From a virus, in IMG/VR virus record IMGVR_UViG_3300031654_000269, positions 1 through 64,000 of that record: DNA of 64,000 bases; one strand, written 5' to 3'. The position numbers and the translations under genes are program-made. Each line of letters opens with the position of its first letter. Within the stretch, counting starts at the first letter, position 1. Positions 1 through 64,000 of the stretch are shown in pieces. The notes beneath the pieces were generated by a model. It saw only the letters and a program-made list of their open reading frames with translations, was not told where the DNA came from and ran no database searches.

Positions 1-516
1 ATCATCTACAGAGATTAATTTCCAGTTTTCTCGTAGACTCTGATTATAAGCGGCACATAATTTCTTAATTAAAAACTGAACTAGTTCAAATTTCTTGTAT
101 TTATAATATTCAATCCTTATCATATTATATGCATCAACAAGATATTCTAAATTTGAAGTTTTATAAGCAATATCTAATCTTCTATAAAACTCTTTATTTG
201 TATTATACTTGGAAAGATTTTGCCGATATATGTAACCGTATCTATAATCACCTTGTAACATCCTATCATCGGCTGGTTTTATTAATGAAAAATCAATATT
301 TTGATCCGAGTAAAAATTCGTCATTAACCTATCAATAAATATAAATTCTTTAGGTTTATGGTTTTTAAACCCTTTGATAAGAGGTTTTTCAGGGGATGTC
401 CAACTAAACTTATGTTTAATTGTATTGGCCTTTATAATAACTCCGTAGTGGTATCCTAATAAGTCCTGCCAAAGTTCATCGTAAAAAACTTGAAGATGAT
501 TCCTAATTACTTTCAT
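1..516 (-). CDS. Hypothetical protein, cut by the window edge
   Basis: An open frame runs from an ATG at 516 to the first base of the window with no stop, giving 172 codons, so the C-terminus is missing. The protein starts MKVIRNHLQVFYDEL and is rich in Tyr, Lys and Asn. I recognise no domain. Its ATG lies inside the last codons of thyX (14 bp overlap), which suggests translational coupling. The same overlap sequence recurs at two other gene junctions in this arm. Function unknown. Confidence 0.75.
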   Translation of the reverse strand, partial: MKVIRNHLQVFYDELWQDLLGYHYGVIIKANTIKHKFSWTSPEKPLIKGFKNHKPKEFIFIDRLMTNFYSDQNIDFSLIKPADDRMLQGDYRYGYIYRQNLSKYNTNKEFYRRLDIAYKTSNLEYLVDAYNMIRIEYYKYKKFELVQFLIKKLCAAYNQSLRENWKLISVDD

Positions 517-1219
517 ATTCTATATCATCAAATATTATAGGAATTAATTCTTTGAATTTATCAAGCATTGGACAAGCAATTTCTCTCATTTGAGGATGTG
601 CTGCTTTTGATGTTCTCAGCTTAAAAAAGTGTCTCCATTCCCTTAAATTGTATGTAATTACTATTTCAGTTTTAAGAGAATTAGGTAAAACAGACCGAGC
701 CTGTTGTGGTTGCCAGTTTAATTCCTTTATTAAATAATTATAACTTTTTTCTATGTCATAAATAGTATGCATCCAGTAGTTTTCCGGCCAGTCAAAAGTG
801 TTATAATGATGTGATAAAGGTTTAAACCATTCTTCATTCTCATTTAATAATCTTTGATCATACTCCCCTTCAGGAATATCTAACCAACAAGGAATTATAA
901 AAGTAATCTGATTGTCAAACTTGTCTATTGAATAATTACAATATCTGGTAGATTCCTGAGAATAACTCGCCAGCCTGTGTCTTACTATCTCATGAGATAC
1001 TCCACGATCACAAACTACCTTCACTGTGACTTTCTCATGTTCAATAACTGATTCGTGATGTCTCTCATGAAGAATCATTTGTACAAATTTCTTAGCAGAA
1101 TCTTCTGTTATTTTGTCTTCCGATTTATAACAGGTACGGCCAGCTATTTCAATACTTTTCAGTATTTCTTCTCCATCTACTTTAGATAGAATTTCAAAAT
1201 AAGGATTAATAAGTTTCAT
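503..1219 (-). CDS. thyX: FAD-dependent thymidylate synthase ThyX
   Basis: This 238-residue protein makes dTMP from dUMP with FAD and methylene-tetrahydrofolate, supplying thymidylate for phage replication. The ThyX signature RHR-x7-S is visible at residues 80-90 (RHRLASYSQES), and the length fits the family. The start at 1219 follows an AT-rich leader without a Shine-Dalgarno site. It lies in the nucleotide/replication arm, downstream of the uracil-DNA glycosylase fusion and the clamp. Its final codons overlap the start of the next gene. Confidence 0.95.
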   Translation of the reverse strand: MKLINPYFEILSKVDGEEILKSIEIAGRTCYKSEDKITEDSAKKFVQMILHERHHESVIEHEKVTVKVVCDRGVSHEIVRHRLASYSQESTRYCNYSIDKFDNQITFIIPCWLDIPEGEYDQRLLNENEEWFKPLSHHYNTFDWPENYWMHTIYDIEKSYNYLIKELNWQPQQARSVLPNSLKTEIVITYNLREWRHFFKLRTSKAAHPQMREIACPMLDKFKELIPIIFDDIEYESN

Positions 1220-1239
1220 AATTTATAATTTTAAAATTG

Positions 1240-1470
1240 TTAAAAATCACTAGTATTTGGATTTATCCCAAAAACTTCTTTACACATTTTTTTATGTAAA
1301 AACAGATATGGCATAGCTAGATGATGTATAAAACCCGTTTGATTGTACATATTTGTTCCTATAATAATATTCTTAATTGCCGAAGGCAATGCAGGTAATA
1401 CTGTAAACATCGCTAATCCTGATAGGATAAAAAAGTAAAGTATTTTTCCGATTGTTTTTAAAATATTCAT
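1240..1470 (-). CDS. Small membrane protein, unknown
   Basis: A 76-residue protein with one clear hydrophobic segment near residues 8-30 (ILYFFILSGLAMFTVL), followed by a mixed region around IIIGTNMY and a hydrophilic tail. It sits between thyX and the glycosylase/exonuclease gene in the same direction, with short AT-rich gaps. I do not recognise the family. It probably spans or attaches to the inner membrane. Confidence 0.6.
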   Translation of the reverse strand: MNILKTIGKILYFFILSGLAMFTVLPALPSAIKNIIIGTNMYNQTGFIHHLAMPYLFLHKKMCKEVFGINPNTSDF

Positions 1471-1481
1471 ATCATATAATT

Positions 1482-2729
1482 TTAAAAAGGTAAAAAATCA
1501 AAGTTAATCTGTTCCATTTGTATCTGTGCCAGGCGGTATTCATAAATACTATCCAGCGCACAATAAGTCAGTAGTTTCTCTTTTCCATCTGGTTTCTTAA
1601 TCAGCTCAGTAAGTTGATTGAATGAATTACTCCCCTCATCTTTGCTTCTCATATACGGAGCAATCTCACTGCTGTAATCAACCACTCCCAAATTCACATA
1701 CGCCTGAAATTTCAATCCGGTTACTCCTGTTCGATTATCCAGCATGTGAGCAGCCAACATACTATCCCAAATCCAACCTCGTGGTTGTATATTTAATATC
1801 TCATTCGACCAATTATCTTCAAACTTAATATTGTGAGCCATCTTGTTAATGTAGCTCCGTCGAAGTAATCTGATAAATGGTTGTTGCTCTTCACGATCTT
1901 GAGGCATCATAAAAACAAAAGCATGATTCGGTGTATTGGCAACTGAGGCACAAATGATTCTATGTCCTTCAGCCTGTGGTTTAATTGCGGTAGTTTCATA
2001 ATCAATTGTAATCATGTCTGCATTAATATCATTTAGCAAGGATAGATCATCAATGATTTCAATTCTAGGCTTCCTCCACCGTGGCAGAGGTTTATCCAAC
2101 TTATCTAAGGCGTTTACCAAATCATTCACCCAAACTGTTTCCACGGCTTTATTCTTTTCCTCTCGCATAACGTAACTAGGATGAAACACTGGACAAATCC
2201 ATGCTCGTAAATCCTTATCAGGTATTGTCCAACCTCGCCATTTTGTTATTCCCCCAAGATTCTTTTTCCATCGATCTCCAATCACACTATACAGGGCAGC
2301 ATTACCAAAAGTTAATATGAGTTGAGGTTGACTTTCCTCTATGAGTTCTCGTAGTCTCAAATGCCGGCAGCAGTCCACCTGGAAATTCGTTGGAGTAGTG
2401 TTATCTTTTGGTCGACAATTAACTGCGTTCACATTTAAACAATCCTCAAATAAATCAATTCCTAATCCCTCTAAGGTTTGTCTCAGAAGGCTGCCTGTTT
2501 TACCTTGCCATTGTTTACCTCGTTTATCCTCAACGGCTCCAGGTGCTTCTCCCACACAGAGGATACCTTTTGAGAAACCTCCGAAAGGTTGCATCTTTGG
2601 AGTCAATACATCCTTATATAGTCCACAAGAGGCACAAGACAAGGTCTTACCTTTTGATTGTGGTTGGTATCCTGTTTCTTTTTGTGTAAAGAATCCTTTC
2701 ATATCATAAGTAAAGTAATATATATCCAA
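1482..2729 (-). CDS. Uracil-DNA glycosylase fused to a DnaQ-like 3'-5' exonuclease
   Basis: Residues about 25-210 match a family 4/5-type uracil-DNA glycosylase: a CxxC pair at 32-35 plus later cysteines (NCRP, DCC) likely to bind an Fe-S cluster, GEAPG at 60-64 and a C-terminal HPS motif. Residues about 245-405 match a DEDDy 3'-5' exonuclease of the Pol A type: TIDYET, AHNIKFED and a late D-x3-Y (DSIYEYRL). No polymerase domain follows; the stop comes 20 residues after the last exonuclease motif. Likely role is uracil removal and proofreading alongside a polymerase encoded elsewhere. The start overlaps the clamp gene by 31 bp. Confidence 0.88.
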   Translation of the reverse strand: MDIYYFTYDMKGFFTQKETGYQPQSKGKTLSCASCGLYKDVLTPKMQPFGGFSKGILCVGEAPGAVEDKRGKQWQGKTGSLLRQTLEGLGIDLFEDCLNVNAVNCRPKDNTTPTNFQVDCCRHLRLRELIEESQPQLILTFGNAALYSVIGDRWKKNLGGITKWRGWTIPDKDLRAWICPVFHPSYVMREEKNKAVETVWVNDLVNALDKLDKPLPRWRKPRIEIIDDLSLLNDINADMITIDYETTAIKPQAEGHRIICASVANTPNHAFVFMMPQDREEQQPFIRLLRRSYINKMAHNIKFEDNWSNEILNIQPRGWIWDSMLAAHMLDNRTGVTGLKFQAYVNLGVVDYSSEIAPYMRSKDEGSNSFNQLTELIKKPDGKEKLLTYCALDSIYEYRLAQIQMEQINFDFLPF

Positions 2730-3709
2730 TTGTCTGATTCAAACTTCAATTTATTTTTACCAATTACTAATGAGTTTGTCCGTTCTAAAATATCTTTTAA
2801 TAAATTAGGTATGATTGAGAACGAAATTAGCTTACCATTGTATTTAACCCTTCCTCTACCCTCAAACCAACTTCCTAACGAAGATTTTCCTTTTACAATT
2901 ATTACACCATTATCTATAATAATTTGAATTGCTTTATTGTTACTTTCGATATCTGTATCAGTAAATATCATTGCCTTGTCTATAAGTTTATTTGTAATTT
3001 GTGGCATCTCTATTGATTCTCCTCGTACTTCAATTATTTTAGATATGTCAGGAAACGTAGCTTTAAATGTTCGGCATGAAATAATTGTATCTAATTTCGT
3101 TTTAAAATGAACCCACCCTTCCCCATAAGCAATTTTTGTTGGATTTAATTTTATTACTTCTTTACAGTACTCACCTGGAATTAATACTGTTTGAAGACCT
3201 TTAGAAGACCTTAATTTGTATTGAATAGCTCTATGATTATCCGTACTTTCTATAAATCCATCTTCTCGTATATGAATGCATGTAATAATTGGTTTACTTT
3301 CATTATTACTACAAGCAATTAAAGAAAATGAAAGACCTTCAATAAAGTCTTCTGGTAAATCTTTCCATTGACTAATTTTCCCAACCTCTTCTATAGGTAA
3401 CTTTATTTCTGATTCAATAACAAGACCTACTTTATTTCTACCCGCTTTGATAATTATTTGATCTCTTTCCCATTCTAAGTCAACTTCTTCATTACTTATT
3501 TTTGAGATAAATTGATATAATTCAATTGCATTTATTGCCCCTTCAATGTTTAAATTGATAGGGTGGCTTATACTTATTTTATTGTTATAAGTGACAATCT
3601 TATCATTCATAAAAGCAAATGAGGTAGTTTGTTCAACTGTCTCATTACTACCTAAAGCAGGTTTTACGATTTCGAGAGCTATTCTAAGCTCTTCTTTATT
3701 TACTTTCAT
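2699..3709 (-). CDS. dnaN: DNA polymerase sliding clamp (DnaN-like)
   Basis: A 336-residue protein resembling the bacterial beta clamp, which rings DNA and holds the polymerase on it. The central part shows the typical clamp pattern, with KPIITCIHIRED followed by ESTDNHRA, equivalent to the DGHRLA region of DnaN. I chose the ATG at 3709 (MKVNKEEL) rather than one at 3727, because 3709 overlaps the upstream stop in the same way as other junctions here. A probable clamp-loader fragment at the right end of the window fits this assignment. Confidence 0.8.
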   Translation of the reverse strand: MKVNKEELRIALEIVKPALGSNETVEQTTSFAFMNDKIVTYNNKISISHPINLNIEGAINAIELYQFISKISNEEVDLEWERDQIIIKAGRNKVGLVIESEIKLPIEEVGKISQWKDLPEDFIEGLSFSLIACSNNESKPIITCIHIREDGFIESTDNHRAIQYKLRSSKGLQTVLIPGEYCKEVIKLNPTKIAYGEGWVHFKTKLDTIISCRTFKATFPDISKIIEVRGESIEMPQITNKLIDKAMIFTDTDIESNNKAIQIIIDNGVIIVKGKSSLGSWFEGRGRVKYNGKLISFSIIPNLLKDILERTNSLVIGKNKLKFESDNWIYITLLMI

Positions 3710-4343
3710 ATTCAAATATTTTATCAAAAATTTCCTTTATAGTTTCAGTATTAAGTTTAATCATTGGTGCATTTACTTTAAATATCATACGATCAAGCAC
3801 TTTTGATTTTGATCTATATGATAATCTCCACTTTTTTATAGGGATATCACTGTACTTTCCTACAAGGAACCTAGGAACTAACCAAGGTTTATATTTATCA
3901 ATGTAGACTAATATATAATAGATATTGTTATCCGTTAGTGTTTGTATTTCTTTTTTAACCTTTCTTTCATTTGAAAGATGCTTGTTTTCAAAACTTATAT
4001 GCCATCTTATATCAAGATTTTTAGAGTCTTCTCGTACCCAAGGTTGGAAGAGTAGTTTTTTGTATGGGTTTTCTGTTTTGGTAATTTCAAGTAATAATCC
4101 TGTTCCAAGACGTTCAACATTGTCAGACAATCGATTTCTTATTTTTGTCCAATCTTTATAATTACGAATATCCTTCAAATCAAATATAGTATTTCCTATT
4201 CTAAATTTTACAGTATACCCTGCTTTATTTAAGATAGGGAACAGTTTATTTATAATTCGTTTGGCTGCAAATAAAACCCCTTGTCCAAACCCTCCTCCTT
4301 TGAAGGAGTCAACTTCAGGGATATCAAATAATGTATCATTCAT
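3696..4343 (-). CDS. Unknown protein coupled to dpdA
   Basis: A 215-residue basic protein without a recognised domain. A glycine-rich stretch (SFKGGGFGQG) lies near residues 13-22, and the C-terminal half is rich in Lys, Arg and Trp (PIKKWRLSYRSKSKV). Its start overlaps the end of the DpdA-like gene by 8 bp and its end overlaps the clamp, so it is translated with both. A role in the 7-deazaguanine modification system is plausible from position only. Confidence 0.7.
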   Translation of the reverse strand: MNDTLFDIPEVDSFKGGGFGQGVLFAAKRIINKLFPILNKAGYTVKFRIGNTIFDLKDIRNYKDWTKIRNRLSDNVERLGTGLLLEITKTENPYKKLLFQPWVREDSKNLDIRWHISFENKHLSNERKVKKEIQTLTDNNIYYILVYIDKYKPWLVPRFLVGKYSDIPIKKWRLSYRSKSKVLDRMIFKVNAPMIKLNTETIKEIFDKIFEYESK

Positions 4344-5340
4344 ATCTATGTTTTATTTTAATTAGTGTATCAAGTAGTGTTGAAGTATTTCCTTTGTTAG
4401 ATGAAAGTGCGTATGAAATTAAGATATTAAAGTTATCTGTTTTAAGTCCTAGTTCACGAAGTTTTCTTCCTAATAATCTTACTGACTTTAAGTCACTAGT
4501 TGCTAAATATAATTTAGTGGAAGTAAATTTTTTAATGCTTGTCATTAAATAAAGAGCATTCCAAATAGATCTTTTCATATGATCTGTTTCCAACTCATTT
4601 AAAGTAAATCCATACTCCTTTATAAGTTCTTTTACTTTCTCTTTGTAGGTTAAGGGCATTTTATTAAATGATAACTCACTTTGAGAGATTTGAGGGATAT
4701 CAAAGAACCCTTCTAATTCCTCACTTTGTTTATATTTCTTAACTCCTTTTGATATAGGTAAACTCCGTATATAATAATCTTTTTGTTCTTTCAAATATGG
4801 ATTTGTAGGTATGTCAATCAATCCAAACCCTCCTCCTCTTAATCTCCATGATGAACTATCTACAGAATACCATGGGTATGCAAAAACTAACTTTAAAGAT
4901 GTGACAGCAAATCCATGAAATTTAACTTTAGGTTTTCCATCCTCTCCTATAATTATTGGCATACAATCATCATGTAACCATTCTTTTCTTTGTATTGTAG
5001 TTCTATCATTCGCAGGACTTACTCCTATATATGCTTCTTCAATATTTACTAATCTTTCTAAATATTCTTTTGGATCCCCTTGGTGGAATGTATGTAAAAG
5101 TTTTTCATGAGGGATCTTTGCTTTTAACATTTTGGTATAATTTTCAAACCCTTTTTTTGCTGCTTTTTCAACCATATCAGGAGTAAGTCTTTTGTTAGGT
5201 TGTCCTGGAATAACATCTAAAGATGCTATAACTTCGAGATCTTTTTCATATCTCTTACAAAAAGATATGTAGTTATCAAGATCAATTTCTTTTTTGGCAT
5301 TCCATACTGAGAATGCTCCAGAGTCAAGAAAAATTTTCAT
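4336..5340 (-). CDS. dpdA: DpdA-like tRNA-guanine-transglycosylase-fold protein (DNA 7-deazaguanine insertion)
   Basis: A 334-residue protein of the TGT/DpdA superfamily as found in phages, which exchanges guanine in DNA for a 7-deazaguanine base. Visible features are LDSGAFS at the N-terminus, ASLDVIPG, HTFHQGDP, YIGVSPAND and HGFAVTS followed by YPWYSVDSSSW. These fit the TIM-barrel substrate pocket of phage DpdA. The typical zinc cysteine cluster of tRNA TGT is not seen. It sits directly downstream of queF, folE and queC, which would supply its base. Assignment rests on motif memory and context; a search against DpdA profiles would settle it. Confidence 0.85.
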   Translation of the reverse strand: MKIFLDSGAFSVWNAKKEIDLDNYISFCKRYEKDLEVIASLDVIPGQPNKRLTPDMVEKAAKKGFENYTKMLKAKIPHEKLLHTFHQGDPKEYLERLVNIEEAYIGVSPANDRTTIQRKEWLHDDCMPIIIGEDGKPKVKFHGFAVTSLKLVFAYPWYSVDSSSWRLRGGGFGLIDIPTNPYLKEQKDYYIRSLPISKGVKKYKQSEELEGFFDIPQISQSELSFNKMPLTYKEKVKELIKEYGFTLNELETDHMKRSIWNALYLMTSIKKFTSTKLYLATSDLKSVRLLGRKLRELGLKTDNFNILISYALSSNKGNTSTLLDTLIKIKHRYE

Positions 5341-5350
5341 TTTAATAATA

Positions 5351-5767
5351 TTATCCTAAGAGTTCGATTGTAATATTGATCAACGTTCCTCCGCGAGGAT
5401 TGAAGTTACTTGTAACTTTCATCCAGTGAGGTTGACATACATGAAAACAATCTTCAAGTATCTTATTGGTAATTGTCTCCATAAACATACCTTCCTGTCT
5501 GTACGATAGAAAGTATAGTTTAAGACTTTTAGTTTCAATACATAGTTTAGAAGGGATATATTCAACTTTGATTGTAGCAAAATCAGGTTGTCCTGTTTTA
5601 GGACATAATGAAGTAAATTCATTAAATACAAATTCCGTCCTATAATTATTTTCAGGATACTGATTAGGAAAAGTCTCTAAAAGTGAAGGATTACATCCTG
5701 TATACTTGTATTGAGTTACCTTTGATCCTAGTTTGGTTAGTCCACCTATGATGTCTTTTTTACTCAT
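5351..5767 (-). CDS. queF: NADPH-dependent 7-cyano-7-deazaguanine reductase QueF (short type)
   Basis: A 138-residue unimodular QueF, which reduces the nitrile of preQ0 to the aminomethyl of preQ1. The catalytic block EFTSLCPKTGQPDFA carries the active-site Cys, and the QueF motif appears as ETKSLKLYFLSYR. It sits 2 bp after folE and just before dpdA. Its presence suggests that preQ1 or a derivative, rather than preQ0, is the base placed in the DNA. No archaeosine-forming amidotransferase is visible. Confidence 0.93.
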   Translation of the reverse strand: MSKKDIIGGLTKLGSKVTQYKYTGCNPSLLETFPNQYPENNYRTEFVFNEFTSLCPKTGQPDFATIKVEYIPSKLCIETKSLKLYFLSYRQEGMFMETITNKILEDCFHVCQPHWMKVTSNFNPRGGTLINITIELLG

Positions 5768-5769
5768 TT

Positions 5770-6654
5770 TTATTTTATTAGTTGCATTAATTCTTCTTTA
5801 GCGGTTGGATCAGTCATAAAAGCTCCTTTGATACTTGATGTAACCATAATGGAATGTTGTTTATTGACTCCTCTCATTCGCATACAAAGATGAGAAGCTT
5901 CAATTATACAAGCTGCTCCCAGTGGTTGGAGTTCTTTCATCAGGGTTGTAGTGACCTGTTCCCCTATACGTTCTTGTATCTGCAAACGCCTGGCAAATAT
6001 ATCAACCAACCGTGCTAGCTTGGAAATTCCAATTACTTTTTTATCCGGAATATAAGCGACATGGGCTTTACCGAAGAATGGGAGCATATGGTGTTCACAC
6101 ATTGAAAAGAATTCAAAGTTCTTTAGTAAAACAATTTGATCATACCCATTGTAATCTGTAAAGGTGGTTAGAATATCTTTTGGATTTTTATTGTATCCAG
6201 AGTAAATCTCATCCCATGATCGTACTATTCGAGCAGGAGTTTCTTTTAATCCTTCCCGGTTCGGGTCTTCACCAATATATTGAAGTTGTCGGATAATATT
6301 TTCCTCAATAGTCTCCTCTTGTTCTCCCGGATGATCTACTTCCCAAGGAAATACTACCCAGTAATTACTGTATTTGAGGTAGTCTTCTTTACTTCCAACT
6401 TTGTTGATTAGAGCATGAAATGGTGTACCTGGGTACTTTTCCACATAAAGTTTCATAGTCTTTCCGGAATCAATTATATCATCTAAAAAGATAGTAGCTT
6501 CGGATGGAATATGAGTAACTACTGCGTGATCTAAGAAAGCAGTAAGAATCATCCCACCTTTTGGGATACCATAAACGGTATTTTCCGGCGTGTCAATATT
6601 ATCAAGCATACGGAATACCTCTTCCCAAGTGATGTATATTTTATTATCTTTCAT
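5770..6654 (-). CDS. folE: Phosphoribosyltransferase-like domain fused to GTP cyclohydrolase I
   Basis: Residues 1-105 look like a type I phosphoribosyltransferase, with the PRPP-binding motif [10 protein letters not shown] at 57-66 and the later VVFPWE typical of purine-type members. Residues 115-294 are FolE, which turns GTP into dihydroneopterin triphosphate, the first step of 7-deazaguanine synthesis. Zinc ligands Cys186, His189 and Cys257 are present. The ATG at 6654 overlaps the end of queC by 11 bp; an upstream in-frame ATG at 6726 would lie deep inside queC and is less likely. The fused PRTase is unusual and its substrate is unknown. Confidence 0.92.
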
Positions 6655-7330
6655 ATTCAATTGGATCCTCCTTTCCGAGTAATTTGAATGCTTCAAGACG
6701 TTCTTGACAGGCTCCACATTTGCCACAAGATATAGATTGATTCTTATAGCACGTACGAGTATATTGATAAGGTACTTGTGGAGTAAGATTATAGCCGATT
6801 TTAAGAATATCCGCTTTATTCATATCAAGAAATGGAGCATATACAGAAACCTTTTCTTCTGTGGCAAAATTAATTGTTATATTCAACGAATGGATAAAAT
6901 CTTTTCGACAATCCGGATAGATATGATGATCACCAGCATGAACTCCTAAAGCAATTGTATCGGCTCCTATTGATTGAGCAAGACCCGTCATTATGGATGC
7001 AAATATTAAATTACGACCTGGTACAACTGTTTGTTTCATTGATTCAGCTTCGTAGTGACCTTCAGGAATTGCTCCTCCTGATTGTAAAAGGTCTGAATCA
7101 AAAGATTTGAAAGTATTAACCAGGTTAAAGATATGTGCATCTATTTTATCCCTGAATCCATTTATCAGATAGAAATGAAATACATGAGAGAAAGTATGGA
7201 ATTCATAAGCATTATGCTTAGAACCATATTGGAAGTTACAACAATGAACTTCGACTCCCTTACTGAGCAGAAAGCCCAGTAAGGTTGCCGAATCCATTCC
7301 ACCGGATAGAGCAAGAACTACTTTCTTCAT
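6644..7330 (-). CDS. queC: 7-cyano-7-deazaguanine synthase QueC
   Basis: A 228-residue PP-loop ATPase that converts 7-carboxy-7-deazaguanine to preQ0 with ammonia and ATP. The PP-loop SGGMDS lies at residues 9-14, and the zinc site is formed by Cys194, 202, 205 and 208 (CGKCGAC). Length and motifs are standard. It precedes the folE fusion and follows a low-complexity acidic protein gene. The last codons, EYER-stop, contain the ATG of folE, so the two are likely coupled. Confidence 0.95.
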
Positions 7331-7338
7331 TTAAGTCC

Positions 7339-8229
7339 TTATTTTCTTCCTTTTTTAAAAGTCATAACTCCTTCAGCATCCTGAACAACCAGGTGAGGGA
7401 ATTTATTATACTTTGGGTTCTTAGCATCGCTAAGTAAAGTAGCAATTCCGGATTTCCCATCAGGTTCTTTTTTCAGGGCTTTTTCAATGAGCTCACTTTT
7501 GGTATATTTACCTGATTCGATTAATGGAGTCAAAAATTCAATGCGGTCTGCTGTGAGTGAACCTCTTTTTTTACTCGAAGTTTTCTTCTCGGATGATCTT
7601 CTCTTCGGTTTTTCTTCCTCTTCAGGTTCTTCATCCTTCACTTTGGCTTTACTTTTCTTCGGAGCAGGTTCATCTTCTTCTTCAAGTAAATCAAGCATGT
7701 CAGCCCGCAGGTCTTTCACACCATTCAAACCTTTGTAATCATCCAGGTCAGGAAGGAGTGATTTGAATTCCTTGTTATCCTCAGCGATGTCCTTCAGCTG
7801 ATCCAGCTTTTTAGCTGCTTTGATTTGATCAACTAAATCATCATCCTCAACAACTTCTTCTGGTTCTTCTTCCTCAGGTTCCGGTTCAGGTTTCCTTTTG
7901 CTACGAGCAGGTCGTTCTTCAGATTTTTTAGCTGGTGGTTCATCTTCACCAACGGTGATGTCAAGAACATCCTTCAGTACTTTTACAGCCTTTTTTGAAA
8001 ATAAATCTGGCTCATCTTCTGCCAGTTCTTCAATAACACCACGGGCTTTGTCTGTGATATTTTTATCATCATCTTCTTCAAGACTTAAACATTCACAGGC
8101 TTCAATAATCTTTTCTTTGATCTCTTCACCATCGGCTTTAAGATCGATTGCTTGAGGATCATCACTCCCATCTTCAAACAGGAGGTCATTCAAATCCTTT
8201 GCACATTTTACTAATTCTGAATTTTTCAT
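7339..8229 (-). CDS. Acidic/basic low-complexity protein, unknown
   Basis: A 296-residue protein built from runs of Glu/Asp and Lys/Arg (for example EPEPEEEEPEEVVEDDD and KRRSSEKKTSSKKRG), with short helical segments between. The last 75 residues look more ordered (SLTADRIEFLTPLIESGKYT). No known domain is recognised. It interrupts the deazaguanine genes, lying between queE and queC. Its leader, at 8227-8254, resembles that of the gene at 51354. A DNA- or nucleoprotein-binding role is a guess from charge only. Confidence 0.75.
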   Translation of the reverse strand: MKNSELVKCAKDLNDLLFEDGSDDPQAIDLKADGEEIKEKIIEACECLSLEEDDDKNITDKARGVIEELAEDEPDLFSKKAVKVLKDVLDITVGEDEPPAKKSEERPARSKRKPEPEPEEEEPEEVVEDDDLVDQIKAAKKLDQLKDIAEDNKEFKSLLPDLDDYKGLNGVKDLRADMLDLLEEEDEPAPKKSKAKVKDEEPEEEEKPKRRSSEKKTSSKKRGSLTADRIEFLTPLIESGKYTKSELIEKALKKEPDGKSGIATLLSDAKNPKYNKFPHLVVQDAEGVMTFKKGRK

Positions 8230-8281
8230 GATTAGAAATTTAATTGTTAAAAATAAAAGTTAGTTATGTTTATTCAAATTA

Positions 8282-9043
8282 TTATACTCCCACTGCATTA
8301 TCCCAAAGGATAATATGTTCGCGGGAGCAATATCGTACATTTTCTCGTATAGCTATTTCTACTACTTCTGTTTGGTTTATCATTAATTCCTTCCGGGTAG
8401 CTCCTTGTGGCATCAGGATAACTTGCTCCCGTTTGATAAGACCTTCATCCAAGTAATCACTTTTAATTTCTGACCAATCCTTATCATTTGTAATGACAAA
8501 TTTAAACCAGGAATCTTCTAAGTCAGATAGAAATTTAAGTACTTCAGGTCGATATCTTTTACTCCAAGGATTTCCAGAATTACAGAGTTTAGGAGAATTA
8601 TTCCAAGTACCTACAAAATCAATTAATCCTCGGTGTGGTTTTATTGTACATTCGTTTTCAATCTCTACGAATGGAAGGAGGTTGTATTTTACAGTGAATG
8701 CTACAAGGAAATTTAATAAAGCTTCTTGTTGTTTCAATGGACTTCCACCTGTAATAACCAGATGATGTCCTTTTCGTAGCTTTTCAATTATACCAAACTT
8801 TTCCATCAATCCAAATATCTCCTCGAATGAATATGGATTCCCACGATTCCAATGGGTGTCACAATACGAACAATTAAGTGTACAACCTTGGAGTCTTAAA
8901 AAGGTAGCAGGACAGCCAGTATGAATTCCTTCACCTTGAATAGTATCAGTAAAGAGTTCTGATATATTTAGGTATTTTTCTTTTGGAATCTCCTTTCTTG
9001 GAAAAATTGCTGGGGGTAAGGGGATTATTTGTTTACTCTTCAT
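8282..9043 (-). CDS. queE: 7-carboxy-7-deazaguanine synthase QueE (radical SAM)
   Basis: A 253-residue radical SAM enzyme that contracts 6-carboxy-tetrahydropterin to 7-carboxy-7-deazaguanine. The Fe-S ligands Cys54, 58 and 61 form CTLNCSYC, preceded by the QueE-typical TDTIQGEG. A glycine motif for SAM (VITGGSPL) follows. The start overlaps queD by 11 bp, so both are translated together. The protein is slightly longer than many QueE because of an N-terminal extension of about 25 residues. Confidence 0.94.
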   Translation of the reverse strand: MKSKQIIPLPPAIFPRKEIPKEKYLNISELFTDTIQGEGIHTGCPATFLRLQGCTLNCSYCDTHWNRGNPYSFEEIFGLMEKFGIIEKLRKGHHLVITGGSPLKQQEALLNFLVAFTVKYNLLPFVEIENECTIKPHRGLIDFVGTWNNSPKLCNSGNPWSKRYRPEVLKFLSDLEDSWFKFVITNDKDWSEIKSDYLDEGLIKREQVILMPQGATRKELMINQTEVVEIAIRENVRYCSREHIILWDNAVGV

Positions 9044-9395
9044 ACCGTGCGGATGTTTTAGCGGTTTCTTTTACGGTCACGGCTGACAGTTGAGGGTATA
9101 TCTTTTCAAATACCCTGTAGATATATCCAGCAATATGCTCAGCTGTTGGATTTAATCTATCAAATGGATAATTGTCATTCAAACACTTATGATCAAACAT
9201 CTCATCAATGAAATCCTTCACCCGTTTCAAATCATTATAATCTACAACAAATCCCTTTATATCCAATTCCTTAGATTTGAGTTCAATGATTACCGTATAG
9301 GTATGCCCATGTAGTTGTGAGCATTTATGTCCAGGTGGTAATCCAAGCAGTTTATGAGCTGCATCAAAAGTAAATTCTTTAGTGATTGTGTACAT
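9033..9395 (-). CDS. queD: 6-carboxy-tetrahydropterin synthase QueD
   Basis: A 120-residue member of the PTPS family, acting on dihydroneopterin triphosphate from FolE. Zinc ligands are His14 in FDAAHKL and His29/His31 in LHGHTY. Cys25 is the likely catalytic residue, with the FDHKCLND and KETAKTSARYEE motifs following. It is the first gene of the deazaguanine group, after a 92 bp AT-rich gap that could hold a promoter. Confidence 0.95.
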   Translation of the reverse strand: MYTITKEFTFDAAHKLLGLPPGHKCSQLHGHTYTVIIELKSKELDIKGFVVDYNDLKRVKDFIDEMFDHKCLNDNYPFDRLNPTAEHIAGYIYRVFEKIYPQLSAVTVKETAKTSARYEE

Positions 9396-9487
9396 CGATT
9401 TTGAAGTTAAGTTAATATTAGAGTCAATAAAATTAAATAAAAAATTTTAAAAACCAGTATTTTTTAAACGTTATTTTATCAATTATT

Positions 9488-11032
9488 TTAAAAATAGCTT
9501 CCTAAAAATGGTCGTCCTCTATGCAAATTTTGTAATACTGTCACCTCATCTGTTATTTCAAACTCATCCTCACGCAAGGCTAATTTGTTTATAATCATCA
9601 ATCCCAGTTTCTTCTCCCGTCCCTGAGGGTCTTGATTTAATCCGTACATAGCCGTCACATGTCCATATTTACGCTTATCCTCTGAAAAGTTAGAAAGTGA
9701 CAGACGTTTCTTGTCATAACTCTTTGCGTCGGATTGGGTTCCTGAAATAAATAATGCATTCCGCTTTTGACTAATCCCTCGACACCCTTTCCAAATATAA
9801 TCAACTTGATGTCGAAATTCTGCACGAGGTCCATCATACACTAATAAATCCATATAATCTAATGCAATTACATCTGCATACCATCCTTCTTTTTCCCATT
9901 GATCTAGTTTAGAATTCATAATCCCTAATGTCAAAGACCCATTCGGATATGTTTCAAGTCTGAAATTACGATTATGCTTAATAAAAAATTTATCATATGC
10001 TTTCAATACTTCATTAACATCAACAGGATCATTCCCTACATCAATCTCTTTCATCCAGACAGCACCCCATTTATTTTCCCAGTACTTCGGACAATTCCAA
10101 CAAGGTTTGTAGTCTGGATAATCTTTCAGGGCTTCTCGGATATGATCAATGGTTACTTCATCTCGTATGAATTCTTCTGACTTATCATCAAACACACCAA
10201 AGTCACATTCTCTCACTCGTGAGTTACAAGTATCCAGTTGATTCATAATACAATCTCGTACTGGCTGAAGCATCTTTCCACAATGCTCCGGCTTGTTAGA
10301 TTTGCCTGTAAGATTAATTCCAATTCTTCGGAGCTGTTCGTAATCAGTCATGTCCCCAGCCTGAAAGAAAGCTACTTTCAAACCCTGTTTAACAGCTCGT
10401 AAAGCCATTTCAATCAATCGGTAACTCTTTCCACGCTTCTCACTAGCCATCAGTACGACAAAAGCTCTACGAATTAATTCATTGTTCCAGAACTTTCCTA
10501 ATTGTCGTGGATAGTAAATTAATGATTCTCGTGATTCGGTAAAAGCCTTTTTAACATGCTGTAATGAGGATTTATGATTGAGATCAAGAGTAGTTCCAGA
10601 AATAGTTTTTAATGGTTTGAAATCACTAGCTAACTGCTCTGCTTCATGTACTTTACCATCGTCCAATAAAGCATCAATCTTTTTATTATGCTGAGTGAGA
10701 TGTTGTTGACCGAGGAATAATTTTGTTTGCTTTAGTAAGTACCGTACATTGAGATCATTGTTTTGTATATACTCCTCATTCAGGTCTGGTAGTATATCCT
10801 CTTCAATTTCATTAGCAATCTCCTCTGATAATCCTGCGTTGAGTTTTTCGTAATAGATATCCTGAATGTGCTGTTTTGGTGCTTCATTAAACTCATCAAA
10901 ATAATCCAGACACCATCCAGCCAACCGCCGGGCCATTTCAGATTCCAAGTATTGGACATTAAAAATTTCCCGGACTTGTTGCAGGAATTCCGTGGAGACT
11001 ATGAGACCGATTACAATTTGTCGTTCAATCAT
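9488..11032 (-). CDS. dnaB: DnaB-like replicative helicase
   Basis: A 514-residue RecA-fold helicase. The N-terminal 130 residues resemble the DnaB N-domain. A Walker A variant, ASEKRGKS, lies near 196-203, a Walker B strand ends in VIALDYMDLL, and a later GTQSDAKS follows the helicase core. An insertion near residues 270-340 holds several cysteines, including CWNCPKYW, which may bind zinc and is not typical of DnaB. A DnaC-like loader and a primase lie upstream on the same strand. Confidence 0.85.
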   Translation of the reverse strand: MIERQIVIGLIVSTEFLQQVREIFNVQYLESEMARRLAGWCLDYFDEFNEAPKQHIQDIYYEKLNAGLSEEIANEIEEDILPDLNEEYIQNNDLNVRYLLKQTKLFLGQQHLTQHNKKIDALLDDGKVHEAEQLASDFKPLKTISGTTLDLNHKSSLQHVKKAFTESRESLIYYPRQLGKFWNNELIRRAFVVLMASEKRGKSYRLIEMALRAVKQGLKVAFFQAGDMTDYEQLRRIGINLTGKSNKPEHCGKMLQPVRDCIMNQLDTCNSRVRECDFGVFDDKSEEFIRDEVTIDHIREALKDYPDYKPCWNCPKYWENKWGAVWMKEIDVGNDPVDVNEVLKAYDKFFIKHNRNFRLETYPNGSLTLGIMNSKLDQWEKEGWYADVIALDYMDLLVYDGPRAEFRHQVDYIWKGCRGISQKRNALFISGTQSDAKSYDKKRLSLSNFSEDKRKYGHVTAMYGLNQDPQGREKKLGLMIINKLALREDEFEITDEVTVLQNLHRGRPFLGSYF

Positions 11033-11264
11033 CTTTTAAAAATAAATCTTCACTATACAATAAACTCTTTCTTTCAGTTATCTGTCCAGAGATATAGGCT
11101 AATTTAGCAGCCGTTTTTCTGTCCACAAATCTACCAGTGTTAGTTAAAAAACCTTGTTCTCCTCCTTTCAATGATCCAAACTTAGCCTTGCTAATTATCT
11201 TACTATGGTTTTCCCCGATGTAGATTTTATTGTTTTTTCTGATTGCTGCTTTTTGTATTAACAT
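11025..11264 (-). CDS. Small conserved phage-type protein
   Basis: A 79-residue protein ending with GFLTNTGRFVDRKTAAKLA and YSEDLF. I associate this pattern with small uncharacterised phage proteins, but I know no function. It overlaps the helicase start by 8 bp and the end of the loader gene by 38 bp, so it is embedded in the replication operon. The N-terminus is basic. Confidence 0.65.
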   Translation of the reverse strand: MLIQKAAIRKNNKIYIGENHSKIISKAKFGSLKGGEQGFLTNTGRFVDRKTAAKLAYISGQITERKSLLYSEDLFLKDD

Positions 11265-11829
11265 TTTTTGTTTCCCAATTAGTTTTCTTTATGATTTTAC
11301 AACTCCTCTCAATACGAGAGGTAATACGATCATCACCAATTATCTTAGCAGCCTCATTCAACGATAGGTTTGAGGTGAATACTGTTATATGATTATTCTC
11401 ATATCGAAAGTTCACAATTTCATACATGAGTTGTAATACCCAATCTGTTGGTTTTGTAGTACCAAAGAAATCATCCAATACTAAAAATTCAATCACTTTG
11501 TGATACTCCAACGATTGGTAATATCCATCAGCACGCCCAATATCAAAACAGGATTTTAGGTGAGTAATAAATTCAGAGAAGGAAATAAACTTTGATGCTG
11601 GAGTATCTTCGCGTAGATAACAATCAAGTTCATACTTCAAAAGTCTCAAAGCAGCCAGGATCGTTTTACCATATCCTACATTACCGTAGATGTAGGTGCT
11701 TTCAATAGTAGGTTCTTGATCCTTAAAATCTTTACAGATGCTTAACAGATCGTCTCGTATTCGAGGGGTAAATTTTGTTTCAATTAGTTTAGGGAGAATT
11801 TTTTCTTCCCAGCGTTTTTTAGTTCTCAT
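11227..11829 (-). CDS. dnaC: DnaC/IstB-like AAA+ helicase loader
   Basis: A 200-residue AAA+ ATPase that would load the DnaB-like helicase. Walker A GNVGYGKT is at residues 49-56, Walker B FLVLDDF at 115-121, sensor 1 reads TVFTSNLS, and the arginine finger region is DDRITSRIER. It is shorter than bacterial DnaC at the N-terminus. It overlaps its neighbours on both sides, placing loader and helicase in one transcript. Confidence 0.9.
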   Translation of the reverse strand: MRTKKRWEEKILPKLIETKFTPRIRDDLLSICKDFKDQEPTIESTYIYGNVGYGKTILAALRLLKYELDCYLREDTPASKFISFSEFITHLKSCFDIGRADGYYQSLEYHKVIEFLVLDDFFGTTKPTDWVLQLMYEIVNFRYENNHITVFTSNLSLNEAAKIIGDDRITSRIERSCKIIKKTNWETKNVNTKSSNQKKQ

Positions 11830-12167
11830 TTTCCTTGGATTTGTCTAATTAAACTTTTCGGAATAATCTGTTCTCTTTTTGCTTTGACACTCGTTATTAT
11901 TTTTTCTGATTGATTCCTCTCCATTACAATACCACCTAAAGGGAATTTGGGTTGATGATCATCCGTAATTTGTGAAAGAATTATATGTTTTTCAACCTCT
12001 AATGAATGAACCCAACAAGCATAAGCTACTACACGAAAAGCTCGTTTTAGATTTATAGCTTGATATTTACTTACCCCTTTCTTTGCAATAACTAGAGCTT
12101 TTTTTACATATAAAAATTGCTCTTCTGTTATTTTTTTTAGTTGATTTATTTTTTCTTCTTTAGTCAT
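11826..12167 (-). CDS. Unknown replication-operon protein
   Basis: A 113-residue basic protein with predicted helices and no recognised domain. It lies between the replication initiator-like gene (2 bp gap) and the loader (4 bp ATGA-type overlap). It may be an accessory replication factor, but this rests on position alone. Confidence 0.65.
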   Translation of the reverse strand: MTKEEKINQLKKITEEQFLYVKKALVIAKKGVSKYQAINLKRAFRVVAYACWVHSLEVEKHIILSQITDDHQPKFPLGGIVMERNQSEKIITSVKAKREQIIPKSLIRQIQGK

Positions 12168-12169
12168 TT

Positions 12170-12937
12170 TTATTCCTCATATTCCTTCTTAGTATATTTC
12201 TTTTTTGTATCGACATAACCAATCGTATTCTGTGGTTTTGATAGAGAGTTGTAATTATTCCTTAATTCAAACAAACCTTTCCATCCATTTGACATAGATC
12301 GATTAATTATTTCAATAGCATTCTCTACATCATTATTAGAAATAGTTTGTAAATGATTTAATGCTGTTTGTTGAGTAGCTGAAGATTTATATTTGAAGTT
12401 AAATTCCTCTCTCTTATATCTAATCCATTTACGCCAAGTTCTCCTAAATTTAGGGGAGTTGAATGGATAATCTATATTTAAGCAATTGCTTAGCAAATCC
12501 CCTGTTATATATATCTTATTATTATTCTTATTTTTATTTAATAAAATATTATTATTATCAAGCATTTGCTTAGCTTTTGTTTTTGTTCGTTTCATCTTCC
12601 TTTCTACTCGTCCTCCTTTTGAACCTGCTTCTGCTCTTCTATCACTTATGACTGAAAATTTAGAATATTGAATATCTAAGAAATTTATTTGAATCATATT
12701 CACTCCATTCTTCTCTCTGATTTTAATAATCTTCCTTTTATCAATTAACTCCTCTATTTCTTTTTCATAATCAAAAAATCTTTCTTTCACATCCTCTAAC
12801 GACATAATACAATCTCGCATCCAATAAAATCCACAAATACTATTAAAGACTCCCTGAGCAGACATTGAGCATAATGTAATAGCTCCCGTCATATGTTCAG
12901 CTGGGTAGAATTTAAAATACGGAATTTCTTTTGCCAT
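12170..12937 (-). CDS. Replication initiator / replisome organiser-like protein
   Basis: A 255-residue protein. The N-terminal 100 residues resemble the winged-helix region of phage replication proteins (YFKFYPAEH, then GVFNSICGFYWM). An Asn/Lys-rich linker near 120-140 leads to a C-terminal domain with FRRTWRKWIRYK and RSMSNGWKGLFE, a pattern seen in DnaD/DnaT-type organisers. It heads the initiator-loader-helicase group. A possible structured RNA lies immediately upstream. Family name is by resemblance; a profile search could check it. Confidence 0.65.
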   Translation of the reverse strand: MAKEIPYFKFYPAEHMTGAITLCSMSAQGVFNSICGFYWMRDCIMSLEDVKERFFDYEKEIEELIDKRKIIKIREKNGVNMIQINFLDIQYSKFSVISDRRAEAGSKGGRVERKMKRTKTKAKQMLDNNNILLNKNKNNNKIYITGDLLSNCLNIDYPFNSPKFRRTWRKWIRYKREEFNFKYKSSATQQTALNHLQTISNNDVENAIEIINRSMSNGWKGLFELRNNYNSLSKPQNTIGYVDTKKKYTKKEYEE

Positions 12938-12959
12938 TCTGTCTTATTTTATGCAAATA

Positions 12960-13130
12960 AAAACCTGAAAGGATTTAGGCTGGTCCAAACCGTGTCCTTT
13001 CAGGTGTATTATCCGAAGTTGCCCCCAGGATAACATATGATTGAGTTGTTTTGTGTCGATTTGGACCATTCTTTTTCTTTTTAAAGAGAAACTGAATGGA
13101 AGCATATCCGGAACTCCCATTCAGTTATTG
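12960..13130 (-). ncRNA. Candidate structured RNA upstream of the replication initiator
   Basis: A gene-free stretch with several perfect inverted repeats in AT-rich surroundings: 11 bp at 12963-12973/12995-13005, 6 bp at 13009-13014/13028-13033 and 10 bp at 13090-13099/13117-13126. In addition, GGTCCAAA at 12982-12989, inside the first loop, can pair with TTTGGACC at 13060-13067, giving a pseudoknot or kissing contact. On the minus strand the last hairpin is followed by five T, like a terminator. It could be a leader/attenuator or an independent small RNA. No Rfam family is recognised. Confidence 0.55.
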
Positions 13131-13227
13131 AAGCAAAAGACAAACAGGAAAAAATTAGACCTAAAATTATAAAATAAAATTTTAAAATACCTAATAAATT
13201 TTAATATATTTATTAAGTTATTAATTA

Positions 13228-13545
13228 TTAAAGAGTTACCTCCATTAAATTATCATGGAGTGCTACCAGATGTCGGGAGATTTGAATCTTTCTTTTTCCG
13301 GAACTATCTTCAACGAATAGTAGATCATATCGGCGGTTTCCTTTCTTTACTTTTACAATTTCATGTTTGAGTACAAATTCATCCTGGGCAATCTTTCGAT
13401 ACCAATGGGTGATTTCTTTTGAGTGAGGAGCAACTCTATCTTGAACCATCCTCCAGTAAAGTTGTTTGATACATGGTTCAATCAGATTCCTTTTTTTGCT
13501 GTTAAAGAGTTTTGTAACAGCCCAGATAATTAATTTTACAATCAT
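13228..13545 (-). CDS. Hypothetical basic protein
   Basis: A 105-residue protein starting with a hydrophobic patch (MIVKLIIWAVTKLF) and continuing as a Lys/Arg-rich soluble region with VKKGNRRYDLLFVED. I recognise no domain. It is flanked by the structured RNA candidate and by a group of tiny membrane proteins. Confidence 0.55.
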   Translation of the reverse strand: MIVKLIIWAVTKLFNSKKRNLIEPCIKQLYWRMVQDRVAPHSKEITHWYRKIAQDEFVLKHEIVKVKKGNRRYDLLFVEDSSGKRKIQISRHLVALHDNLMEVTL

Positions 13546-13578
13546 TTTAGTTTGTTTTTAATGGATTAATACTAATTG

Positions 13579-13656
13579 TTATAGATAGATTATACAGAAT
13601 AAAACTGCTAGCCATACGGTTATTTTAAGGACAATAGTTATTATCTTTAATATCAT
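13579..13656 (-). CDS. Tiny membrane peptide (25 aa)
   Basis: A 25-residue frame, almost entirely hydrophobic (ILKIITIVLKITVWLAVL), starting at an ATG that shares the ATGA overlap with the stop of the preceding 39-residue gene. The pattern of three overlapping hydrophobic mini-genes supports it, but it is short enough to be chance. Function unknown. Confidence 0.4.
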   Translation of the reverse strand: MILKIITIVLKITVWLAVLFCIIYL

Positions 13657-13772
13657 AATTTCTTTAGATTTAAGATTATCGTAATGATTATTCCAATGAT
13701 AAGAATCCATACGATTATTTGTGTCGTTCTTCCCATGTCAACGAAGACATCGGGTATTTCTTGTTCTTTCAT
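13653..13772 (-). CDS. Small membrane protein (39 aa)
   Basis: Starts MKEQEIPDVFVDMG and continues with one membrane segment (IIVWILIIGIIITIIL), then a Lys-rich end. The ATG at 13772 overlaps the stop of the upstream 44-residue gene as ATGA. A longer reading from 13856 exists in this frame, but it would lie inside that upstream gene, so I prefer the short one. It has N-out or N-in single-pass topology; no function is recognised. Confidence 0.55.
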   Translation of the reverse strand: MKEQEIPDVFVDMGRTTQIIVWILIIGIIITIILNLKKL

Positions 13773-13903
13773 GACGGTGACCCAAAAAGTCCGTAACCAA
13801 TGATCAGGATTATCCCGCCTTGAATAAATTTCCAGATTGCAGCCATTGCAATGCAAAGGATTACATACCAGATAATTTCAAATAATTTTAATGCTTTTTC
13901 CAT
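13769..13903 (-). CDS. Small membrane protein (44 aa)
   Basis: Starts MEKALKLFEIIWYVIL and contains two adjacent hydrophobic stretches with a short KFIQGG turn between. It is preceded by an AT-rich leader similar to other early genes. It overlaps the next small membrane gene by ATGA. The pair or trio could be membrane-acting host-takeover peptides; that is inference. Confidence 0.55.
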   Translation of the reverse strand: MEKALKLFEIIWYVILCIAMAAIWKFIQGGIILIIGYGLFGSPS

Positions 13904-13915
13904 AATTTCTAATTT

Positions 13916-14815
13916 TTAAATTGATATTTGTTTGATTAAATAATTAGCTTCATCTTGTTTCATCCCACCTGGGTCTCCAACAATCGGCACTCTCCAGGCA
14001 TCAACACCTCGAAATTGTAATTCATTTACAAGTTTCTCAGCTTGCCGTACTGCCTGTTTTTCATCATCAAATACGACAGCAACCCGTTCAAAAGTATTAG
14101 CAATCATACGTACTTGTTGTCGAGTGTATTCAATACCGAATGTGGCAAATGCCTTTGGTCCAAGTCTCCAAACATCCGTAATCCCTTCTACACATATTCC
14201 TGTTTCCTCCCATTCAGATTGTTTACCATATAGAATTACTTTATGATGCACGAGTTCACGATCCTCCGGACAGGCTTTGTATTTTGGTTTTCTTTTATCG
14301 GAAGTGCTCCTGCCTTGAAATGATACACATTTTCCATTCCATTCAATAGGAGCTATAATACGATTTTTATAATCTCGTTTATCTAACATACTGGATGGAC
14401 CGGTGCTGAGTAGTTTCCATTCATGTTCAAGTTTTTCCGGATCAAACTCACGACCTTCCAAATATTGTTTATGTCTTTCAGTTAACGGTTCTGTACTGGA
14501 TGGAAAGTGAAATGCTTTCTTACGGATTTTTATTTTTTGAACTCTCGGTTTAACTAAGTATTGATCACCGTATGAATGGAGTATTTTACGAGCTTCCTGT
14601 TCGGTTACTTTTATGAGTTTGCTTATGGTTTCCGCGATAGGGTGTTTGCCACACCTCCAACAGTTGAAGTAATTATCATCGAGTGAATATCCAAGATGAT
14701 TTGATTGATCTCCACAGAACGGACAGGTGGTATTTACCCAACCTGGTTGACAGTTATTTCCTTCAGTCCAGGTTGGTATGGAGTAATCTTCGTAGAGTTT
14801 TAGAATGTCAATCAT
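13916..14815 (-). CDS. dnaG: DnaG-type DNA primase (CHC2 zinc finger plus Toprim)
   Basis: A 299-residue short primase that makes RNA primers for replication. The zinc-binding module uses Cys31, 34, 52 and 55 (CPFC and CWRC). The Toprim region shows CVEGITDVWRLG and VAVVFDDEKQA with the acidic metal ligands. No helicase domain is attached. The ATG at 14815 (MIDILKLYED) overlaps the upstream stop; an upstream alternative at 14857 would add a non-homologous hydrophobic stretch. Confidence 0.9.
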   Translation of the reverse strand: MIDILKLYEDYSIPTWTEGNNCQPGWVNTTCPFCGDQSNHLGYSLDDNYFNCWRCGKHPIAETISKLIKVTEQEARKILHSYGDQYLVKPRVQKIKIRKKAFHFPSSTEPLTERHKQYLEGREFDPEKLEHEWKLLSTGPSSMLDKRDYKNRIIAPIEWNGKCVSFQGRSTSDKRKPKYKACPEDRELVHHKVILYGKQSEWEETGICVEGITDVWRLGPKAFATFGIEYTRQQVRMIANTFERVAVVFDDEKQAVRQAEKLVNELQFRGVDAWRVPIVGDPGGMKQDEANYLIKQISI

Positions 14816-15209
14816 TATAAGTAATGATAATACATTTACAACCACTATAAATATCATCTGGATTATTTAAGACCATTTTAGCAATAGCTTCAAATTGTAA
14901 TCCATTAGGAGTATTTACAACAATTGGTAATCTTTTTAGACTTGGTTTTAGACACTGTAATTCCTTGATTAAATCATAAACTGTTTTTACTGTAAGTTCA
15001 GGCCAATATTTACCCATTAAAGAATTAACAGAATATTTTTTACGTTTTCCATTTAAAAATAGATAAATATAAGGACTCCCATTATTCTTTGCCCAAGGTT
15101 TCAATATTTTTGATTTTCCTTTTTTGTGTACAATCAAACCAGACGATGATATATAATAATTACCATCTCCTTCTGTAATTTTTTTTAAATCTAATTTTTT
15201 AAGTTTCAT
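14808..15209 (-). CDS. NUMOD4-like domain protein without visible nuclease
   Basis: A 133-residue protein. Residues 15-65 resemble the NUMOD4 module of homing endonucleases: YYISSSGLIVHKKGKSKILK, then a GSPYIYLFLNGKRKKYSV strand pair. No HNH or GIY-YIG catalytic motif follows. The rest is unassigned. It overlaps the SNF2 gene and the primase. It may be a decayed intron-type endonuclease or a domesticated DNA-binding protein. Confidence 0.55.
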   Translation of the reverse strand: MKLKKLDLKKITEGDGNYYISSSGLIVHKKGKSKILKPWAKNNGSPYIYLFLNGKRKKYSVNSLMGKYWPELTVKTVYDLIKELQCLKPSLKRLPIVVNTPNGLQFEAIAKMVLNNPDDIYSGCKCIIITYND

Positions 15210-16908
15210 AATATAAATCGATTAATTCTGTTAATAATGAGTCTTGATCTGTTTCTTGTCCGTCAAGTACCCGGTCAATGATCTTCCGTTTATTATCTAG
15301 CATTTCAACTATTCGTTCTTCAATAGTATCTTCTGCTAATAAGAAATACACAGTCACACTCTCCTCCTGACCAATACGGTGGAGGCGATCCTCTGCCTGC
15401 GATATCTCACTAGGTTTATAAGGTAATTCTAAAAATGCTACATTTGAAGCAGCGGTTAATGTAATACCTACTCCGGCTGCTTTTATATTCCCAACAAATA
15501 ATTGAATAGAGTTTGATTGTTGGAAGTCATCAACTATTTTTTGTCGGATTGAACTTCGGACTGATCCATCAATTTTGACGGATACATTTCTAAATTGTTG
15601 CATCAGGGTATCTACAGTGAATTGATGAGTAGTAAATACAACTAACTTCTCTCTGGTATCTAAAAAGTTTTCAATCCATTCTATACATTGGTCAATCTTC
15701 CCTCGTATGGTGAGTTGTTTTAAACCTTCAATTTTGGTGAGGGCTTCTGCATTTGATATTTTCTTTGCTCGTTCAGCACCAAGATTTTTTCTAACATAAG
15801 CAACAAAATTTCTTTCTGCTTCATTATACTCTTTTTGATTCTCAAGTGAAAAAGGAACGTATGAATAGACTTTATCTGGTAACTCACGAAGCACCTCTGA
15901 TTTCTTCCTTCTAATCATGATGGTGCTCGTAAGCAGCTCGTTTAGTTCTTGGGTATTGCTAGCTCCTGAATAATCCCATCCAAATCCATTATGTCTCGCT
16001 GCACAGTATTTTTGAACAAAAGGCCAAAATGAAGGTATTCTTGAATCATCAATTATTTTACAAATATTGTAGATTTCAATTGGTCTGTTTTCGATAGGAG
16101 TACCAGAGAGACCAAGAATATATTTTGAATGTCGACTTAATTTCCTGGCAGCATAAGTACGCCGGGCTGAAGTATTCTTGATATACTGAGACTCATCAAA
16201 TATAACCAACTCAGGTTTCATATCAATTAAATAATCCACCCAACCTGACCGTGGAATTTCTCTCTGCTTTTTCTTTCCGTTTTGATCTGTATACTTTTCA
16301 GTCTTATTTGCCAGGATATCGTAGTTGATAATAACAACTTCACTTTTTATAGAGGAATCCGGTTTAGTACCAAATAGAATTCGTACAGTAGGAAAAGGAT
16401 CCATCCACAATCGAATCATTCTACGCCAATAACTCTTTACGGATGCCGGACAAACAATTACAGTGGTTTGAATTTCCTGATGTAATTGTAGCCAAGCAAT
16501 TGCTTGAATAGTCTTCCCCAGTCCCATATCATCGGCGAGCAATACCCTTCCATTTTTCTGTTCAATCGTTGCTACACCTTTATTTTGAAAAGGTCGTAAT
16601 TGACCTTTTAATCCTGGTATTTGAATTTCTTTGATGTTTTCAATGGAGCTTTCTTTTATGAATTGTATGAGTTTAGGATCAATAGAAAAACCCCACTCAC
16701 GTAGTTTCTCAATATTAGTAGGAATGAGTGGGGTGGACCAGTACTTGCTTTTATCATCATGAAATCGTCTGCCTTCCAATGAGCGTATCCGGGCTAAATC
16801 TTCCGTATTGTACGGAAAAGTGATTCGTATTGCCTTCTCACCAGATTGCTCGAAAGTAGCTAATGAAGCCAATCGCAGATGTTTACTTATTTTGATTCCT
16901 GATCTCAT
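15199..16908 (-). CDS. SNF2-family DNA-dependent ATPase
   Basis: A 569-residue two-lobe helicase-fold protein. Walker A DDMGLGKT is at about 126-133, motif Ia gives VICPASVKSYW, motif II is DESQ near 235, motif III LGLSGTPIENR, and motifs V-VI include AGVGITLTAAS and AEDRLHRIGQ. SNF2 enzymes translocate on or remodel DNA. Here replication fork repair or transcription/replication clearing is plausible. A short N-terminal domain of about 100 residues precedes the core. Confidence 0.92.
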   Translation of the reverse strand: MRSGIKISKHLRLASLATFEQSGEKAIRITFPYNTEDLARIRSLEGRRFHDDKSKYWSTPLIPTNIEKLREWGFSIDPKLIQFIKESSIENIKEIQIPGLKGQLRPFQNKGVATIEQKNGRVLLADDMGLGKTIQAIAWLQLHQEIQTTVIVCPASVKSYWRRMIRLWMDPFPTVRILFGTKPDSSIKSEVVIINYDILANKTEKYTDQNGKKKQREIPRSGWVDYLIDMKPELVIFDESQYIKNTSARRTYAARKLSRHSKYILGLSGTPIENRPIEIYNICKIIDDSRIPSFWPFVQKYCAARHNGFGWDYSGASNTQELNELLTSTIMIRRKKSEVLRELPDKVYSYVPFSLENQKEYNEAERNFVAYVRKNLGAERAKKISNAEALTKIEGLKQLTIRGKIDQCIEWIENFLDTREKLVVFTTHQFTVDTLMQQFRNVSVKIDGSVRSSIRQKIVDDFQQSNSIQLFVGNIKAAGVGITLTAASNVAFLELPYKPSEISQAEDRLHRIGQEESVTVYFLLAEDTIEERIVEMLDNKRKIIDRVLDGQETDQDSLLTELIDLYYET

Positions 16909-16944
16909 TTTAAGATATAAAATTATAAAATTATTTTTTAATTC

Positions 16945-17331
16945 CTAACGGTGTTTTGTCCGCTTGATTTTTGCATGACGTGTACGAACAATCTTTGTAC
17001 TAGGTTTCTGTGGTTCATTGAGCTGATCTCTCAGCTCTTTAAATCGTTCAATGTACTTTATCCGATGACGATTTAATACTGCATAGAAATCTCGGTTGTC
17101 TTTTGATTTAGCAAGAAATGGACGTTCAATGATTAAGGTACTGGAATCAAATAATTGATGAACGGTTTCCTGTCTCAAACAAAATTCACGTCCATCCTCT
17201 CTCACTTCATAAAACATTACTTTACTTCCTACTAAACGGGCTTCCAAAATAACATCACGGAAATTAGCGATGTATTTGTATTGCCAGTTGGGGATTGCTT
17301 TTGCAAGGACATTTTTGTGTATTGATTTCAT
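16945..17331 (-). CDS. Unknown small protein, cassette-array member
   Basis: A 128-residue basic protein ending in a Lys/Arg-rich tail (KIVRTRHAKIKRTKHR), with no recognised domain. It is the last gene of the hairpin-spaced array and is preceded by the recurrent element at 17332-17384. The basic tail suggests nucleic acid contact, which is inference. Confidence 0.6.
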   Translation of the reverse strand: MKSIHKNVLAKAIPNWQYKYIANFRDVILEARLVGSKVMFYEVREDGREFCLRQETVHQLFDSSTLIIERPFLAKSKDNRDFYAVLNRHRIKYIERFKELRDQLNEPQKPSTKIVRTRHAKIKRTKHR

Positions 17332-17384
17332 AATTACAACGTTTTTTATTGGTTAAGAGCAGGAATAAATCCTGCTTTCGGTCA
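17332..17384 (-). promoter_or_regulatory. Recurrent intergenic hairpin element, copy 1
   Basis: On the minus strand it reads TGACCGAA, then a hairpin with a 7 bp perfect stem (17358-17364/17370-17376), then TTAACCAATA6CGTTGTAATT ending at the ATG of the next gene. Flanks match the other copies while the stem is specific to this copy. Confidence 0.8.
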
Positions 17385-17385
17385 T

Positions 17386-17793
17386 TTAACTCATATAATT
17401 TGGACCTCCTGATTTACCACATTTTGAGCAATGGTAATAAATACAAGGTCCATTTTCAGCGTCTCCAGTATCTTCAATTTCAAAATCATGTTTGCAGTAA
17501 TGTTGATTTATTTTAATTGTAATCCAAGATAACGTAGAGATTTTTGGTAATTTAGTGTATTCTCCGGTTGATTCATCATAATCAATTGAGAAAGCATTTC
17601 TGTGTTTCCAAGATTCAAATAAATCAAAACAATTTACAATCCATTGTGGGAGTAACCAATACTTCTTTCTGCTAAAAATAATGTATTGAGGATATTTCTT
17701 ATCCTTCTTCCATTTAAAAAGTAGACCACTGTTAGGATTTACTCTTGATCCGGAAGTTTCTAGACTAAAAAGTCGATTCTTAAATATTAACAT
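17386..17793 (-). CDS. Unknown protein with C-terminal zinc-binding motif
   Basis: A 135-residue protein starting MLIFKNRLFS. The last 35 residues hold CKHD and CSKCGKSGG, likely a zinc knuckle. The ATG at 17793 directly follows a truncated copy of the recurrent element, which decides the start over a longer frame opening at 17886. Function unknown. Confidence 0.65.
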   Translation of the reverse strand: MLIFKNRLFSLETSGSRVNPNSGLLFKWKKDKKYPQYIIFSRKKYWLLPQWIVNCFDLFESWKHRNAFSIDYDESTGEYTKLPKISTLSWITIKINQHYCKHDFEIEDTGDAENGPCIYYHCSKCGKSGGPNYMS

Positions 17794-17814
17794 AATTACA
17801 ACGTTTTTGGTTAA
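17794..17814 (-). promoter_or_regulatory. Truncated recurrent element, copy 2
   Basis: On the minus strand the 3' constant part is kept (TTAACCAAAAACGTTGTAATT) but lacks three bases found elsewhere. The CCGAAA-hairpin half is missing and is replaced by the RNA-rich region at 17880-18090. Confidence 0.6.
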
Positions 17815-17883
17815 ACATATAAATAAATGCGTGAGCCTGTTTCCAGTCCTCTTACGTCTCTCCGGCTCAAGACAGATACCCAA

Positions 17884-17911
17884 CAATTGAACTATCTAGC
17901 TCATTCAATTG
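17884..17911 (-). ncRNA. Perfect 8 bp hairpin next to the tRNA-like domain
   Basis: CAATTGAA at 17884-17891 and TTCAATTG at 17904-17911 are perfect complements with a 12-base loop. It lies 18 bp downstream (minus strand) of the tRNA-like domain. There is no T tract, so it is not a classical terminator. It may be part of a longer processed RNA. Confidence 0.45.
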
Positions 17912-17929
17912 ATACAGGCGTGACCTTTG

Positions 17930-17994
17930 TGGAGCCAACGGATGGATTCGAACCATCCTCCCTTATTAGTTCGGGAGTGCCATTTTTCGCTGGC
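17930..17994 (-). ncRNA. tRNA-like domain with encoded CCA, no D arm
   Basis: On the minus strand a 7 bp acceptor stem (GCCAGCG with CGTTGGC, one G-T pair) ends in T-CCA. A canonical T arm GATGG-TTCGAAT-CCATC precedes it. A 5 bp CTCCC/GGGAG stem with a 10-base loop abuts the T arm with no variable loop, and the 5' side has 10 unpaired bases instead of a D arm. The 65-base total is too short for a normal tRNA. The layout resembles the tRNA-like domain of tmRNA. It could also be a decayed or armless tRNA. Confidence 0.6.
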
Positions 17995-18007
17995 ATATTT
18001 TTTTAAA

Positions 18008-18085
18008 GAGTCCTCAATCTATCTAACCTAAGAGTTAACCCTACACGAAAGAAACGAAACCTCCCCTCTTAGAGATTGAGGACTC
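18008..18085 (-). ncRNA. Long imperfect hairpin (13 + 7 bp)
   Basis: A perfect 13 bp inverted repeat at 18008-18020/18073-18085 continues, after a 7-base bulge, into a second 7 bp stem at 18028-18034/18066-18072. The 31-base loop is purine/pyrimidine biased (GAAAGAAACGAAAC on the plus strand). No open frame explains it. It lies just upstream of the tRNA-like domain on the minus strand, so both may belong to one transcript. Confidence 0.6.
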
Positions 18086-18091
18086 ACATTT

Positions 18092-18123
18092 GTCATAGGA
18101 TAACGTTGTAATCAACCTATGAC
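18092..18123 (-). ncRNA. Hairpin over the stop codon of the preceding gene
   Basis: GTCATAGG at 18092-18099 pairs perfectly with CCTATGAC at 18116-18123. The stem includes the TAG stop of the 70-residue gene. Its loop holds an AACGTT core like that of the recurrent elements. Role may be 3'-end formation or RNA processing. Confidence 0.45.
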
Positions 18124-18329
18124 GGAGTTGTTTCTTTATGATGATGCTTCGTTCTTTTCATTTTAATTATCGCACCATAGCTTGGATTTCTACGGACATT
18201 CTTCATATAGCATGGGTAGCATTGATCTGCATCCGGATTCTTGTCAACCAAATTCTGCTTCAGTGGTTTACCACATGTTTTGCAGTGTTTGTTGCTTAAA
18301 ATTTTGTAATCGTGTTTTTTGTTTTTCAT
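18117..18329 (-). CDS. Small zinc-ribbon protein
   Basis: A 70-residue basic protein with CKTCGK and CYPCY pairs about 20 residues apart, a probable zinc ribbon, followed by a basic tail (KMKRTKHHHKE). Its ATG overlaps the stop of the upstream Ala-rich gene. It has no recurrent element of its own and appears to share that gene's leader. Confidence 0.65.
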   Translation of the reverse strand: MKNKKHDYKILSNKHCKTCGKPLKQNLVDKNPDADQCYPCYMKNVRRNPSYGAIIKMKRTKHHHKETTPS

Positions 18330-18853
18330 TTTAATAAAGTTAATCCGTATTTTAATATTTTGATTTGAATCTTTTCTTTATCAGCATCAGCAGCATAAGC
18401 AGCAGCAGCATAAGCAGCAGCAGCATAAGCAGCAGCATAAGCATAAGCAGCATCAGCAGCATAAGCAGCATAAGCAGCATAAGCAGCAGCAGCATCAGCA
18501 GCATAAGCAGCAGCAGCATAAGCAGCAGCAGCATTTTTATTCTTAGTTGATTGTCTATTTAAGTATCTTTCAGCTGCTTCAATAGCTTTCTCTGGTCGAT
18601 CATCATCAGGATACTTTTTTTGATAAATAGGTAAAACCAATTTTGCAGCAAATACGGCATATTGTACTCTCTGTTTTTTGTTCATTAATTTTACAATCAA
18701 CCAATTTGCCCAATCCAAACGGAATCTATTATTAATAGAATAATTGAGTAATTTAATTGGATTCTCTATTGGATGAGATTTGAACCATTCAATGCCTTCG
18801 ATACAGGCACCATAGTTACTTAATAAATTAAGAGTGATTTTTTTTGTCTTCAT
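18326..18853 (-). CDS. Protein with immunity-like N-terminus and Ala/Tyr repeat tract
   Basis: A 175-residue protein. Residues 1-95 contain WLIVKLMNKKQRVQYAVFAA and YPDDDRPEKAIEAAERYL, a pattern I associate with uncharacterised proteins often labelled putative immunity protein. Residues about 105-155 are a tract of Ala with regular Tyr and Asp (AAAAYAA units), followed by KIQIKILKYGLTLLK. The ATG at 18853 follows a complete recurrent element; an in-frame ATG at 18904 lies in that element and is rejected. Function is not established. Confidence 0.7.
   Translation of the reverse strand: MKTKKITLNLLSNYGACIEGIEWFKSHPIENPIKLLNYSINNRFRLDWANWLIVKLMNKKQRVQYAVFAAKLVLPIYQKKYPDDDRPEKAIEAAERYLNRQSTKNKNAAAAYAAAAYAADAAAAYAAYAAYAADAAYAYAAAYAAAAYAAAAYAADADKEKIQIKILKYGLTLLK
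18382..18533 (-). repeat. Triplet repeat tract coding the Ala/Tyr region
   Basis: About 150 bp of near-perfect GCT/GCA-type triplets with interspersed TAT and GAT codons (GCAGCAGCATAAG units on the plus strand). Such tracts tend to change length by slippage in whole codons, so repeat number may vary between isolates without breaking the frame. Confidence 0.8.
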
Positions 18854-18903
18854 AACAACGTTTTTATTGGTTAATAGCCTGAAATTAATCAGGCTTTCGG
18901 TCA
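18854..18903 (-). promoter_or_regulatory. Recurrent intergenic hairpin element, copy 3
   Basis: Complete copy. The stem is 7 bp (18876-18882/18889-18895) with a 6-base loop. The constant TGACCGAAA on the 5' side provides the stop codon of the upstream gene, and the TTAACCAATAAAAACGTTGT flank ends at the ATG of the downstream gene. Confidence 0.85.
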
Positions 18904-19098
18904 TTTCATTGATTCAGGATTTCCATATCCCCAAATTATTTTACCGGTGAGTTTAATAAACTCCCGTTCAACTTTATCAATCTCATCAGCAGTGACTCTA
19001 CTGTATCCTTTTGCTCTCATTTCATTTCTGAGATTAGTGTGTTGCTTGATAAGATTAACAATTTTCTTGTGTTTTTCTACAAATTCTTCATTATTCAT
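18901..19098 (-). CDS. Unknown small protein, cassette-array member
   Basis: A 65-residue charged, probably helical protein (KKIVNLIKQHTNLRNEMR). No domain recognised. It begins directly after a complete recurrent element and ends with a TGA that belongs to the next element. Confidence 0.6.
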   Translation of the reverse strand: MNNEEFVEKHKKIVNLIKQHTNLRNEMRAKGYSRVTADEIDKVEREFIKLTGKIIWGYGNPESMK

Positions 19099-19149
19099 AA
19101 CAACGTTTTTATTGGTTAATAGTCCCTTATAAAAAGGGACTTTCGGTCA
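19099..19149 (-). promoter_or_regulatory. Recurrent intergenic hairpin element, copy 4
   Basis: Complete copy with an 8 bp stem (19121-19128/19134-19141) of sequence AGTCCCTT/AAGGGACT, different from the other copies, between unchanged flanks. Its TGA is the stop codon of the upstream gene. Confidence 0.85.
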
Positions 19150-19374
19150 TTTTAAATAAATAAAATCATATGCATGTTTATTAAGTACAATCTTAGCATT
19201 ATGAATATTTGATAATGCAATAAATTTAGTAATAGCACTTTCTGAATCAAATCCAGATTCTAATACATTTTCATCCTGAGAGATTGAAAAAGTACAATCT
19301 GTCATTTTATCAAGATAATAGGTAAGTCCACCTTTCTCGAAAGTAAAAATAGTAATTTCAGTTTCGTTTTCCAT
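19147..19374 (-). CDS. Unknown small protein, cassette-array member
   Basis: A 75-residue acidic protein starting MENETEITIFTFEKGG. No domain recognised. The start at 19374 follows the recurrent element; longer in-frame readings begin inside that element. The stop is the TGA of the next element. Confidence 0.6.
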   Translation of the reverse strand: MENETEITIFTFEKGGLTYYLDKMTDCTFSISQDENVLESGFDSESAITKFIALSNIHNAKIVLNKHAYDFIYLK

Positions 19375-19431
19375 AATTACAACGTTTTTATTGGTTAAAA
19401 TCCTAACCATTAAAGATTAGGATTTCGGTCG
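19375..19431 (-). promoter_or_regulatory. Recurrent intergenic hairpin element, copy 5
   Basis: Complete copy with an 8 bp stem, AATCCTAA/TTAGGATT (19399-19406/19417-19424), and a 10-base loop. The 5' flank reads CGACCGAAA instead of TGACCGAAA, so here the upstream gene supplies its own stop. Confidence 0.8.
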
Positions 19432-19432
19432 T

Positions 19433-19678
19433 TTAATACTCATGCTGAGGATACCTCGTATAAGATAATCCATTTTTTTCCATTGTGAATTGACGATATC
19501 CTACTGTAAACCGTTTAAAGTATTCCGTTTTACATTTAGGATCAACATCAATTTGCCTAGCCCAAACAGATTCCCCATCCTTTAAAACATTCATAAAACC
19601 TTTTATGGTTTTAATGATTTGTCCTTTCAGACTTTTACGTCCTTCACATACATCAACAATTTCATATTCTGTTCTCAT
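19433..19678 (-). CDS. Unknown small protein, cassette-array member
   Basis: An 81-residue protein starting MRTEYEIVDVCEGRKSLKG. No domain recognised. The start at 19678 directly follows a recurrent element. The frame extends further upstream to 19726 only by reading through that element's hairpin. Confidence 0.6.
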   Translation of the reverse strand: MRTEYEIVDVCEGRKSLKGQIIKTIKGFMNVLKDGESVWARQIDVDPKCKTEYFKRFTVGYRQFTMEKNGLSYTRYPQHEY

Positions 19679-19737
19679 AATACAACGTTTTTTATTGGTT
19701 AATACAGTGAGCTTAAAAATACTCACTGTTTCGGTCA
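19679..19737 (-). promoter_or_regulatory. Recurrent intergenic hairpin element, copy 6
   Basis: Complete copy with an 8 bp stem ACAGTGAG/CTCACTGT (19704-19711/19722-19729) and a 10-base loop. Its TGA ends the upstream gene. Confidence 0.8.
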
Positions 19738-19944
19738 GTTTAAATTTGTTCTAATCGTTCCTGTATATCCAAGTCCATGAAAGAACCGGACAAATGAAGA
19801 GATGTCTTTTGCAATAATCATCTCACGGGAGACTTTCTTGCTACGAGAGTTACTCGTTACTACATCAACGAACCATTTGTCAGGATCGGATGTTTCAAAT
19901 TCTATTGTAGAATTTTTTCTGTGGAGGCTGCCGGGGAATTTCAT
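19735..19944 (-). CDS. Unknown small protein
   Basis: A 69-residue basic protein (MKFPGSLHRKNSTIEFETSD). Its ATG overlaps the stop of the preceding gene, so the two form a two-gene cassette behind one element. It ends in the TGA of the next element. No domain recognised. Confidence 0.6.
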   Translation of the reverse strand: MKFPGSLHRKNSTIEFETSDPDKWFVDVVTSNSRSKKVSREMIIAKDISSFVRFFHGLGYTGTIRTNLN

Positions 19945-20315
19945 TTTTTTAAATCTTTACGAGAATCCTCCCATTGGATTATCCATTGTTTATCTTTAAA
20001 AATCCAATAACAATCAGCTATCCTTGTTCCATTAGAACCATCTGTAATATAATGAAAGGTAAAATTTAATGGAAGCCAGTATTCTTCCATACTTTGAGAT
20101 AAACCTCCTCCAAAATTGGTTATTTTGAAAGAAGAATAAAAGTTTTGGAGTACTCCTGTCTGAGCTTTTAGTTCTTGGGAAGATAATTCAATGTATTGTC
20201 TTCCATCTCTGTATTGAGATACGTTTGTAGTTAATATCAAATCAATTCCAAATTTCTTAGAAATGATTTTCGTTAAACTAGTAAAGTCAAAATCAATCAA
20301 TTCCAAATTTTTCAT
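19941..20315 (-). CDS. Unknown protein, cassette-array member
   Basis: A 124-residue protein with alternating beta-prone segments (LSSQELKAQTGVLQNFYSSF) and several Trp near the C-terminus. No domain recognised. It follows a complete recurrent element at 20316-20369 and is coupled to the 69-residue gene after it. Confidence 0.65.
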   Translation of the reverse strand: MKNLELIDFDFTSLTKIISKKFGIDLILTTNVSQYRDGRQYIELSSQELKAQTGVLQNFYSSFKITNFGGGLSQSMEEYWLPLNFTFHYITDGSNGTRIADCYWIFKDKQWIIQWEDSRKDLKK

Positions 20316-20369
20316 AACAACGTTTTTATTGGTTAATAGGCCAAGTAATAATACTTAGCCTTTCGGTCA
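20316..20369 (-). promoter_or_regulatory. Recurrent intergenic hairpin element, copy 7
   Basis: Complete copy. The stem AGGCCAAGTA/TACTTAGCCT has 9 pairs and one internal C-A mismatch, with a 4-base loop. Flanks are as in other copies. Confidence 0.8.
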
Positions 20370-20371
20370 AA

Positions 20372-20671
20372 TTACCATCTTCTTGTTTCGGTAACCTTAA
20401 CATCCTTTACTCTGAATTCTTCAGGAATGGATACTTTCCATCCTCCATCATCCTCCCAAGTTACATCATAACCCAAGGCTTCAAGTAATTTTGGTACAGG
20501 GTTATCTTTTTCTACACCACTTCCATAAATTACTACTTGATTTTCTGCTGGATTAAAGAATTCATACAGTTTGTGCATATCACAATTCCTAATTATATGA
20601 GCCGGTTTATAAAAATTATTACCTGCTTGATAAATAGGAAATTTTTTTGATTTCTCAAATGAATTTTTCAT
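20372..20671 (-). CDS. Unknown small protein, cassette-array member
   Basis: A 99-residue protein starting MKNSFEKSKKFPIYQAGNNF, with a hydrophilic, mixed alpha/beta composition and a C-terminal VKVTETRRW. No domain recognised. The start at 20671 follows the recurrent element; the frame can be read through that element from 20728, which I regard as accidental. Confidence 0.6.
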   Translation of the reverse strand: MKNSFEKSKKFPIYQAGNNFYKPAHIIRNCDMHKLYEFFNPAENQVVIYGSGVEKDNPVPKLLEALGYDVTWEDDGGWKVSIPEEFRVKDVKVTETRRW

Positions 20672-20727
20672 AATTACAACGTTTTTATTGGTTAATAGCA
20701 GGATAATAAAAATCCTGCTTTCGGTCA
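20672..20727 (-). promoter_or_regulatory. Recurrent intergenic hairpin element, copy 8
   Basis: Complete copy with an 8 bp stem AGCAGGAT/ATCCTGCT (20697-20704/20712-20719) and a 7-base loop. The stem resembles that of copy 1, unlike the other copies. Confidence 0.85.
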
Positions 20728-20730
20728 CAT

Positions 20731-20952
20731 CTATAACAAATTTAATAGGTCTTTATTATTCCTTTGACCCGTTGCAGTTCCCATATGTAGAGTTTTTGCG
20801 TGATTTTGTAACTTCTCAAAGCATTCTATTGTATCGGGTGTTTGAATTTCAGTCTGTTTTCCACCTATAAAATAAACAAATTCAAAAAATTCTCCGTCAA
20901 CACTAATAGCTTTTATAGAAGTTTTTCCGGACATAGCTTCAAATTTTTTCAT
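20731..20952 (-). CDS. Unknown small protein, cassette-array member
   Basis: A 73-residue protein starting MKKFEAMSGKTSIKAISVDG. No domain recognised. It is the first cassette (5'-most) of the uninterrupted series and follows a degenerate element adjoining the RNA-rich region. Confidence 0.6.
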   Translation of the reverse strand: MKKFEAMSGKTSIKAISVDGEFFEFVYFIGGKQTEIQTPDTIECFEKLQNHAKTLHMGTATGQRNNKDLLNLL

Positions 20953-21008
20953 AATTACAACGTTTTTTATTGGTTAAGACCCAGCCAACTCGTGACCGGG
21001 TTTCAATC
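20953..21008 (-). promoter_or_regulatory. Recurrent element, degenerate copy 9
   Basis: The 3' constant part (TTAACCAATA6CGTTGTAATT) is intact, but the hairpin is only a 4 bp ACCC/GGGT stem with a long loop and the outer flank reads GATTGAAA instead of TGACCGAAA. It marks the 5' end of the array. Confidence 0.6.
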
Positions 21009-21017
21009 TTTATAATG

Positions 21018-21091
21018 TGCTTACAGCTTAGACCATTCTAAATAAATAGAATCTGGACGAATCCAGTCATCAGTTAACCTCACTGTAAGCA
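21018..21091 (-). ncRNA. Three-way-junction RNA candidate
   Basis: A 9 bp perfect closing stem TGCTTACAG/CTGTAAGCA (21018-21026/21083-21091) encloses two adjacent hairpins: ATTCTA/TAGAAT (21035-21040/21047-21052) and CTGGA/TCCAG (21053-21057/21062-21066). On the minus strand the second has a TTCG tetraloop. No coding frame explains the region. It looks like a compact, structured RNA; the family is unknown. Confidence 0.55.
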
Positions 21092-21126
21092 AAAAACGTT
21101 TGAAAAAGAATCTTGGGAGAAGTAAT

Positions 21127-21219
21127 ACCTTTTATGTGTTGGTGCGGTTTCGATGGCCCGGCGTGATTAAATATTAACGGTGGTGCACTGCCGGAAAGGT
21201 GAATCGCTGACTTCGATTC
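21127..21219 (-). ncRNA. Nested hairpins, GC-rich RNA candidate
   Basis: ACCTTT/AAAGGT (21127-21132/21195-21200) encloses CCGGC/GCCGG (21158-21162/21190-21194), followed by a GAATCG/CGATTC hairpin (21201-21206/21214-21219). The local GC content is clearly above that of the flanking genes. It is probably part of the same transcript as the adjacent structured elements. Function unknown. Confidence 0.5.
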
Positions 21220-21306
21220 TTATTGGTGTCCTTTTTTCGAGCTTCTCTCTTTCAGAATGTCAATGAACGTGTAGGTAGGAAAATGTTTCGTCTTTTACTG
21301 CCAATT

Positions 21307-21372
21307 CCCCGGCTCATTTACGAGTCCGGGGCACACCTGCCGATTACTTACGACAGGATTGGCGGCAGGGTG
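21307..21372 (-). ncRNA. Two GC-rich hairpins after the first early gene
   Basis: CCCCGGCTC/GAG-t-CCGGGG forms a 9-pair hairpin with one bulge at 21307-21331. CAC-a-CCTGCCG/CGGCAGGGTG forms a 10-pair stem at 21332-21342/21363-21372, starting right after the stop of the 82-residue gene. GCCAAT near 21360 can also pair with ATTGGC (minus strand) beyond the other hairpin, so alternative folds exist. No T tract follows, so simple termination is unlikely. Confidence 0.55.
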
Positions 21373-21621
21373 TTATTTTACTGCTTTATAAAGTTCTTCA
21401 AATATGTTGTAATAAGTTTGTGAAAGACGATAACGAGCTTTTATAACTCGTGCCTTTTTGCAGGTAGTAGTGAACCTATCATAAACATTGGTAGTTTCGT
21501 TTTGAATACGATTCCAAAAGTTCTGAAGTTCTCTTTTTGAAGAAACTTTTTCAGTAGCTTCTGATTTCAAGCAGATTCTGTAATTTCCGCTTTTGAGTTG
21601 TTTAAAGTAAATTGTTTTCAT
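21373..21621 (-). CDS. Unknown small basic protein, first gene of the leftward arm
   Basis: An 82-residue protein starting MKTIYFKQLKSGNYRICLKS, Lys/Arg-rich and probably helical in its second half. No domain recognised. It is the gene closest to the divergent control region and is preceded by a promoter-like sequence, so it is likely expressed early. Confidence 0.65.
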   Translation of the reverse strand: MKTIYFKQLKSGNYRICLKSEATEKVSSKRELQNFWNRIQNETTNVYDRFTTTCKKARVIKARYRLSQTYYNIFEELYKAVK

Positions 21622-21656
21622 TGTCGTAAGTATTTGTTTGTATTAATCAATACGTA

Positions 21657-21685
21657 AATATAGGTATAATGTTTTAAAAAAACAA
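21657..21685 (-). promoter_or_regulatory. Putative leftward promoter
   Basis: On the minus strand TTGTTT (21685-21680) and TATATT (21662-21657) are separated by 17 bp, about 36 bp upstream of the ATG at 21621. The -10 is followed by TAC, partly like the TAnnTTTG box of Bacteroidota. The whole interval 21622-21831 is very AT-rich and has no open frame; a rightward TATAAT at 21665-21670 has no convincing -35. Confidence 0.4.
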
Positions 21686-21831
21686 GACTTTTTAAATTTA
21701 TTTTTTAAAAAAACGCCTTTTTTTATATAAATCAGCTGTTTATTGAAAAATAATTCAAATAAAACTAGGATTAAATGATACAAATTTATAAATTTTACTC
21801 CATAGATCAAATTACTGACTAAAAAGGAGGG

Positions 21832-22047
21832 ATGGAAATAGCATTAATCATATTAGGGAGCTGTATTTTGTTATTTATCTGTAACTGGATTTATTATGCA
21901 ATTGCTATTATCCGGAGTAGAAAGAAAATCAGAAATCTACGAGAGGAATTTAACGGATATTTGAGTGGAGATATGGATGCTAACGTTCACAAATATGTCA
22001 AACGATTTCCTGAATCAGAACTTGCAAAACTCATGAGAAAAAACTAA
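21832..22047 (+). CDS. Small membrane protein at the start of the late arm
   Basis: A 71-residue protein with one N-terminal membrane segment (IALIILGSCILLFICNWIYY) and a basic, helical cytoplasmic part. AAAGGAGGG precedes the ATG by one base, unusually tight for a ribosome site. It lies just ahead of the terminase genes. Function unknown. Confidence 0.6.
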   Translation: MEIALIILGSCILLFICNWIYYAIAIIRSRKKIRNLREEFNGYLSGDMDANVHKYVKRFPESELAKLMRKN

Positions 22048-22055
22048 GTTAAAAA

Positions 22056-22607
22056 ATGATACGTACCCGTAAAAGAAAAGTCAGACCTGATACATATAGA
22101 AAACCAGGACGAAAGGGAGTATATGATTCAACTACTCCTGAACGTGCGATTTGGCTTATGGCACGTGGACTTACAGAAAAAGATTTAGCAGTAGCATTTG
22201 GAGTAAATGTAACTACAATTGAGCGATGGCAACGTGATCTTCCAGAATTTAGTGAGGCCATGCAAAAAGGTAAAAAGCAGGCAGATGAAAATGTAGTAAA
22301 ATCTTTATACAAGAGTGCAATGGGATACTCTCATCGTGATATTAAAATCGTATCAACTAAAGATGGAGTATTGACAATCCCTATTTTAAAACACTATCCA
22401 CCTGATGTGACGGCTTGTATATTCTGGCTTAAAAATCGTCAACGTGAAGATTGGGCTGACGTACAAAAATTTGAGAGTACTGCAAATATGAATATAAATG
22501 TTAATGGAAAACTTGACTTATCAATACTTTCAGGAGAGGAACAGAGATTAATAAAATCAATAGCTATTAAACGATTAAAATCAATAGAAGGTGTCAGACA
22601 CAATTGA
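22056..22607 (+). CDS. terS: Terminase small subunit-like protein
   Basis: A 183-residue protein with a helix-turn-helix near residues 27-60 (ARGLTEKDLAVAFGVNVTTIERWQ), followed by helices typical of terminase small subunits (KKGKKQADENVVKSLYKSA). It would recognise the packaging site and regulate the large subunit. Position directly before terL supports this. The stop overlaps the GTG start of terL by 17 bp. Confidence 0.82.
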   Translation: MIRTRKRKVRPDTYRKPGRKGVYDSTTPERAIWLMARGLTEKDLAVAFGVNVTTIERWQRDLPEFSEAMQKGKKQADENVVKSLYKSAMGYSHRDIKIVSTKDGVLTIPILKHYPPDVTACIFWLKNRQREDWADVQKFESTANMNINVNGKLDLSILSGEEQRLIKSIAIKRLKSIEGVRHN

Positions 22608-24147
22608 TACATTAATACTTGATAAAAAGTCTCAGGAAGTCATTTCTCAAGCTATAAATGACCCGGTAGATGCTATCCGTTCCCTCGGAGGATTAGATTT
22701 TTATGAATTCTTACAAGTATTTTGGGAACAGATAACTTTGGATGAATTTGTAGATAATTGGCACATACCTATGTTATGTAATGAATTACAAACGTTAGCA
22801 GAAAGAGTGGCAAAGAAACAACCTAAAGAATACGATTTAATAGTAAATATCCCTCCAGGTACAACTAAAACAATAATATGTTTAATTGCGTTTCCAGCTT
22901 GGGCATGGACTAAGTGGTATTGGATGCAATTTATAGCAGCGTCACATAGTATGCCTATTGCTTTAAAGAGTGCAACTAAGTGTAGGGACTTAGTACGGTC
23001 GGATAAGTATAAGATGATATATCCATGGTTGGACATAAAGGCGGATGAGGATACCAAGTCAGATTTTAGGGTTGTAAAAAAGACGTATGTCAAAGCTGGC
23101 CATGTACCACGAATATCTATTGGGGGTGGACGGTTTACTTGTTCAGTAGGAGGTTCAGTAACAGGGATGCATGGTCATATTGTATTAATTGATGACCCAA
23201 TTGACCCTCGAAAAGCTATTAGTGATGCAGAGATTGAATCTGCTAATCATTGGATGGATGAAACGATACCAACACGTAAGGTTAATAAGGAAGTTACTCC
23301 CACTGTTTTGATAATGCAACGTCTTCATCAGAATGATCCTTCCGGACATCTATTAGAAAAGAAAGAGAAACGGATTCGGCATATATGTCTACCGGGAGAA
23401 ATTGTTAATTACAATAAATACATACAACCAAAAGAATTTAAAGAATATTATAAAAATGGATTATTGGATCCAACACGTATGTCATGGACTGTGTTAAAGG
23501 ACATGGAAATTGATATGGGACAATACGGTTTCGCCGGTCAGGTTGGACAGAATCCAACTCCACCAGGTGGAGGTATGTTTAAAGTTGATCATTTCCAGAT
23601 GATTCAAACAATGATTCCTGAAGTGAGTATAATGCAAACGATTCGATATTGGGATAAAGCAGCTACAGATGAAGCTGAATTGAAAAAGGGAAGAGATGCA
23701 GCATATACCGTTGGAGTGAAAATGATACTGACAGATCGTGGAAAATATATTGTTGCCGATGTAAAACGAGGACGGTGGGAAACAAACGAACGGGAAAGGA
23801 TCATACGAGAGACTGCTGAAGTGGATGGACAGAAAGTATTAGTTATGACAGAACAGGAACCAGGGTCAGGTGGGAAAGATAGTGTACGATCAACAATTAC
23901 TAACCTGGCCGGATATCATTGTGAAGGAGACCCCGTGTCGGGGAAAGGAAGTAAACCAATTCGAGCAGATATATATAGTGTACAGGTAAATAATGGTAAT
24001 GTGTTATTGTTGTCAGGGGATTGGAACCGGGAGTTTGTGGAGGAGCACCGGTTCTTTCCTTTTTCTAAGTACAAGGATCAGGTTGATGCCGCTGCCGGTG
24101 CATTTAATAAATTGACGAAGAAGAAACAAGTTAAAATATACACATAA
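22591..24147 (+). CDS. terL: Terminase large subunit
   Basis: A 518-residue ATPase-nuclease that packages DNA into the prohead. Walker A is PPGTTKT at 88-94 and Walker B is IVLIDDP in the ATPase domain. The nuclease domain begins with RYWDKAAT, then GRDAAYTVGVKM, and ends with KDQVDAAAGAFNKL. The start is GTG at 22591, inside the terS 3' end; no suitable ATG is nearby. Confidence 0.92.
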   Translation: MSDTIDTLILDKKSQEVISQAINDPVDAIRSLGGLDFYEFLQVFWEQITLDEFVDNWHIPMLCNELQTLAERVAKKQPKEYDLIVNIPPGTTKTIICLIAFPAWAWTKWYWMQFIAASHSMPIALKSATKCRDLVRSDKYKMIYPWLDIKADEDTKSDFRVVKKTYVKAGHVPRISIGGGRFTCSVGGSVTGMHGHIVLIDDPIDPRKAISDAEIESANHWMDETIPTRKVNKEVTPTVLIMQRLHQNDPSGHLLEKKEKRIRHICLPGEIVNYNKYIQPKEFKEYYKNGLLDPTRMSWTVLKDMEIDMGQYGFAGQVGQNPTPPGGGMFKVDHFQMIQTMIPEVSIMQTIRYWDKAATDEAELKKGRDAAYTVGVKMILTDRGKYIVADVKRGRWETNERERIIRETAEVDGQKVLVMTEQEPGSGGKDSVRSTITNLAGYHCEGDPVSGKGSKPIRADIYSVQVNNGNVLLLSGDWNREFVEEHRFFPFSKYKDQVDAAAGAFNKLTKKKQVKIYT

Positions 24148-24148
24148 A

Positions 24149-24268
24149 ATGATTAAAAAACTTTTTCTTTCGATGTCAGAGTGGTTACTTGATTGGGCTG
24201 ATATTATTTTTTTATCAATACTGACTTTATCATTGGTTAGTTTAATTATAGTCTGGATAACACAATGA
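24149..24268 (+). CDS. Small membrane protein (39 aa)
   Basis: A 39-residue frame, MIKKLFLSMSEWLLDW then a membrane segment (IIFLSILTLSLVSLIIVW). It starts 1 bp after terL and its stop overlaps the endolysin start as ATGA. This tight fit supports it as real. A holin-like or lysis-accessory role is possible given the endolysin next to it. Confidence 0.6.
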   Translation: MIKKLFLSMSEWLLDWADIIFLSILTLSLVSLIIVWITQ

Positions 24269-24756
24269 GTGAAATGAACAAAGCAATAATATCTGAACAT
24301 CTATCCTACCGAGAAGCAGTATACAGTGATACTGCCTTACGATTGGGTATTGATAATTACCCAACTGAGGCTCAGTTAGAGAGCATGGAGGATTGGGCGT
24401 TGCATATATTTGAACCTCTACGTAAAGGACTTGGAGATCGTCCTATTAATATCTCTAGTATGTTCCGATCATTATCATTAAATAAAGTTATTGGTGGAGC
24501 TGAGACAAGTCAGCACATGGAGGGTGAGGCAGCTGATCTGGATAATGATAATCGGGAGGAAGGTCCAACCAATGCAGAGATATTTCATTATATACGTGGA
24601 TATCTTATATTTGATCAATTGATTTGGGAGTATGGAGATGATGAGAATCCTGCTTGGGTCCATGTAAGTTATAATGCCGGGAAGAATAGGAATGAGGTTT
24701 TAAGGTGTCGTAGAATAAATGGTAGAACTAAATATGAGTTGTATGACCGTAGCTGA
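24265..24756 (+). CDS. M15-family peptidase, probable endolysin
   Basis: A 163-residue zinc peptidase of the M15 (VanY / L-Ala-D-Glu peptidase) type that cuts peptidoglycan cross-peptides. SxHxxxxAxD appears as SQHMEGEAADLD (His84, Asp91), with the third zinc ligand His133 in WVHVSY. No signal peptide is present, so a holin or spanin system would be needed for release. It is flanked by small membrane genes and a lipobox protein. Confidence 0.88.
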   Translation: MSEMNKAIISEHLSYREAVYSDTALRLGIDNYPTEAQLESMEDWALHIFEPLRKGLGDRPINISSMFRSLSLNKVIGGAETSQHMEGEAADLDNDNREEGPTNAEIFHYIRGYLIFDQLIWEYGDDENPAWVHVSYNAGKNRNEVLRCRRINGRTKYELYDRS

Positions 24757-25690
24757 AATATACGAGAAGGATTATAATATATTTATCAGGTATGCTATGA
24801 AACACTTTACCCGCTTTAATGAGGAGTGGGCAAGAGATTTAGTACAAGATACTTTCTTACGGGTACTCCGGTATCTTAAAAGTACAGGGAAGAGTTTGAT
24901 TGAAGGAACAGAGCGGACTTTCATCATTGGAGTTATGCATCATGTAGTTATTAATAATTATCGTTGTAAGCATAATAAGATGGCAAAACGATGTTCAGAT
25001 CTAGCGGAGGTAGAAAAAGTAACAATAGATCATGATTTTAACTTGGATATTGACATAATCCATAAAGTATTACAAGGCAGAAGTTCGGAGAATAAGACAT
25101 ATCAATACTTTTTAAAATATTTACAAGGTTATAAACTCAAAGAAATAGCAGAAATGGAAAATACAACAATTCAAAGTGTGAAGTCAGGAATGAACTTTTG
25201 TCGACAACGAGCAATCAAATCCAAAGTGATATCAAGTATGGTTGCTGTATATACGGCGTTTTTATTAATAGGATGTAATCCGAAAGACTGTCCTGATTGT
25301 CCGTCATGTCCTCCCTGCAATCCAATAACTATTCATGATACCGTAATAGTGGATAATACTTGTTATCCTTGTATTGATTCTGCTAAGCAGGTTGCGTTAG
25401 AAGAGATAAACGATTGGTATTTATTCAAAGTAGACGAATTAGATAGTTTACATCAATTGGCGATGAATGAGGTGGATGAATACCGCGAGCAAGCCATATA
25501 CGAAATTGATACTATGCGTGAGAATTTTATTATATGGCGAGATGCTGAGGTAGAGTATTTAGCCTTATGGAAAGACTCCGTTGAACGATTACATATCTAT
25601 GATAACTTAACAATTGATTGTCCAGAGATGGAGGCAATTGTATATTTTGATGAAGTAACAGGAAAGCCCGTATTGAAAATATTAGAATAA
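24743..25690 (+). CDS. ECF-sigma-like protein fused to a lipoprotein-type domain
   Basis: The N-terminal 160 residues resemble an ECF sigma factor: region 2 with EEWARDLVQDTFLRVLRYL and ERTFIIGVMHHVVINN, region 4 with YLQGYKLKEIAEMENTTIQS. A hydrophobic stretch ending in a lipobox (FLLIGC) follows at about residues 166-178, then a Cys/Pro-rich patch and a charged coiled coil. The C-terminal part could be translated separately from ATG at 25190 or 25238 as an outer-membrane spanin-like lipoprotein. I prefer the start at 24743; one at 24719 also exists. The overlap with the endolysin is 14 bp. Confidence 0.7.
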   Translation: MTVAEIYEKDYNIFIRYAMKHFTRFNEEWARDLVQDTFLRVLRYLKSTGKSLIEGTERTFIIGVMHHVVINNYRCKHNKMAKRCSDLAEVEKVTIDHDFNLDIDIIHKVLQGRSSENKTYQYFLKYLQGYKLKEIAEMENTTIQSVKSGMNFCRQRAIKSKVISSMVAVYTAFLLIGCNPKDCPDCPSCPPCNPITIHDTVIVDNTCYPCIDSAKQVALEEINDWYLFKVDELDSLHQLAMNEVDEYREQAIYEIDTMRENFIIWRDAEVEYLALWKDSVERLHIYDNLTIDCPEMEAIVYFDEVTGKPVLKILE

Positions 25691-25841
25691 ATGGAAAAAC
25701 CTAAATCTAAAGATTCAAAATGAATTATATGAAGGTCAGACCCGTTCATTCAATACTTATATTATAATTCTTATTTTTATGTTAATATGTGGTATTGTAT
25801 TTTTTATCATTACAGTGCTTCAGATTGGAATTACTTGTTAA
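25691..25841 (+). other. Possible frameshifted small membrane protein
   Basis: An ATG at 25691 opens a 10-codon frame (MEKPKSKDSK). The +1 frame from the same point is open to 25841 and encodes NELYEGQTRSFNTY then a strong membrane segment (ILIFMLICGIVFFIITVL), but it has no start codon of its own before that segment. One base change, or a programmed shift at TCAAAAT near 25715, would join them. A short product starting at ATG 25779 is the alternative. Confidence 0.4.
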
Positions 25842-25859
25842 TACATAAAACAAAACGAC

Positions 25860-26042
25860 ATGTGGGCAATAATAAGTACGATTTGTCTTCTTCCTCTTCA
25901 AATTATGTATTTAATCATAAATAGATTTAATGAGCATAAACAGAAGTGGTACGTCTTACTAATCCCATTGTGGATTGTAGGTTTAATTTGGTTAGTGGTA
26001 TTGATTACACTAATCATACATATAATCAATTTCGAAGGATAA
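25860..26042 (+). CDS. Small two-helix membrane protein, holin candidate
   Basis: A 60-residue protein with two membrane segments (ISTICLLPLQIMYLII and LLIPLWIVGLIWLVVLITLI) separated by a charged loop NRFNEHKQKW. The size, topology and position near the endolysin fit a class II holin. There is no direct motif to prove it. Confidence 0.55.
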   Translation: MWAIISTICLLPLQIMYLIINRFNEHKQKWYVLLIPLWIVGLIWLVVLITLIIHIINFEG

Positions 26043-26067
26043 ATGGAATAACAAAATAAAACTTTAA

Positions 26068-26541
26068 ATGAAAATGAAAAAATTACTAATTGCTTTAATA
26101 TTCATCGGAATGTCTATTACGAGCGTCGAAGCTCAGTGGAAGACTTATACCGATGGATTTAACTTCAACAACCTATCTGGTACAGATACAGCATTCTACT
26201 ATAATGTATTTGAGTCAAGTCCAAAGAGGGTATACGATGGATTATGGTCAGTTGGAGTGCTGGATGATTTGATTAAATCCGATTCCCTTCATGTTACTAT
26301 CGGAGTGGCAAGTGAAGTAGGAGATTTTAAAGAATTGTCAATAACGAACTGGCCGTATGAACTCGGAACGGATTCAACCATAGTGAATGGGAGCTATTCA
26401 CATGGACATGCTGCGTATGATGATATTATACCATTTCGATATTTGGTTGTGAAGTATTATAAGGATGCAACCGGGGAGTTTGAAGTGGCAGTCACATCAG
26501 CTGATTCGGTACGACATAAAATATATATGTTTGAGAGATGA
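26068..26541 (+). CDS. Exported protein of unknown function
   Basis: A 157-residue protein with a classical signal peptide: MKMKKLLIALIFIGMS, then cleavage likely after VEA-Q near residue 22. The mature part is beta-rich (DSLHVTIGVASEVGDFKE). No known domain. It precedes two further exported proteins with overlapping or adjacent frames. Confidence 0.65.
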   Translation: MKMKKLLIALIFIGMSITSVEAQWKTYTDGFNFNNLSGTDTAFYYNVFESSPKRVYDGLWSVGVLDDLIKSDSLHVTIGVASEVGDFKELSITNWPYELGTDSTIVNGSYSHGHAAYDDIIPFRYLVVKYYKDATGEFEVAVTSADSVRHKIYMFER

Positions 26542-27782
26542 TAAAAAGTCTGTTCATAACATTATTATTAATTCCTTTTACTCTTATAGGGTTTGGACAA
26601 GCTTTGGCTGATCGAGGATTTATCAGAGATTTTGATGGATCCAGTATTGTCAATAGAGCAGTAACAGCGACTCTATATGTTTCCCCTAATGGTGATAATT
26701 CAGATGGTTTTACACTGAAAAGAGCTTATCAAACATTGTCAGGAGCTTTAAGTGCAGCTTCAACAGATAAAAATGAATGTACGTTAATAGTTGTAGGAAT
26801 TAATACCGATGCAGACTTTTATGACATCAATACACCAGATGACCCAACTTTTACAGGTAACTATATAATAAAAGGAACGAATAATACATGGCAAAAAATC
26901 AAGAATACTCACGCCGAAGCTACTTCGATACTTAAATTCACTGGTCATGTTTCTTTGGATGATCTTAGCTTCGATCTTGGTACGGGTAGTGCAAATGGAG
27001 TGATTATCACACAAGACGGTTTCCGTGTCAATTCATGTCGGTTTGCCGGGACAGAATTAACAGGTGCAGCAACAGCTCTTCATATTGACGGAGCAACAAC
27101 CTTAGAGGACGGGAAGATTATAAATTGCGAGTTTTTAGGTGATAGAACTTACATGACTGGGATATTAATGGATAATACCGCATTTCATGAGATTTCTGAT
27201 ATTTTATTTAATGAATGTTTAGCGGCCATACAGATAGTTAATGATGCTAGTGATCTCAATACATTTGATGGAATGTACATAAAGAATTGTGCTATCGGAA
27301 TAGATATTGATGCGGGAAATGAGCAACGTATTTCTAATGTACAATTTGCGGATAATACAGTGAATATAGACGATGAAGTTGGTGATCATACTTTTGATAA
27401 TTTAAAAGGTGATTTCGCCGTTACTATCCTCCCAGATAATCTTGTTGGCATTACTATTGCAGCTAATGCTACTGCCAATCTCTGGGGAGCAGATACCGAG
27501 ATAATCGCTGCTGATGTTATTGATGCACCGTTTAGGGTTCTTAGTTTTATTAATGATCCGGGCGTGGAGCAATGGTATCAGGTACGATTCAGTTATGGAG
27601 CAGCGGGTACTCAGTATTTTGATAATGTTTTGTTAAACTCTACAAAGAAATCTGGATCCACTGTACCAACAGGAACAGGGTTTATCTTTAACAAAGGTAC
27701 GCGAATAAGTGCAAGTGCAAAAGCATTTACTGGAGGTAGTGATGAAGTTCAGGTATGGTTAAAAATTCAAATAGTACAATAG
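26538..27782 (+). CDS. Exported beta-helix protein
   Basis: A 414-residue protein with an N-terminal signal peptide (MIKSLFITLLLIPFTLIGFG), then YVSPNGDNSDGFTLKRAYQT, the usual start of a right-handed beta-helix (pectate-lyase-like), with repeated turn motifs through residue 290. The C-terminal 100 residues form a separate beta domain. A signal peptide is unusual for a virion protein. It may bind or act on surface polysaccharide. It overlaps the preceding gene by ATGA. Confidence 0.7.
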   Translation: MIKSLFITLLLIPFTLIGFGQALADRGFIRDFDGSSIVNRAVTATLYVSPNGDNSDGFTLKRAYQTLSGALSAASTDKNECTLIVVGINTDADFYDINTPDDPTFTGNYIIKGTNNTWQKIKNTHAEATSILKFTGHVSLDDLSFDLGTGSANGVIITQDGFRVNSCRFAGTELTGAATALHIDGATTLEDGKIINCEFLGDRTYMTGILMDNTAFHEISDILFNECLAAIQIVNDASDLNTFDGMYIKNCAIGIDIDAGNEQRISNVQFADNTVNIDDEVGDHTFDNLKGDFAVTILPDNLVGITIAANATANLWGADTEIIAADVIDAPFRVLSFINDPGVEQWYQVRFSYGAAGTQYFDNVLLNSTKKSGSTVPTGTGFIFNKGTRISASAKAFTGGSDEVQVWLKIQIVQ

Positions 27783-27783
27783 T

Positions 27784-30195
27784 ATGAAAAAGATTTTAAT
27801 TATATTACTACTAACTTTATCAACTTGGGCTTTTGCTGAATATGATAGCACGTATGTCTTAGCTATAAAGCAGAAATTTGCTATTCCTGAAGATGTGGAG
27901 AATGGAGATTATCTGGATTATTGGATAATTAATCGAACATGGATGAAAGGAGCGGAGAGTTCGGCTACATTTGAGATAACCACCAATTTCAATAATGCTT
28001 TTGCGATTAATGCAAGCACAGGACTTCTTACTGTTGCTGACTATACTCAAATTAACGGAAAAATCGTTCAACAAGACACGATAATTAATCTTATAATAAA
28101 AAGCACTGAGTCTGGATTTATTGAATACGACACTGCCGAGGTTCATGTGAAAGAGGCTTCATTTTGTAGATTTTACTCGAATTCAGGAACAAGTACAACA
28201 GCAGACACTACCAGGAGCAGTCCGCATGATGTTTTGGTTTTAGCTGATGTGAAAGCAGGTTTTGGGATATTTTTAAAACGCGGAGATGTATGGGACAATC
28301 CGCAATTAGCATTAGTTGGGTTGATTGCTTCAGGAACAAACCCAACTGTTTTCGGCTCTTATGGTACTGGCGCAAGGGCAGCATTTAAACGAACAACTGG
28401 CACAGATCCGGCGTTTAAAATCGGGGGTAATTGGGATGCTGATAGTGCAGCTAACAAATGTTTTTACATGGATTTGTATGCTTTGGATTTCAGGTTATTT
28501 TATGGGGCTGCTTGTTATGTAACAAGGCCAAGTAACTATGTAGGCTGGTATGGTTGTAATTTTAACAATTGTAATACCGATAAAACAGGAGAAGCCTCTC
28601 TGGTTATTAGAAACGAATTTCCTGATTTCGGTTCGGTTGGAGATTCAAGTCTAACTCTTGATTTTGATATATGGAATTGTTCATTCGATACGACTTCTAA
28701 TAGTGATGTAGTGGGTGCTGATAAATCATTTATGAAGACAGGAGCTACGGTTAGAGTTTATAATTGTCATTTCGGACTTATAGATGATACTGATTATAAC
28801 GAAGGTCAGGGGGTGAGGTTTACGGCTGGCCGATGCCAACATATAAAACATTGTGATATTACTCTAGGTATAACTTCAGGAATAGGGTCAAGGACAAACA
28901 TACAATTAAGAGCAGATTATGTAACTATTGAAGATTGTATAATTAATGGTGGAGCAAGTGGAATGTACTTCACAAATGTAGGAAGCCATGAGGAAACTTA
29001 TCCTGATCATGTAACTGTCAAAAATTGCTGGATATATAATACAGATGTAGCAACGATTTATTGTTATAAGTCAAATACGAGTAGCGTTTATAGTTCCAGG
29101 TATAATGTAGTTGAAAATAACTTATTGAGTTCTGATGCAAATGCTATGATTTTGGAAGATTGGGAGGAGTCAGATATAAGGTATAACACTATTTATGGAA
29201 GTACAGGAGGAATCACAACTTCGTACGATTTTGATAATAATGATATCTATTACAATATATTTTATGATAATAGCGGAAATGATATTTATTTAACTGTAGG
29301 AGATGGAAGTGAAATCTATAACAACACAGTTGATGGAGTAATCAATTGCACAGATGCTAGTTCAGAAATAGCACGTAATAATTTTTATACTTCTATTACA
29401 AGTGTAGAGACTAATTCAAATGGTATTGATCTCGATGATATCACACCTGCTGTTTATTTTACTGATTATGCCGGACACGATTATAGTTTAAAAGAAACCG
29501 CCGTTCTTGCAATTGACTTGGGTTATGATTGGGAACAGACACGGGATATCTTAGGGAATACTAAATTAGGTGACGAATGGGATATCGGAGCTTATGAGTT
29601 ACAGGATGAGGAAGATCCAACGGTCACTTGCATAGATGATCCGACCAAAAGTGCTGATGAAGGTCAATGTTATTATACAGTAGTGGGAACTGAATTTGAT
29701 ACTGTAAGTAGTTCAGATAATGTTGGAGTGGTTTCTGTGATTAATGACTTTAACGATCTTACAACTCTTGCAGGGGAACAAATCCCTGATGGTACAACTA
29801 TTGAGTGGATGGTTACAGATGCTGCGAGTAATACAGGGACTTGTAGTTTTACTGTTACCGTTACCGATGATGAAGATCCAACAATCGGTTGTATAGAGAA
29901 TCAAACTAAAGATGCCGATGAAGGTGAATCTTATTATACAGTGGTAGAAGATGAGTTTGATCCAACTGCCACGGGGGACAATTGTGGAGTAGCTAGTACG
30001 TTGAATGATTTTAATGATGAGGGAACTTTAGCAGGAGCCCAAATTCCAGACGGTACTACGATTACATGGACTATCACTGATGAATCAAGTAATACAAATG
30101 ATTGTAGTTTTACTGTTACCGTTACCGTAGAAGAGGAGGAAACAACTTCTTATGGGCATGCGGACAGAGTACCACGACCAGTAACACGAAAGTAA
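27784..30195 (+). CDS. Exported cadherin-like, beta-helix and HYR-like multidomain protein
   Basis: An 803-residue protein with a signal peptide ending in AFA-E near residue 18. Residues about 25-125 look like a cadherin-type Ig fold (FAINASTGLLTVAD). Residues 140-610 form a beta-helix with many N/D turn motifs. Two HYR-like repeats of about 85 residues follow (EEDPTVTCID and DEDPTIGCIE as starts). The two repeats are near-duplicates, so they arose by tandem duplication. HYR domains are common in Bacteroidota surface proteins. Confidence 0.75.
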   Translation: MKKILIILLLTLSTWAFAEYDSTYVLAIKQKFAIPEDVENGDYLDYWIINRTWMKGAESSATFEITTNFNNAFAINASTGLLTVADYTQINGKIVQQDTIINLIIKSTESGFIEYDTAEVHVKEASFCRFYSNSGTSTTADTTRSSPHDVLVLADVKAGFGIFLKRGDVWDNPQLALVGLIASGTNPTVFGSYGTGARAAFKRTTGTDPAFKIGGNWDADSAANKCFYMDLYALDFRLFYGAACYVTRPSNYVGWYGCNFNNCNTDKTGEASLVIRNEFPDFGSVGDSSLTLDFDIWNCSFDTTSNSDVVGADKSFMKTGATVRVYNCHFGLIDDTDYNEGQGVRFTAGRCQHIKHCDITLGITSGIGSRTNIQLRADYVTIEDCIINGGASGMYFTNVGSHEETYPDHVTVKNCWIYNTDVATIYCYKSNTSSVYSSRYNVVENNLLSSDANAMILEDWEESDIRYNTIYGSTGGITTSYDFDNNDIYYNIFYDNSGNDIYLTVGDGSEIYNNTVDGVINCTDASSEIARNNFYTSITSVETNSNGIDLDDITPAVYFTDYAGHDYSLKETAVLAIDLGYDWEQTRDILGNTKLGDEWDIGAYELQDEEDPTVTCIDDPTKSADEGQCYYTVVGTEFDTVSSSDNVGVVSVINDFNDLTTLAGEQIPDGTTIEWMVTDAASNTGTCSFTVTVTDDEDPTIGCIENQTKDADEGESYYTVVEDEFDPTATGDNCGVASTLNDFNDEGTLAGAQIPDGTTITWTITDESSNTNDCSFTVTVTVEEEETTSYGHADRVPRPVTRK

Positions 30196-30261
30196 TAATG
30201 ACAAGCAAAATAGGAATTGAAGTAGAATGTGCCATATTATTAACAATTAATAATTACTGAA

Positions 30262-30570
30262 ATGGCAGAAAAATGTACACAAATTGGGACTATTTCTAAA
30301 TTGAATAGTGAAGTGGCTGACCTATCTAAAATTGTAAAGGGTAATGGTAATAAAGGTATTTATAAAACAATGATAGAAGTCAATCAGACTGTCATGACTT
30401 TAAATGAATCAGTTAAGTTATTACGTACAGCGGTAAGTGGACTCACTAAATTCCAAATAGAAGTAGAGACGGAAATTCGGTTAACAGCTAGTCGAAAAAC
30501 TAATATTAAATGGTTAGTTGGTACAATTATAGCATTAACTGGATTAGTTATAACTCTTATATTAGTTTAA
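30262..30570 (+). CDS. Coiled-coil protein with C-terminal membrane anchor
   Basis: A 102-residue protein: a helical amphipathic region with heptad spacing (NQTVMTLNESVKLLRTAV) and one membrane segment at the end (WLVGTIIALTGLVITLIL). This plan resembles XhlA-type phage lysis accessories, but no diagnostic motif is present. It lies immediately before the portal gene. Confidence 0.6.
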   Translation: MAEKCTQIGTISKLNSEVADLSKIVKGNGNKGIYKTMIEVNQTVMTLNESVKLLRTAVSGLTKFQIEVETEIRLTASRKTNIKWLVGTIIALTGLVITLILV

Positions 30571-30572
30571 AC

Positions 30573-32030
30573 ATGGAACGCACTAAAGAAAAAACAAACG
30601 GTCACGCTGATCCTCAAACGATAGAGGCTTTACAGCAAAGGATTCATACATTGAGTATGATTACTGCCCGGGCAACATTGGCCACTCGTCTTGGTCTTTC
30701 ATACGGTAACGACCGAGACATTTATCAAGCTCTTGGTTATAAGTTGGATTTGACGTGGGATGATTATTACGCTCAATACACCAGACAGGATGCTGCAAAA
30801 GCCATAATTGATCGGCCGGTACAGGCTACATGGCAAGGTGAGTTCGGAGTATTAGAGGCAAAAGATGACAAGGAAACCCAGTTTGAAAAGGCTTGGAAGG
30901 TATTGGATGATAAGCTGAAGTTCAAAGCAAAATTCTCCCGTCTTGATCGCTTGACAGGTATTGGTGATTATGGAATATTGTTACTCGGTTTGGATGATGT
31001 AAAGAGAAAAGAAGATTATTTACAACCGGTGACAGGAAAAAGGAAATTACTTTATATCATGCCTTTTGGTTCAGGACATGCTAAGATATCTAAATGGGAA
31101 AGTCGTCCTGCTAATGAACGGTATGGTCAACCGCTGACTTATGATATTGAAGTTTCAAATGCTGAGGGTACAAGCTCTTCAACACTCCGGGTACATCATT
31201 CACGGGTGATTCATATCGTGGATAATCCGCTGGAGAATGAAGTAAAAGGAACACCGAGATTGGAAGCTGTATTTAATCGGCTGAAAGATATTGAAAAAGT
31301 GATAGGAGGTAGTGCTGAGATGTTTTGGCGGGGTGCCAGACCGGGATACCAAGCTAAAGTGGATCCAGATTATACTATGACTCAGCCACAGATTGATGAT
31401 CTTCAGAATCAGATAGATGAGTATGAAAACAACCTGCGGAGAATCCTGAAATTAGAAGGTGTTTCGATGGATAGTTTGGAAATGCAGGTTGCCAGCCCGA
31501 AAGATCATGTGGATATTCAAATACAAATGATTTCTATGGTGACAGGGATACCAAAAAGGATTTTAACGGGAAGTGAACGAGGGGAGTTATCATCCGGACA
31601 GGATAAGTCAGAATGGTTAACCTGGGTAAAGAATAGGAGGGGTGAATTTGCAGAACCGGTTATTGTACGTCCGTTTGTTGATAGGTGTATTGAATATGGA
31701 ATACTTCCAAAACCAAAAAATGGTGAATATTCAGTAGAATGGGAGGATTTATTTTCAGCTAGTGAAAAGGAAAAGGCTGAGGTAGGTAAAATACGGGCAG
31801 GAGCTTTGAAGGATTATGTGACTCAGAATGCCACTTATATTATACCACCGGAAGCATTTATGAAATACTTCCTCGGATTTGATGATGACGCTATTTCTCA
31901 GATACAAGAGATGCTGGAGGCTGTAAAAGCTGAAGAACCTGAAGTGACTCCTGAGGAGCAGGCAATGCTGGCTGAAGAGGAACGGCAACGACAATTATTA
32001 GAACAACAGAATCAAAAAGTGAATGAGTGA
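30573..32030 (+). CDS. Portal protein
   Basis: A 485-residue protein matching the portal families related to DUF1073: RQDAAKAIIDRPVQATWQG near the N-terminus, IGDYGILLLGLDD, VHHSRVIHI, and the TGIPKRILTGSERGELSSGQ segment. It forms the dodecameric vertex through which DNA is packaged. The ATG at 30573 directly follows the preceding stop; an in-frame alternative at 30510 lies inside that gene. The C-terminus is acidic. Confidence 0.87.
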   Translation: MERTKEKTNGHADPQTIEALQQRIHTLSMITARATLATRLGLSYGNDRDIYQALGYKLDLTWDDYYAQYTRQDAAKAIIDRPVQATWQGEFGVLEAKDDKETQFEKAWKVLDDKLKFKAKFSRLDRLTGIGDYGILLLGLDDVKRKEDYLQPVTGKRKLLYIMPFGSGHAKISKWESRPANERYGQPLTYDIEVSNAEGTSSSTLRVHHSRVIHIVDNPLENEVKGTPRLEAVFNRLKDIEKVIGGSAEMFWRGARPGYQAKVDPDYTMTQPQIDDLQNQIDEYENNLRRILKLEGVSMDSLEMQVASPKDHVDIQIQMISMVTGIPKRILTGSERGELSSGQDKSEWLTWVKNRRGEFAEPVIVRPFVDRCIEYGILPKPKNGEYSVEWEDLFSASEKEKAEVGKIRAGALKDYVTQNATYIIPPEAFMKYFLGFDDDAISQIQEMLEAVKAEEPEVTPEEQAMLAEEERQRQLLEQQNQKVNE

Positions 32031-32994
32031 AGTTTGTGAACACATAGAAAAAAGATCAATCAATTTTGTTGTAAACGCTCAGCAGCGATATGATCCTACC
32101 CGGACTACATCGTTGCGGAATGCTTTTGCAGCACAATTGCGTAAACGCTTCCGTGAGGTACAAGGAGCAATCAACAAAGCAATTGTTACGAATGATTGTT
32201 TCGGATTAACACAGTCGGAAGGCACGAGAATTACGACATTACAATTATCTCCTCCTGCTCCTGGAGCATTTGCTTTCACTCGTAGCTCAGACAAGGTTGA
32301 GGCATTCATGCAGTGGTTGCGGGAGCAGATTGATAAAGGATTACTTGAGGTAAGAACAATTCCACAAATAGGAATGGCAGCTGAAGAACCATGGACAAAT
32401 CTATATATACAAGATTCTTACAAACGAGGAGTAATCAGAGCCAGGTATGAGTTGGATAAGGCTGGATTTGATGTACCAACGATGGATTATACCGGTGGAA
32501 TTAACGCTTCGATGTCTACTCCGTTTCATACGGATCGGGTTGGATTGCTATATACCCGAGTATTTGAAGACTTGAAAGGTATTACAAATGCCATGGCTCA
32601 ACAAATTAGTAGAGTCTTGTCACAAGGAATTGCTGATGGGGATAATCCAAGATTGCTAGCGAGAAAGTTAAATTCTGTTATAACTGGAGCTAATCTAGGT
32701 GATTTAGGAATAACAGATACACTGGGAAGGTTTATTCCAGCCCGAAGGAGAGCAGAAATTTTAGCTCGGACGGAAATCATACGGGCTCATCATCAAGCTA
32801 CTATCCAAGAATATATGAATTGGGGAGCTGAAGGTGTAGTGGTACAGGCTGAGTGGTCAACAGCTGGTGATGAGAGGGTTTGTGATATCTGTGCTAGTAT
32901 GGAAGGGAATGTTTATACTTTGGATGTGATTATGAATATGATCCCACTACATCCGCAGTGCCGGTGTATGGCTTTACCTTATAAAATAAGTTAA
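32023..32994 (+). CDS. Phage head morphogenesis protein (SPP1 gp7 / Mu F-like)
   Basis: A 323-residue protein. The C-terminal third shows the family pattern: ARRRAEILARTEIIRAHHQA, then DERVCDICASMEG and LHPQCRCMALP, whose cysteines may bind zinc. These proteins accompany the portal in head assembly. It overlaps the portal gene by 8 bp. Confidence 0.87.
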   Translation: MSEVCEHIEKRSINFVVNAQQRYDPTRTTSLRNAFAAQLRKRFREVQGAINKAIVTNDCFGLTQSEGTRITTLQLSPPAPGAFAFTRSSDKVEAFMQWLREQIDKGLLEVRTIPQIGMAAEEPWTNLYIQDSYKRGVIRARYELDKAGFDVPTMDYTGGINASMSTPFHTDRVGLLYTRVFEDLKGITNAMAQQISRVLSQGIADGDNPRLLARKLNSVITGANLGDLGITDTLGRFIPARRRAEILARTEIIRAHHQATIQEYMNWGAEGVVVQAEWSTAGDERVCDICASMEGNVYTLDVIMNMIPLHPQCRCMALPYKIS

Positions 32995-33001
32995 TAAAGA
33001 T

Positions 33002-34513
33002 ATGAAAACATTAAAGTTTGTAATTGAAAGTAATGCCTCCTACACAATTCGGACAGCGATGTACGAAGGACGGGAGCATATAATTGTCCCTGTGGTAATG
33101 ATGGTTGAAGGGGTACATAATGGTTCTCGTGGACCGGTATTTCATTCAGCCGAAGAACTCGGACATATACCACAGGCATTTAATGGAATTCCTGTAGTGA
33201 TAAATCACCCACAGGATGAAAATAACGATTTTGTCTCTGCTAACTCTCCATCTATTATTGAGGAGATTGGGGTGGGGAAAATATTTAATACAAGATTTCA
33301 AGATAATAAACTTCGGGGTGAGGCATGGTTAGATGTCCAACGTTTAGCTGCTGTGTCACCTGAAGCTTTACAATACATTCGTAATAGTCAACCGTTGGAG
33401 GTCTCTCTTGGTATGTTTAACGATGAAGATCAAACTGAAGGAGATTGGAATGGTGAGCATTATGAAGCAATAGCATACAACCATCGACCAGATCACCTGG
33501 CTCTTCTGCCCGGCGGAGTCGGAGCATGCTCATGGACTGATGGTTGTGGAATTCGTGTAAATAAGAAAGGAGGTAATGATGTGAGTGAAGCTACAAAGAA
33601 AACTGCTAAGACAGTAACTGAAACGCTTCAAGTAATGAAGGAATTTAGTAATGAGGGATTCTACTTACAAGAAATTGTATGCCATGTTGAACGTGGATAC
33701 AAGGAGCTTGTAATAAATACTCAAGCTAAATTGGACAGAATGGATGATGATATGAAGGTACATTTCTTACAAGAGATATTTGATGATTACATGGTGTATG
33801 AAGTACGCCGACGTGAGAACACTTCTCAAGGAAATGGTATTGAATTGTATCGTCGTGATTACTCAATCGGAACGAACGGTGAAATTGAATTTACAAGTGA
33901 TCCGGTAAGAGTGCAGCGGAATGTTGAATACGTTGTCCAGAAAGGACTAAAGAGAACCAAATTTAATTCTAACAAAAATAACGAAAACATGAGTAAAACA
34001 CATGATTGTGTAGACTGTGAAAAAAAGATTCAGGCATTAATTGTCAATGAAGATACACGGTTTACGGATGATGACCGGGAGTGGCTTACCACTTTGGGTG
34101 AAGATCAGTTGGATAAACTGGCTCCACCGGAAAAGAAACCTGAAGTTGTTGATGAAGGTAAGGAAAAGAAAGCTGAACCTGAAGTCAATAAGAAAAAGGG
34201 TGATGATGGAGAAGATGGAAAGAAAAGTGTAATGGAACTCCTTACTGCTGAGCAGAAAGCTGCTTTGGCTTATGGTGAAAAGCAAATGAAAGCTCGGCAA
34301 GCTGAACTAATTCAATCAATTCAGGCTAATACTGAAAAAGTATGGACTGACGAAGAATTGAATGCTATGGATTTGGAAGTACTGGAAAAAGTCGCTGAAT
34401 CAGTGAAACCAGTTTCCGATTACTCTGCCGCTGGTGGAGCTACTATAACAGATAACGTTGGTGAGGATAATCTTTATCCAGCCGGTATCGAAGTTGGTAA
34501 AGAAGATAAATAA
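33002..34513 (+). CDS. DUF2213-type prohead protease with scaffold-like C-terminus
   Basis: Residues 1-185 match the DUF2213 family of putative prohead proteases (FNGIPVVINHPQ and DHLALLPGGVGACSW). A middle region of about 130 residues is of unknown type. The last 150 residues are Lys/Glu-rich and helical (KKAEPEVNKKKGDDGEDGKK), like a scaffold, and end with a small Gly/Ala segment. A fused protease-scaffold directly before the capsid genes fits head maturation. An internal ATG at 33988 could give a scaffold-only form. Confidence 0.78.
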   Translation: MKTLKFVIESNASYTIRTAMYEGREHIIVPVVMMVEGVHNGSRGPVFHSAEELGHIPQAFNGIPVVINHPQDENNDFVSANSPSIIEEIGVGKIFNTRFQDNKLRGEAWLDVQRLAAVSPEALQYIRNSQPLEVSLGMFNDEDQTEGDWNGEHYEAIAYNHRPDHLALLPGGVGACSWTDGCGIRVNKKGGNDVSEATKKTAKTVTETLQVMKEFSNEGFYLQEIVCHVERGYKELVINTQAKLDRMDDDMKVHFLQEIFDDYMVYEVRRRENTSQGNGIELYRRDYSIGTNGEIEFTSDPVRVQRNVEYVVQKGLKRTKFNSNKNNENMSKTHDCVDCEKKIQALIVNEDTRFTDDDREWLTTLGEDQLDKLAPPEKKPEVVDEGKEKKAEPEVNKKKGDDGEDGKKSVMELLTAEQKAALAYGEKQMKARQAELIQSIQANTEKVWTDEELNAMDLEVLEKVAESVKPVSDYSAAGGATITDNVGEDNLYPAGIEVGKEDK

Positions 34514-34537
34514 TAATAACGGGAAGGAGGATACGTA

Positions 34538-35038
34538 ATGGCAAAAAACACAATTAAGCTAAAGAAATATCTGGATATCATTAATGAATATGAAGCAAAT
34601 GCTGCTATCACACCAGGTATGTTGATTGAAGTGATGAGCACAGGAAAAGTCCGTGCTCACGCGACTGCTGGAGGTAATATACTTCCGATGATTGCTTTGG
34701 AAGATGAACTGCAAGGTAATGGAATTGATGATGATTACGCAGCTGCCGATCAGGTACAATGCTGGGTTCCTGTCAGAGGAGAGGAAGCCTATTTGATTTT
34801 GGAAGACGGAGAGACTGCTGTAATTGGATCATTACTTGAGTCTGCCGGTAACGGAAATGTACAAGTACATGTGCCGGATAAGGAAACTGTTGGAGCAGAT
34901 TCCAGTGGAAACAGAACTACGATCTATGGAAATCAGATTGTAGGAATTGCACTTGAAGCCAAAAATCTTGCTGAAAGCTCCGGTGGAGAATCCTCGGGAT
35001 TAATGGGAAATCAGAGAATTGCAGTAAGAATACTTTAA
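34538..35038 (+). CDS. Probable capsid decoration/stabilisation protein
   Basis: A 166-residue, Ala/Gly/Glu-rich protein with beta-prone segments (AYLILEDGETAVIGSLLES). Its size, composition and place between protease and capsid genes fit a head decoration protein of the DUF2190-like kind. A clear AAGGAGG site lies 9 bp upstream of the ATG, so high expression is likely. Confidence 0.6.
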   Translation: MAKNTIKLKKYLDIINEYEANAAITPGMLIEVMSTGKVRAHATAGGNILPMIALEDELQGNGIDDDYAAADQVQCWVPVRGEEAYLILEDGETAVIGSLLESAGNGNVQVHVPDKETVGADSSGNRTTIYGNQIVGIALEAKNLAESSGGESSGLMGNQRIAVRIL

Positions 35039-35060
35039 AATAGAAAAGGAGGAACTATAA

Positions 35061-36146
35061 ATGATTAAAGGAAACGTTGACTTATTGTCAAAGAATTCTG
35101 CGCAAGGTGAAGTGGCAGCTCAGATTATTGCTAACGGTCAGCTCAATGTAGGACAATTACGTCCTTTCATTGGTCAGGACGGTCGAGCATATATCACTGC
35201 TTATTTGGGAGGCGATCCGAAGAAAAAGGAAAGTTATAAAACCGTTCCAATTAATACAAATGCTACACTGCGTAGAGATGAATGGAAACAGCTTGATGAT
35301 GCTGTTCTAGGATTAGCAGAATTTCGGTTGGGAGGAGTTCAGGACTTAATTGATAATGGACTTACTTTCAATCTGGGTAATGCTATGGGAACTACGGTAC
35401 TTGAATACCATGATGTGAGTGATGCTATGGAAGCCGATCTGACGATGGATGGGGTAACTCGTTCAAAAGGAGATCGACCTATATATACTACTCACTATTT
35501 ACCGATTCCTATAATCCATGTTGATTATGAAATCAATACACGGGTATTGGAAGCCAGTCGAAGAATGGGCAATCCACTCGATACAACCTCAGCCGAAAGA
35601 GCTGCAAGGAAGGTAAATGAAATGATGGAAACGATGCTTTTCACCAATACAACTTATACTTTTGGTGGAGGAATTATTTATTCATATGTAAATCATCCTC
35701 ATAGAAATGGAGGTACTTTTACAGCTTGGAATAGTTCTGCAGCAACTTCTGCCAGCATCGTTCAGGATGTGTTGGATATGAAACAAGCTGCTATTACTGA
35801 TCATTATTATGGTGATTACATGTTGTATATCCCAACCGAATATGAAACAGTATTAGATGAAGATTATGATACTACCACACCTGGTACTACCATTCGTGAA
35901 AGGATTTTGAAGATTGGTAGTATTAAAGGGATAAAAGTAATTGATACTCTGGCAACAGGTACACTATTACTCGTATGTATGAGGAGTGATGTAGTACGGT
36001 TGGTTCGTGGACTTCCAATTCAGAATGTTGAATGGCAGACTGAAGGTAAGTTTATCAACAAATATAAAGTATTGACTATCCAGGTTCCGCAGATCAGAAG
36101 TGATCAGGAAAAACATTCTGGAATAGTTCATTACACGGCTGCTTAG
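35061..36146 (+). CDS. Major capsid protein (HK97 fold)
   Basis: A 361-residue protein. Position, length, the strong AAAAGGAGG ribosome site and patterns such as SAERAARKVNEMMETMLF and FINKYKVLTIQVPQI support the HK97-type major capsid protein, in the family with LGLAEFRLGGVQDLIDNG. It is followed by a hairpin terminator, as expected for a very highly expressed gene. No separate delta domain is visible; the protease may trim the N-terminus. Confidence 0.85.
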   Translation: MIKGNVDLLSKNSAQGEVAAQIIANGQLNVGQLRPFIGQDGRAYITAYLGGDPKKKESYKTVPINTNATLRRDEWKQLDDAVLGLAEFRLGGVQDLIDNGLTFNLGNAMGTTVLEYHDVSDAMEADLTMDGVTRSKGDRPIYTTHYLPIPIIHVDYEINTRVLEASRRMGNPLDTTSAERAARKVNEMMETMLFTNTTYTFGGGIIYSYVNHPHRNGGTFTAWNSSAATSASIVQDVLDMKQAAITDHYYGDYMLYIPTEYETVLDEDYDTTTPGTTIRERILKIGSIKGIKVIDTLATGTLLLVCMRSDVVRLVRGLPIQNVEWQTEGKFINKYKVLTIQVPQIRSDQEKHSGIVHYTAA

Positions 36147-36153
36147 CAGCTTT

Positions 36154-36180
36154 AGTCTCTAATCAAGAGACATTTTTAAT
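36154..36180 (+). terminator. Rho-independent terminator after the capsid gene
   Basis: GTCTCT at 36155-36160 pairs with AGAGAC at 36166-36171 over a 5-base loop, followed by T5 and a second T run. A short GCTGC-TTA-GCAGC hairpin over the capsid stop (36138-36150) precedes it. It likely gives partial termination, since neck and tail genes follow. Confidence 0.75.
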
Positions 36181-36200
36181 TTTTTAAAACAATTGTGATT

Positions 36201-36572
36201 ATGAAACGCACTAGTAAAAGTGACAAGTCAGAACGGACAGATCAACCACGGTGGAGAAATACAAGTACTTCAACATTTCGTTTGAAGAGTGGGAAGGATA
36301 TTCGGTTGATTAAACCCAATCAAGTATTTCTGGCTTCTCCAGCGGAAATTCCCGAAGGGATACGAGATATCATTGAATTACTTGATCCTGATCCAATGGA
36401 GGAAGAAGCAAAGAAGATACGACGTACAGAACCACCTGAATTTACGGTTGAATCAAAAGGTGGAGGTTGGTATGATGTTGTGAATTCAGAAGGAAAGGCT
36501 ATGAATGAGAAAGCCCTGCATAAAACTGAGGCTGAGGAGTTGAAAGCCAAACTTGAAGAGGTGGAGGAGTAA
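36201..36572 (+). CDS. Small charged head-region protein, unknown
   Basis: A 123-residue, charged protein starting MKRTSKSDKSERTDQ with a central FRLKSGKDIRL and an acidic C-terminus. The ATG at 36201 is preferred over GTG at 36195. Small proteins at this position after the capsid gene are common in siphoviruses, but no function is known for this one. Confidence 0.6.
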   Translation: MKRTSKSDKSERTDQPRWRNTSTSTFRLKSGKDIRLIKPNQVFLASPAEIPEGIRDIIELLDPDPMEEEAKKIRRTEPPEFTVESKGGGWYDVVNSEGKAMNEKALHKTEAEELKAKLEEVEE

Positions 36573-36575
36573 GAG

Positions 36576-37256
36576 ATGCCGTGGCAGGTTCCAAATATAT
36601 GGGAAGAGGGTGAGTGTTATATCATTGGTGGAGGTTTGTCGATGCCTCACCAATTTGGTGTACCAAAAGAGGTAGTTAAGTTAGTATTAGAGAAGGAAGC
36701 TACACCAGATATATACTCACCCTATCTTTCAGAATTACATGATAAACATATAATTGGAGTTAACGCTGCATTCTATATCGGTAATTGGATTGAGGTTTGC
36801 TTTTTTGGTGATGCCGGATTCTTTTTACATAATCGTAAAGAGCTAGCGGATCATCCTGCTCTGAAGATTTCTACCAATGCAGCCGTCCGGGGATATCGAT
36901 GGGTCAAGTATCTGAAACAAAGCCGTGAAAAGTCATTTGGGATAACTCGGAAAAGAACGGAACTTGTGTGGGGAGTAAATAGTGGAGCAGCAGCAATAAA
37001 TCTTGCCGTACATTTTGGAGTGAAGCGAATAATCTTATTAGGATTTGATTTAAAAATGGAAGGCATTAACTCTCATTGGCATAGTGTATATAAATCACGT
37101 GATGTTAAAAGTCAGGAGCATTCGTTTCATCGTCATCTACGATCATTTCCAGCAATAGCCAAAGATGCTAAGAGAATGGGGGTGGAGATTATTAATGCAA
37201 ATCCGGATAGTGCTTTAACAGAGTTCAAACGAGTATCATTGAAAGAAATATTATGA
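36576..37256 (+). CDS. DUF115/MptE-like (glycosyltransferase-type) protein
   Basis: A 226-residue protein with CYIIGGGLSM at the N-terminus and GVNSGAAAINLAVHFGVKRIILLGFDLK near residues 135-165. This pattern occurs in DUF115/MptE-like and distant sialyltransferase-like proteins that use a nucleotide-linked donor. It is the first gene of the carbohydrate cassette. The exact reaction is unknown. It overlaps the next gene by ATGA. Confidence 0.65.
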   Translation: MPWQVPNIWEEGECYIIGGGLSMPHQFGVPKEVVKLVLEKEATPDIYSPYLSELHDKHIIGVNAAFYIGNWIEVCFFGDAGFFLHNRKELADHPALKISTNAAVRGYRWVKYLKQSREKSFGITRKRTELVWGVNSGAAAINLAVHFGVKRIILLGFDLKMEGINSHWHSVYKSRDVKSQEHSFHRHLRSFPAIAKDAKRMGVEIINANPDSALTEFKRVSLKEIL

Positions 37257-37861
37257 TATCTGTAGCAATCATAGGGCATGGATCAAGTATTGAAGGGAGA
37301 GGATACGGAAAATTTATTGACTCCAATGATATTGTAATTCGTATGGCTGAATGTGATTGGCAAAATCATACCGATTATGGTATTAAATATGATATTGGAG
37401 TATTTGCGGAGGGACCATCCAAAAGTTGGGCTGAAAATTCTCAACGGATTCCCAAATTGGAATACTGGTATTACAGGATGGATAAAAATATTCGAAATGA
37501 AGAGGATGTGATGAGTAAATTTAAAGATCGTCAGACGCGAGAGTTGCGAAATTCCGTATGGCAATATGTTAAACATCTCAAACCTGGTTTTCATTTTTCT
37601 CGTGGTACCGCCGCTGTAATTTCAGCTGCTAAATTATATCACCCAGTAGAAATATCATTGTTTGGATTTGATTCCGTAATAAATGGAACAAATGAAAAAA
37701 CCGGTTCAAAACATCATCCTGATTTACTTACACAATATCTACCTAGTGATTATCACTTACCTAGAAATGGAAATACTCATGACTGGGAATCAGAAAAAAA
37801 TTTAATGCAGACTCTTAGTTCTACTAAAGCAGTAGCAATATTAACAAATATAATACAATGA
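37253..37861 (+). CDS. GT29-like (sialyltransferase-like) glycosyltransferase
   Basis: A 202-residue protein with VAIIGHGSSIEGRGYGKFID, then DIVIRMAECDW, equivalent to the sialyl motif L region. SRGTAAVISAAKLYHP and LFGFDS match the motif S side, and the late HDW..E is typical. It would transfer a nonulosonic-type sugar from a CMP donor if the family prediction holds. The acceptor is unknown. It overlaps both neighbours. Confidence 0.68.
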   Translation: MISVAIIGHGSSIEGRGYGKFIDSNDIVIRMAECDWQNHTDYGIKYDIGVFAEGPSKSWAENSQRIPKLEYWYYRMDKNIRNEEDVMSKFKDRQTRELRNSVWQYVKHLKPGFHFSRGTAAVISAAKLYHPVEISLFGFDSVINGTNEKTGSKHHPDLLTQYLPSDYHLPRNGNTHDWESEKNLMQTLSSTKAVAILTNIIQ

Positions 37862-38400
37862 GAAAAACTATATCGGAAGAATATCAAGCCTTAAATGTTG
37901 AACATCATAACTCAAGGGTGTGGGGAGTTGCCGGAGGTAAATGGGTTAATTTAATTTCAGAAATACTCAAGCAAAATGATGCTAGAACTGTATTGGATTA
38001 TGGAGCAGGAAGAGGAGTGTTGTCAGAAGGTTTGAGAGGAAAAGGATATTTGGTGACTGAATACGATCCGGGAGTAATAGGAAAGGCATTAAAACCAGTT
38101 GATGGAATCGTATTTGATTATATAGTTTCCACTGATGTCTTTGAGCATATTGAACGGGAATTTGTTGAAAATGCCTTAGATGAGATTCGGGATTATATGA
38201 AGGTAGGAGGAGTCTTTGTAATTTGTTTAGGTATAGCTAAAAAGCACTGGTTGAAAGATGGGAGGAATGCTCATGTATTAGTGCGCCCACGGGAATGGTG
38301 GAGGAAACAATTATTAAAGAGGTTCCCAGTAGTGAAAGAATTACCAGGTAGAAATTGGAAGTCTCGTGAAATGGTTGTGCATGTTAAAAAATTGAAATAA
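37858..38400 (+). CDS. Class I SAM-dependent methyltransferase
   Basis: A 180-residue protein with the SAM motif LDYGAGRGVLSEGL at about 46-59, an acidic EYDPG end of strand beta-2, and FDYIVSTDVFEHIE for motif II/III. This is the small-molecule or sugar-methyltransferase type. Placed between glycosyltransferase and sulfotransferase genes, a glycan substrate is likely but unproven. Confidence 0.8.
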   Translation: MRKTISEEYQALNVEHHNSRVWGVAGGKWVNLISEILKQNDARTVLDYGAGRGVLSEGLRGKGYLVTEYDPGVIGKALKPVDGIVFDYIVSTDVFEHIEREFVENALDEIRDYMKVGGVFVICLGIAKKHWLKDGRNAHVLVRPREWWRKQLLKRFPVVKELPGRNWKSREMVVHVKKLK

Positions 38401-39044
38401 TGAAAATATTTTTTATTGCTGGAATACCAAGATCAGGAACATCATTTGTTGCTGGGTTATTACATAAGCACGGAGTGTGGGTGGGGGAAACAATCCCTGC
38501 AGACAAGCATAATAAGACGGGATATTTTGAGAATATTCAGATCGTGGATATAGTAAAAACCTTGATGAAAGAAAACGGTATGAGAGCACGTTCGGATGAA
38601 TTCGTTTCCAACTCATTACATACAGAACCAACTTTACGTGAGATGGTTTTAAATATTGTAGGGGATCAGGACGTATGGCTATACAAAGATTCTAAACTAT
38701 TATTTTTGTATCCATTGTTTGCCTTAGCTTTCCCGGAGGCAACATGGATTATACCTATCAGAAAGTCAGAGAGGATTCAGGAAAGTTTATATCGACATTC
38801 TACTTGGAGAAATCGTGTTAAAAGTATTCAAGATCCAAATAATTACTTTTTAGGTATGATTAATCGGTTAAAAGTTAGACAAGATGAAATAATATTTAAT
38901 CCAGATATAAAGGATCATATTGTTTATACCGATTTCATTATTGATTCTATTGATAACGCTAAAGTATTTATTGAGGATTGTGGATTAATTTTTAATCCTG
39001 AAGTATATCAAGAATTTGTACGACCAGAATTGTGGCATGGATAA
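38400..39044 (+). CDS. Sulfotransferase-like P-loop protein
   Basis: A 214-residue protein with the 5'-phosphosulfate loop PRSGTS at 10-15 and the 3'-phosphate region IPIRKSERIQESLYRHS near 120-136. The substrate is probably a sugar, with PAPS supplied by the host. It starts right at the stop of the methyltransferase gene. A second, diverged copy lies at 40133. Confidence 0.72.
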   Translation: MKIFFIAGIPRSGTSFVAGLLHKHGVWVGETIPADKHNKTGYFENIQIVDIVKTLMKENGMRARSDEFVSNSLHTEPTLREMVLNIVGDQDVWLYKDSKLLFLYPLFALAFPEATWIIPIRKSERIQESLYRHSTWRNRVKSIQDPNNYFLGMINRLKVRQDEIIFNPDIKDHIVYTDFIIDSIDNAKVFIEDCGLIFNPEVYQEFVRPELWHG

Positions 39045-39798
39045 AAAAGAAGACATATCAATTGCATGTTGTTTGTGGGGGGATTGGCCTAAACATGCTG
39101 AAGCTGGAATGAGCGGAGTAGAGTATGTTAATCGATTATATCGAGCAGTAGAGAGGAATACTACTTTACCACACCAATTCTTCTGCTTTACAGATTCCAA
39201 GCAATTAGATCAATTTGATGATGGGATTATACTAAATACAATTGAACTCCCATCTAGGATGCGTGAAATTGCTAAACTCTATGTATATAAACCTGGTATT
39301 GGATTGACAGGGAGAATTATTGTGATGGATTTGGATACTATAATATTAAAAAACATTGATGAATTTCTAGTCAGGAAAGAGGAATTTATTGTTAGAAAAG
39401 CATTTAATCCTCGATTCATAAAAGCGTTTGATGGTATCGGAGGGGATTTGATTAGTTTTGATGAAGGGTTTGGAGAATTCATATGGGATACTTTAAAGAA
39501 TCAGACAAGTTGGATGAATCAAATGACCGGAGGTGATGAGAGAAAAGCATATAAATTATTATTGAAAGACAGGGGACACAAGATTACATTTTGGCAGGAT
39601 ATCCTTCCAGGTAGGTATATTTCTTTTAAGAATCATCTTAAACCAATTTATCGTAGTACTTATTTCAATGAGAATTGTAAAAGAAGGGAAATTAAAAAAG
39701 CTTTGAAGAATGTTTCATTGATATCTTTTCATGGTCAGCCGAGACCCCATGAATTATTAGTTAAATCTGTTGATTGTGTAAAAGAAAATTGGAAATGA
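39037..39798 (+). CDS. GT8-like glycosyltransferase
   Basis: A 253-residue protein starting MDKKEDISIACCLWGDWPKH, with a DxD metal site in RIIVMDLDTIIL (Asp98, Asp100), IGGDLISFDEG for a donor loop, and a late ISFHGQPRPHE whose His resembles the third metal ligand. This is the common layout of glycogenin-type GT8 enzymes found in phages and capsule clusters. The ATG at 39037 overlaps the upstream stop by 8 bp; the frame also extends to 39016. Confidence 0.72.
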   Translation: MDKKEDISIACCLWGDWPKHAEAGMSGVEYVNRLYRAVERNTTLPHQFFCFTDSKQLDQFDDGIILNTIELPSRMREIAKLYVYKPGIGLTGRIIVMDLDTIILKNIDEFLVRKEEFIVRKAFNPRFIKAFDGIGGDLISFDEGFGEFIWDTLKNQTSWMNQMTGGDERKAYKLLLKDRGHKITFWQDILPGRYISFKNHLKPIYRSTYFNENCKRREIKKALKNVSLISFHGQPRPHELLVKSVDCVKENWK

Positions 39799-40136
39799 AT
39801 AGAGAAATTAAGATTTGGGGAGAACGTTGGTTGATCCGTCAGGATTCAACACATGTAGTATCTTTCTTAAAAGTGAAGGAAGGATTTCGATGTAGTTGGC
39901 ACTCTCATAAAGAAAAATATAATCTGTTTGTAGTATTGGAAGGTGCTTTAAAGATCGTAGTTGAAGAGATGGGAGAAAAAAGGGAAACAATATTACAATC
40001 TGGAGAATGTTTAACTATCAAGCCTGGTCAGTGGCATGAATTTCAAGGAATAAAATATTCAGAAGTGATTGAAGAAATGTATGTTGAATATAAAGAATCT
40101 GATATTAAACGTCAAAATGAAGGAGGTAAAGTATGA
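39795..40136 (+). CDS. Cupin-fold protein
   Basis: A 113-residue single cupin. CSWHSHKEKYNLFVVLEG gives the first metal motif and GECLTIKPGQWHEFQG the second (His, His, Glu, His). Its relatives include sugar-nucleotide isomerases and epimerases, and sensory cupins. In this cassette it may modify a sugar nucleotide. It overlaps both neighbours by ATGA. Confidence 0.75.
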   Translation: MNREIKIWGERWLIRQDSTHVVSFLKVKEGFRCSWHSHKEKYNLFVVLEGALKIVVEEMGEKRETILQSGECLTIKPGQWHEFQGIKYSEVIEEMYVEYKESDIKRQNEGGKV

Positions 40137-40840
40137 GACCACCTATTTTAATAACAGGTGCGGCACGTAGTGGTACAAGTATGGTGGCAGGTGTGATCAA
40201 TATCTGTGGAGCATTTGGAGGTAATATGTCCCCACCGAATAAAAACAATCAGAAAGGAATGTTCGAAAATATTCATATTCGGAATAGTCTAGTCAAACCT
40301 TATTTACGAGAGATCGGAGTGGATCCAATGGGACAATATCCATTACCTAATATAAAGAAATTAGAAATTCCTACATGGTGGAAAAAGCGAGTTGAAACTA
40401 TTATGATTTCTGAAGGGTATACTGATGGTCAATGGATGTATAAGGGAGCTAAGAGTTGTTTGATTTGGCCAATATGGAATTATGCTTTTCCAAATGCTAA
40501 ATGGATTATTGTTCGCAGACGAACGGGTGATATAGTAAACTCCTGTCTTAAAACAGCATTCATGCGAGCTTTTCATTCCCCTGATGTTCAGGACTCTGTA
40601 AAAGTTTATACTGAAACGGAAGGCTGGATATGGTGGGTACGGCAGCACGAGAAACGTTTTGTGGAAATGATTCAGGAAGGATTGAATTGTAAAATAGTTT
40701 GGCCTGAGAGATTGATACACGGAGATTATAATCAATTGTTTGAAACGCTTGAGTGGGTTGGATTAGATTATAAATCACATACTGAGGAAATTTACCAGTT
40801 CATTGAACCGAAATTATGGAAAGCAAGAAAAAGTATATAA
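40133..40840 (+). CDS. Second sulfotransferase-like P-loop protein
   Basis: A 235-residue protein with the loop ARSGTS at 11-16 and a 3'-phosphate-type segment KWIIVRRRTGDIVNSCL. It shares the NNQKGMFENIHI stretch with the gene at 38400 (NKTGYFENIQI), so both come from one family. AAGGAGG precedes the ATG by 6 bp. Presence of two such enzymes suggests two acceptor positions or two acceptors. Confidence 0.7.
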   Translation: MRPPILITGAARSGTSMVAGVINICGAFGGNMSPPNKNNQKGMFENIHIRNSLVKPYLREIGVDPMGQYPLPNIKKLEIPTWWKKRVETIMISEGYTDGQWMYKGAKSCLIWPIWNYAFPNAKWIIVRRRTGDIVNSCLKTAFMRAFHSPDVQDSVKVYTETEGWIWWVRQHEKRFVEMIQEGLNCKIVWPERLIHGDYNQLFETLEWVGLDYKSHTEEIYQFIEPKLWKARKSI

Positions 40841-40856
40841 TTAAAAAATTAAGACA

Positions 40857-41231
40857 ATGTCAATAAGAACAACAGCAACAGAGGTTAAACAAATATTAGA
40901 CAATAGTTCATTAGATGATGCTATTGTAGATGCTTATATAACAGCAGCAAGTGCTTTGGTGGATTCTGCTTTAGGAAGTAGTTCACTCGGGGATACTTTA
41001 CTTGAAGAGATTGAGCGTTGGTTAACTGCTCACATGATTGCTTCAACACAGGAACGTATAGCACTGAAAGAAGCTGCCGGAGGAGCTTCAATAACATATA
41101 CCGGTCAGTATGGACAAAAGTTATCATCAACTCCATACGGACAGATGGTATTGGTACTTGATACAACAAATACTATGGCATCACTCGGTGGTAAATCCGC
41201 TTCGATTGTGGCAATAACAAGTTTTGAATAA
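40857..41231 (+). CDS. Head-tail connector (adaptor) protein
   Basis: A 124-residue helical protein of the gp6/gp15-like adaptor type (TATEVKQILDNSSLDDAIVD and ERWLTAHMIAST), which sits below the portal. It follows the sugar cassette and starts the neck genes. Assignment rests on pattern and gene order. Confidence 0.7.
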   Translation: MSIRTTATEVKQILDNSSLDDAIVDAYITAASALVDSALGSSSLGDTLLEEIERWLTAHMIASTQERIALKEAAGGASITYTGQYGQKLSSTPYGQMVLVLDTTNTMASLGGKSASIVAITSFE

Positions 41232-41608
41232 TGGCAATTGATAAATTTGTAAAACGAGTTTGCGTACAGACTGCAGTTTACTGGGGTAGTCCTACTCCTG
41301 ACGGATATGGTGGATTGACATTTGATGATCCAGTTGAAATTGCTTGTAGATGGGAGGACAAAACAGAATTGAACAGAGAGGATATTGCTCGTAATTTTAC
41401 TTGTAAATCGGAGGTGTTAGTTACTCAGGATTTGGATGTCAACGGATGGTTATATCTAGGGGAATTGACAGATTTAGATAGCAATCCGGATAATCCAAAA
41501 GAAGTGGAAGGAGCTTATGTGATAGGAAGATTTGATAAAATTCCTATGATAAAATCAACTACTATATTTGTACGAAAAGCATTCATAGGATGGCAAAGGC
41601 AAGGATAA
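41231..41608 (+). CDS. Head closure/stopper protein
   Basis: A 125-residue beta-rich protein with a composition and order fitting the neck stopper (SPP1 gp16-like). The PDGYGGLTFDDPVEIACRW segment is typical of minor head-closure proteins. It overlaps the next gene by 19 bp. Confidence 0.6.
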   Translation: MAIDKFVKRVCVQTAVYWGSPTPDGYGGLTFDDPVEIACRWEDKTELNREDIARNFTCKSEVLVTQDLDVNGWLYLGELTDLDSNPDNPKEVEGAYVIGRFDKIPMIKSTTIFVRKAFIGWQRQG

Positions 41609-42069
41609 TAGGATTTGATAAAGTGAAAGCAAATCTTGACCGAGAGATACGAGCTATTAAAGGCCGTACACTTGCAGGGTTGATTGAAGCTTCAATTATT
41701 GTAAGGAGAAGTATGAGCAAAACATCTCCCACTGTACCAATTGATACTCGTAACCTGGATCACAGTTGGTTTGTGGTTACTTCAAAAGGTACGGCTGCTG
41801 GAAATTCAGCTAGGTTTGAAGGGAAAAATGCCGGGAAGATGCAAGCAGATCATAATAGTGTAGTCACAGAGCAGAAGTCAGTTGTATCAAGTAAAAAGAA
41901 TCCGTATTTAATAATGGGATTCTCTGCAAATTATGCTGCATTCGTACATGAGATGGAAGGAGTTGATTGGTCAAAGCAAGGATCAGGAGGGAAGTTTTTT
42001 GAGAGTGCTTTAATGAGAAATACACCATTAATCTTACAAACTATTGGTAACAAAGCTAGAATAAAATGA
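41590..42069 (+). CDS. HK97 gp10-like tail completion protein
   Basis: A 159-residue protein with the gp10 pattern: an N-terminal helix (FDKVKANLDREI), SMSKTSPTVPIDTRNLDHSW and NYAAFVHEMEG followed by a C-terminal helix. It joins the neck and tail tube. Confidence 0.75.
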   Translation: MAKARIIGFDKVKANLDREIRAIKGRTLAGLIEASIIVRRSMSKTSPTVPIDTRNLDHSWFVVTSKGTAAGNSARFEGKNAGKMQADHNSVVTEQKSVVSSKKNPYLIMGFSANYAAFVHEMEGVDWSKQGSGGKFFESALMRNTPLILQTIGNKARIK

Positions 42070-42458
42070 ATTCAGCGAGCGAAGATATAAAAGACATGTT
42101 GGTTGATAACAGTTCATTGGGACTGGTTTTCGGTACTGATTTATTCATCGGAAAGATACCGACAACACCAGCCAATTGTATAACTATTAGAGATACTTCC
42201 GGAGGTATTCCGGATATATCATTGGATAGTAGTTCGTTTTATAATCCAACAGTACAGATTATTGTGAGAAATACAGATTATACTGTTGGGTATACTTTAA
42301 TTGAGAATATACGAGAATCATTACATGGCCGGGCACAGGAGACATGGAATGGTACTTTATATTCGGTTATTACAGCCCAAAGTGATATTGGTTCTCTTGG
42401 TTGGGATGATAATGACCGAGCGTTGTTTAGTATTAATTTTAATATGAAAAGGAGGTAA
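42066..42458 (+). CDS. Tail terminator / minor capsid protein
   Basis: A 130-residue protein with IKDMLVDNSSLGLVFGTDL at the start and a C-terminal GSLGWDDNDRALFSINF, which matches the phage minor capsid/tail terminator pattern (PF12691-like). It caps the tail tube for joining to the head. It overlaps gp10-like by ATGA. Confidence 0.72.
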   Translation: MNSASEDIKDMLVDNSSLGLVFGTDLFIGKIPTTPANCITIRDTSGGIPDISLDSSSFYNPTVQIIVRNTDYTVGYTLIENIRESLHGRAQETWNGTLYSVITAQSDIGSLGWDDNDRALFSINFNMKRR

Positions 42459-42461
42459 ATA

Positions 42462-42902
42462 ATGAGTGATGCTATTAGTGGAATTGGAACAACCTTTAGT
42501 AGATGGGATTCCTCATCGGCCGTAGCTGATTGGGTAGCATTGGCTGAGGTGAATTCTATATCAGGGCCAAGTATGTCCCGTGAGACTATTGATGTCACAA
42601 GCCTCGATTCTACAGGTGGTTATCGTGAGATAAAAGCAGCATTGAAAGATGGTGGAGATGTATCATTGTCTATGAATTTTACTCGGGCAAATTATGCTCT
42701 GATGAAAACAGACTTTGAATCAAATACATTACAGAACTATCAAATCTCATTGCCAGACGACGATAATACTTGTATTGAATTTACGGCTTTAGTGATGGAA
42801 CTGCCTTTGAATATCACTGTTGAAGACAAGGTGACTATGGATGTGACTATACATGTAAGTGGACAACCAAGTCTGTCGAGTGGTGGTAGCTCTAGCGTTT
42901 AA
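42462..42902 (+). CDS. Major tail tube protein
   Basis: A 146-residue protein: GTTFSRWD near the N-terminus, IDVTSLDSTGGYREIKAALKD, and a beta-sandwich C-terminal half. This is the TP901-1/lambda-V-type tube fold. AAAGGAGG precedes the ATG by about 8 bp and a terminator follows, both signs of high expression. Confidence 0.85.
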   Translation: MSDAISGIGTTFSRWDSSSAVADWVALAEVNSISGPSMSRETIDVTSLDSTGGYREIKAALKDGGDVSLSMNFTRANYALMKTDFESNTLQNYQISLPDDDNTCIEFTALVMELPLNITVEDKVTMDVTIHVSGQPSLSSGGSSSV

Positions 42903-42910
42903 AATTTAAC

Positions 42911-42940
42911 GATCCTAATCATGGATCATTTTTAGTTTTT
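42911..42940 (+). terminator. Rho-independent terminator after the tail tube gene
   Basis: GATCC at 42911-42915 and GGATC at 42923-42927 form a hairpin with a 7-base loop, followed by T5-A-G-T5. It probably reduces transcription into the chaperone and tape measure genes. Confidence 0.7.
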
Positions 42941-42968
42941 ATTTATTAATCAAATAAATTACAGAATA

Positions 42969-43391
42969 ATGGGATTTTTAGGAAAAGCAGCTTTACTGAA
43001 GAAGGATATCCTCAAGGTAAAGAGAGTCGATTTAGGAAATGATGATTTTGTCTTTGTAAGACAAATGACTGGACGTGAACGTGACAATTGGGAACAGTCT
43101 CTTATGAAAGAGGTGAAGGATTCAAAAGGTAAGAGAGATTACCAAACTAATTTAAGTGACTTCAGAGCAAAATTAGCGGTCAATACACTTTGTGATGAAC
43201 AAGGGAATTTGGTTCTTACAATGGTTGATTTCGAGAAGTTGTCGATGAATATGAGTTATACAAAACTTGAAGCCATTGTGAGTGCTGCTCAGGAATTAAA
43301 TAAAATAACTGAAGAGGATAAGGAGGCATTAACAAAAAACTCCTCAGGCGACCAGGTCGCCAATTCTACTTCAGACTCTGTAAAGAGTTAG
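42969..43391 (+). CDS. Tail assembly chaperone (gpG-like)
   Basis: A 140-residue protein with VRQMTGRERDNWEQSLMKE, typical of siphovirus tail assembly chaperones that protect the tape measure. A -1 frameshift signal at 43334 lets some ribosomes continue into the next frame, producing a gpGT-like fusion. The unshifted product ends in a Ser/Asp-rich tail encoded by the overlap. Confidence 0.85.
   Translation: MGFLGKAALLKKDILKVKRVDLGNDDFVFVRQMTGRERDNWEQSLMKEVKDSKGKRDYQTNLSDFRAKLAVNTLCDEQGNLVLTMVDFEKLSMNMSYTKLEAIVSAAQELNKITEEDKEALTKNSSGDQVANSTSDSVKS
43334..43361 (+). promoter_or_regulatory. -1 programmed frameshift signal
   Basis: The slippery heptamer A AAA AAC at 43334-43340 is in phase with the chaperone frame. 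Six bases later GGCGAC at 43347-43352 pairs with GTCGCC at 43356-43361 across a CAG loop, giving a stimulatory hairpin. After slipping, the -1 frame is open to 43753. Confidence 0.88.
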
Positions 43392-43753
43392 GTTTTCCAC
43401 ATCCTGATTATTTATTGGAGTGGTTAACTTCAGAACAAATATCAGAATGGGAAGCTTTTAATAACATTGAACCAATAGGAGATTTTAGATATGACTATCA
43501 TGCAGCTGCAATACAATCCACCATAGTAAATATTGGGAATTGTGTTGTTCCAAGGAAACGAGGATCACCTGCTCCAAAGATGACTGCTCCAACTGATTAT
43601 ATGCCAGAGTGGTATCAAGACGAGGATAACAGGAAAGATATCGAACCAAAGAAACAATCCATATCACAAATGAAAGAAATTTTGTTGGGTTGGGTTGGGA
43701 ACAAGAAAGGTAGAAAAAAGAAACCGATTATAAATAAAAAGAAAAATAAATGA
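43337..43753 (+). CDS. Tail chaperone frameshift extension (gpT-like)
   Basis: This frame begins after the slip site with LLRRPGRQFYFRLCKELGF and has PHPDYLLEWLTSEQISEWEAF, the usual gpT pattern. The nearest ATG-less start and the frame overlap show it is made as a fusion, giving a total of about 262 residues. The Lys/Arg/Pro-rich C-terminus fits binding to the tape measure or tube. Confidence 0.85.
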   Translation, partial: KLLRRPGRQFYFRLCKELGFPHPDYLLEWLTSEQISEWEAFNNIEPIGDFRYDYHAAAIQSTIVNIGNCVVPRKRGSPAPKMTAPTDYMPEWYQDEDNRKDIEPKKQSISQMKEILLGWVGNKKGRKKKPIINKKKNK

Positions 43754-46689
43754 ACATAGGTCATCTAATAGCATCCCTGGGAGTTGATACCGCTGGTATG
43801 GTTCGGGCTCGTCGTGAGATGGATCAAATGGAGCGACATTTTCAATCCAAGGTCAGTATGATGAACGCTCGAATGGCTACGATTGGTAAAACCGCTCAGA
43901 TGGTAGGTAAGAAAATGACGATGTATTTGACTTTACCAATGGTTTTAATCGGAGGTCTTGCTTTCAAATTGTATAAAGATTTTGATGCCTCCATGACAAA
44001 AATTGTCAGCCTTGTTGGTGTTGCTCAGGGACAGGTAGATTCTTGGCGTAGAAGTTTGATGAAGATGGGCCCAGAATTAGGAAAGTCACCTCAGGAATTA
44101 GCTGACGCTATGTTCTTTATTACTTCAGCAGGTTTACGTGGAGCTGATGCGTTAGATGCATTGGAAAAATCTGCAAAAGCTTCTGCGGCAGGACTGGGTG
44201 AAACGAAGATCGTGGCTGATCTTGTTACATCGGCAATGAATGCTTATGGAAAAGAGGTTTTAACTGCTGGAAATGCTACGGATATATTAGTTGCTACTGT
44301 CCGGGAAGGTAAAGCGGAGGCAGAAGCATTGGCATCCAGTATGGGAATGGTATTACCAATTGCATCTGCTATGGGAGTTTCATTTGATCAAGTAGGAGCT
44401 GCTGTAGCATCCATGACTCGTACAGGTACTAGTGCTCAAACGGCTTCGATGCAATTACGACAAATCTTAGCATCATTACTGAAGCCTACAAATGAAGCTG
44501 ATGAGGCTTTAGCTGCGATGAGTACCTCAAGTCGAGAACTTCGGAAATCATTACGTGAAGATGGATTAATTACAGTATTAACTAAATTGAATGATCTTCA
44601 AAAAGAATACGGAGATCAAACCCTCGCTAAAATATTCCCAAATATTCGAGCCCTCTCTGGAGTTTTAGATGTCATGGGTTCAAATGCAGCTGAGAATGTA
44701 GAAATATTTAACGCTCTTTCAGATGCTACCGGAGCTGCGGACTATGCATTTCAAAAAGTATCTCAGACTGCTGAATTCAAATGGAATAAAGCTATTGCTT
44801 CGGGTAAAGCTGCTTTGACAGAATTTGGTTCAATTCTATCAGAGACACTATTACCAATACTTGAAGGATTATCTGAAAAGTTACAAAATTTAACGAAGTG
44901 GTTTAGTAGTTTAAATGATGCTCAAAGGAAAATGATTATTGTGATAGGAGGAATTGTTGCGGTGGCTGGCCCAATGCTAAGTATCTTTGGAATGTTTGCT
45001 AGTTATATATTCCCTCTATTAACAAAATCTGCTTTGATGGCCGTTAAAGCATTTAGTGCTTTGAAATTAGCAATGATGGCAAATCCTATTACAGCAATTG
45101 TTGTAGGAGTCACGGCTTTGGCTGCTGCATACTTGTTATTAAGAAATAGAGCTAATGAAGTTTCTGCGGCTCAACAAGCATTAAATGATGTCAATGAAGA
45201 GGCTACGAGAAGTATTGCCCGTCAGAAGTCACAGGTTGATCAATTGTTCCGGATTGCTCAAAGTGAAGCAGCTACACTTGAACAACGTAAAGGAGCTATT
45301 CAGGAATTGAATCAGATTAGTCCTGAGTATCTTGGAAATCTTACAACAGAAAACATTCTTACAGAGGAAGGAACTAAACTCAAAACAGCATATATTAATG
45401 AATTGTTACGGGAAGCAAAAGTTATGGCTGCGAGGGAGAAACTTCAGGAGTTGGAATTACAGCGAATGAATGATATTATTTTGGGAGAAGCAAGAAAGAT
45501 AAAAGCATCACAAGCATTCACTGCTGCTATTTTAGTTAATCTTGGTTTGCAAAATCAAGCATATAATTACGCTGGGAATGCCGCTGAAGAAAATATGAAA
45601 AAAACAGAACAAGGAATTAATCAAGCCCAATCCGCTCTTGAAGAATATTTAGATACTTTGATGAAACCTTCTGATTTTATATCTCCTGTAATAGACGGTG
45701 GAGGTGGTGGTGGTGGCGGTGGTGGTGGCGGTGGTGGTGGAGCAGTAGGTGTTAGTGATGATGTGTTGAAATCATTAGATAATCTGGCGAATAAAGAAAA
45801 GCAAATTGCAATAATGAATCAAATATTGGGAGATTCTTATGACGAAAGTGCACAAAGTGTAAGTCTATATACTAGTGCTATTCAAGATTTGATTAGTAAA
45901 GGTCTTGAACCTGGAGATCGTCAATTAAGTGAAGTCATTGCAAAATTAGAGCTTGCTCAAATTGCCGTTGAGAACGAAACTGCTGCTCAACAGCTAGCTA
46001 CAGTTCAGGAAAATTTATTGGCCGATGCTGGTAAACATCTTATTGATGTTAATAACGCTTTGATTGATAGTTTTGAAAATGCAAAAACATCTATACGAGG
46101 AGCTGAGGATTCTTTAGGATCATACAAGAAAACATTCAAAAAATTAGCTGAAGATATAGTTCTCTCTGATGATGAGAAACGACAACAATTGATAGCTAAT
46201 ATTGATCAAATAGCTTGGGCAACTTCAAGTATGCTTAATAATGTAGCAGGTATGTGGGAGGCTTCAAAACAAAGAGAGATAGATGCTGCTGAAGGGAATC
46301 AAAAGAAGATTGAAGCTATTAATGAAAAATACGCAAAGAAACAAAAAGCAGTAGCAATTGCAATGGCTATTATCAACACTGCTGTTGGAGTTACAAAAGC
46401 TTTGGATCAGGGAGGGATAGTTGGAATTATAACGGGAGCACTTGTTGCTGCGGCAGGAGCTATTCAAATAGCTACAATTACTGGAACGAAGTTAGCTCAT
46501 GGAGGAACTATCCCACCAGGATATCCAAATGATTCATACCCAGCTTTATTAACGAGTGGTGAAACTGTTCAACCACCTATTCCATTAAATAGAGGAGGAA
46601 GTGGAAATCAACAACTTATAGCTCGTGTGAGTGGACAAGATTTATTATTTATATTGGAAGAAGCAGGAAATTCAAATCGTAATTTTTAA
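43750..46689 (+). CDS. Tape measure protein
   Basis: A 979-residue protein that sets tail length. It matches the PhageMin_Tail type: SPQELADAMFFITSAGLRG, MGVSFDQVGAAVASM and ASMQLRQILASLL in residues 110-280. Hydrophobic segments near residues 395-470 may help DNA entry through the membrane. A tract of about 15 Gly at residues 650-665 separates the two halves, and long helices follow. It overlaps the chaperone frame by ATGA. Confidence 0.92.
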   Translation: MNIGHLIASLGVDTAGMVRARREMDQMERHFQSKVSMMNARMATIGKTAQMVGKKMTMYLTLPMVLIGGLAFKLYKDFDASMTKIVSLVGVAQGQVDSWRRSLMKMGPELGKSPQELADAMFFITSAGLRGADALDALEKSAKASAAGLGETKIVADLVTSAMNAYGKEVLTAGNATDILVATVREGKAEAEALASSMGMVLPIASAMGVSFDQVGAAVASMTRTGTSAQTASMQLRQILASLLKPTNEADEALAAMSTSSRELRKSLREDGLITVLTKLNDLQKEYGDQTLAKIFPNIRALSGVLDVMGSNAAENVEIFNALSDATGAADYAFQKVSQTAEFKWNKAIASGKAALTEFGSILSETLLPILEGLSEKLQNLTKWFSSLNDAQRKMIIVIGGIVAVAGPMLSIFGMFASYIFPLLTKSALMAVKAFSALKLAMMANPITAIVVGVTALAAAYLLLRNRANEVSAAQQALNDVNEEATRSIARQKSQVDQLFRIAQSEAATLEQRKGAIQELNQISPEYLGNLTTENILTEEGTKLKTAYINELLREAKVMAAREKLQELELQRMNDIILGEARKIKASQAFTAAILVNLGLQNQAYNYAGNAAEENMKKTEQGINQAQSALEEYLDTLMKPSDFISPVIDGGGGGGGGGGGGGGGAVGVSDDVLKSLDNLANKEKQIAIMNQILGDSYDESAQSVSLYTSAIQDLISKGLEPGDRQLSEVIAKLELAQIAVENETAAQQLATVQENLLADAGKHLIDVNNALIDSFENAKTSIRGAEDSLGSYKKTFKKLAEDIVLSDDEKRQQLIANIDQIAWATSSMLNNVAGMWEASKQREIDAAEGNQKKIEAINEKYAKKQKAVAIAMAIINTAVGVTKALDQGGIVGIITGALVAAAGAIQIATITGTKLAHGGTIPPGYPNDSYPALLTSGETVQPPIPLNRGGSGNQQLIARVSGQDLLFILEEAGNSNRNF

Positions 46690-46692
46690 GAA

Positions 46693-49600
46693 ATGGCATA
46701 CGTAAAAAAGTTTGAATACAGTCACTACGATTTCTACGATACTATCCACTACCGAGTTGAATTACTACAAGATGGAGCAGGAGCGGGATCAACAAGTATT
46801 CAAAATGGTACAATTGACCCAACTCATCTAAAAACCAATAAAATTAGTCGTAGTGGATTAGATATTGTCTATGGTAGTGAATTTACGTTCTCATTTGTAG
46901 TTGACCGAGATGATATTTCAGATTATGATGATTTATTTGAATCCGTCTATAAAGAGTGGCGTTTGGATTTTTATAAGGATGAGGTATTGGATTGGAGAGG
47001 TTATATACAATCTGATGCTATTCAACGGACAATAACCGGTAATGTCATAGTAATTGAAATTGCCGCAACAGATGCGTTAAAGGATTTATCAAAGGAAGAA
47101 TTTCGGTATAATGGTCAGATAATAACAGGTAAGTCTCTTAGTATACTTACAATTGTGCGAAGAGCGTTAGAACCATTAGGAATTGATCTACCCTTCCAAG
47201 TAAAGTTAGGTACATGGGAAACTACTTATGGAGCTGCGGATAGCAATTGCTTACATACCACTTTTGTATATGTAGATAGATTTGCTAGGTCTGTATCTGG
47301 AAAAACGGAAGTAGATAGTTGTTTAACAGTTATAGAAGCTGTTTTAAAAGACTTCAATGTAGTCCTCAGGCAGATTCATGGATGTTATCGAATAGGAGCA
47401 AAGCATGAAGGAAACTCCTATTATTATCAATATACCTGGGCACTTAATTTACAGGGGAGATATTCTTCTACTGGTGATGTAGTTGATACAACCAGTTGGA
47501 AGTTGGAAGGTGAACCAACGATGTCTTTAATTAGTCCTCTACAACGAGTTGAAATTACTCATCGTAATAGAAATATGGGATCATCTCTGGTTGAGGATTT
47601 GGATGATTGGACGACTGGACCATGGGATATCCAATTCGATAGCTATTACACAGAAGATTCAGGAGATACTTTGGTATTACTAGATGATTATAATTTTTCC
47701 CATAACAGAATTCTCACACTGACAGATGATTTTAGTCTGACAAAAGTAACTGATTCAGATTATGTACGAGTCAACCTTAGCTTTCAGATTCGTGGTAAGG
47801 ATTCTGATTATCTGACAAATCGAAATCATAGTGTTGTTAGAATTTATATTGTAAATAATGAAGATTCATCTTTACTTGCAGCCACAACAAATCTTACTCC
47901 AAGTTGGGGAACGATGGAAACTAGTAATATTGATGCCACATTAATTACAGCCTCTGGTGATTTTAATATTGAGATTGAATTTGAAACATTTGGATTAGGG
48001 GATTATGCCTGTGAATTTTTAATAAAAGATGTTAATATTACTAAAGTAACAGTTGCGGATGAAGGGGAAATTATTTCTGATATTTCATTTGATGAATTTA
48101 CTCAAGTTCAATCAGATACAGAAGGACGGGAAATTGTAGAGGTTGAAACATTATTTGGAGACACGGGGCAGGACGGAGATTTAGGTGCTTTTTATGTGAG
48201 TGGAGGAGGAACTGAGAATTCTACATTTTGGAGACGTTATGGAAAACCAACAGAAGCAATTCCTATTATTGAAAGTTATGGATTATGTTTATTAACAGAT
48301 CGTCAACGTTATAAAGAATTTATCAGTGGGTTAAATTATCATGATGTGAATGATATTTTACGATTGCATAATTGGATTGCAATAAACAGAGATAGTACTA
48401 CTCGATATTATCGTATCCAGGCTTTTGATAAATCATTCCGTAGAAATATGGTTTCTTTACGTATAGAGGAAATTATATCTTCAAATATTACGTATGAGGC
48501 CACTAAAATTATTTTGAGTTCTGTTGATGGGGAAGGCTCAGGAGGTAGTACGATAGTCGGTTCAGGTGGAGGTTCATTTAGTTTATTGGATCATAATAAC
48601 ATCATTGGTGGTTTACATTTGGATACCGGTGAGCGGGCTCAATGGGATCAGGCGTATACTGATCGTATGAAATGGGATGGAGGAGCTTCAGAACTTGTTG
48701 CTGCTACAGGAAGAACATCATTGGAACTTGGGACAGCAGCTTTGTTAAATGCTTCTGGATTAGCTAATGATTATTTATTAGTAGGAAAGAGTATCAGTGA
48801 ATTTGAAGGAGATAGTGAATTACAATGGAATGGAACCACGTTCAGAATATACTCTTCCACTAAGAGATTAACTTTTTATCCTGAATCATCTACTGATGTC
48901 GCAAAAATCTATTACTATAATGAAGAAGGAGGTTATCTTGATCTTGCTCTTGGAAGTTCAGCTTTAACTGTAAAAGCTAATATGCATATATGTATCAATA
49001 CTACTACCGATAGTGGATATAATTTGAATGTAAGTGGTTCAGGTTATTTTAGTACTACTTTAAATGTTGGAACTGATCTTGATGTGGATGGTACTGGAAA
49101 TATTGCTGGAGTATTAACTTGCCAGAATGATGTTGGAAGCGCTTCATTCGTTAGTGGGTTCGCTGGTAGTGGTTGGAGGTTGGATTATGATACTGATTAT
49201 ACTTTGACAGTGGATAATTTATATGTCAGGAAGGCAATGAACGTATATGAATTAATAATTAATCAAATTCGTGCTACAAATGGTTCCTTGTGGGTAACTG
49301 ATGCAATTAAGATTGATTCCGTAACTGCTGAGTCAGATATATTCATTTGTTCTATTGATTCAGATGGTGGAAATATTACTGCTCCATTTGTAGAGGATGA
49401 TATTGTACGTTGTCAGAAATGGACGGGACGAGGGGTGAAATATTATAGTGCTGCGGTATTATCTGTTGATTCTGATGGACAGGCTTTTACGCTGGATGTA
49501 GTTGATGGATCGGATGAACCAGAGGCAGATGATATAGTTGTCCGAGTTGGTAATTCCTCATCTGCTTCAGATAGACAGGGGAGCATCTATTTGACAGCAA

Positions 49601-50706
49601 GTGATGATGATGCTCCTTATATTGATGTATTGGATGATGTGACATCGTATGATTTTTCTGGTAAGACAAAAGTGAGGATAGGGAATTTGGATGGAATAAC
49701 AGATGCTGATTTTGGAAGTTTAAGTGGGTATGGATTATATAGTACAGATGCTTATCTAAAAGGTGGAATATATGCAGGCACCGGAGAAATAGGTGGATGG
49801 GTAATTGCAGAAAATACAATATCTAGTGGATATGCTTATCTATGTAGTGAAGAAAATACTACTGATTATGATGATACCAACATGACTGAGATCGGTCTAG
49901 GATTATATATTAAGACAGGAACTACAACGACTGATAAAATTGATATGCTTCAGGTGGGTCAAATTTATCCTGCTTATGCTTTAGGGGGTGGAACTGAAAA
50001 CATTTCTCTTACTGAATTTAACGATGCTGGTTATGGAATATTTTATGGAATTAATATTACCAGATATAATTCGAGACCTGATGGATACCGAAAAATACTA
50101 TTTCGAGTGTCCGATGAAGGAGGAGTTTGTGGAGGGTTTTTATTTGATGAAGAAAAATTTTATTATGGGGATTTAGAATTATATCACAATTTTAGTTCTA
50201 GTGATAACCTCTTGTCTATTGATAGTTCAGTTTCAACAGGGGTATCTCACGGAGTTGTTGAAATTTACAACGCTAACTCCTCCTATGTAACCAATGTATT
50301 AATCTTAAAACAAAACGTAACGGCAGTTGATCGTAACGTGATGCGCATTTATTCCGGATCGTCCGGTGGAACAGATGAAGGTGGTTTGACAATCAGTTAT
50401 GGAACTCTCGCTATTGTACAAGGGTCAGATATTCGGAGAAAAGAGAATATTGAAACAATAAAAAACGGGTTGGATATTGTTAATGAACTCAACCCAGCAC
50501 TTTTTCACTGGAAAGATTATACTAAAAATCCAGAGGATGGATCAAAGATAGCCTCTTTCATAGCTCAAGAAATTGAAACTGTTTTACCAAATATGGTACA
50601 TGAAGGAGACGGTGGAGAAAAATTTATTAATATCGATTATATTATACCTTACATCGTATCAGCAATTCAAGAATTGAGTAACAAATTAAAATGTAATCAA
50701 TCATGA
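46693..50706 (+). CDS. Tail hub/fibre protein with S74 chaperone domain
   Basis: A 1337-residue protein. The N-terminal 650 residues resemble distal tail/hub proteins (YRVELLQDG, FSFVVDRDD, LDFYKDEVLDWRGYI). A Gly/Ser linker near 615-640 leads to fibre-like repeats. The last 100 residues carry the peptidase S74 intramolecular chaperone (SDIRRKENIETIKNGLDIV and ASFIAQEIETVLPNM), which trimerises the fibre and cuts itself off. One polypeptide thus links hub and receptor-binding fibre. Confidence 0.85.
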   Translation: MAYVKKFEYSHYDFYDTIHYRVELLQDGAGAGSTSIQNGTIDPTHLKTNKISRSGLDIVYGSEFTFSFVVDRDDISDYDDLFESVYKEWRLDFYKDEVLDWRGYIQSDAIQRTITGNVIVIEIAATDALKDLSKEEFRYNGQIITGKSLSILTIVRRALEPLGIDLPFQVKLGTWETTYGAADSNCLHTTFVYVDRFARSVSGKTEVDSCLTVIEAVLKDFNVVLRQIHGCYRIGAKHEGNSYYYQYTWALNLQGRYSSTGDVVDTTSWKLEGEPTMSLISPLQRVEITHRNRNMGSSLVEDLDDWTTGPWDIQFDSYYTEDSGDTLVLLDDYNFSHNRILTLTDDFSLTKVTDSDYVRVNLSFQIRGKDSDYLTNRNHSVVRIYIVNNEDSSLLAATTNLTPSWGTMETSNIDATLITASGDFNIEIEFETFGLGDYACEFLIKDVNITKVTVADEGEIISDISFDEFTQVQSDTEGREIVEVETLFGDTGQDGDLGAFYVSGGGTENSTFWRRYGKPTEAIPIIESYGLCLLTDRQRYKEFISGLNYHDVNDILRLHNWIAINRDSTTRYYRIQAFDKSFRRNMVSLRIEEIISSNITYEATKIILSSVDGEGSGGSTIVGSGGGSFSLLDHNNIIGGLHLDTGERAQWDQAYTDRMKWDGGASELVAATGRTSLELGTAALLNASGLANDYLLVGKSISEFEGDSELQWNGTTFRIYSSTKRLTFYPESSTDVAKIYYYNEEGGYLDLALGSSALTVKANMHICINTTTDSGYNLNVSGSGYFSTTLNVGTDLDVDGTGNIAGVLTCQNDVGSASFVSGFAGSGWRLDYDTDYTLTVDNLYVRKAMNVYELIINQIRATNGSLWVTDAIKIDSVTAESDIFICSIDSDGGNITAPFVEDDIVRCQKWTGRGVKYYSAAVLSVDSDGQAFTLDVVDGSDEPEADDIVVRVGNSSSASDRQGSIYLTASDDDAPYIDVLDDVTSYDFSGKTKVRIGNLDGITDADFGSLSGYGLYSTDAYLKGGIYAGTGEIGGWVIAENTISSGYAYLCSEENTTDYDDTNMTEIGLGLYIKTGTTTTDKIDMLQVGQIYPAYALGGGTENISLTEFNDAGYGIFYGINITRYNSRPDGYRKILFRVSDEGGVCGGFLFDEEKFYYGDLELYHNFSSSDNLLSIDSSVSTGVSHGVVEIYNANSSYVTNVLILKQNVTAVDRNVMRIYSGSSGGTDEGGLTISYGTLAIVQGSDIRRKENIETIKNGLDIVNELNPALFHWKDYTKNPEDGSKIASFIAQEIETVLPNMVHEGDGGEKFINIDYIIPYIVSAIQELSNKLKCNQS

Positions 50707-51044
50707 AATTAAAAACTATTATTATTGCATTCAATGGAATCACGCAAGTATATGATTCTATTGAAGAGTTCAAACGTAAATGGGAACTCCTCTCAGCTTA
50801 TAAAGAGCTACGAGAAGTAATGGATATGTTTGAAAAGGAAAAGGAAAAGAAGCTCTCTGATCTGATGAATGAACAGAAGCAAATTTCCCCAATCAACGTT
50901 CCTAAAGCAAATGCTCGCATTGCTGAGATTGCCGAGCAGGAAATCAAGTTGAAGAATCAATTGAAGTTTACAAAACAAGAGATTGAAAAATCAAAAATAA
51001 AGGGTTCTGAATTAGTGAATATTATTGATTTTATTAAAGAATAA
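50703..51044 (+). CDS. Coiled-coil protein, unknown
   Basis: A 113-residue, mostly helical protein with long charged heptads (RKWELLSAYKELREVMDMFE). No domain recognised. It overlaps the fibre gene by ATGA and might be a fibre chaperone or a tail-tip accessory. Confidence 0.6.
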   Translation: MKLKTIIIAFNGITQVYDSIEEFKRKWELLSAYKELREVMDMFEKEKEKKLSDLMNEQKQISPINVPKANARIAEIAEQEIKLKNQLKFTKQEIEKSKIKGSELVNIIDFIKE

Positions 51045-51049
51045 GTAAA

Positions 51050-51307
51050 ATGAAAACAGTTAAAAGAATTTGGAAATGGTTGAGTGGTAAAAAATCAGCC
51101 ATTGGTATTGTAGGACTAAGTTTCTGTCAACTGGGATTAATAAAGAATAACATCAACCCAGGTGTACTTGAAATACTAAATCTATTGTTTACTATAATGG
51201 GAGGGGCTGGAGTTATTCATAGAGACTGGAAATCTGATAACTCAGTCTTGAAGAGAGTCAATAAATCCATCAATCAGTCCGTTCAGAAGTACAAAAAAAA
51301 TAATTGA
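51050..51307 (+). CDS. Small membrane-associated protein, holin-like
   Basis: An 85-residue protein: a basic amphipathic start (MKTVKRIWKWLSGKKS), one or two hydrophobic segments (AIGIVGLSFCQLGLI and EILNLLFTIMGGAGVI) and a basic tail. The layout fits small phage holins, but no family was recognised. Confidence 0.55.
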   Translation: MKTVKRIWKWLSGKKSAIGIVGLSFCQLGLIKNNINPGVLEILNLLFTIMGGAGVIHRDWKSDNSVLKRVNKSINQSVQKYKKNN

Positions 51308-51353
51308 TTTGGTATTAAATAATTTCTATGTTTAACAATTAAAATTTCTAATC

Positions 51354-51737
51354 ATGAATGATGTATTAATGTTTTTAAAGGAATCCCATATTAAATGGGG
51401 AATTGACACTATTGATGACTTCACTCACTTTGGTATGATCGGTGAAGCTGTAGAACGACCGGTACTCAGTATTGCTTTTAATCAGTTGAATAAATTTGTT
51501 TCACCGAAAGTTCCGGATGATTTTAAAACTGAAATTCACGAGGCACTTGATAAAGTAGTGGAAGGGAATTATCCAGCTGCCGTTGACGAAGCATTTGACG
51601 TTGTTCAGCTTGCTGTTGAAAAAATCAAGAAGCTTGATCCGGTTGTCCGGGAAATTGCTGAAGCATTACTGAAAGTGATTGAGGCTGCTCTGGTTGGTCT
51701 TATTGAAAAGAAGAAAGCAGAATCGGCTCAGGAGTAA
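51354..51737 (+). CDS. Helical protein of unknown function, last late gene
   Basis: A 127-residue, mostly helical, Val/Ile/Glu-rich protein (VEKIKKLDPVVREIAEALLK). No domain recognised. Its leader is almost identical to that of the acidic protein gene at 8229, which is on the other strand. A strong terminator follows. Confidence 0.6.
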   Translation: MNDVLMFLKESHIKWGIDTIDDFTHFGMIGEAVERPVLSIAFNQLNKFVSPKVPDDFKTEIHEALDKVVEGNYPAAVDEAFDVVQLAVEKIKKLDPVVREIAEALLKVIEAALVGLIEKKKAESAQE

Positions 51738-51767
51738 GTGTAGGTAGATTGTTTTTTTCATAGTGAG

Positions 51768-51795
51768 AATCCCGGTTTAATCGCCGGGATTTTTT
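51768..51795. terminator. Bidirectional terminator between convergent arms
   Basis: AATCCCGG at 51768-51775 and CCGGGATT at 51784-51791 form an 8 bp stem followed by T5 on the plus strand; the minus strand has A-rich upstream and is less clear. It overlaps the last codons of the minus-strand gene at 51777, so one signal serves both convergent operons. Confidence 0.8.
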
Positions 51796-52133
51796 ATATC
51801 ACTTGTTTTTAAAATCCCAATCATTTGACTAGGTTGAATCTTTAGTTTCTTGAGTCGTTTGATCTCCTCTGCCAATCCATTTAATCCTCCTGTGTTAAAC
51901 ACTCCAAGTAGATATATTCCATCAATGTCATTTGCAGTAAATTCAAAAGTCTCTTCCTCAATAATTTTATTTAGATCATTGATACATTTTTGTAATTCAT
52001 TTACACGAGCTGATTTAGTCGCTATTTTGGTTTGCTGTTCTTTTCTTTGTGACTGGAGTTTTCCTATTTCTTCAATATATTCATATTGACAAATCCTCCA
52101 ATCTTCAACTTGTTTTTTTAGTTTTTCTATCAT
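51777..52133 (-). CDS. Coiled-coil protein, unknown
   Basis: A 118-residue protein with long charged helices (EEIGKLQSQRKEQQTKIATK) and a less helical end. No domain recognised. It is the 3'-terminal gene of the right minus-strand operon. Its 3' end is inside the terminator. Confidence 0.6.
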   Translation of the reverse strand: MIEKLKKQVEDWRICQYEYIEEIGKLQSQRKEQQTKIATKSARVNELQKCINDLNKIIEEETFEFTANDIDGIYLLGVFNTGGLNGLAEEIKRLKKLKIQPSQMIGILKTSDIKNPGD

Positions 52134-52141
52134 ATTTTTAT

Positions 52142-52165
52142 TTTAGAGTTTATAATAAATCAATG
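52142..52165 (-). repeat. 24-bp direct repeat, copy 1
   Basis: An exact 24-base match to 52843-52866, beginning TTTAGAGTTTATAATAAATC on the plus strand. In this copy it lies in the leader of the gene at 52133; no clear gene ends in it, although a 30-codon minus-strand frame (52236 down) does. Confidence 0.75.
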
Positions 52166-52242
52166 GCAAACTTCCTTCGCACACTGCTTTACGTTTGCTC
52201 ATTGAGGCTAACGGTTCCACGTTCACTTGGGCCATATAAAAA

Positions 52243-52416
52243 TTATTTCTCAACCCACTTTCCTTCCATTTCAAGTTTTGTTAAATGATGCACTACATCT
52301 GAATTTTTAAATTGAACATTTCTAAGCGCATAGCCTTTACTAAAACCATCTTCCATTCCATCTATTCTTATCCTTTCAAGAATGTATTCCTTAATGAAAT
52401 CAAAATCCTCATTCAT
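52243..52416 (-). CDS. Unknown small protein (57 aa)
   Basis: A 57-residue frame starting MNEDFDFIKEYILERIRIDG and ending in KLEMEGKWVEK. It has an ATG after an AT-rich leader and a normal charged composition, so it is likely real. No domain recognised. Its size and acidic character fit other small proteins in this operon. Confidence 0.55.
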   Translation of the reverse strand: MNEDFDFIKEYILERIRIDGMEDGFSKGYALRNVQFKNSDVVHHLTKLEMEGKWVEK

Positions 52417-52484
52417 AATTTTTATTTATAAAGTTAATACTACTTAGTTACTTATCTTAATCCGATGCGCCAGCAGCTAACAAT

Positions 52485-52588
52485 GTATAACTGCCATATT
52501 CACTCTCTTTTGTAATGTTTTTGTCGTTCAAAGTTTCCATCTTTTAATATATTTTAGTTCGTAATTTTAAAGAATACGGCAGTTATAC
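52485..52588. repeat. Imperfect long inverted repeat in a gene-poor stretch
   Basis: GTATAACTGCC at 52485-52495 is perfectly complementary to GGCAGTTATAC at 52578-52588, and weaker pairing extends outward (GCCAGCAGCTAAC against CCGTTGGC) and inward (TATTC/GAATA). The stretch 52417-52627 holds only a possible 27-codon minus frame starting at 52539 (METLNDKNITKES). It may be a transferred or mobile remnant. Confidence 0.5.
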
Positions 52589-52627
52589 TTACCGTTGGCA
52601 AACATGTCGTATCGAACGGACGGCGAA

Positions 52628-52843
52628 TCAAATTTGCCCTCCACATACATAACATTTACTCCACTTAACTAAATTACCAGGAAATTTACAATGTTTACAT
52701 ATTTTTAATGCATCTTCATCCGGTTCATTCGAATTAATTGATTTTAATAATTCACGAGCTTTATCCTTAAAATGAGAATAGGCATAATTATAGTTTACAA
52801 TTGATTCTAAGAAATCAATAATTTCCTTTCTATGTTTTTCCAT
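52628..52843 (-). CDS. Small protein with C-terminal zinc ribbon
   Basis: A 71-residue protein: helices first, then CKHCKFPGN and CYVCGG, a likely zinc ribbon at residues 49-70. Function unknown. Its start codon is provided within the second copy of the 24-bp repeat. Confidence 0.6.
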   Translation of the reverse strand: MEKHRKEIIDFLESIVNYNYAYSHFKDKARELLKSINSNEPDEDALKICKHCKFPGNLVKWSKCYVCGGQI

Positions 52844-52866
52844 TTAGAGTTTATAATAAATCAATG
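52843..52866 (-). repeat. 24-bp direct repeat, copy 2 (stop/start junction)
   Basis: Exact match to 52142-52165. Here it contains the stop of the 66-residue gene (ATTGATTTATTATAA on the minus strand) and the leader of the 71-residue gene. Confidence 0.75.
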
Positions 52867-53051
52867 ACAAATGTTCCCAATTCTACGGCTTTCCGTAAAC
52901 AATATATAGTTTTGTCAAATGAATTAGTAAGATTATATATTTCCTTCACATCGGTAATAGTATACGGGTGATACTTGGAAATCACTTCAATCATATTCTT
53001 TTCAAATTCACTTAATTCTTTGGTTTTGTTACTTTTTGAATCTCCACTCAT
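52851..53051 (-). CDS. Unknown small protein
   Basis: A 66-residue protein, charged at the N-terminus and helical later (EKNMIEVISKYHPYTITDVK). A weak winged-helix-like pattern is possible but not convincing. It overlaps the NUMOD-like gene by 23 bp. Confidence 0.55.
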   Translation of the reverse strand: MSGDSKSNKTKELSEFEKNMIEVISKYHPYTITDVKEIYNLTNSFDKTIYCLRKAVELGTFVIDLL

Positions 53052-53355
53052 AGTCTTTGTATTTAGTTTTGTTTTTTATAGCTCTTGAAACTCCTTGTTT
53101 AATTCCTCCAACGGCATCTGCGGCTTTTTTTGTACTTGGATGAGTATCTATAACATTTCCATCTTTTAATTGTTCCACCGGTTTAGAATGAGCTGTTGAA
53201 TCCTTCCCTCGTTCAAGTCCTTGTATGAAACTATTATTGCTATCCAATCCTAGTTCAAACCCAGCATCATACCCTAATAGATAAATGTATTGTAAACCTC
53301 CAGCATAGTACAAATCAATGAGTTCTCTTTCGGTTAGGTTAATCTTTTTATCCAT
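53029..53355 (-). CDS. Protein with NUMOD1-like C-terminal DNA-binding motif
   Basis: A 108-residue protein. The C-terminal part, THPSTKKAADAVGGIKQGV followed by SRAIKNKTKYKDYEWRF, fits the helix-turn-helix NUMOD1 module found in homing endonucleases. The N-terminus is unassigned and there is no nuclease motif. It lies at the end of the SbcC C-terminal gene. Confidence 0.6.
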   Translation of the reverse strand: MDKKINLTERELIDLYYAGGLQYIYLLGYDAGFELGLDSNNSFIQGLERGKDSTAHSKPVEQLKDGNVIDTHPSTKKAADAVGGIKQGVSRAIKNKTKYKDYEWRFKK

Positions 53356-53989
53356 AATGATGATTAAGATGATTAAAGAATTGTCTGATGACTTTGCTAA
53401 TACCTTTACGGATTGTTACTTTGAAAATCTTATCAGCATACTCGGTTAGAGTCTGTTCGTGAGTAACAATTATAAATTGAATCCCTAAACGTTCAGACAA
53501 TTCTTTAATCATCATTGATGCCTGTTCTTGATAATCTTCACTAAGGAATCTAAACGGTTCATCAAGTATAATAGTATTGCAAGATTTCTTTTGTTGCATC
53601 GTCCATGAAGTGATGCGAAGGGCAAACGCAGCTACATCTACAGCACCAACTCCAGCGGCAGTGATAGGATCAATCTTTTCATTGTCCCTCATAAAGTACA
53701 AATCACATTCTGTTTTATTCCTTCGCTCAACAAACTCCGTGATGAGTTCATATGGATCTTCAAACACGGCATTTAATGCCAGAGTGGTAATTTCTGAAAT
53801 ATGATATTGGAGTTGTTCCTGAGTTTTCAATCCTACATGACGAACGATTTCACGGGCTTGTTCATGCCGTCGTAAATCCTGCTTCAGTTTACGTAGACTC
53901 TGCTGAGTTGTTTTAACGGAATGATCTACGTGGGCGAGTTCGCCTTTCTGTTGTTCCAGTTTCTTCCGATATTCTTGTATTTGACTCAT
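53348..53989 (-). CDS. SbcC/Rad50-like C-terminal half (signature and Walker B)
   Basis: A 213-residue protein equal to the C-terminal lobe of SbcC/Rad50. It begins with coiled coil (MSQIQEYRKKLEQQKGEL), then holds an ABC signature-like AGVGAVDVAAFAL and Walker B NTIILDEPFRFLS, with a His switch in IIVTHEQ. It lacks Walker A, which is on a separate gene at 55990. The two would need to pair to form an ATPase with SbcD. I prefer the ATG at 53989 to one at 54004. Confidence 0.8.
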   Translation of the reverse strand: MSQIQEYRKKLEQQKGELAHVDHSVKTTQQSLRKLKQDLRRHEQAREIVRHVGLKTQEQLQYHISEITTLALNAVFEDPYELITEFVERRNKTECDLYFMRDNEKIDPITAAGVGAVDVAAFALRITSWTMQQKKSCNTIILDEPFRFLSEDYQEQASMMIKELSERLGIQFIIVTHEQTLTEYADKIFKVTIRKGISKVIRQFFNHLNHHYG

Positions 53990-54215
53990 TGTAAGATTCC
54001 TCAAGTTTTTTTAATCCTTCAGCTATTTTAATATCAATATCATCTATTTTTGATTGTAACTCCTTCAACTTTTTTTTGCTTTCTTCGAGTGATTTACAAT
54101 TCCATTTCTTTTTAAGTTCGTCCATTGAGTGGTCCCGACGACCTTCAGACTTTGAGATATCTGTTTTAGCATCGTCAATATCCTGTTTGAGATCAAACAA
54201 TTGTTTTTCTTTCAT
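53913..54215 (-). CDS. Coiled-coil protein overlapping the SbcC C-terminal half
   Basis: A 100-residue, strongly helical protein with SbcC-like charged heptads (KKKWNCKSLEESKKKLKELQ). It overlaps the C-terminal SbcC gene by 77 bp in another frame. It may be the descending coil of the original SbcC, separated by a frameshift. Confidence 0.6.
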   Translation of the reverse strand: MKEKQLFDLKQDIDDAKTDISKSEGRRDHSMDELKKKWNCKSLEESKKKLKELQSKIDDIDIKIAEGLKKLEESYNESNTRISEETGTTERRTRPRRSFR

Positions 54216-54406
54216 CGTAGAATTTTTGTTATAATGTTTATAGTAGGCTGAGTGATTTTTGATATACTCTTAGCAATCTTTAATAGGTTATAAGCAATGA
54301 TTATTCCTTTAATATTAACTGGAATTTCATCCCCCCATTTTCCGTCGTATGTACGAATACATCTACGTTCCCATTGATTGAATAGTAACTTTTTAGTTGA
54401 GTCCAT
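54212..54406 (-). CDS. Unknown small protein
   Basis: A 64-residue protein with a basic N-terminus (MDSTKKLLFNQWERR) and a hydrophobic middle. No domain recognised. It overlaps the coiled-coil gene by ATGA and the next gene by 14 bp. Confidence 0.55.
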   Translation of the reverse strand: MDSTKKLLFNQWERRCIRTYDGKWGDEIPVNIKGIIIAYNLLKIAKSISKITQPTINIITKILR

Positions 54407-54629
54407 ACTGTGGGTATTTTATTGATTTATATTCCTTATCAGTTATTTTACCGAGATCATATAATCTCTTAGCCTCTTCCTTACGATAGATCGGATGAAT
54501 GTTTCGTAATAGAATAATAATAGGAATTACATTCAATCTAGGATCATCTCCTTTTGGTTTGTTTACTGATCGTATTTGATCAATTAGTTGTCTTCTTGTT
54601 GAAGCAATTTTAGTTCTTGTCATAGTCAT
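54393..54629 (-). CDS. Unknown small protein
   Basis: A 78-residue basic protein (MTMTRTKIASTRRQLIDQI) with a short hydrophobic strand. The C-terminus has YDLGKITDKEYKSIKYPQYG, a SHOCT-like helical hairpin pattern, weak. Function unknown. Confidence 0.55.
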   Translation of the reverse strand: MTMTRTKIASTRRQLIDQIRSVNKPKGDDPRLNVIPIIILLRNIHPIYRKEEAKRLYDLGKITDKEYKSIKYPQYGLN

Positions 54630-54631
54630 TC

Positions 54632-55519
54632 TTATTGATTTATTGATTTGTATATTAATTGTTGTACTGATTCTCTTATGTCCGGATTATCTGCTAAGAA
54701 GAGTTTAATATTATCCTCAAAGCTTAATAAGGTTTCCTGCTCAGTATTTAAACGCGAGATAAAGTCCTCAATCCTTTTATCTCGCTGTTCTGTTCGCTCT
54801 ATATGTTCACGTGAAATAACCTTCGGATCGTGGGGTAAAATTACTTCTTCAACTGTATTATCATCTCCATAGTATAAATATACTTGTGGCTTATGTGTTT
54901 CGCTTGCTCTCTGCCTGGTAAACGATCCCGGATTAACGAGTAACCGTCCTTGATATTCAACTACAAATGGTTTGTGATTATCACCGGTTACAATTAAATC
55001 AAAATTAGGATATTTTTTTAATAGACTTTTTGCTGAATCAACTTTATCTGTATGATATGGATTATCTTCATGCCAAACCATCGTATGCCAAAGTAGGATT
55101 TGTTCAGTATCATCTTTTAAAGGATGGGAATTCCAATTACATGTTTTAACATGAATCAACCCGTAATAACTTTTATTACTCACTTTACCGGCTTTCTCTA
55201 GTACATTAATTCCACTTTTATGTCTTAACTCAAAATTATGTTGAGGAAGATCATGTTGACCATATACTGTATAGAAGTCCTCGGGTAAATATTGTAGAGC
55301 ATACGAAAGCAATTCCGGACTGGGTTTCCAATGATGAAATAAATCACCGGCATGTAATACTGGACAATTATATTGCTTTTGTAATTGAGATAGAAATTCT
55401 AATTTGTGCGTTTGAGCTTCAACGAAGTTATCTGTTCTACAGATCGGTTGATCTAATCGCAGATGAATATCACTACAAAGTATTGTGGAGACTTCTTTTT
55501 TTGATTTAGTTCTTTTCAT
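54632..55519 (-). CDS. sbcD: SbcD/Mre11-like nuclease
   Basis: A 295-residue metallophosphoesterase. Motifs: CSDIHLR (D, H), HAGDLFHHW, YGQHDLP, VTGDNHKPF. These give the two-metal site of the Mre11 family. Together with SbcC-type ATPase halves on both sides it should form a DNA end-processing complex for recombination and replication. The start overlaps the upstream small gene by 14 bp. Confidence 0.9.
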   Translation of the reverse strand: MKRTKSKKEVSTILCSDIHLRLDQPICRTDNFVEAQTHKLEFLSQLQKQYNCPVLHAGDLFHHWKPSPELLSYALQYLPEDFYTVYGQHDLPQHNFELRHKSGINVLEKAGKVSNKSYYGLIHVKTCNWNSHPLKDDTEQILLWHTMVWHEDNPYHTDKVDSAKSLLKKYPNFDLIVTGDNHKPFVVEYQGRLLVNPGSFTRQRASETHKPQVYLYYGDDNTVEEVILPHDPKVISREHIERTEQRDKRIEDFISRLNTEQETLLSFEDNIKLFLADNPDIRESVQQLIYKSINQ

Positions 55520-55661
55520 ATGCTTCCAATATATTGTGAGTGTATATATGCTGGGAGTGTCTCATGTCATATATAAATTCAGACAACTCTTTTTCATTCT
55601 CAAAATGAATACTAATTGTAATTGGTTCAAAAATTTTTGATCTTGATATTGATACTTTCAT
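55506..55661 (-). CDS. Unknown small protein (51 aa)
   Basis: A 51-residue protein starting MKVSISRSKIFEPITISIHF. It ends ..AYEKN-stop over the ATG of the SbcD gene, the same type of junction as at other genes in this genome, which supports it. No domain recognised. Confidence 0.55.
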   Translation of the reverse strand: MKVSISRSKIFEPITISIHFENEKELSEFIYDMRHSQHIYTHNILEAYEKN

Positions 55662-55688
55662 AATGTATGAGATTTACTTAAAATTTCC

Positions 55689-55895
55689 TTATAACCCACG
55701 ATTAACAGTATGATTAAGTTTTTTAATATTAGTGGAATTTAATTGAAATTTTAATCCTTTCAATAATATATGAGTTTGAGGTGTGTAATTTAATTCTATC
55801 AAACTATGCACTTGATTTTGGTAATCAGATAATATACCAATTACTCTATTTAAGTCGGTTTCTAATTCCAGTAAGTATTCTTTGTCTTTATTCAT
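55689..55895 (-). CDS. Unknown small protein
   Basis: A 68-residue helical protein (KEYLLELETDLNRVIGILSD). No domain recognised. It lies between the N-terminal SbcC gene and SbcD. The gap 55896-55989 holds only a possible 19-codon frame. Confidence 0.55.
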   Translation of the reverse strand: MNKDKEYLLELETDLNRVIGILSDYQNQVHSLIELNYTPQTHILLKGLKFQLNSTNIKKLNHTVNRGL

Positions 55896-55989
55896 ATCTA
55901 TTTTGTTTTATGTAAGTTTTAAAGTTCAATACGTCACGTCTGCCAACCAAGTGTATAAGTAATGTGGCTAATAAAATAATCTTCGTCTT

Positions 55990-56898
55990 TCATAATATCT
56001 TTTGATTACACAATGGACATATTTCAGGCATCTCCCGTTCGAAGGTTTCTTCCATTTCGGTGAGCTTCCTCTTCCCTTCAGAAATATTATTATTACTAGT
56101 CACTATTTCCGTGATTAATTCTGTAAGATTATTCTCTTCCTCTTTAAGAGCATCCCGCTCATTAATCTTATCAATTAACAAGTCAACATCCTTCTCAAAC
56201 TTCAATATTTCCGATTTCTCTTCTATCTCTTCTTCAATCTCAGCAATGTCCATTATTAAAGTTGATAGAGATTGTTTACTAGTCCTTAGTGATAACGCTC
56301 GTTGTTCCATTCCTTCCAACACTTCAACTTCAATCTCAAATTTTTCCAGGTGAGTATAATTTTTCAGCTCCTCTTCAAATTCTTTTAACTGGTTAGTTTT
56401 TGATTTGATCTCTGCTGTGATTTCACTTAACCACTTCTCTATGTTCTTACGAGATAAGTCAATCACACCTAAATCGGCTACCTTATTAAAATGTTGAGCA
56501 ACCTCTCCGGATGTATTGGATATTAGAAAAGGACGATCTAATTGTTGTTGTAGATTAATTTCATTGAAGTTTAATAACGTCTGAACTTCAACTGGGACGT
56601 CGGTACGGATTGCTTCAAAAGTTCCATAATCTTTCACTCTATATTTATTTTCTGAATTGGTACGTATACGTAATATCGTATAATCCTTTTCTGTTGTGAC
56701 CTCAACTGCTGTATCTCCTCCCCAGGTAGAACGTATGGCCTCACCCTGTGGTCGATTCTGAATCAAGTATACTAATGCTCGAATTATAGCTGACTTACCC
56801 GAATCGGTAGAACCTACGATGATATTAACACCGGGAGAGAATTCAAGTTCAGTGTCTTTATGACTTTGGAAGTTCTTTATTTTTAGTTTTTTCAGCAT
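55990..56898 (-). CDS. SbcC/Rad50-like N-terminal half (Walker A and zinc hook)
   Basis: A 302-residue protein. FQSHKDTELEFSPGVNIIVG followed by the Walker A STDSGKSA near residue 33 starts the ABC ATPase. A Q-loop region (NLQQQLDRPFLI) precedes a coiled coil from about 150. The zinc hook CPLC lies only six residues before the end. The protein stops exactly after the hook, so the descending coil and second lobe are missing. They are found as separate genes at 53348-54215. Confidence 0.87.
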   Translation of the reverse strand: MLKKLKIKNFQSHKDTELEFSPGVNIIVGSTDSGKSAIIRALVYLIQNRPQGEAIRSTWGGDTAVEVTTEKDYTILRIRTNSENKYRVKDYGTFEAIRTDVPVEVQTLLNFNEINLQQQLDRPFLISNTSGEVAQHFNKVADLGVIDLSRKNIEKWLSEITAEIKSKTNQLKEFEEELKNYTHLEKFEIEVEVLEGMEQRALSLRTSKQSLSTLIMDIAEIEEEIEEKSEILKFEKDVDLLIDKINERDALKEEENNLTELITEIVTSNNNISEGKRKLTEMEETFEREMPEICPLCNQKIL

Positions 56899-57107
56899 AC
56901 AAGAGTAAATATTAATATGATTATTACAGTGGTGCTAGATGCTTGATAAATTGAATTAATAAAAGTATAAGGAAATAAGTTAATTTTATCTTCCAGTTCT
57001 TCAAAGGACATTTTATTTACTATTGTTAGTAAATAAAGAATATACAATGTTCCAATTACAAATCCTAAAATAGGAATCCAAGCTAATAATTTTAATACTT
57101 TTTTCAT
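56892..57107 (-). CDS. Small two-helix membrane protein
   Basis: A 71-residue protein with two membrane segments (AWIPILGFVIGTLYILYLL and TTVIIILIFTLVC) separated by an acidic loop (FEELEDKINLF). No function recognised. It overlaps the SbcC N-half start by 7 bp. Confidence 0.6.
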   Translation of the reverse strand: MKKVLKLLAWIPILGFVIGTLYILYLLTIVNKMSFEELEDKINLFPYTFINSIYQASSTTVIIILIFTLVC

Positions 57108-57109
57108 GA

Positions 57110-57310
57110 TTATTTGTTTTTAATTTCTCTGTTATAAAACCATTCCGGTATTTCTAATACTCCTGTTTCTGAATCGAAAGAATGAATTGAGTTTGGAATC
57201 CATATCTTATCTCCTTCACAATCGTATTGAGTCGCTCCACGGGAGGTTTCAAATATAAACTCTGCTTTTATCTTGTAGTTGGTTTTATCCCCTTTTTCAA
57301 ATGCATGCAT
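57110..57310 (-). CDS. Unknown small protein
   Basis: A 66-residue soluble protein (MHAFEKGDKTNYKIKAEFIF) with mixed charge and beta-prone segments. No domain recognised. It overlaps the KdsA gene by 14 bp. Confidence 0.55.
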   Translation of the reverse strand: MHAFEKGDKTNYKIKAEFIFETSRGATQYDCEGDKIWIPNSIHSFDSETGVLEIPEWFYNREIKNK

Positions 57311-58109
57311 TTTGTACCTTTATTAAATCAGTTAGTAATTGTTTAACCATACTAAGAGGATACATTGCTTTTCCATCCGACTTTGCAGTGAGTCGATCTG
57401 GATGGGTTTCCATGAATATCCCATCTGCTCCCATAGCAATTGCAGCCTTTGCAAATCGTTCAATTAATTGTGGGTCTGTTTCTTCATCATACGCTGATTT
57501 CATAGGATGTGTAATATCTACGATGACAGGTCTTTCAAAAACTTTACCAAAATAAATGTTTTTAAAGTCAGCAATTATATCCTGATAACCAAAAAAGCTT
57601 CCTCTTTCAGTCCATAGGATTTTATTTTTAGCTCCGAAATGATTAGCTTTTTCGAGGACATGATAAAAATCGTGTAATGACATCCACTGGGCTTTTTTAA
57701 TATTAATCCATTTTCCTGACTTAGCAGCCTGTTCTATTATATCAGTCTGACGACATAGTAAAGCTGGGATTTGGATTACATCAACACAATCTATAATAGC
57801 AGATTCAAGACGTCCACTATGAATATCGGTTGTTATCGGAATATGTAATATATCCTTGATCTCCCTGAAAATACGAAGACAGTTATATACCCCAATCGAT
57901 TGAAAAGAATCATACCGAGTTCGATTCATCTTTGCGTAAGATGCTTTGAATATAAAAGGTATTTGTAATTCATCGGTAATATTTTTCAATTCCTGAGCGA
58001 TCTGAAAAGTAGTATTTCGATCTTCAATAGCACAAGGACCAGCAATAAGTAGAAATTTTTTTGAGTCCGTATGTCGAATATTTGGTATTGTGTTAATGTT
58101 GTTTTTCAT
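57297..58109 (-). CDS. kdsA: 3-deoxy-D-manno-octulosonate 8-phosphate synthase (KdsA)
   Basis: A 270-residue TIM-barrel enzyme that joins PEP and arabinose-5-phosphate into KDO-8-phosphate for LPS core or capsule sugars. AGPCAIE, FKASYAKMNRTR, TDIHSG, VIQIPALLCRQTD, WTERGSFFGY and FMETHPDRLTAKSDG match the family in order. DAHP synthases share the fold, but the LCRQTD and ETHP blocks favour KdsA. It sits among recombination genes, overlapping the RuvC-like gene by ATGA, so it is a phage gene. Confidence 0.9.
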   Translation of the reverse strand: MKNNINTIPNIRHTDSKKFLLIAGPCAIEDRNTTFQIAQELKNITDELQIPFIFKASYAKMNRTRYDSFQSIGVYNCLRIFREIKDILHIPITTDIHSGRLESAIIDCVDVIQIPALLCRQTDIIEQAAKSGKWINIKKAQWMSLHDFYHVLEKANHFGAKNKILWTERGSFFGYQDIIADFKNIYFGKVFERPVIVDITHPMKSAYDEETDPQLIERFAKAAIAMGADGIFMETHPDRLTAKSDGKAMYPLSMVKQLLTDLIKVQNACI

Positions 58110-58681
58110 TGTTTCATTAGTTTTAATGCTGGTGATTGATCTTTTGCAGTGAGGTAAATCCCTAAGGAATCAGCAATGGCCTCACGTTTATACTTCTCTT
58201 TAGGTAATGTGATTTTAATTAATGATTGAATTTTTTCTATCATCTCACTTTTAGCTACATCTTGTCTATTAAACAAGTGCTTTTTCACATCACCTTCCGA
58301 ATACCACTCAACACCTATTTCTAAAAATGTAGATATGGTTTGGAGTATACCCGGAACAGTTCCAATCATTTGGGCTGCATGGGCATTTTGACTTCCATGA
58401 GGTAATTCGGAGAGGATGTACTTTACATTATAAGTTTCAATAATTGATTTAAGTATTTCTGTAATTTCCTGAATTCGTTTTACAAGATGATCTCCGGCTC
58501 GGATTTTTTTTATCTTCCCTTGTGATTCAGTTTTAATACATCCGTAATCCAATATACCTCCCTGCCAGGTTAATACACTCCATCCCCAGGCTGTTAGAGA
58601 TGGATCGTTTGTGAGTATTGTTCCGTTAATTATCTTCTTTCGTAATGGAGTTTCAATCCTTTTGATCTTTGTTCGATCCAT
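58106..58681 (-). CDS. RuvC-like Holliday junction resolvase
   Basis: A 191-residue RNase H-fold protein. Acidic residues expected for RuvC are in LTNDPSLTAWGWSV (first Asp), ILSELPHGS (Glu) and REAIADSLGIYL (late Asp). It would resolve branched DNA before packaging. I chose ATG 58681 (MDRTKIKRIE), which lies inside the upstream gene's end; an ATG at 58726 extends further into that gene. Confidence 0.8.
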   Translation of the reverse strand: MDRTKIKRIETPLRKKIINGTILTNDPSLTAWGWSVLTWQGGILDYGCIKTESQGKIKKIRAGDHLVKRIQEITEILKSIIETYNVKYILSELPHGSQNAHAAQMIGTVPGILQTISTFLEIGVEWYSEGDVKKHLFNRQDVAKSEMIEKIQSLIKITLPKEKYKREAIADSLGIYLTAKDQSPALKLMKQ

Positions 58682-59027
58682 TATCCTCACTTTTTGAATT
58701 GCTTTTAGTTCTGGTAAGTTTTCCAAGAGTACCCGCTGCTTTCAAAACAGCGTTTGAAGCATCTTCCATTACTCTGGAAAAACTTTTTGGTTCTTCTGCC
58801 AATGATTCCTCAACTGCTTTTTGGAGTTTATTATTTACCATTGATACAGCAGTACTTGCTTTTTGTAGTTCAGATAATAAATGATTTTCAAAACTTTCCA
58901 GTTCTGATAAAGTTTTACGCTGAGCTTCAACAAGTATATGTTGAGATTCATATCGCATATGACTCCGTTCCCGGTTCATAATAGCTCGTTCTAACAAGTC
59001 TCGTGTACGTCGAATTTGTTTATTCAT
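58653..59027 (-). CDS. Coiled-coil protein, unknown
   Basis: A 124-residue, mostly helical protein (RKTLSELESFENHLLSELQK) with a Ser/Lys/Asp-rich tail. No domain recognised. It lies between the RecA and RuvC-like genes, overlapping both, and may work with them. Confidence 0.6.
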   Translation of the reverse strand: MNKQIRRTRDLLERAIMNRERSHMRYESQHILVEAQRKTLSELESFENHLLSELQKASTAVSMVNNKLQKAVEESLAEEPKSFSRVMEDASNAVLKAAGTLGKLTRTKSNSKSEDNGSNKDQKD

Positions 59028-60085
59028 CGTTGTTTCTTTTTACGGTTACTATCAAATCGATGTTCAATATCTTCCCACAAGTCAATTACCTGTTCTTTTA
59101 ATTCTGATTCCAAATTCTCCTCTTCCACAATACTAATCGACTCTTCCATTGAATTGGATAGTTTGGTTTCATTTACAGAATAGATCGTATTTTTTGTATG
59201 GTCTTTTATGAATTGAAGATTTTCCCTCACATCATCTACTCCGTAATCAAATAAAATAGTAAGAGGAGCTATATGCAGTGGTTTCCAGATGGAACTTTTA
59301 TAAACAGTCACTTCAGAACGTATCCCAATTACTCGTTTCACTTCTTTACCAGCAATAGTGTGAATTTCTGTTATTTTTGAATTCCTAGTAAAAGATGTTC
59401 TCAGACGTAGACTAGAATAAAATCCAACTGACACCCCACCTGGACTACTATATTTTTCAGCAAAACTTACAGCATCAATATTTTGACGTATTTGATTACT
59501 ACAAACCATCAGGAAGTTCTTTTGAGCCACAATGCGACATGTCTTTCGCAATTCTTCGCTGAATTCTTTTGCTCGTCGCATTCCCATTTTATCTCCTTCC
59601 TTCTTATCCATTTCCATGTCAGTTGAGAGTGCTGCCAATGAATCTGCAAATACTCCATTAAGTATTTTTGGATTGCTTGGTTCCCATGTTCTGACTTCAG
59701 AGAATACTTCCGGTACGGTATTTGGTGTTCTATAATCCATATCGTTTGTATCAAGATCAAACATACGGGCAAATTGTTTGTTTAGTCTTGCTTCCGGATC
59801 ATTGAACATAATATCTCCACCTCCTCGTTGTACCGCTCCTGCGATCTCACATAACAGGACAGTTTTCCCGGAGGAGCTTGGTCCAAATACTTCAACCAAT
59901 ATACCTCCGGGAATTCCACCTCCTCTCACTCGTCCACCACTGATAGCTAAATCAAGTAAAGTGGATCCAGTACTAACCATTATCTGAGTATTACCACCAT
60001 AATCCTCAGTTGATCTCTGAGAAGAAGATCGTCTGATCCTGCGTCGCATTTGAGTGCTTAGCTTTTGTTTCTTGGTTCGCTTCAT
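59024..60085 (-). CDS. recA: RecA/UvsX-like recombinase
   Basis: A 353-residue RecA-fold protein for strand exchange. Walker A GPSSSGKT is at 68-75, Walker B region gives LNGVFADSLAAL, and the DNA loop region has CSNQIRQNIDAV and SSPGGVSVGFYSSLRLR. The N-terminus is very basic (KRTKKQKLSTQMRRRIRRSS). Gene order SSB-RecA-RuvC-SbcCD fits a phage recombination block. Confidence 0.92.
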   Translation of the reverse strand: MKRTKKQKLSTQMRRRIRRSSSQRSTEDYGGNTQIMVSTGSTLLDLAISGGRVRGGGIPGGILVEVFGPSSSGKTVLLCEIAGAVQRGGGDIMFNDPEARLNKQFARMFDLDTNDMDYRTPNTVPEVFSEVRTWEPSNPKILNGVFADSLAALSTDMEMDKKEGDKMGMRRAKEFSEELRKTCRIVAQKNFLMVCSNQIRQNIDAVSFAEKYSSPGGVSVGFYSSLRLRTSFTRNSKITEIHTIAGKEVKRVIGIRSEVTVYKSSIWKPLHIAPLTILFDYGVDDVRENLQFIKDHTKNTIYSVNETKLSNSMEESISIVEEENLESELKEQVIDLWEDIEHRFDSNRKKKQR

Positions 60086-60468
60086 TTCTTAATGATGTTC
60101 AAACTATCAAGCACTTTATTAATCGTTCCGATTGATATTCCTCGGTTCTTTAGATTCACTTGTATTTCAACGAGGAATTCTTGAGTACCAACCGAATCTT
60201 TTCTAAATTCAAAATCACGTTTTGCTTGATGCACAAATTCATTTACGAGTGAATTTATATCGAAATCTTCATCACTCTTTTTATGCTCGATATAGAAATC
60301 TAAGGCAATACGTAAAGCCTCAGATTTTGAACAGCCATTTACAATAGAGAAAAGAGAGATGAATTCAAATTGTTGTTGAGGCAGTTGAGCCCCAATAAAA
60401 ATAGAATCATTTGCTCCGGCTCCTTTTTCACTACTGTATTTTTTCTTGAATAATTTTGTTTCAGTCAT
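60082..60468 (-). CDS. Probable ribbon-helix-helix type protein
   Basis: A 128-residue protein. The segment FISLFSIVNGCSKSEALRIA followed by LDFYIEHKK resembles a ribbon-helix-helix DNA-binding fold. The C-terminal half is helical and unassigned. Lying between SSB and RecA genes, it may regulate them or bind DNA. Confidence 0.55.
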   Translation of the reverse strand: MTETKLFKKKYSSEKGAGANDSIFIGAQLPQQQFEFISLFSIVNGCSKSEALRIALDFYIEHKKSDEDFDINSLVNEFVHQAKRDFEFRKDSVGTQEFLVEIQVNLKNRGISIGTINKVLDSLNIIKK

Positions 60469-60474
60469 GAATGA

Positions 60475-61608
60475 TTACCTTTTACTTTTTACATATTCCT
60501 CATCACAATCTTTCCATACTTTACAGTCATTACAATCATCGAACTGATCTGTGTCAACTCCGAACTCATGTTTGAATGGACATTGATTTTCCGAATCTCT
60601 ATTTCTTGATGATCTGTGTTCTCGTCGTCCTTTACTTTCTTCTTCCTCTTCCCTATCACGGATTAACATTCCACGGCGTTTTGGTTTTTCCTCTTCCTCT
60701 TCCTCTTCCTCATCTCTTTTACGAGTGGATTTTCTTTTTGTACGAGAACGTGGTTCCTCTTCCTCTTCCTCATCAGATCGCGATCTACTACGAGTAGTTT
60801 TCTTACGACGTGTTCGTGGTTCATCATCCTCATCCGATTTAAGATTATCGGTATCGGTATCTTCTTCACTATCAATTTCAAGAAACTTTGCCTGAAGTTG
60901 TTTATAAGGCAGAACGATTAGAACTTCGTCCAGGTTAGGAACATCATCTAAAATATCTTCAGTATATTGTTCCTGACGCTCTTCAGCATCAATACGACTT
61001 GCTTGAGCAAATGGATCTCCTTTTCCAATCTTCTCACTACTAAATCGTACTTTCAAGGTACATCCACTTTCCAGGTCACAAAAATCTTCAGGAATATTCC
61101 CCTCCTCAATTTCATCATAAAGCATGTTTTGAAAGTTGTAATCACTTAAATCCATGATATGAGCTTCCTCATCATACTCTTTTGAATTGATAGGAACAAT
61201 AACGTATAGACTCCTACTACGAGGATACAGGCTTTTGATTTCTTCCTTATCACCATTTTTATCCCTTAGTTCTTTTTGATATTCACAAACAGGACAAGGT
61301 TTCCCGAATGATATAGGACAGATAACAGTATCATTATCCACACCAACATTCCGGTGAATTTTGAATGGTCGTTTGTACCATAAGTCCCCAACCATTGCAA
61401 TTTCATTTTGATCATTGCGGTCAGGATGCTTTTCATCTGTAATTTCATAAGGTATTATATCAATGAATGCCCGCTTGCCTGGTTCTGGTTTATACAGTTT
61501 TATACCATCCGGCAAAGCCAGGTATCCATACGATGAAGCTTCACGTTTCTTTTCTTTTGCGTTTGCTCCAACTTTTCCACTAAATGAACTTCTGTGTTTT
61601 TTACTCAT
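60475..61608 (-). CDS. gp32-like single-stranded DNA-binding protein
   Basis: A 377-residue protein. The OB-fold region (residues 20-230) resembles phage T4 gp32, with a zinc-type cysteine cluster CPISFGKPCPVCEYQ and VIVPINSKEYD. A long acidic/basic low-complexity region (residues 240-340) follows, then a second Cys cluster near the end (CNDCKVWKDC). Low-complexity tails in SSBs contact partner proteins, but this one is unusually long. Confidence 0.85.
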   Translation of the reverse strand: MSKKHRSSFSGKVGANAKEKKREASSYGYLALPDGIKLYKPEPGKRAFIDIIPYEITDEKHPDRNDQNEIAMVGDLWYKRPFKIHRNVGVDNDTVICPISFGKPCPVCEYQKELRDKNGDKEEIKSLYPRSRSLYVIVPINSKEYDEEAHIMDLSDYNFQNMLYDEIEEGNIPEDFCDLESGCTLKVRFSSEKIGKGDPFAQASRIDAEERQEQYTEDILDDVPNLDEVLIVLPYKQLQAKFLEIDSEEDTDTDNLKSDEDDEPRTRRKKTTRSRSRSDEEEEEEPRSRTKRKSTRKRDEEEEEEEEKPKRRGMLIRDREEEEESKGRREHRSSRNRDSENQCPFKHEFGVDTDQFDDCNDCKVWKDCDEEYVKSKR

Positions 61609-61620
61609 AATAGTTAATTT

Positions 61621-61785
61621 TTAATAATAAGTACAAATATATATTTGATTATTTTCAAATTTAATTGGTTTCCCATCACCATCTTTTTGATTTTTTAATG
61701 CTTCTTCTAAATCTGTTAGAACACCAACATCAAATGAATTTTCAGCTGTCAACTCACAACTACACCACGTTGTATTAAGTTTCAT
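61621..61785 (-). CDS. Unknown small protein (54 aa)
   Basis: A 54-residue frame starting MKLNTTWCSCELTAENSFDV and ending NNQIYICTYY. Its ATG is 5 bp from the next stop, in line with operon packing. No domain recognised; three cysteines are present. Confidence 0.5.
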   Translation of the reverse strand: MKLNTTWCSCELTAENSFDVGVLTDLEEALKNQKDGDGKPIKFENNQIYICTYY

Positions 61786-61790
61786 AAAAT

Positions 61791-62294
61791 TTACTCCCTC
61801 CTTTTTGATCGTTTCATTTTACTACCGATTTCTGAATCAATATCCTTATTCCGTTGCTGCTTCTCTTTCCACTCCTCTGATAAATTTCTCGGTACACTTG
61901 GTCCGGCAAAGTATTGTTGACCGTGTAGAATAACAAGATTTTCTAATGCTTTCTTCCTTGTCCAAGCTATCTCTTGAAAAATAAGTTCGGCAAATTCCAA
62001 CTCCTCTTGCAGGTCAAGTAATTTTTTTACAGTTTGTTTATAATCTTTATCTGTACGATAAAAGGCTTCAATATCATTTGCATTTGGAGTTTTCTTTCCA
62101 ATTAGTTTTTCCGGGTCTTCATTCACTTCCAATATCAATTCAGATCGGATTGTTTTCTTCCTTTCCTCCATTTGATTTACTTCTTTCCGAAGTGATGTGA
62201 GATGTTTAGCCCATTTCAAAGCTAATTCAGCCTGTCCCAGCCATTCTACATCCAGGCTGTCAGGGTCAATTCGAATGTCTTGTTCGTAGTTCAT
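61791..62294 (-). CDS. Unknown helical protein
   Basis: A 167-residue protein with long helices (LEFAELIFQEIAWTRKKALE), a conserved-looking FAGPSVPRNL and a basic tail. I recognise the type as an uncharacterised protein near phage recombination genes, without a function. Confidence 0.65.
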   Translation of the reverse strand: MNYEQDIRIDPDSLDVEWLGQAELALKWAKHLTSLRKEVNQMEERKKTIRSELILEVNEDPEKLIGKKTPNANDIEAFYRTDKDYKQTVKKLLDLQEELEFAELIFQEIAWTRKKALENLVILHGQQYFAGPSVPRNLSEEWKEKQQRNKDIDSEIGSKMKRSKRRE

Positions 62295-62300
62295 AATTAT

Positions 62301-62519
62301 TTACTTTTTTAATTCATCTGATTTATCAATTATTTCTTCAACTAAATCGTCTAAAATTTTATTCCTTTCTTTTATTGGATTGTCTGTATCCTTTAAAGAT
62401 TTTGAGTAACCCATTTCAATCTTAATATTTTCATAATTTCCAAGATTGACAGTCGAACTAACACTGGCCCAGACTTTATCTGGTTCTGAATTATTAATTA
62501 TTTTTTTTGATCTTTCCAT
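62301..62519 (-). CDS. Unknown small protein
   Basis: A 72-residue protein (MERSKKIINNSEPDKVWASV) with a beta-prone middle and an acidic helix (LDDLVEEIIDKSDELKK). It could be an accessory of the replication block. No domain recognised. Confidence 0.55.
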   Translation of the reverse strand: MERSKKIINNSEPDKVWASVSSTVNLGNYENIKIEMGYSKSLKDTDNPIKERNKILDDLVEEIIDKSDELKK

Positions 62520-62522
62520 ATA

Positions 62523-62771
62523 TTAATGTTGGTTTAAAATTACTTTATCTCCAGGTTGTAATAATTCAACTTCAAGAGGGGCATCATCAACACACCAATG
62601 ATTGTCAGGTTCATTCAAATCAATAATTACACTTTCTCCTTTTAAAAGAATATGATTTTTATATGGCCCTCCATTAGAATTATCTATACATCGTAATAAT
62701 GAAAGAGTCGGAGCCTCACTAGCTTTAATAGGCTCATTTGATTTTTGTAATGTCACAGTGTAATTTTTCAT
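62523..62771 (-). CDS. Unknown small beta-rich protein
   Basis: An 82-residue beta-rich protein (TPTLSLL is not exact; visible blocks are NHILLKGESVIIDLNEPDNH and LQPGDKVILNQH). No domain recognised. Confidence 0.5.
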   Translation of the reverse strand: MKNYTVTLQKSNEPIKASEAPTLSLLRCIDNSNGGPYKNHILLKGESVIIDLNEPDNHWCVDDAPLEVELLQPGDKVILNQH

Positions 62772-62773
62772 AG

Positions 62774-62983
62774 TTATTCATTGTCATTTACATTAAGAAA
62801 TCCAATACGATTCTTAGATTGAATCATTTTATTATACTCAATCTGAGCCTTTGCGGTACTCATTATTTTACCCGCTAAATTAGCAGATTGTTTGACCTCA
62901 TCTATGCCAGCTTTTCCTTCACGGAATCTGTCATAAATTTTTAATAAATCATTCCTAAGTTCTACAACATTTGTTGTTTTCAT
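62774..62983 (-). CDS. Small conserved-type phage protein
   Basis: A 69-residue helical protein (LRNDLLKIYDRFREGKAGID, then KQSANLAGKIMSTAKAQIEY). I recall similar small proteins in phage replication regions, with no known function. Confidence 0.6.
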   Translation of the reverse strand: MKTTNVVELRNDLLKIYDRFREGKAGIDEVKQSANLAGKIMSTAKAQIEYNKMIQSKNRIGFLNVNDNE

Positions 62984-62994
62984 AATGTTAAATT

Positions 62995-63687
62995 TTAGTG
63001 ATTAATAGTTCTTAATTCTCTTTTTATTTTTAACTGTATTCTTTTAGCTTCAATGAGTTCTGGATATTCTTTCAAAAGAGCACTATTTCCACCTAGTAAT
63101 TGGATGAGATAATAATCACTTTCTGCACGCTGATTACGTATTTTATCTTTATTTTCTTGTTGATATTTTTTGAATCTCTTACTTAACCAATATTTATTCT
63201 TTTGTCGATAATTGGCTTCTTTATTGAGGTATTTAGTAATATTTTTTATTCTATCTTCCTTTCTCTTTCTAGATATTTCTACCTTGTGTTTATTATAGTA
63301 CCTTCTCTTTATCTTTCTTTCTCTTTCGTAAAATACAGGATTATTATTTTCCTTTGCGGCTCTTCTTAATTCCCTACGATAAGTATTTACATGTTCCTTA
63401 TTATTGTTCCTCCAATCTCTATTTTGTTTTTTTAGTTTCTCACTATTTTTTTCTCGCCATTCTTTACTATGGTTTTTAACTTGTTTTAAATTATTATTTT
63501 TCCATTTCTTAACGCTTTTTTTAACACGTTCCCTAAAGGCTAAATCATTTTTATATCTCTCTCTAGTCTTCTCACAAATACAAGATTTACACTGTTTCGT
63601 TAATCCATCTTTATTTCCAAGTTGTTTCCTAAATTTATCCACTGGTTTTTTTTCACCACATATAGAACATATTTTAGTTTCTTCCAT
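62995..63687 (-). CDS. Zinc-finger protein of the phage HNH-associated type
   Basis: A 230-residue, very basic protein. The first 40 residues, CSICGEKKPVDKFRK and QCKSCICEKTRERY, form a zinc ribbon that often precedes HNH/recombination endonuclease VII domains. The rest is Lys/Arg/Asn-rich helix without a visible catalytic HNH motif. The start at 63687 is chosen at the zinc-ribbon ATG; 63759 would overlap the next gene deeply. It may be a nuclease remnant or a nucleic-acid-binding protein. Confidence 0.6.
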   Translation of the reverse strand: MEETKICSICGEKKPVDKFRKQLGNKDGLTKQCKSCICEKTRERYKNDLAFRERVKKSVKKWKNNNLKQVKNHSKEWREKNSEKLKKQNRDWRNNNKEHVNTYRRELRRAAKENNNPVFYERERKIKRRYYNKHKVEISRKRKEDRIKNITKYLNKEANYRQKNKYWLSKRFKKYQQENKDKIRNQRAESDYYLIQLLGGNSALLKEYPELIEAKRIQLKIKRELRTINH

Positions 63688-64000
63688 AATCTTTAAGTTT
63701 AACAATTGAATAACAAGCAAATACCAATCCGGCAAAGCCAGAATTATAAAATGGTTCAACCATCTGTTCCATTATCCACCCAGCTCTCTCATTATCATCT
63801 TTCAGTAAAACGGATTGACAATACCCTAATACATGACGACGTACTGATTCTGGATCTTGATCTTTTAACCCATCTAACACTCCTCGAATCTTTTTCCAAC
63901 CACTTCCCTGAATTAAAGCCCGGCAGAGTTCAATAGATTGACTTTGTTGCTCGGCACTTTGTCGGGCTACTTTTAGACGTTGTTCCGGATCGGCAGATAA
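63674..64000 (-). CDS. Probable clamp-loader AAA+ protein, C-terminal part
   Basis: The frame is open to the window edge, so at least 108 residues of the C-terminus are seen. IELCRALIQGSGWKKIRGVL and YNSGFAGLVFACYSI resemble the collar domain of phage clamp-loader subunits. The AAA+ motifs lie outside the window. A DnaN-like clamp at 2699 makes this role likely. The stop overlaps the zinc-finger gene by 14 bp. Confidence 0.65.
   Translation of the reverse strand, partial: LSADPEQRLKVARQSAEQQSQSIELCRALIQGSGWKKIRGVLDGLKDQDPESVRRHVLGYCQSVLLKDDNERAGWIMEQMVEPFYNSGFAGLVFACYSIVKLKDYGRN

What the first reader, a model, noticed from the sequence alone, without database searches (positions are those of the whole stretch)
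17332..21008. Array of small genes separated by a hairpin element with changing stem and constant flanks
Nine gene starts share an element that on the minus strand reads TGACCGAAA, hairpin, TTAACCAATAAAAACGTTGT, then the ATG. Seven copies are complete, one is degenerate and one is truncated. The hairpin stems differ (for example AGTCCCTT, AATCCTAA, ACAGTGAG, AGCCTGA) but remain paired by matching changes on both sides, while the flanks are nearly invariant. That is compensatory variation, so the RNA (or cruciform) fold is selected, not the stem sequence. In four copies the TGA is the stop codon of the upstream gene. This suggests exchangeable one-gene or two-gene cassettes with a standard junction. 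Possible roles: RNA processing between cistrons, a combined terminator/promoter for a phage polymerase, or a recombination junction. The genes themselves are small and unknown, as expected for host-takeover or anti-defence genes.
Basis: partly seen in the sequence, partly recalled or inferred. Interest (0 to 1): 0.88.

Follow-up and report, generated by a model that had tools for sequence, protein, structure and literature searches.

The report
Split hammerhead ribozyme serving gene array
The repeated hairpin in front of these small phage genes is the cuttable half of a hammerhead ribozyme (a self-cutting RNA), and the other, catalytic half occurs only once, at the head of the array, so one phage RNA may cut many messages; no natural hammerhead was found described that way.

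Summary
In detail: eight elements (seven canonical, one with GATT for GACC) plus one leader-only copy on the minus strand, with covarying stems and invariant flanks. What they are was missed. About 100 other phage loci carry the same element as a complete type I hammerhead ribozyme: GGTTAA (stem I), CTGAYGA (core), a short stem II, GAAA (core), the variable hairpin (stem III), the cleavage base, TTAACC (stem I), then about 22 nt to an ATG. Phages with 50-58% identical terminases carry complete hammerheads at the same genomic place. In the window each element keeps only the stem II 3' strand, GAAA, stem III, cleavage base and TTAACC. The missing half (GGTTAACTGATGA ... GGTC, preceded by AACGTTTTTT) occurs once, at the array head, and is complementary to all the constant flanks. 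Head plus first element scores as one hammerhead; elements 2-8 have no catalytic half of their own. Best reading: a hammerhead split in two, whose single catalytic strand cuts every junction of the small-gene transcript. Hammerhead descent is nearly certain; trans cleavage is inferred, rests on one genome, and must cope with two hairpins inserted beside the core.

The parts
21018..21105 (-). Head RNA: the single catalytic strand plus clamp helix and two inserted hairpins
   Evidence: Only such site in the 64 kb even allowing one core mismatch, with stem I and stem II strands that match the elements; fold z-score -2.8
21091..21100 (-). AACGTTTTTT, arm complementary to AAAAAACGTT of the leaders
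21083..21090 (-). P0 5' strand GCTTACAG (pairs with CTGTAAGC 21026-21019)
21074..21079 (-). Stem I 5' strand GGTTAA
21067..21073 (-). Catalytic core strand CTGATGA
21035..21066 (-). Two inserted hairpins, CTGGA-TTCG-TCCAG and ATTCTA-TTTATT-TAGAAT, with no linkers
21031..21034 (-). GGTC, stem II 5' strand complementary to GACC of E2-E8
21019..21026 (-). P0 3' strand CTGTAAGC
20953..21008 (-). E1: substrate half with GATT as stem II strand; predicted cleavage after C20978; with the head it makes one hammerhead in cis
   Evidence: (40 bits, E 4e-6)
20672..20726 (-). E2: substrate half, predicted cleavage after A20696
20316..20368 (-). E3: substrate half, predicted cleavage just before T20336
19679..19736 (-). 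E4: substrate half, predicted cleavage just before T19702
19375..19430 (-). E5: substrate half, predicted cleavage just before T19398
19099..19148 (-). E6: substrate half, predicted cleavage just before T19119
18854..18902 (-). E7: substrate half, predicted cleavage just before T18874
17332..17383 (-). E8: substrate half, predicted cleavage just before T17356; the coding sequence just upstream (17418-17384) weakly resembles a 5' half with a dead core
   Evidence: (28.9 bits)
17794..17814 (-). E9: leader only (TTAACCAAAAACGTTGTAATT), starting where a cleaved leader would start
18092..18123 (-). Hairpin whose loop holds ATTACAACGTT, antisense to AACGTTGTAAT of the leaders; possible second trans RNA
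   Evidence: (0.03 expected)

Best explanation
The array is a type I hammerhead ribozyme system split in two. Each of E1-E8 is the substrate half: stem II 3' strand (GACC), GAAA core, stem III, cleavage base, stem I 3' strand (TTAACC). The catalytic half (stem I 5' strand GGTTAA, core CTGATGA, stem II 5' strand GGTC) exists once, in the head RNA at 21105-21018. Head plus E1 can form one hammerhead in cis. E2-E8 have no catalytic half of their own, so to be cut they must be cut by the head RNA, in trans or by long-range pairing within the same transcript. Pairing is stem I (6 bp), stem II (4 bp) and a 9-10 bp extension between AACGTTTTTT and the leader; helix P0 would tie the far ends of stems I and II together, where natural hammerheads make their tertiary contact. 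Cleavage would turn the polycistronic RNA into mRNAs that start with 5'-OH UUAACC, 21-25 nt before each ATG, and leave a hairpin at the 3' end of each upstream piece. E1's GATT binds the head weakly, which would leave the head free for E2-E8. Shown here: hammerhead descent, integrity of the substrate halves, uniqueness of the head, complementarity, synteny with cis hammerheads in relatives. Inferred: cleavage in trans, P0 as clamp, the role of E1.
For: Complete cis hammerheads with the same TTAACC leader in many phages (152 elements in 100 loci), 98% of cells paired and strong covariation in stems II and III. Rfam's RAGATH-1-hammerhead and HH9 models align to a relative, below threshold. Terminase relatives carry cis hammerheads at the same place, between terminase and the next conserved gene, with covarying stem I (GACATA/TATGTC, GACTAA/TTAGTC, GACAAA/TTTGTC). 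Half-elements: 8 of 8 in the window; elsewhere 4 of 141 lack CTGANGA nearby, none a convincing split element. All eight keep GAAA, the A-U pair at the site and a non-G cleavage base. The stem II strand is GACC in 7 of 7 (E2-E8) although it varies within 9 of 10 multi-copy cis loci. The head is the only catalytic-strand site in 64 kb, and a 10-nt complement of the leader lies within 40 nt of it (fraction of windows about 0.0016). Cofolding forms GGUC:GACC and the leader helix without constraint.
Against: Two hairpins (32 nt) sit between CTGATGA and GGTC; Eckert et al. 2023 (PMC10085705) report no insertion above one or two nucleotides there in any known hammerhead. The split arrangement is seen in one genome; two scans for similar heads found none. 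Nested cofold energy of head with substrates is good but not unique (14 of 300 random windows as strong). Pairing of stems I and II crosses P0 (a pseudoknot), which was not modelled. No expression or cleavage data. Release of a product held by 15-16 bp may be slow.
Confidence: 0.6

Rival explanations
1. The head RNA binds all the elements and leaders as a non-catalytic antisense regulator. It derives from a hammerhead but its core is spoiled by the two inserted hairpins, and it controls translation or stability of the small genes.
For: The insertion beside the core is unprecedented; the 9-10 bp extension covers the A-rich stretch just before the ATG; a second hairpin at 18123-18092 is also antisense to the leader.
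Against: All eight substrates keep what cleavage needs and a mere antisense target would not: GAAA, the A-U pair, H17, a paired stem III. The head core CTGATGA is perfect.
Confidence: 0.17
2. Only head+E1 acts, in cis. E2-E8 are leftover hammerhead halves, kept because the hairpin protects the 3' end of the upstream gene's RNA and the leader helps translation, or because a protein binds them.
For: Head+E1 scores as one hammerhead; cis action is the rule for natural hammerheads (PMC6155905); E8 may keep a decayed 5' half; one cis phage (L150) also has an invariant stem II strand in four copies.
Against: It does not explain why GACC, with no local partner, is identical in seven copies, nor why the A-U pair and H17 are kept, while stem arms have drifted to 41% identity. 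E1, the copy with the cis partner, is the one that departs from GACC.
Confidence: 0.14
3. The catalytic strand for E2-E8 is supplied by an RNA outside this record (host, another replicon, or the missing part of the genome).
For: The record is 66.4 kb and its ends are unknown; the head has an odd insertion.
Against: The head in the record already matches all constant flanks, and the remaining 2.4 kb hold no GGTTAA next to a CTGANGA core.
Confidence: 0.05
4. Terminator/promoter for a phage polymerase, or DNA recombination junction.
For: Standard junctions between small, unrelated genes.
Against: No element scores as a terminator and promoter-like sites are not enriched; relatives show the element is part of a ribozyme.
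Confidence: 0.03

Closest known systems
Clustered cis-acting hammerhead ribozymes in prophages (Perreault et al. 2011, PMC3088659)
   Same: Hammerheads flank single small genes in phage operons and are proposed to cut long transcripts into gene-length mRNAs; pseudoknots between stems I and II are common; one cluster was shown active in vivo.
   Different: There every hammerhead is complete and cuts itself; here E2-E8 lack the catalytic strand and would share one.
Discontinuous hammerhead of mammalian Clec2 mRNAs (Martick et al. 2008, as described in PMC6155905)
   Same: The two halves lie far apart in one transcript.
   Different: One catalytic half serves one cleavage site, joined through a very long helix I, in cis; here one catalytic half faces eight substrate halves.
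Non-circularly permuted hammerheads (Eckert et al. 2023, PMC10085705)
   Same: The core is treated as three blocks (CUGAnGA, GAAA, cleavage site) held together by pseudoknots; the window can be described as the first block separated from the other two.
   Different: All blocks are in one RNA there, and no insertions above one or two bases occur beside CUGAnGA; the head has 32 bases.
Engineered trans-cleaving hammerheads (PMC6412130)
   Same: Separate enzyme and substrate strands.
   Different: Man-made; the paper's abstract says most natural hammerheads self-cleave rather than cleave in trans.

Membership tests
Hammerhead ribozyme (complete copies in other phages) | CUGANGA and GAAA core strands, three stems, A15.1-U16.1, H17 | tested here: met
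   65 aligned copies with invariant core and 98% pairing; stems II and III covary
Hammerhead ribozyme (window head + E1) | Both core strands and three stems in one RNA | tested here: inconclusive
   Covariance model 40 bits, E 4e-6, but stem II is GGTC:GATT (two G.U pairs) and 32 nt are inserted between core and stem II
Hammerhead ribozyme, cis-acting (window E2-E8) | CUGANGA strand within the element | tested here: not met
   No local catalytic strand, even with one mismatch
Hammerhead substrate half (window E1-E8) | GAAA, stem III closed by A15.1-U16.1, H17, stem I 3' strand | tested here: met
   8 of 8
Trans-acting hammerhead | Separate strand with CUGANGA complementary to stem I and stem II strands of the substrates | tested here: met
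   GGTTAA, CTGATGA and GGTC in the head, single site in 64 kb
Trans-acting hammerhead | Cleavage of the substrate by the separate strand | not testable with these tools
   Needs an in vitro or in vivo assay
Intrinsic terminator | GC-rich hairpin followed by a U run | tested here: not met
   No E1-E8 hairpin in the terminator-like list
Integron attC-like recombination site | Flanks of the hairpin complementary to each other | tested here: not met
   TGACCGAAA and TTAACCAAT do not pair with each other (alignment, read directly)

The most novel reading that the evidence does not exclude
A natural trans-acting hammerhead: one phage RNA with the catalytic strand, clamped by a helix between stems I and II and carrying a new junction next to the core, cuts at least seven mRNA junctions that have given up their own catalytic halves. 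It would be an RNA processing system with one enzyme and many substrates, evolved from an array of self-cutting ribozymes.
Probability: 0.5. Interest if true: 0.93.

Novelty: new variant of a known kind. Interest (0 to 1): 0.86.

Why it matters
Natural hammerheads are known as self-cutting elements; cutting many substrates in trans is otherwise the business of RNase P and of engineered constructs. A hammerhead whose enzyme strand is shared by many substrates would show how a self-cleaving RNA becomes a real enzyme, and it gives a two-RNA system that can be tested directly. The wider family found here (152 complete copies in 100 loci, a leader of about 22 nt before an ATG) also makes an old question, what phage hammerheads are for, concrete: cutting polycistronic mRNA just before start codons.

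Tried and rejected
Rfam at gathering threshold on the window and on six relatives: nothing; lax search of the array and of the head: chance-level hits only. BLASTN of the array and of the head region against phages: no match. Pattern ACCAATAAAAACGTTGT in viral contigs: seven unrelated hits. Helicase protein search in viral contigs: no relative by that route, although the terminase-alignment route later gave loci with about 50% identical helicases. Search for other heads with an ACGTTTTT arm: none; with core plus first hairpin: 23 hits, none with the hammerhead context, mostly one recurring sequence. Integron attC-like sites considered and dropped: the two flanks are not complementary to each other. 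A local 5' half for E2-E8: none; E8 has a weak resemblance inside the upstream coding sequence with C3 and G5 lost. Scan of bacterial genomes for the cis form: three hits. The RNAcofold energy test alone was not decisive. Family searches of the array proteins gave little.
Full report
Observation. The exact 20-base leader occurs five times against 0.01 expected. On the eight elements with a hairpin, 98.4% of stem cells pair, with a covariation score of 1.018 against 0.22 in shuffles. The flanks of E2-E8 are identical, while their stem arms are 41% identical.

Identity. A scan of 2.9 million viral contigs for ACCGAAA-(10-38)-TTAACCAATAA gave 63 stretches. Most look like chance, but six have a paired hairpin, most of them with an ATG shortly downstream. 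In those six the upstream sequence reads GGTTAACTGAYGAGGTC-loop-GACCGAAA, or close to it. That is a complete type I hammerhead ribozyme: stem I GGTTAA/TTAACC, core CTGAYGA, stem II, core GAAA, stem III (the variable hairpin) and cleavage base H17. Rfam's lax search on one relative gives RAGATH-1-hammerhead and HH9, below their gathering scores; no match reaches gathering in six relatives.

The family. In the fetched loci I count 152 complete elements in 100 loci; the distance from cleavage site to the first ATG has a median of 22 nt, interquartile range 20-24. An alignment of 65 has an invariant core, 98% of cells paired, and strong covariation in stems II and III. Stem I is invariant there because the scan demanded it; the terminase relatives below supply its variation. 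Whole records hold one to seven copies each. Clusters of complete hammerheads around phage genes, and the idea that they cut long transcripts into gene-length mRNAs, are known (Perreault et al. 2011, PMC3088659). That part is not new.

Orthologous place. A terminase alignment brought 80 relatives at about 50-58% identity. Six carry cis hammerheads on the strand opposite the terminase, about 1-4 kb from it. Neighbours are shared too: in L220 and L268 the order is terminase, hammerheads, homologue of the 16945-17331 gene, as in the window. Their stem I strands differ and covary (GACATA/TATGTC, GACTAA/TTAGTC, GACAAA/TTTGTC). So the window array stands where relatives have ordinary self-cutting hammerheads. 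Of the array genes only that last one has homologues in the fetched loci.

What is odd in the window. E1-E8 have only the second half. Of 141 comparable elements in the other fetched loci, four lack CTGANGA within 45 nt upstream, and none of those is a convincing split element (one has the core variant CCGATGA, the other three look like chance); in the window it is eight of eight. Within 64 kb one site fits the missing half, even when one core mismatch is allowed: GGTTAACTGATGA at 21079-21067, followed 32 nt later by GGTC. It lies at the head of the array, in the non-coding stretch before E1. The 13-mer is expected 0.00 times. Just before it lies AACGTTTTTT, the exact complement of AAAAAACGTT in the leaders; about 0.16% of 40-base windows on that strand, the head's own included, hold a complement of that length. 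Head plus E1 scores 40 bits (E about 4e-6) as one hammerhead.

Why trans. The head is complementary to the constant flanks of every element: GGTTAA to TTAACC (8 of 8), GGTC to GACC (7 of 8 Watson-Crick, E1 through two G.U pairs), AACGTTTTTT to the leader (9-10 bp, 8 of 8). Unconstrained cofolding of the head with E2-E8 forms the leader helix, GGUC:GACC and stem III. GACC has no local partner in E2-E8, yet is identical in all seven. In multi-copy cis phages the same strand varies between copies in 9 of 10 loci, the exception being L150 with four identical copies. All eight elements also keep what cleavage needs: GAAA, the A-U pair next to the site, and a non-G cleavage base. A common partner strand explains this; local cis ribozymes are absent and a plain leader would not need it.

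Architecture (partly inferred). The order in the head is: leader-binding arm, P0 5' strand, TGA, stem I strand, core, two hairpins with no linkers, stem II strand, TAA, P0 3' strand. P0 (GCTTACAG/CTGTAAGC) would thus join the far ends of stems I (6 bp) and II (4 bp) through short linkers. That is where natural hammerheads make their stem I-stem II contact, often a pseudoknot (PMC3088659). E1's GATT pairs with GGTC at about +0.1 kcal/mol against -3.8 for GACC, which would let the other substrates displace E1 once E1 is cut. This is my inference.

Against. The two hairpins sit between CTGATGA and stem II, where no insertion above one or two bases is known (PMC10085705). If they stack on each other, core and stem II could still stack across the continuous GACC-GAAA strand, but that needs proof. 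No second genome with the split was found. The nested cofold energy is good but not exceptional (14 of 300 random windows as strong), and pseudoknots were not modelled. There is no expression evidence.

Rivals. A non-catalytic antisense head; head+E1 in cis with E2-E8 as retained halves; a partner outside the record; terminator, promoter or recombination junction. The last group is contradicted. The first two cannot be excluded without an experiment, but neither explains well why GACC, the A-U pair and H17 are all kept.

Verdict. Hammerhead origin of the array: about 0.95. Head as shared catalytic partner: about 0.6. Active trans cleavage: about 0.5. Papers found here describe natural hammerheads as self-cleaving, including the discontinuous mammalian one (PMC6155905; PMC6412130), and a search for split, bipartite or natural trans-acting hammerheads found none. 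The library holds openly licensed papers only, so absence is not proof.

Noticed in passing
window 18123-18092 (-): Hairpin GTCATAGG-TTGATTACAACGTTAT-CCTATGAC: its loop is exactly antisense to AACGTTGTAAT of the leaders (0.03 expected in the window). It may be a second trans RNA acting on the same leaders.
   Followed up: partly
window 18135-17820 (-): Strongly folded non-coding region (z = -4.3) with a tRNA-like piece lacking a D arm (GCCAGCG...GGATGGTTCGAATCCATCCGTTGGCTCCA, about 17995-17930), upstream of the leader-only copy E9. ARAGORN and Rfam do not report it.
   Followed up: partly
window 21372-21290 (-): Another structured non-coding stretch before the head: two hairpins (CCTGTCG...CGGCAGG, CCCCGG...CCGGGG) closed by GCCAAT/ATTGGC, which looks like a three-way junction.
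   Followed up: no
window 18326-18853 (-): Small array protein with a long Ala/Tyr/Asp repeat; matches Pfam Imm5_like (2e-7) and phrog_38757 (7e-31, unknown function).
   Followed up: no
L268 6927-6961 (-): Broken hammerhead of the opposite kind: the CTGATGA and GAAA strands are present, the cleavage-site half is missing.
   Followed up: partly
L300 (contig JAAGZR010000219.1, titled Aliivibrio sp. MAG, 5.8 kb): Eight complete hammerheads in 5.8 kb, stem I mixed GGTTAA and GATTAA with TTAATC; possibly a phage contig placed in the wrong genome bin.
   Followed up: no
L142 (contig IMGVR_UViG_3300049491_000350): Seven hammerheads, several followed not by a near ATG but by a recurring sequence like AAAAGTCAGNNGCAGACTATAACAGGC: a different context from the gene-start copies.
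   Followed up: no
window 5770-9395 (-), 36576-40840 (+), 57297-58109 (-): QueC and, judged by sequence only, FolE-, QueE- and QueD-like genes, suggesting 7-deazaguanine DNA modification; sulfotransferase- and glycosyltransferase-like genes among the virion genes; a KdsA-like gene.
   Followed up: no
L063, L027, L069, L075 and relatives (Rfam release 15): The phage subfamily GGTTAA-CTGAYGA...TTAACCAA is missed by Rfam at gathering thresholds; a new family model would be useful.
   Followed up: partly
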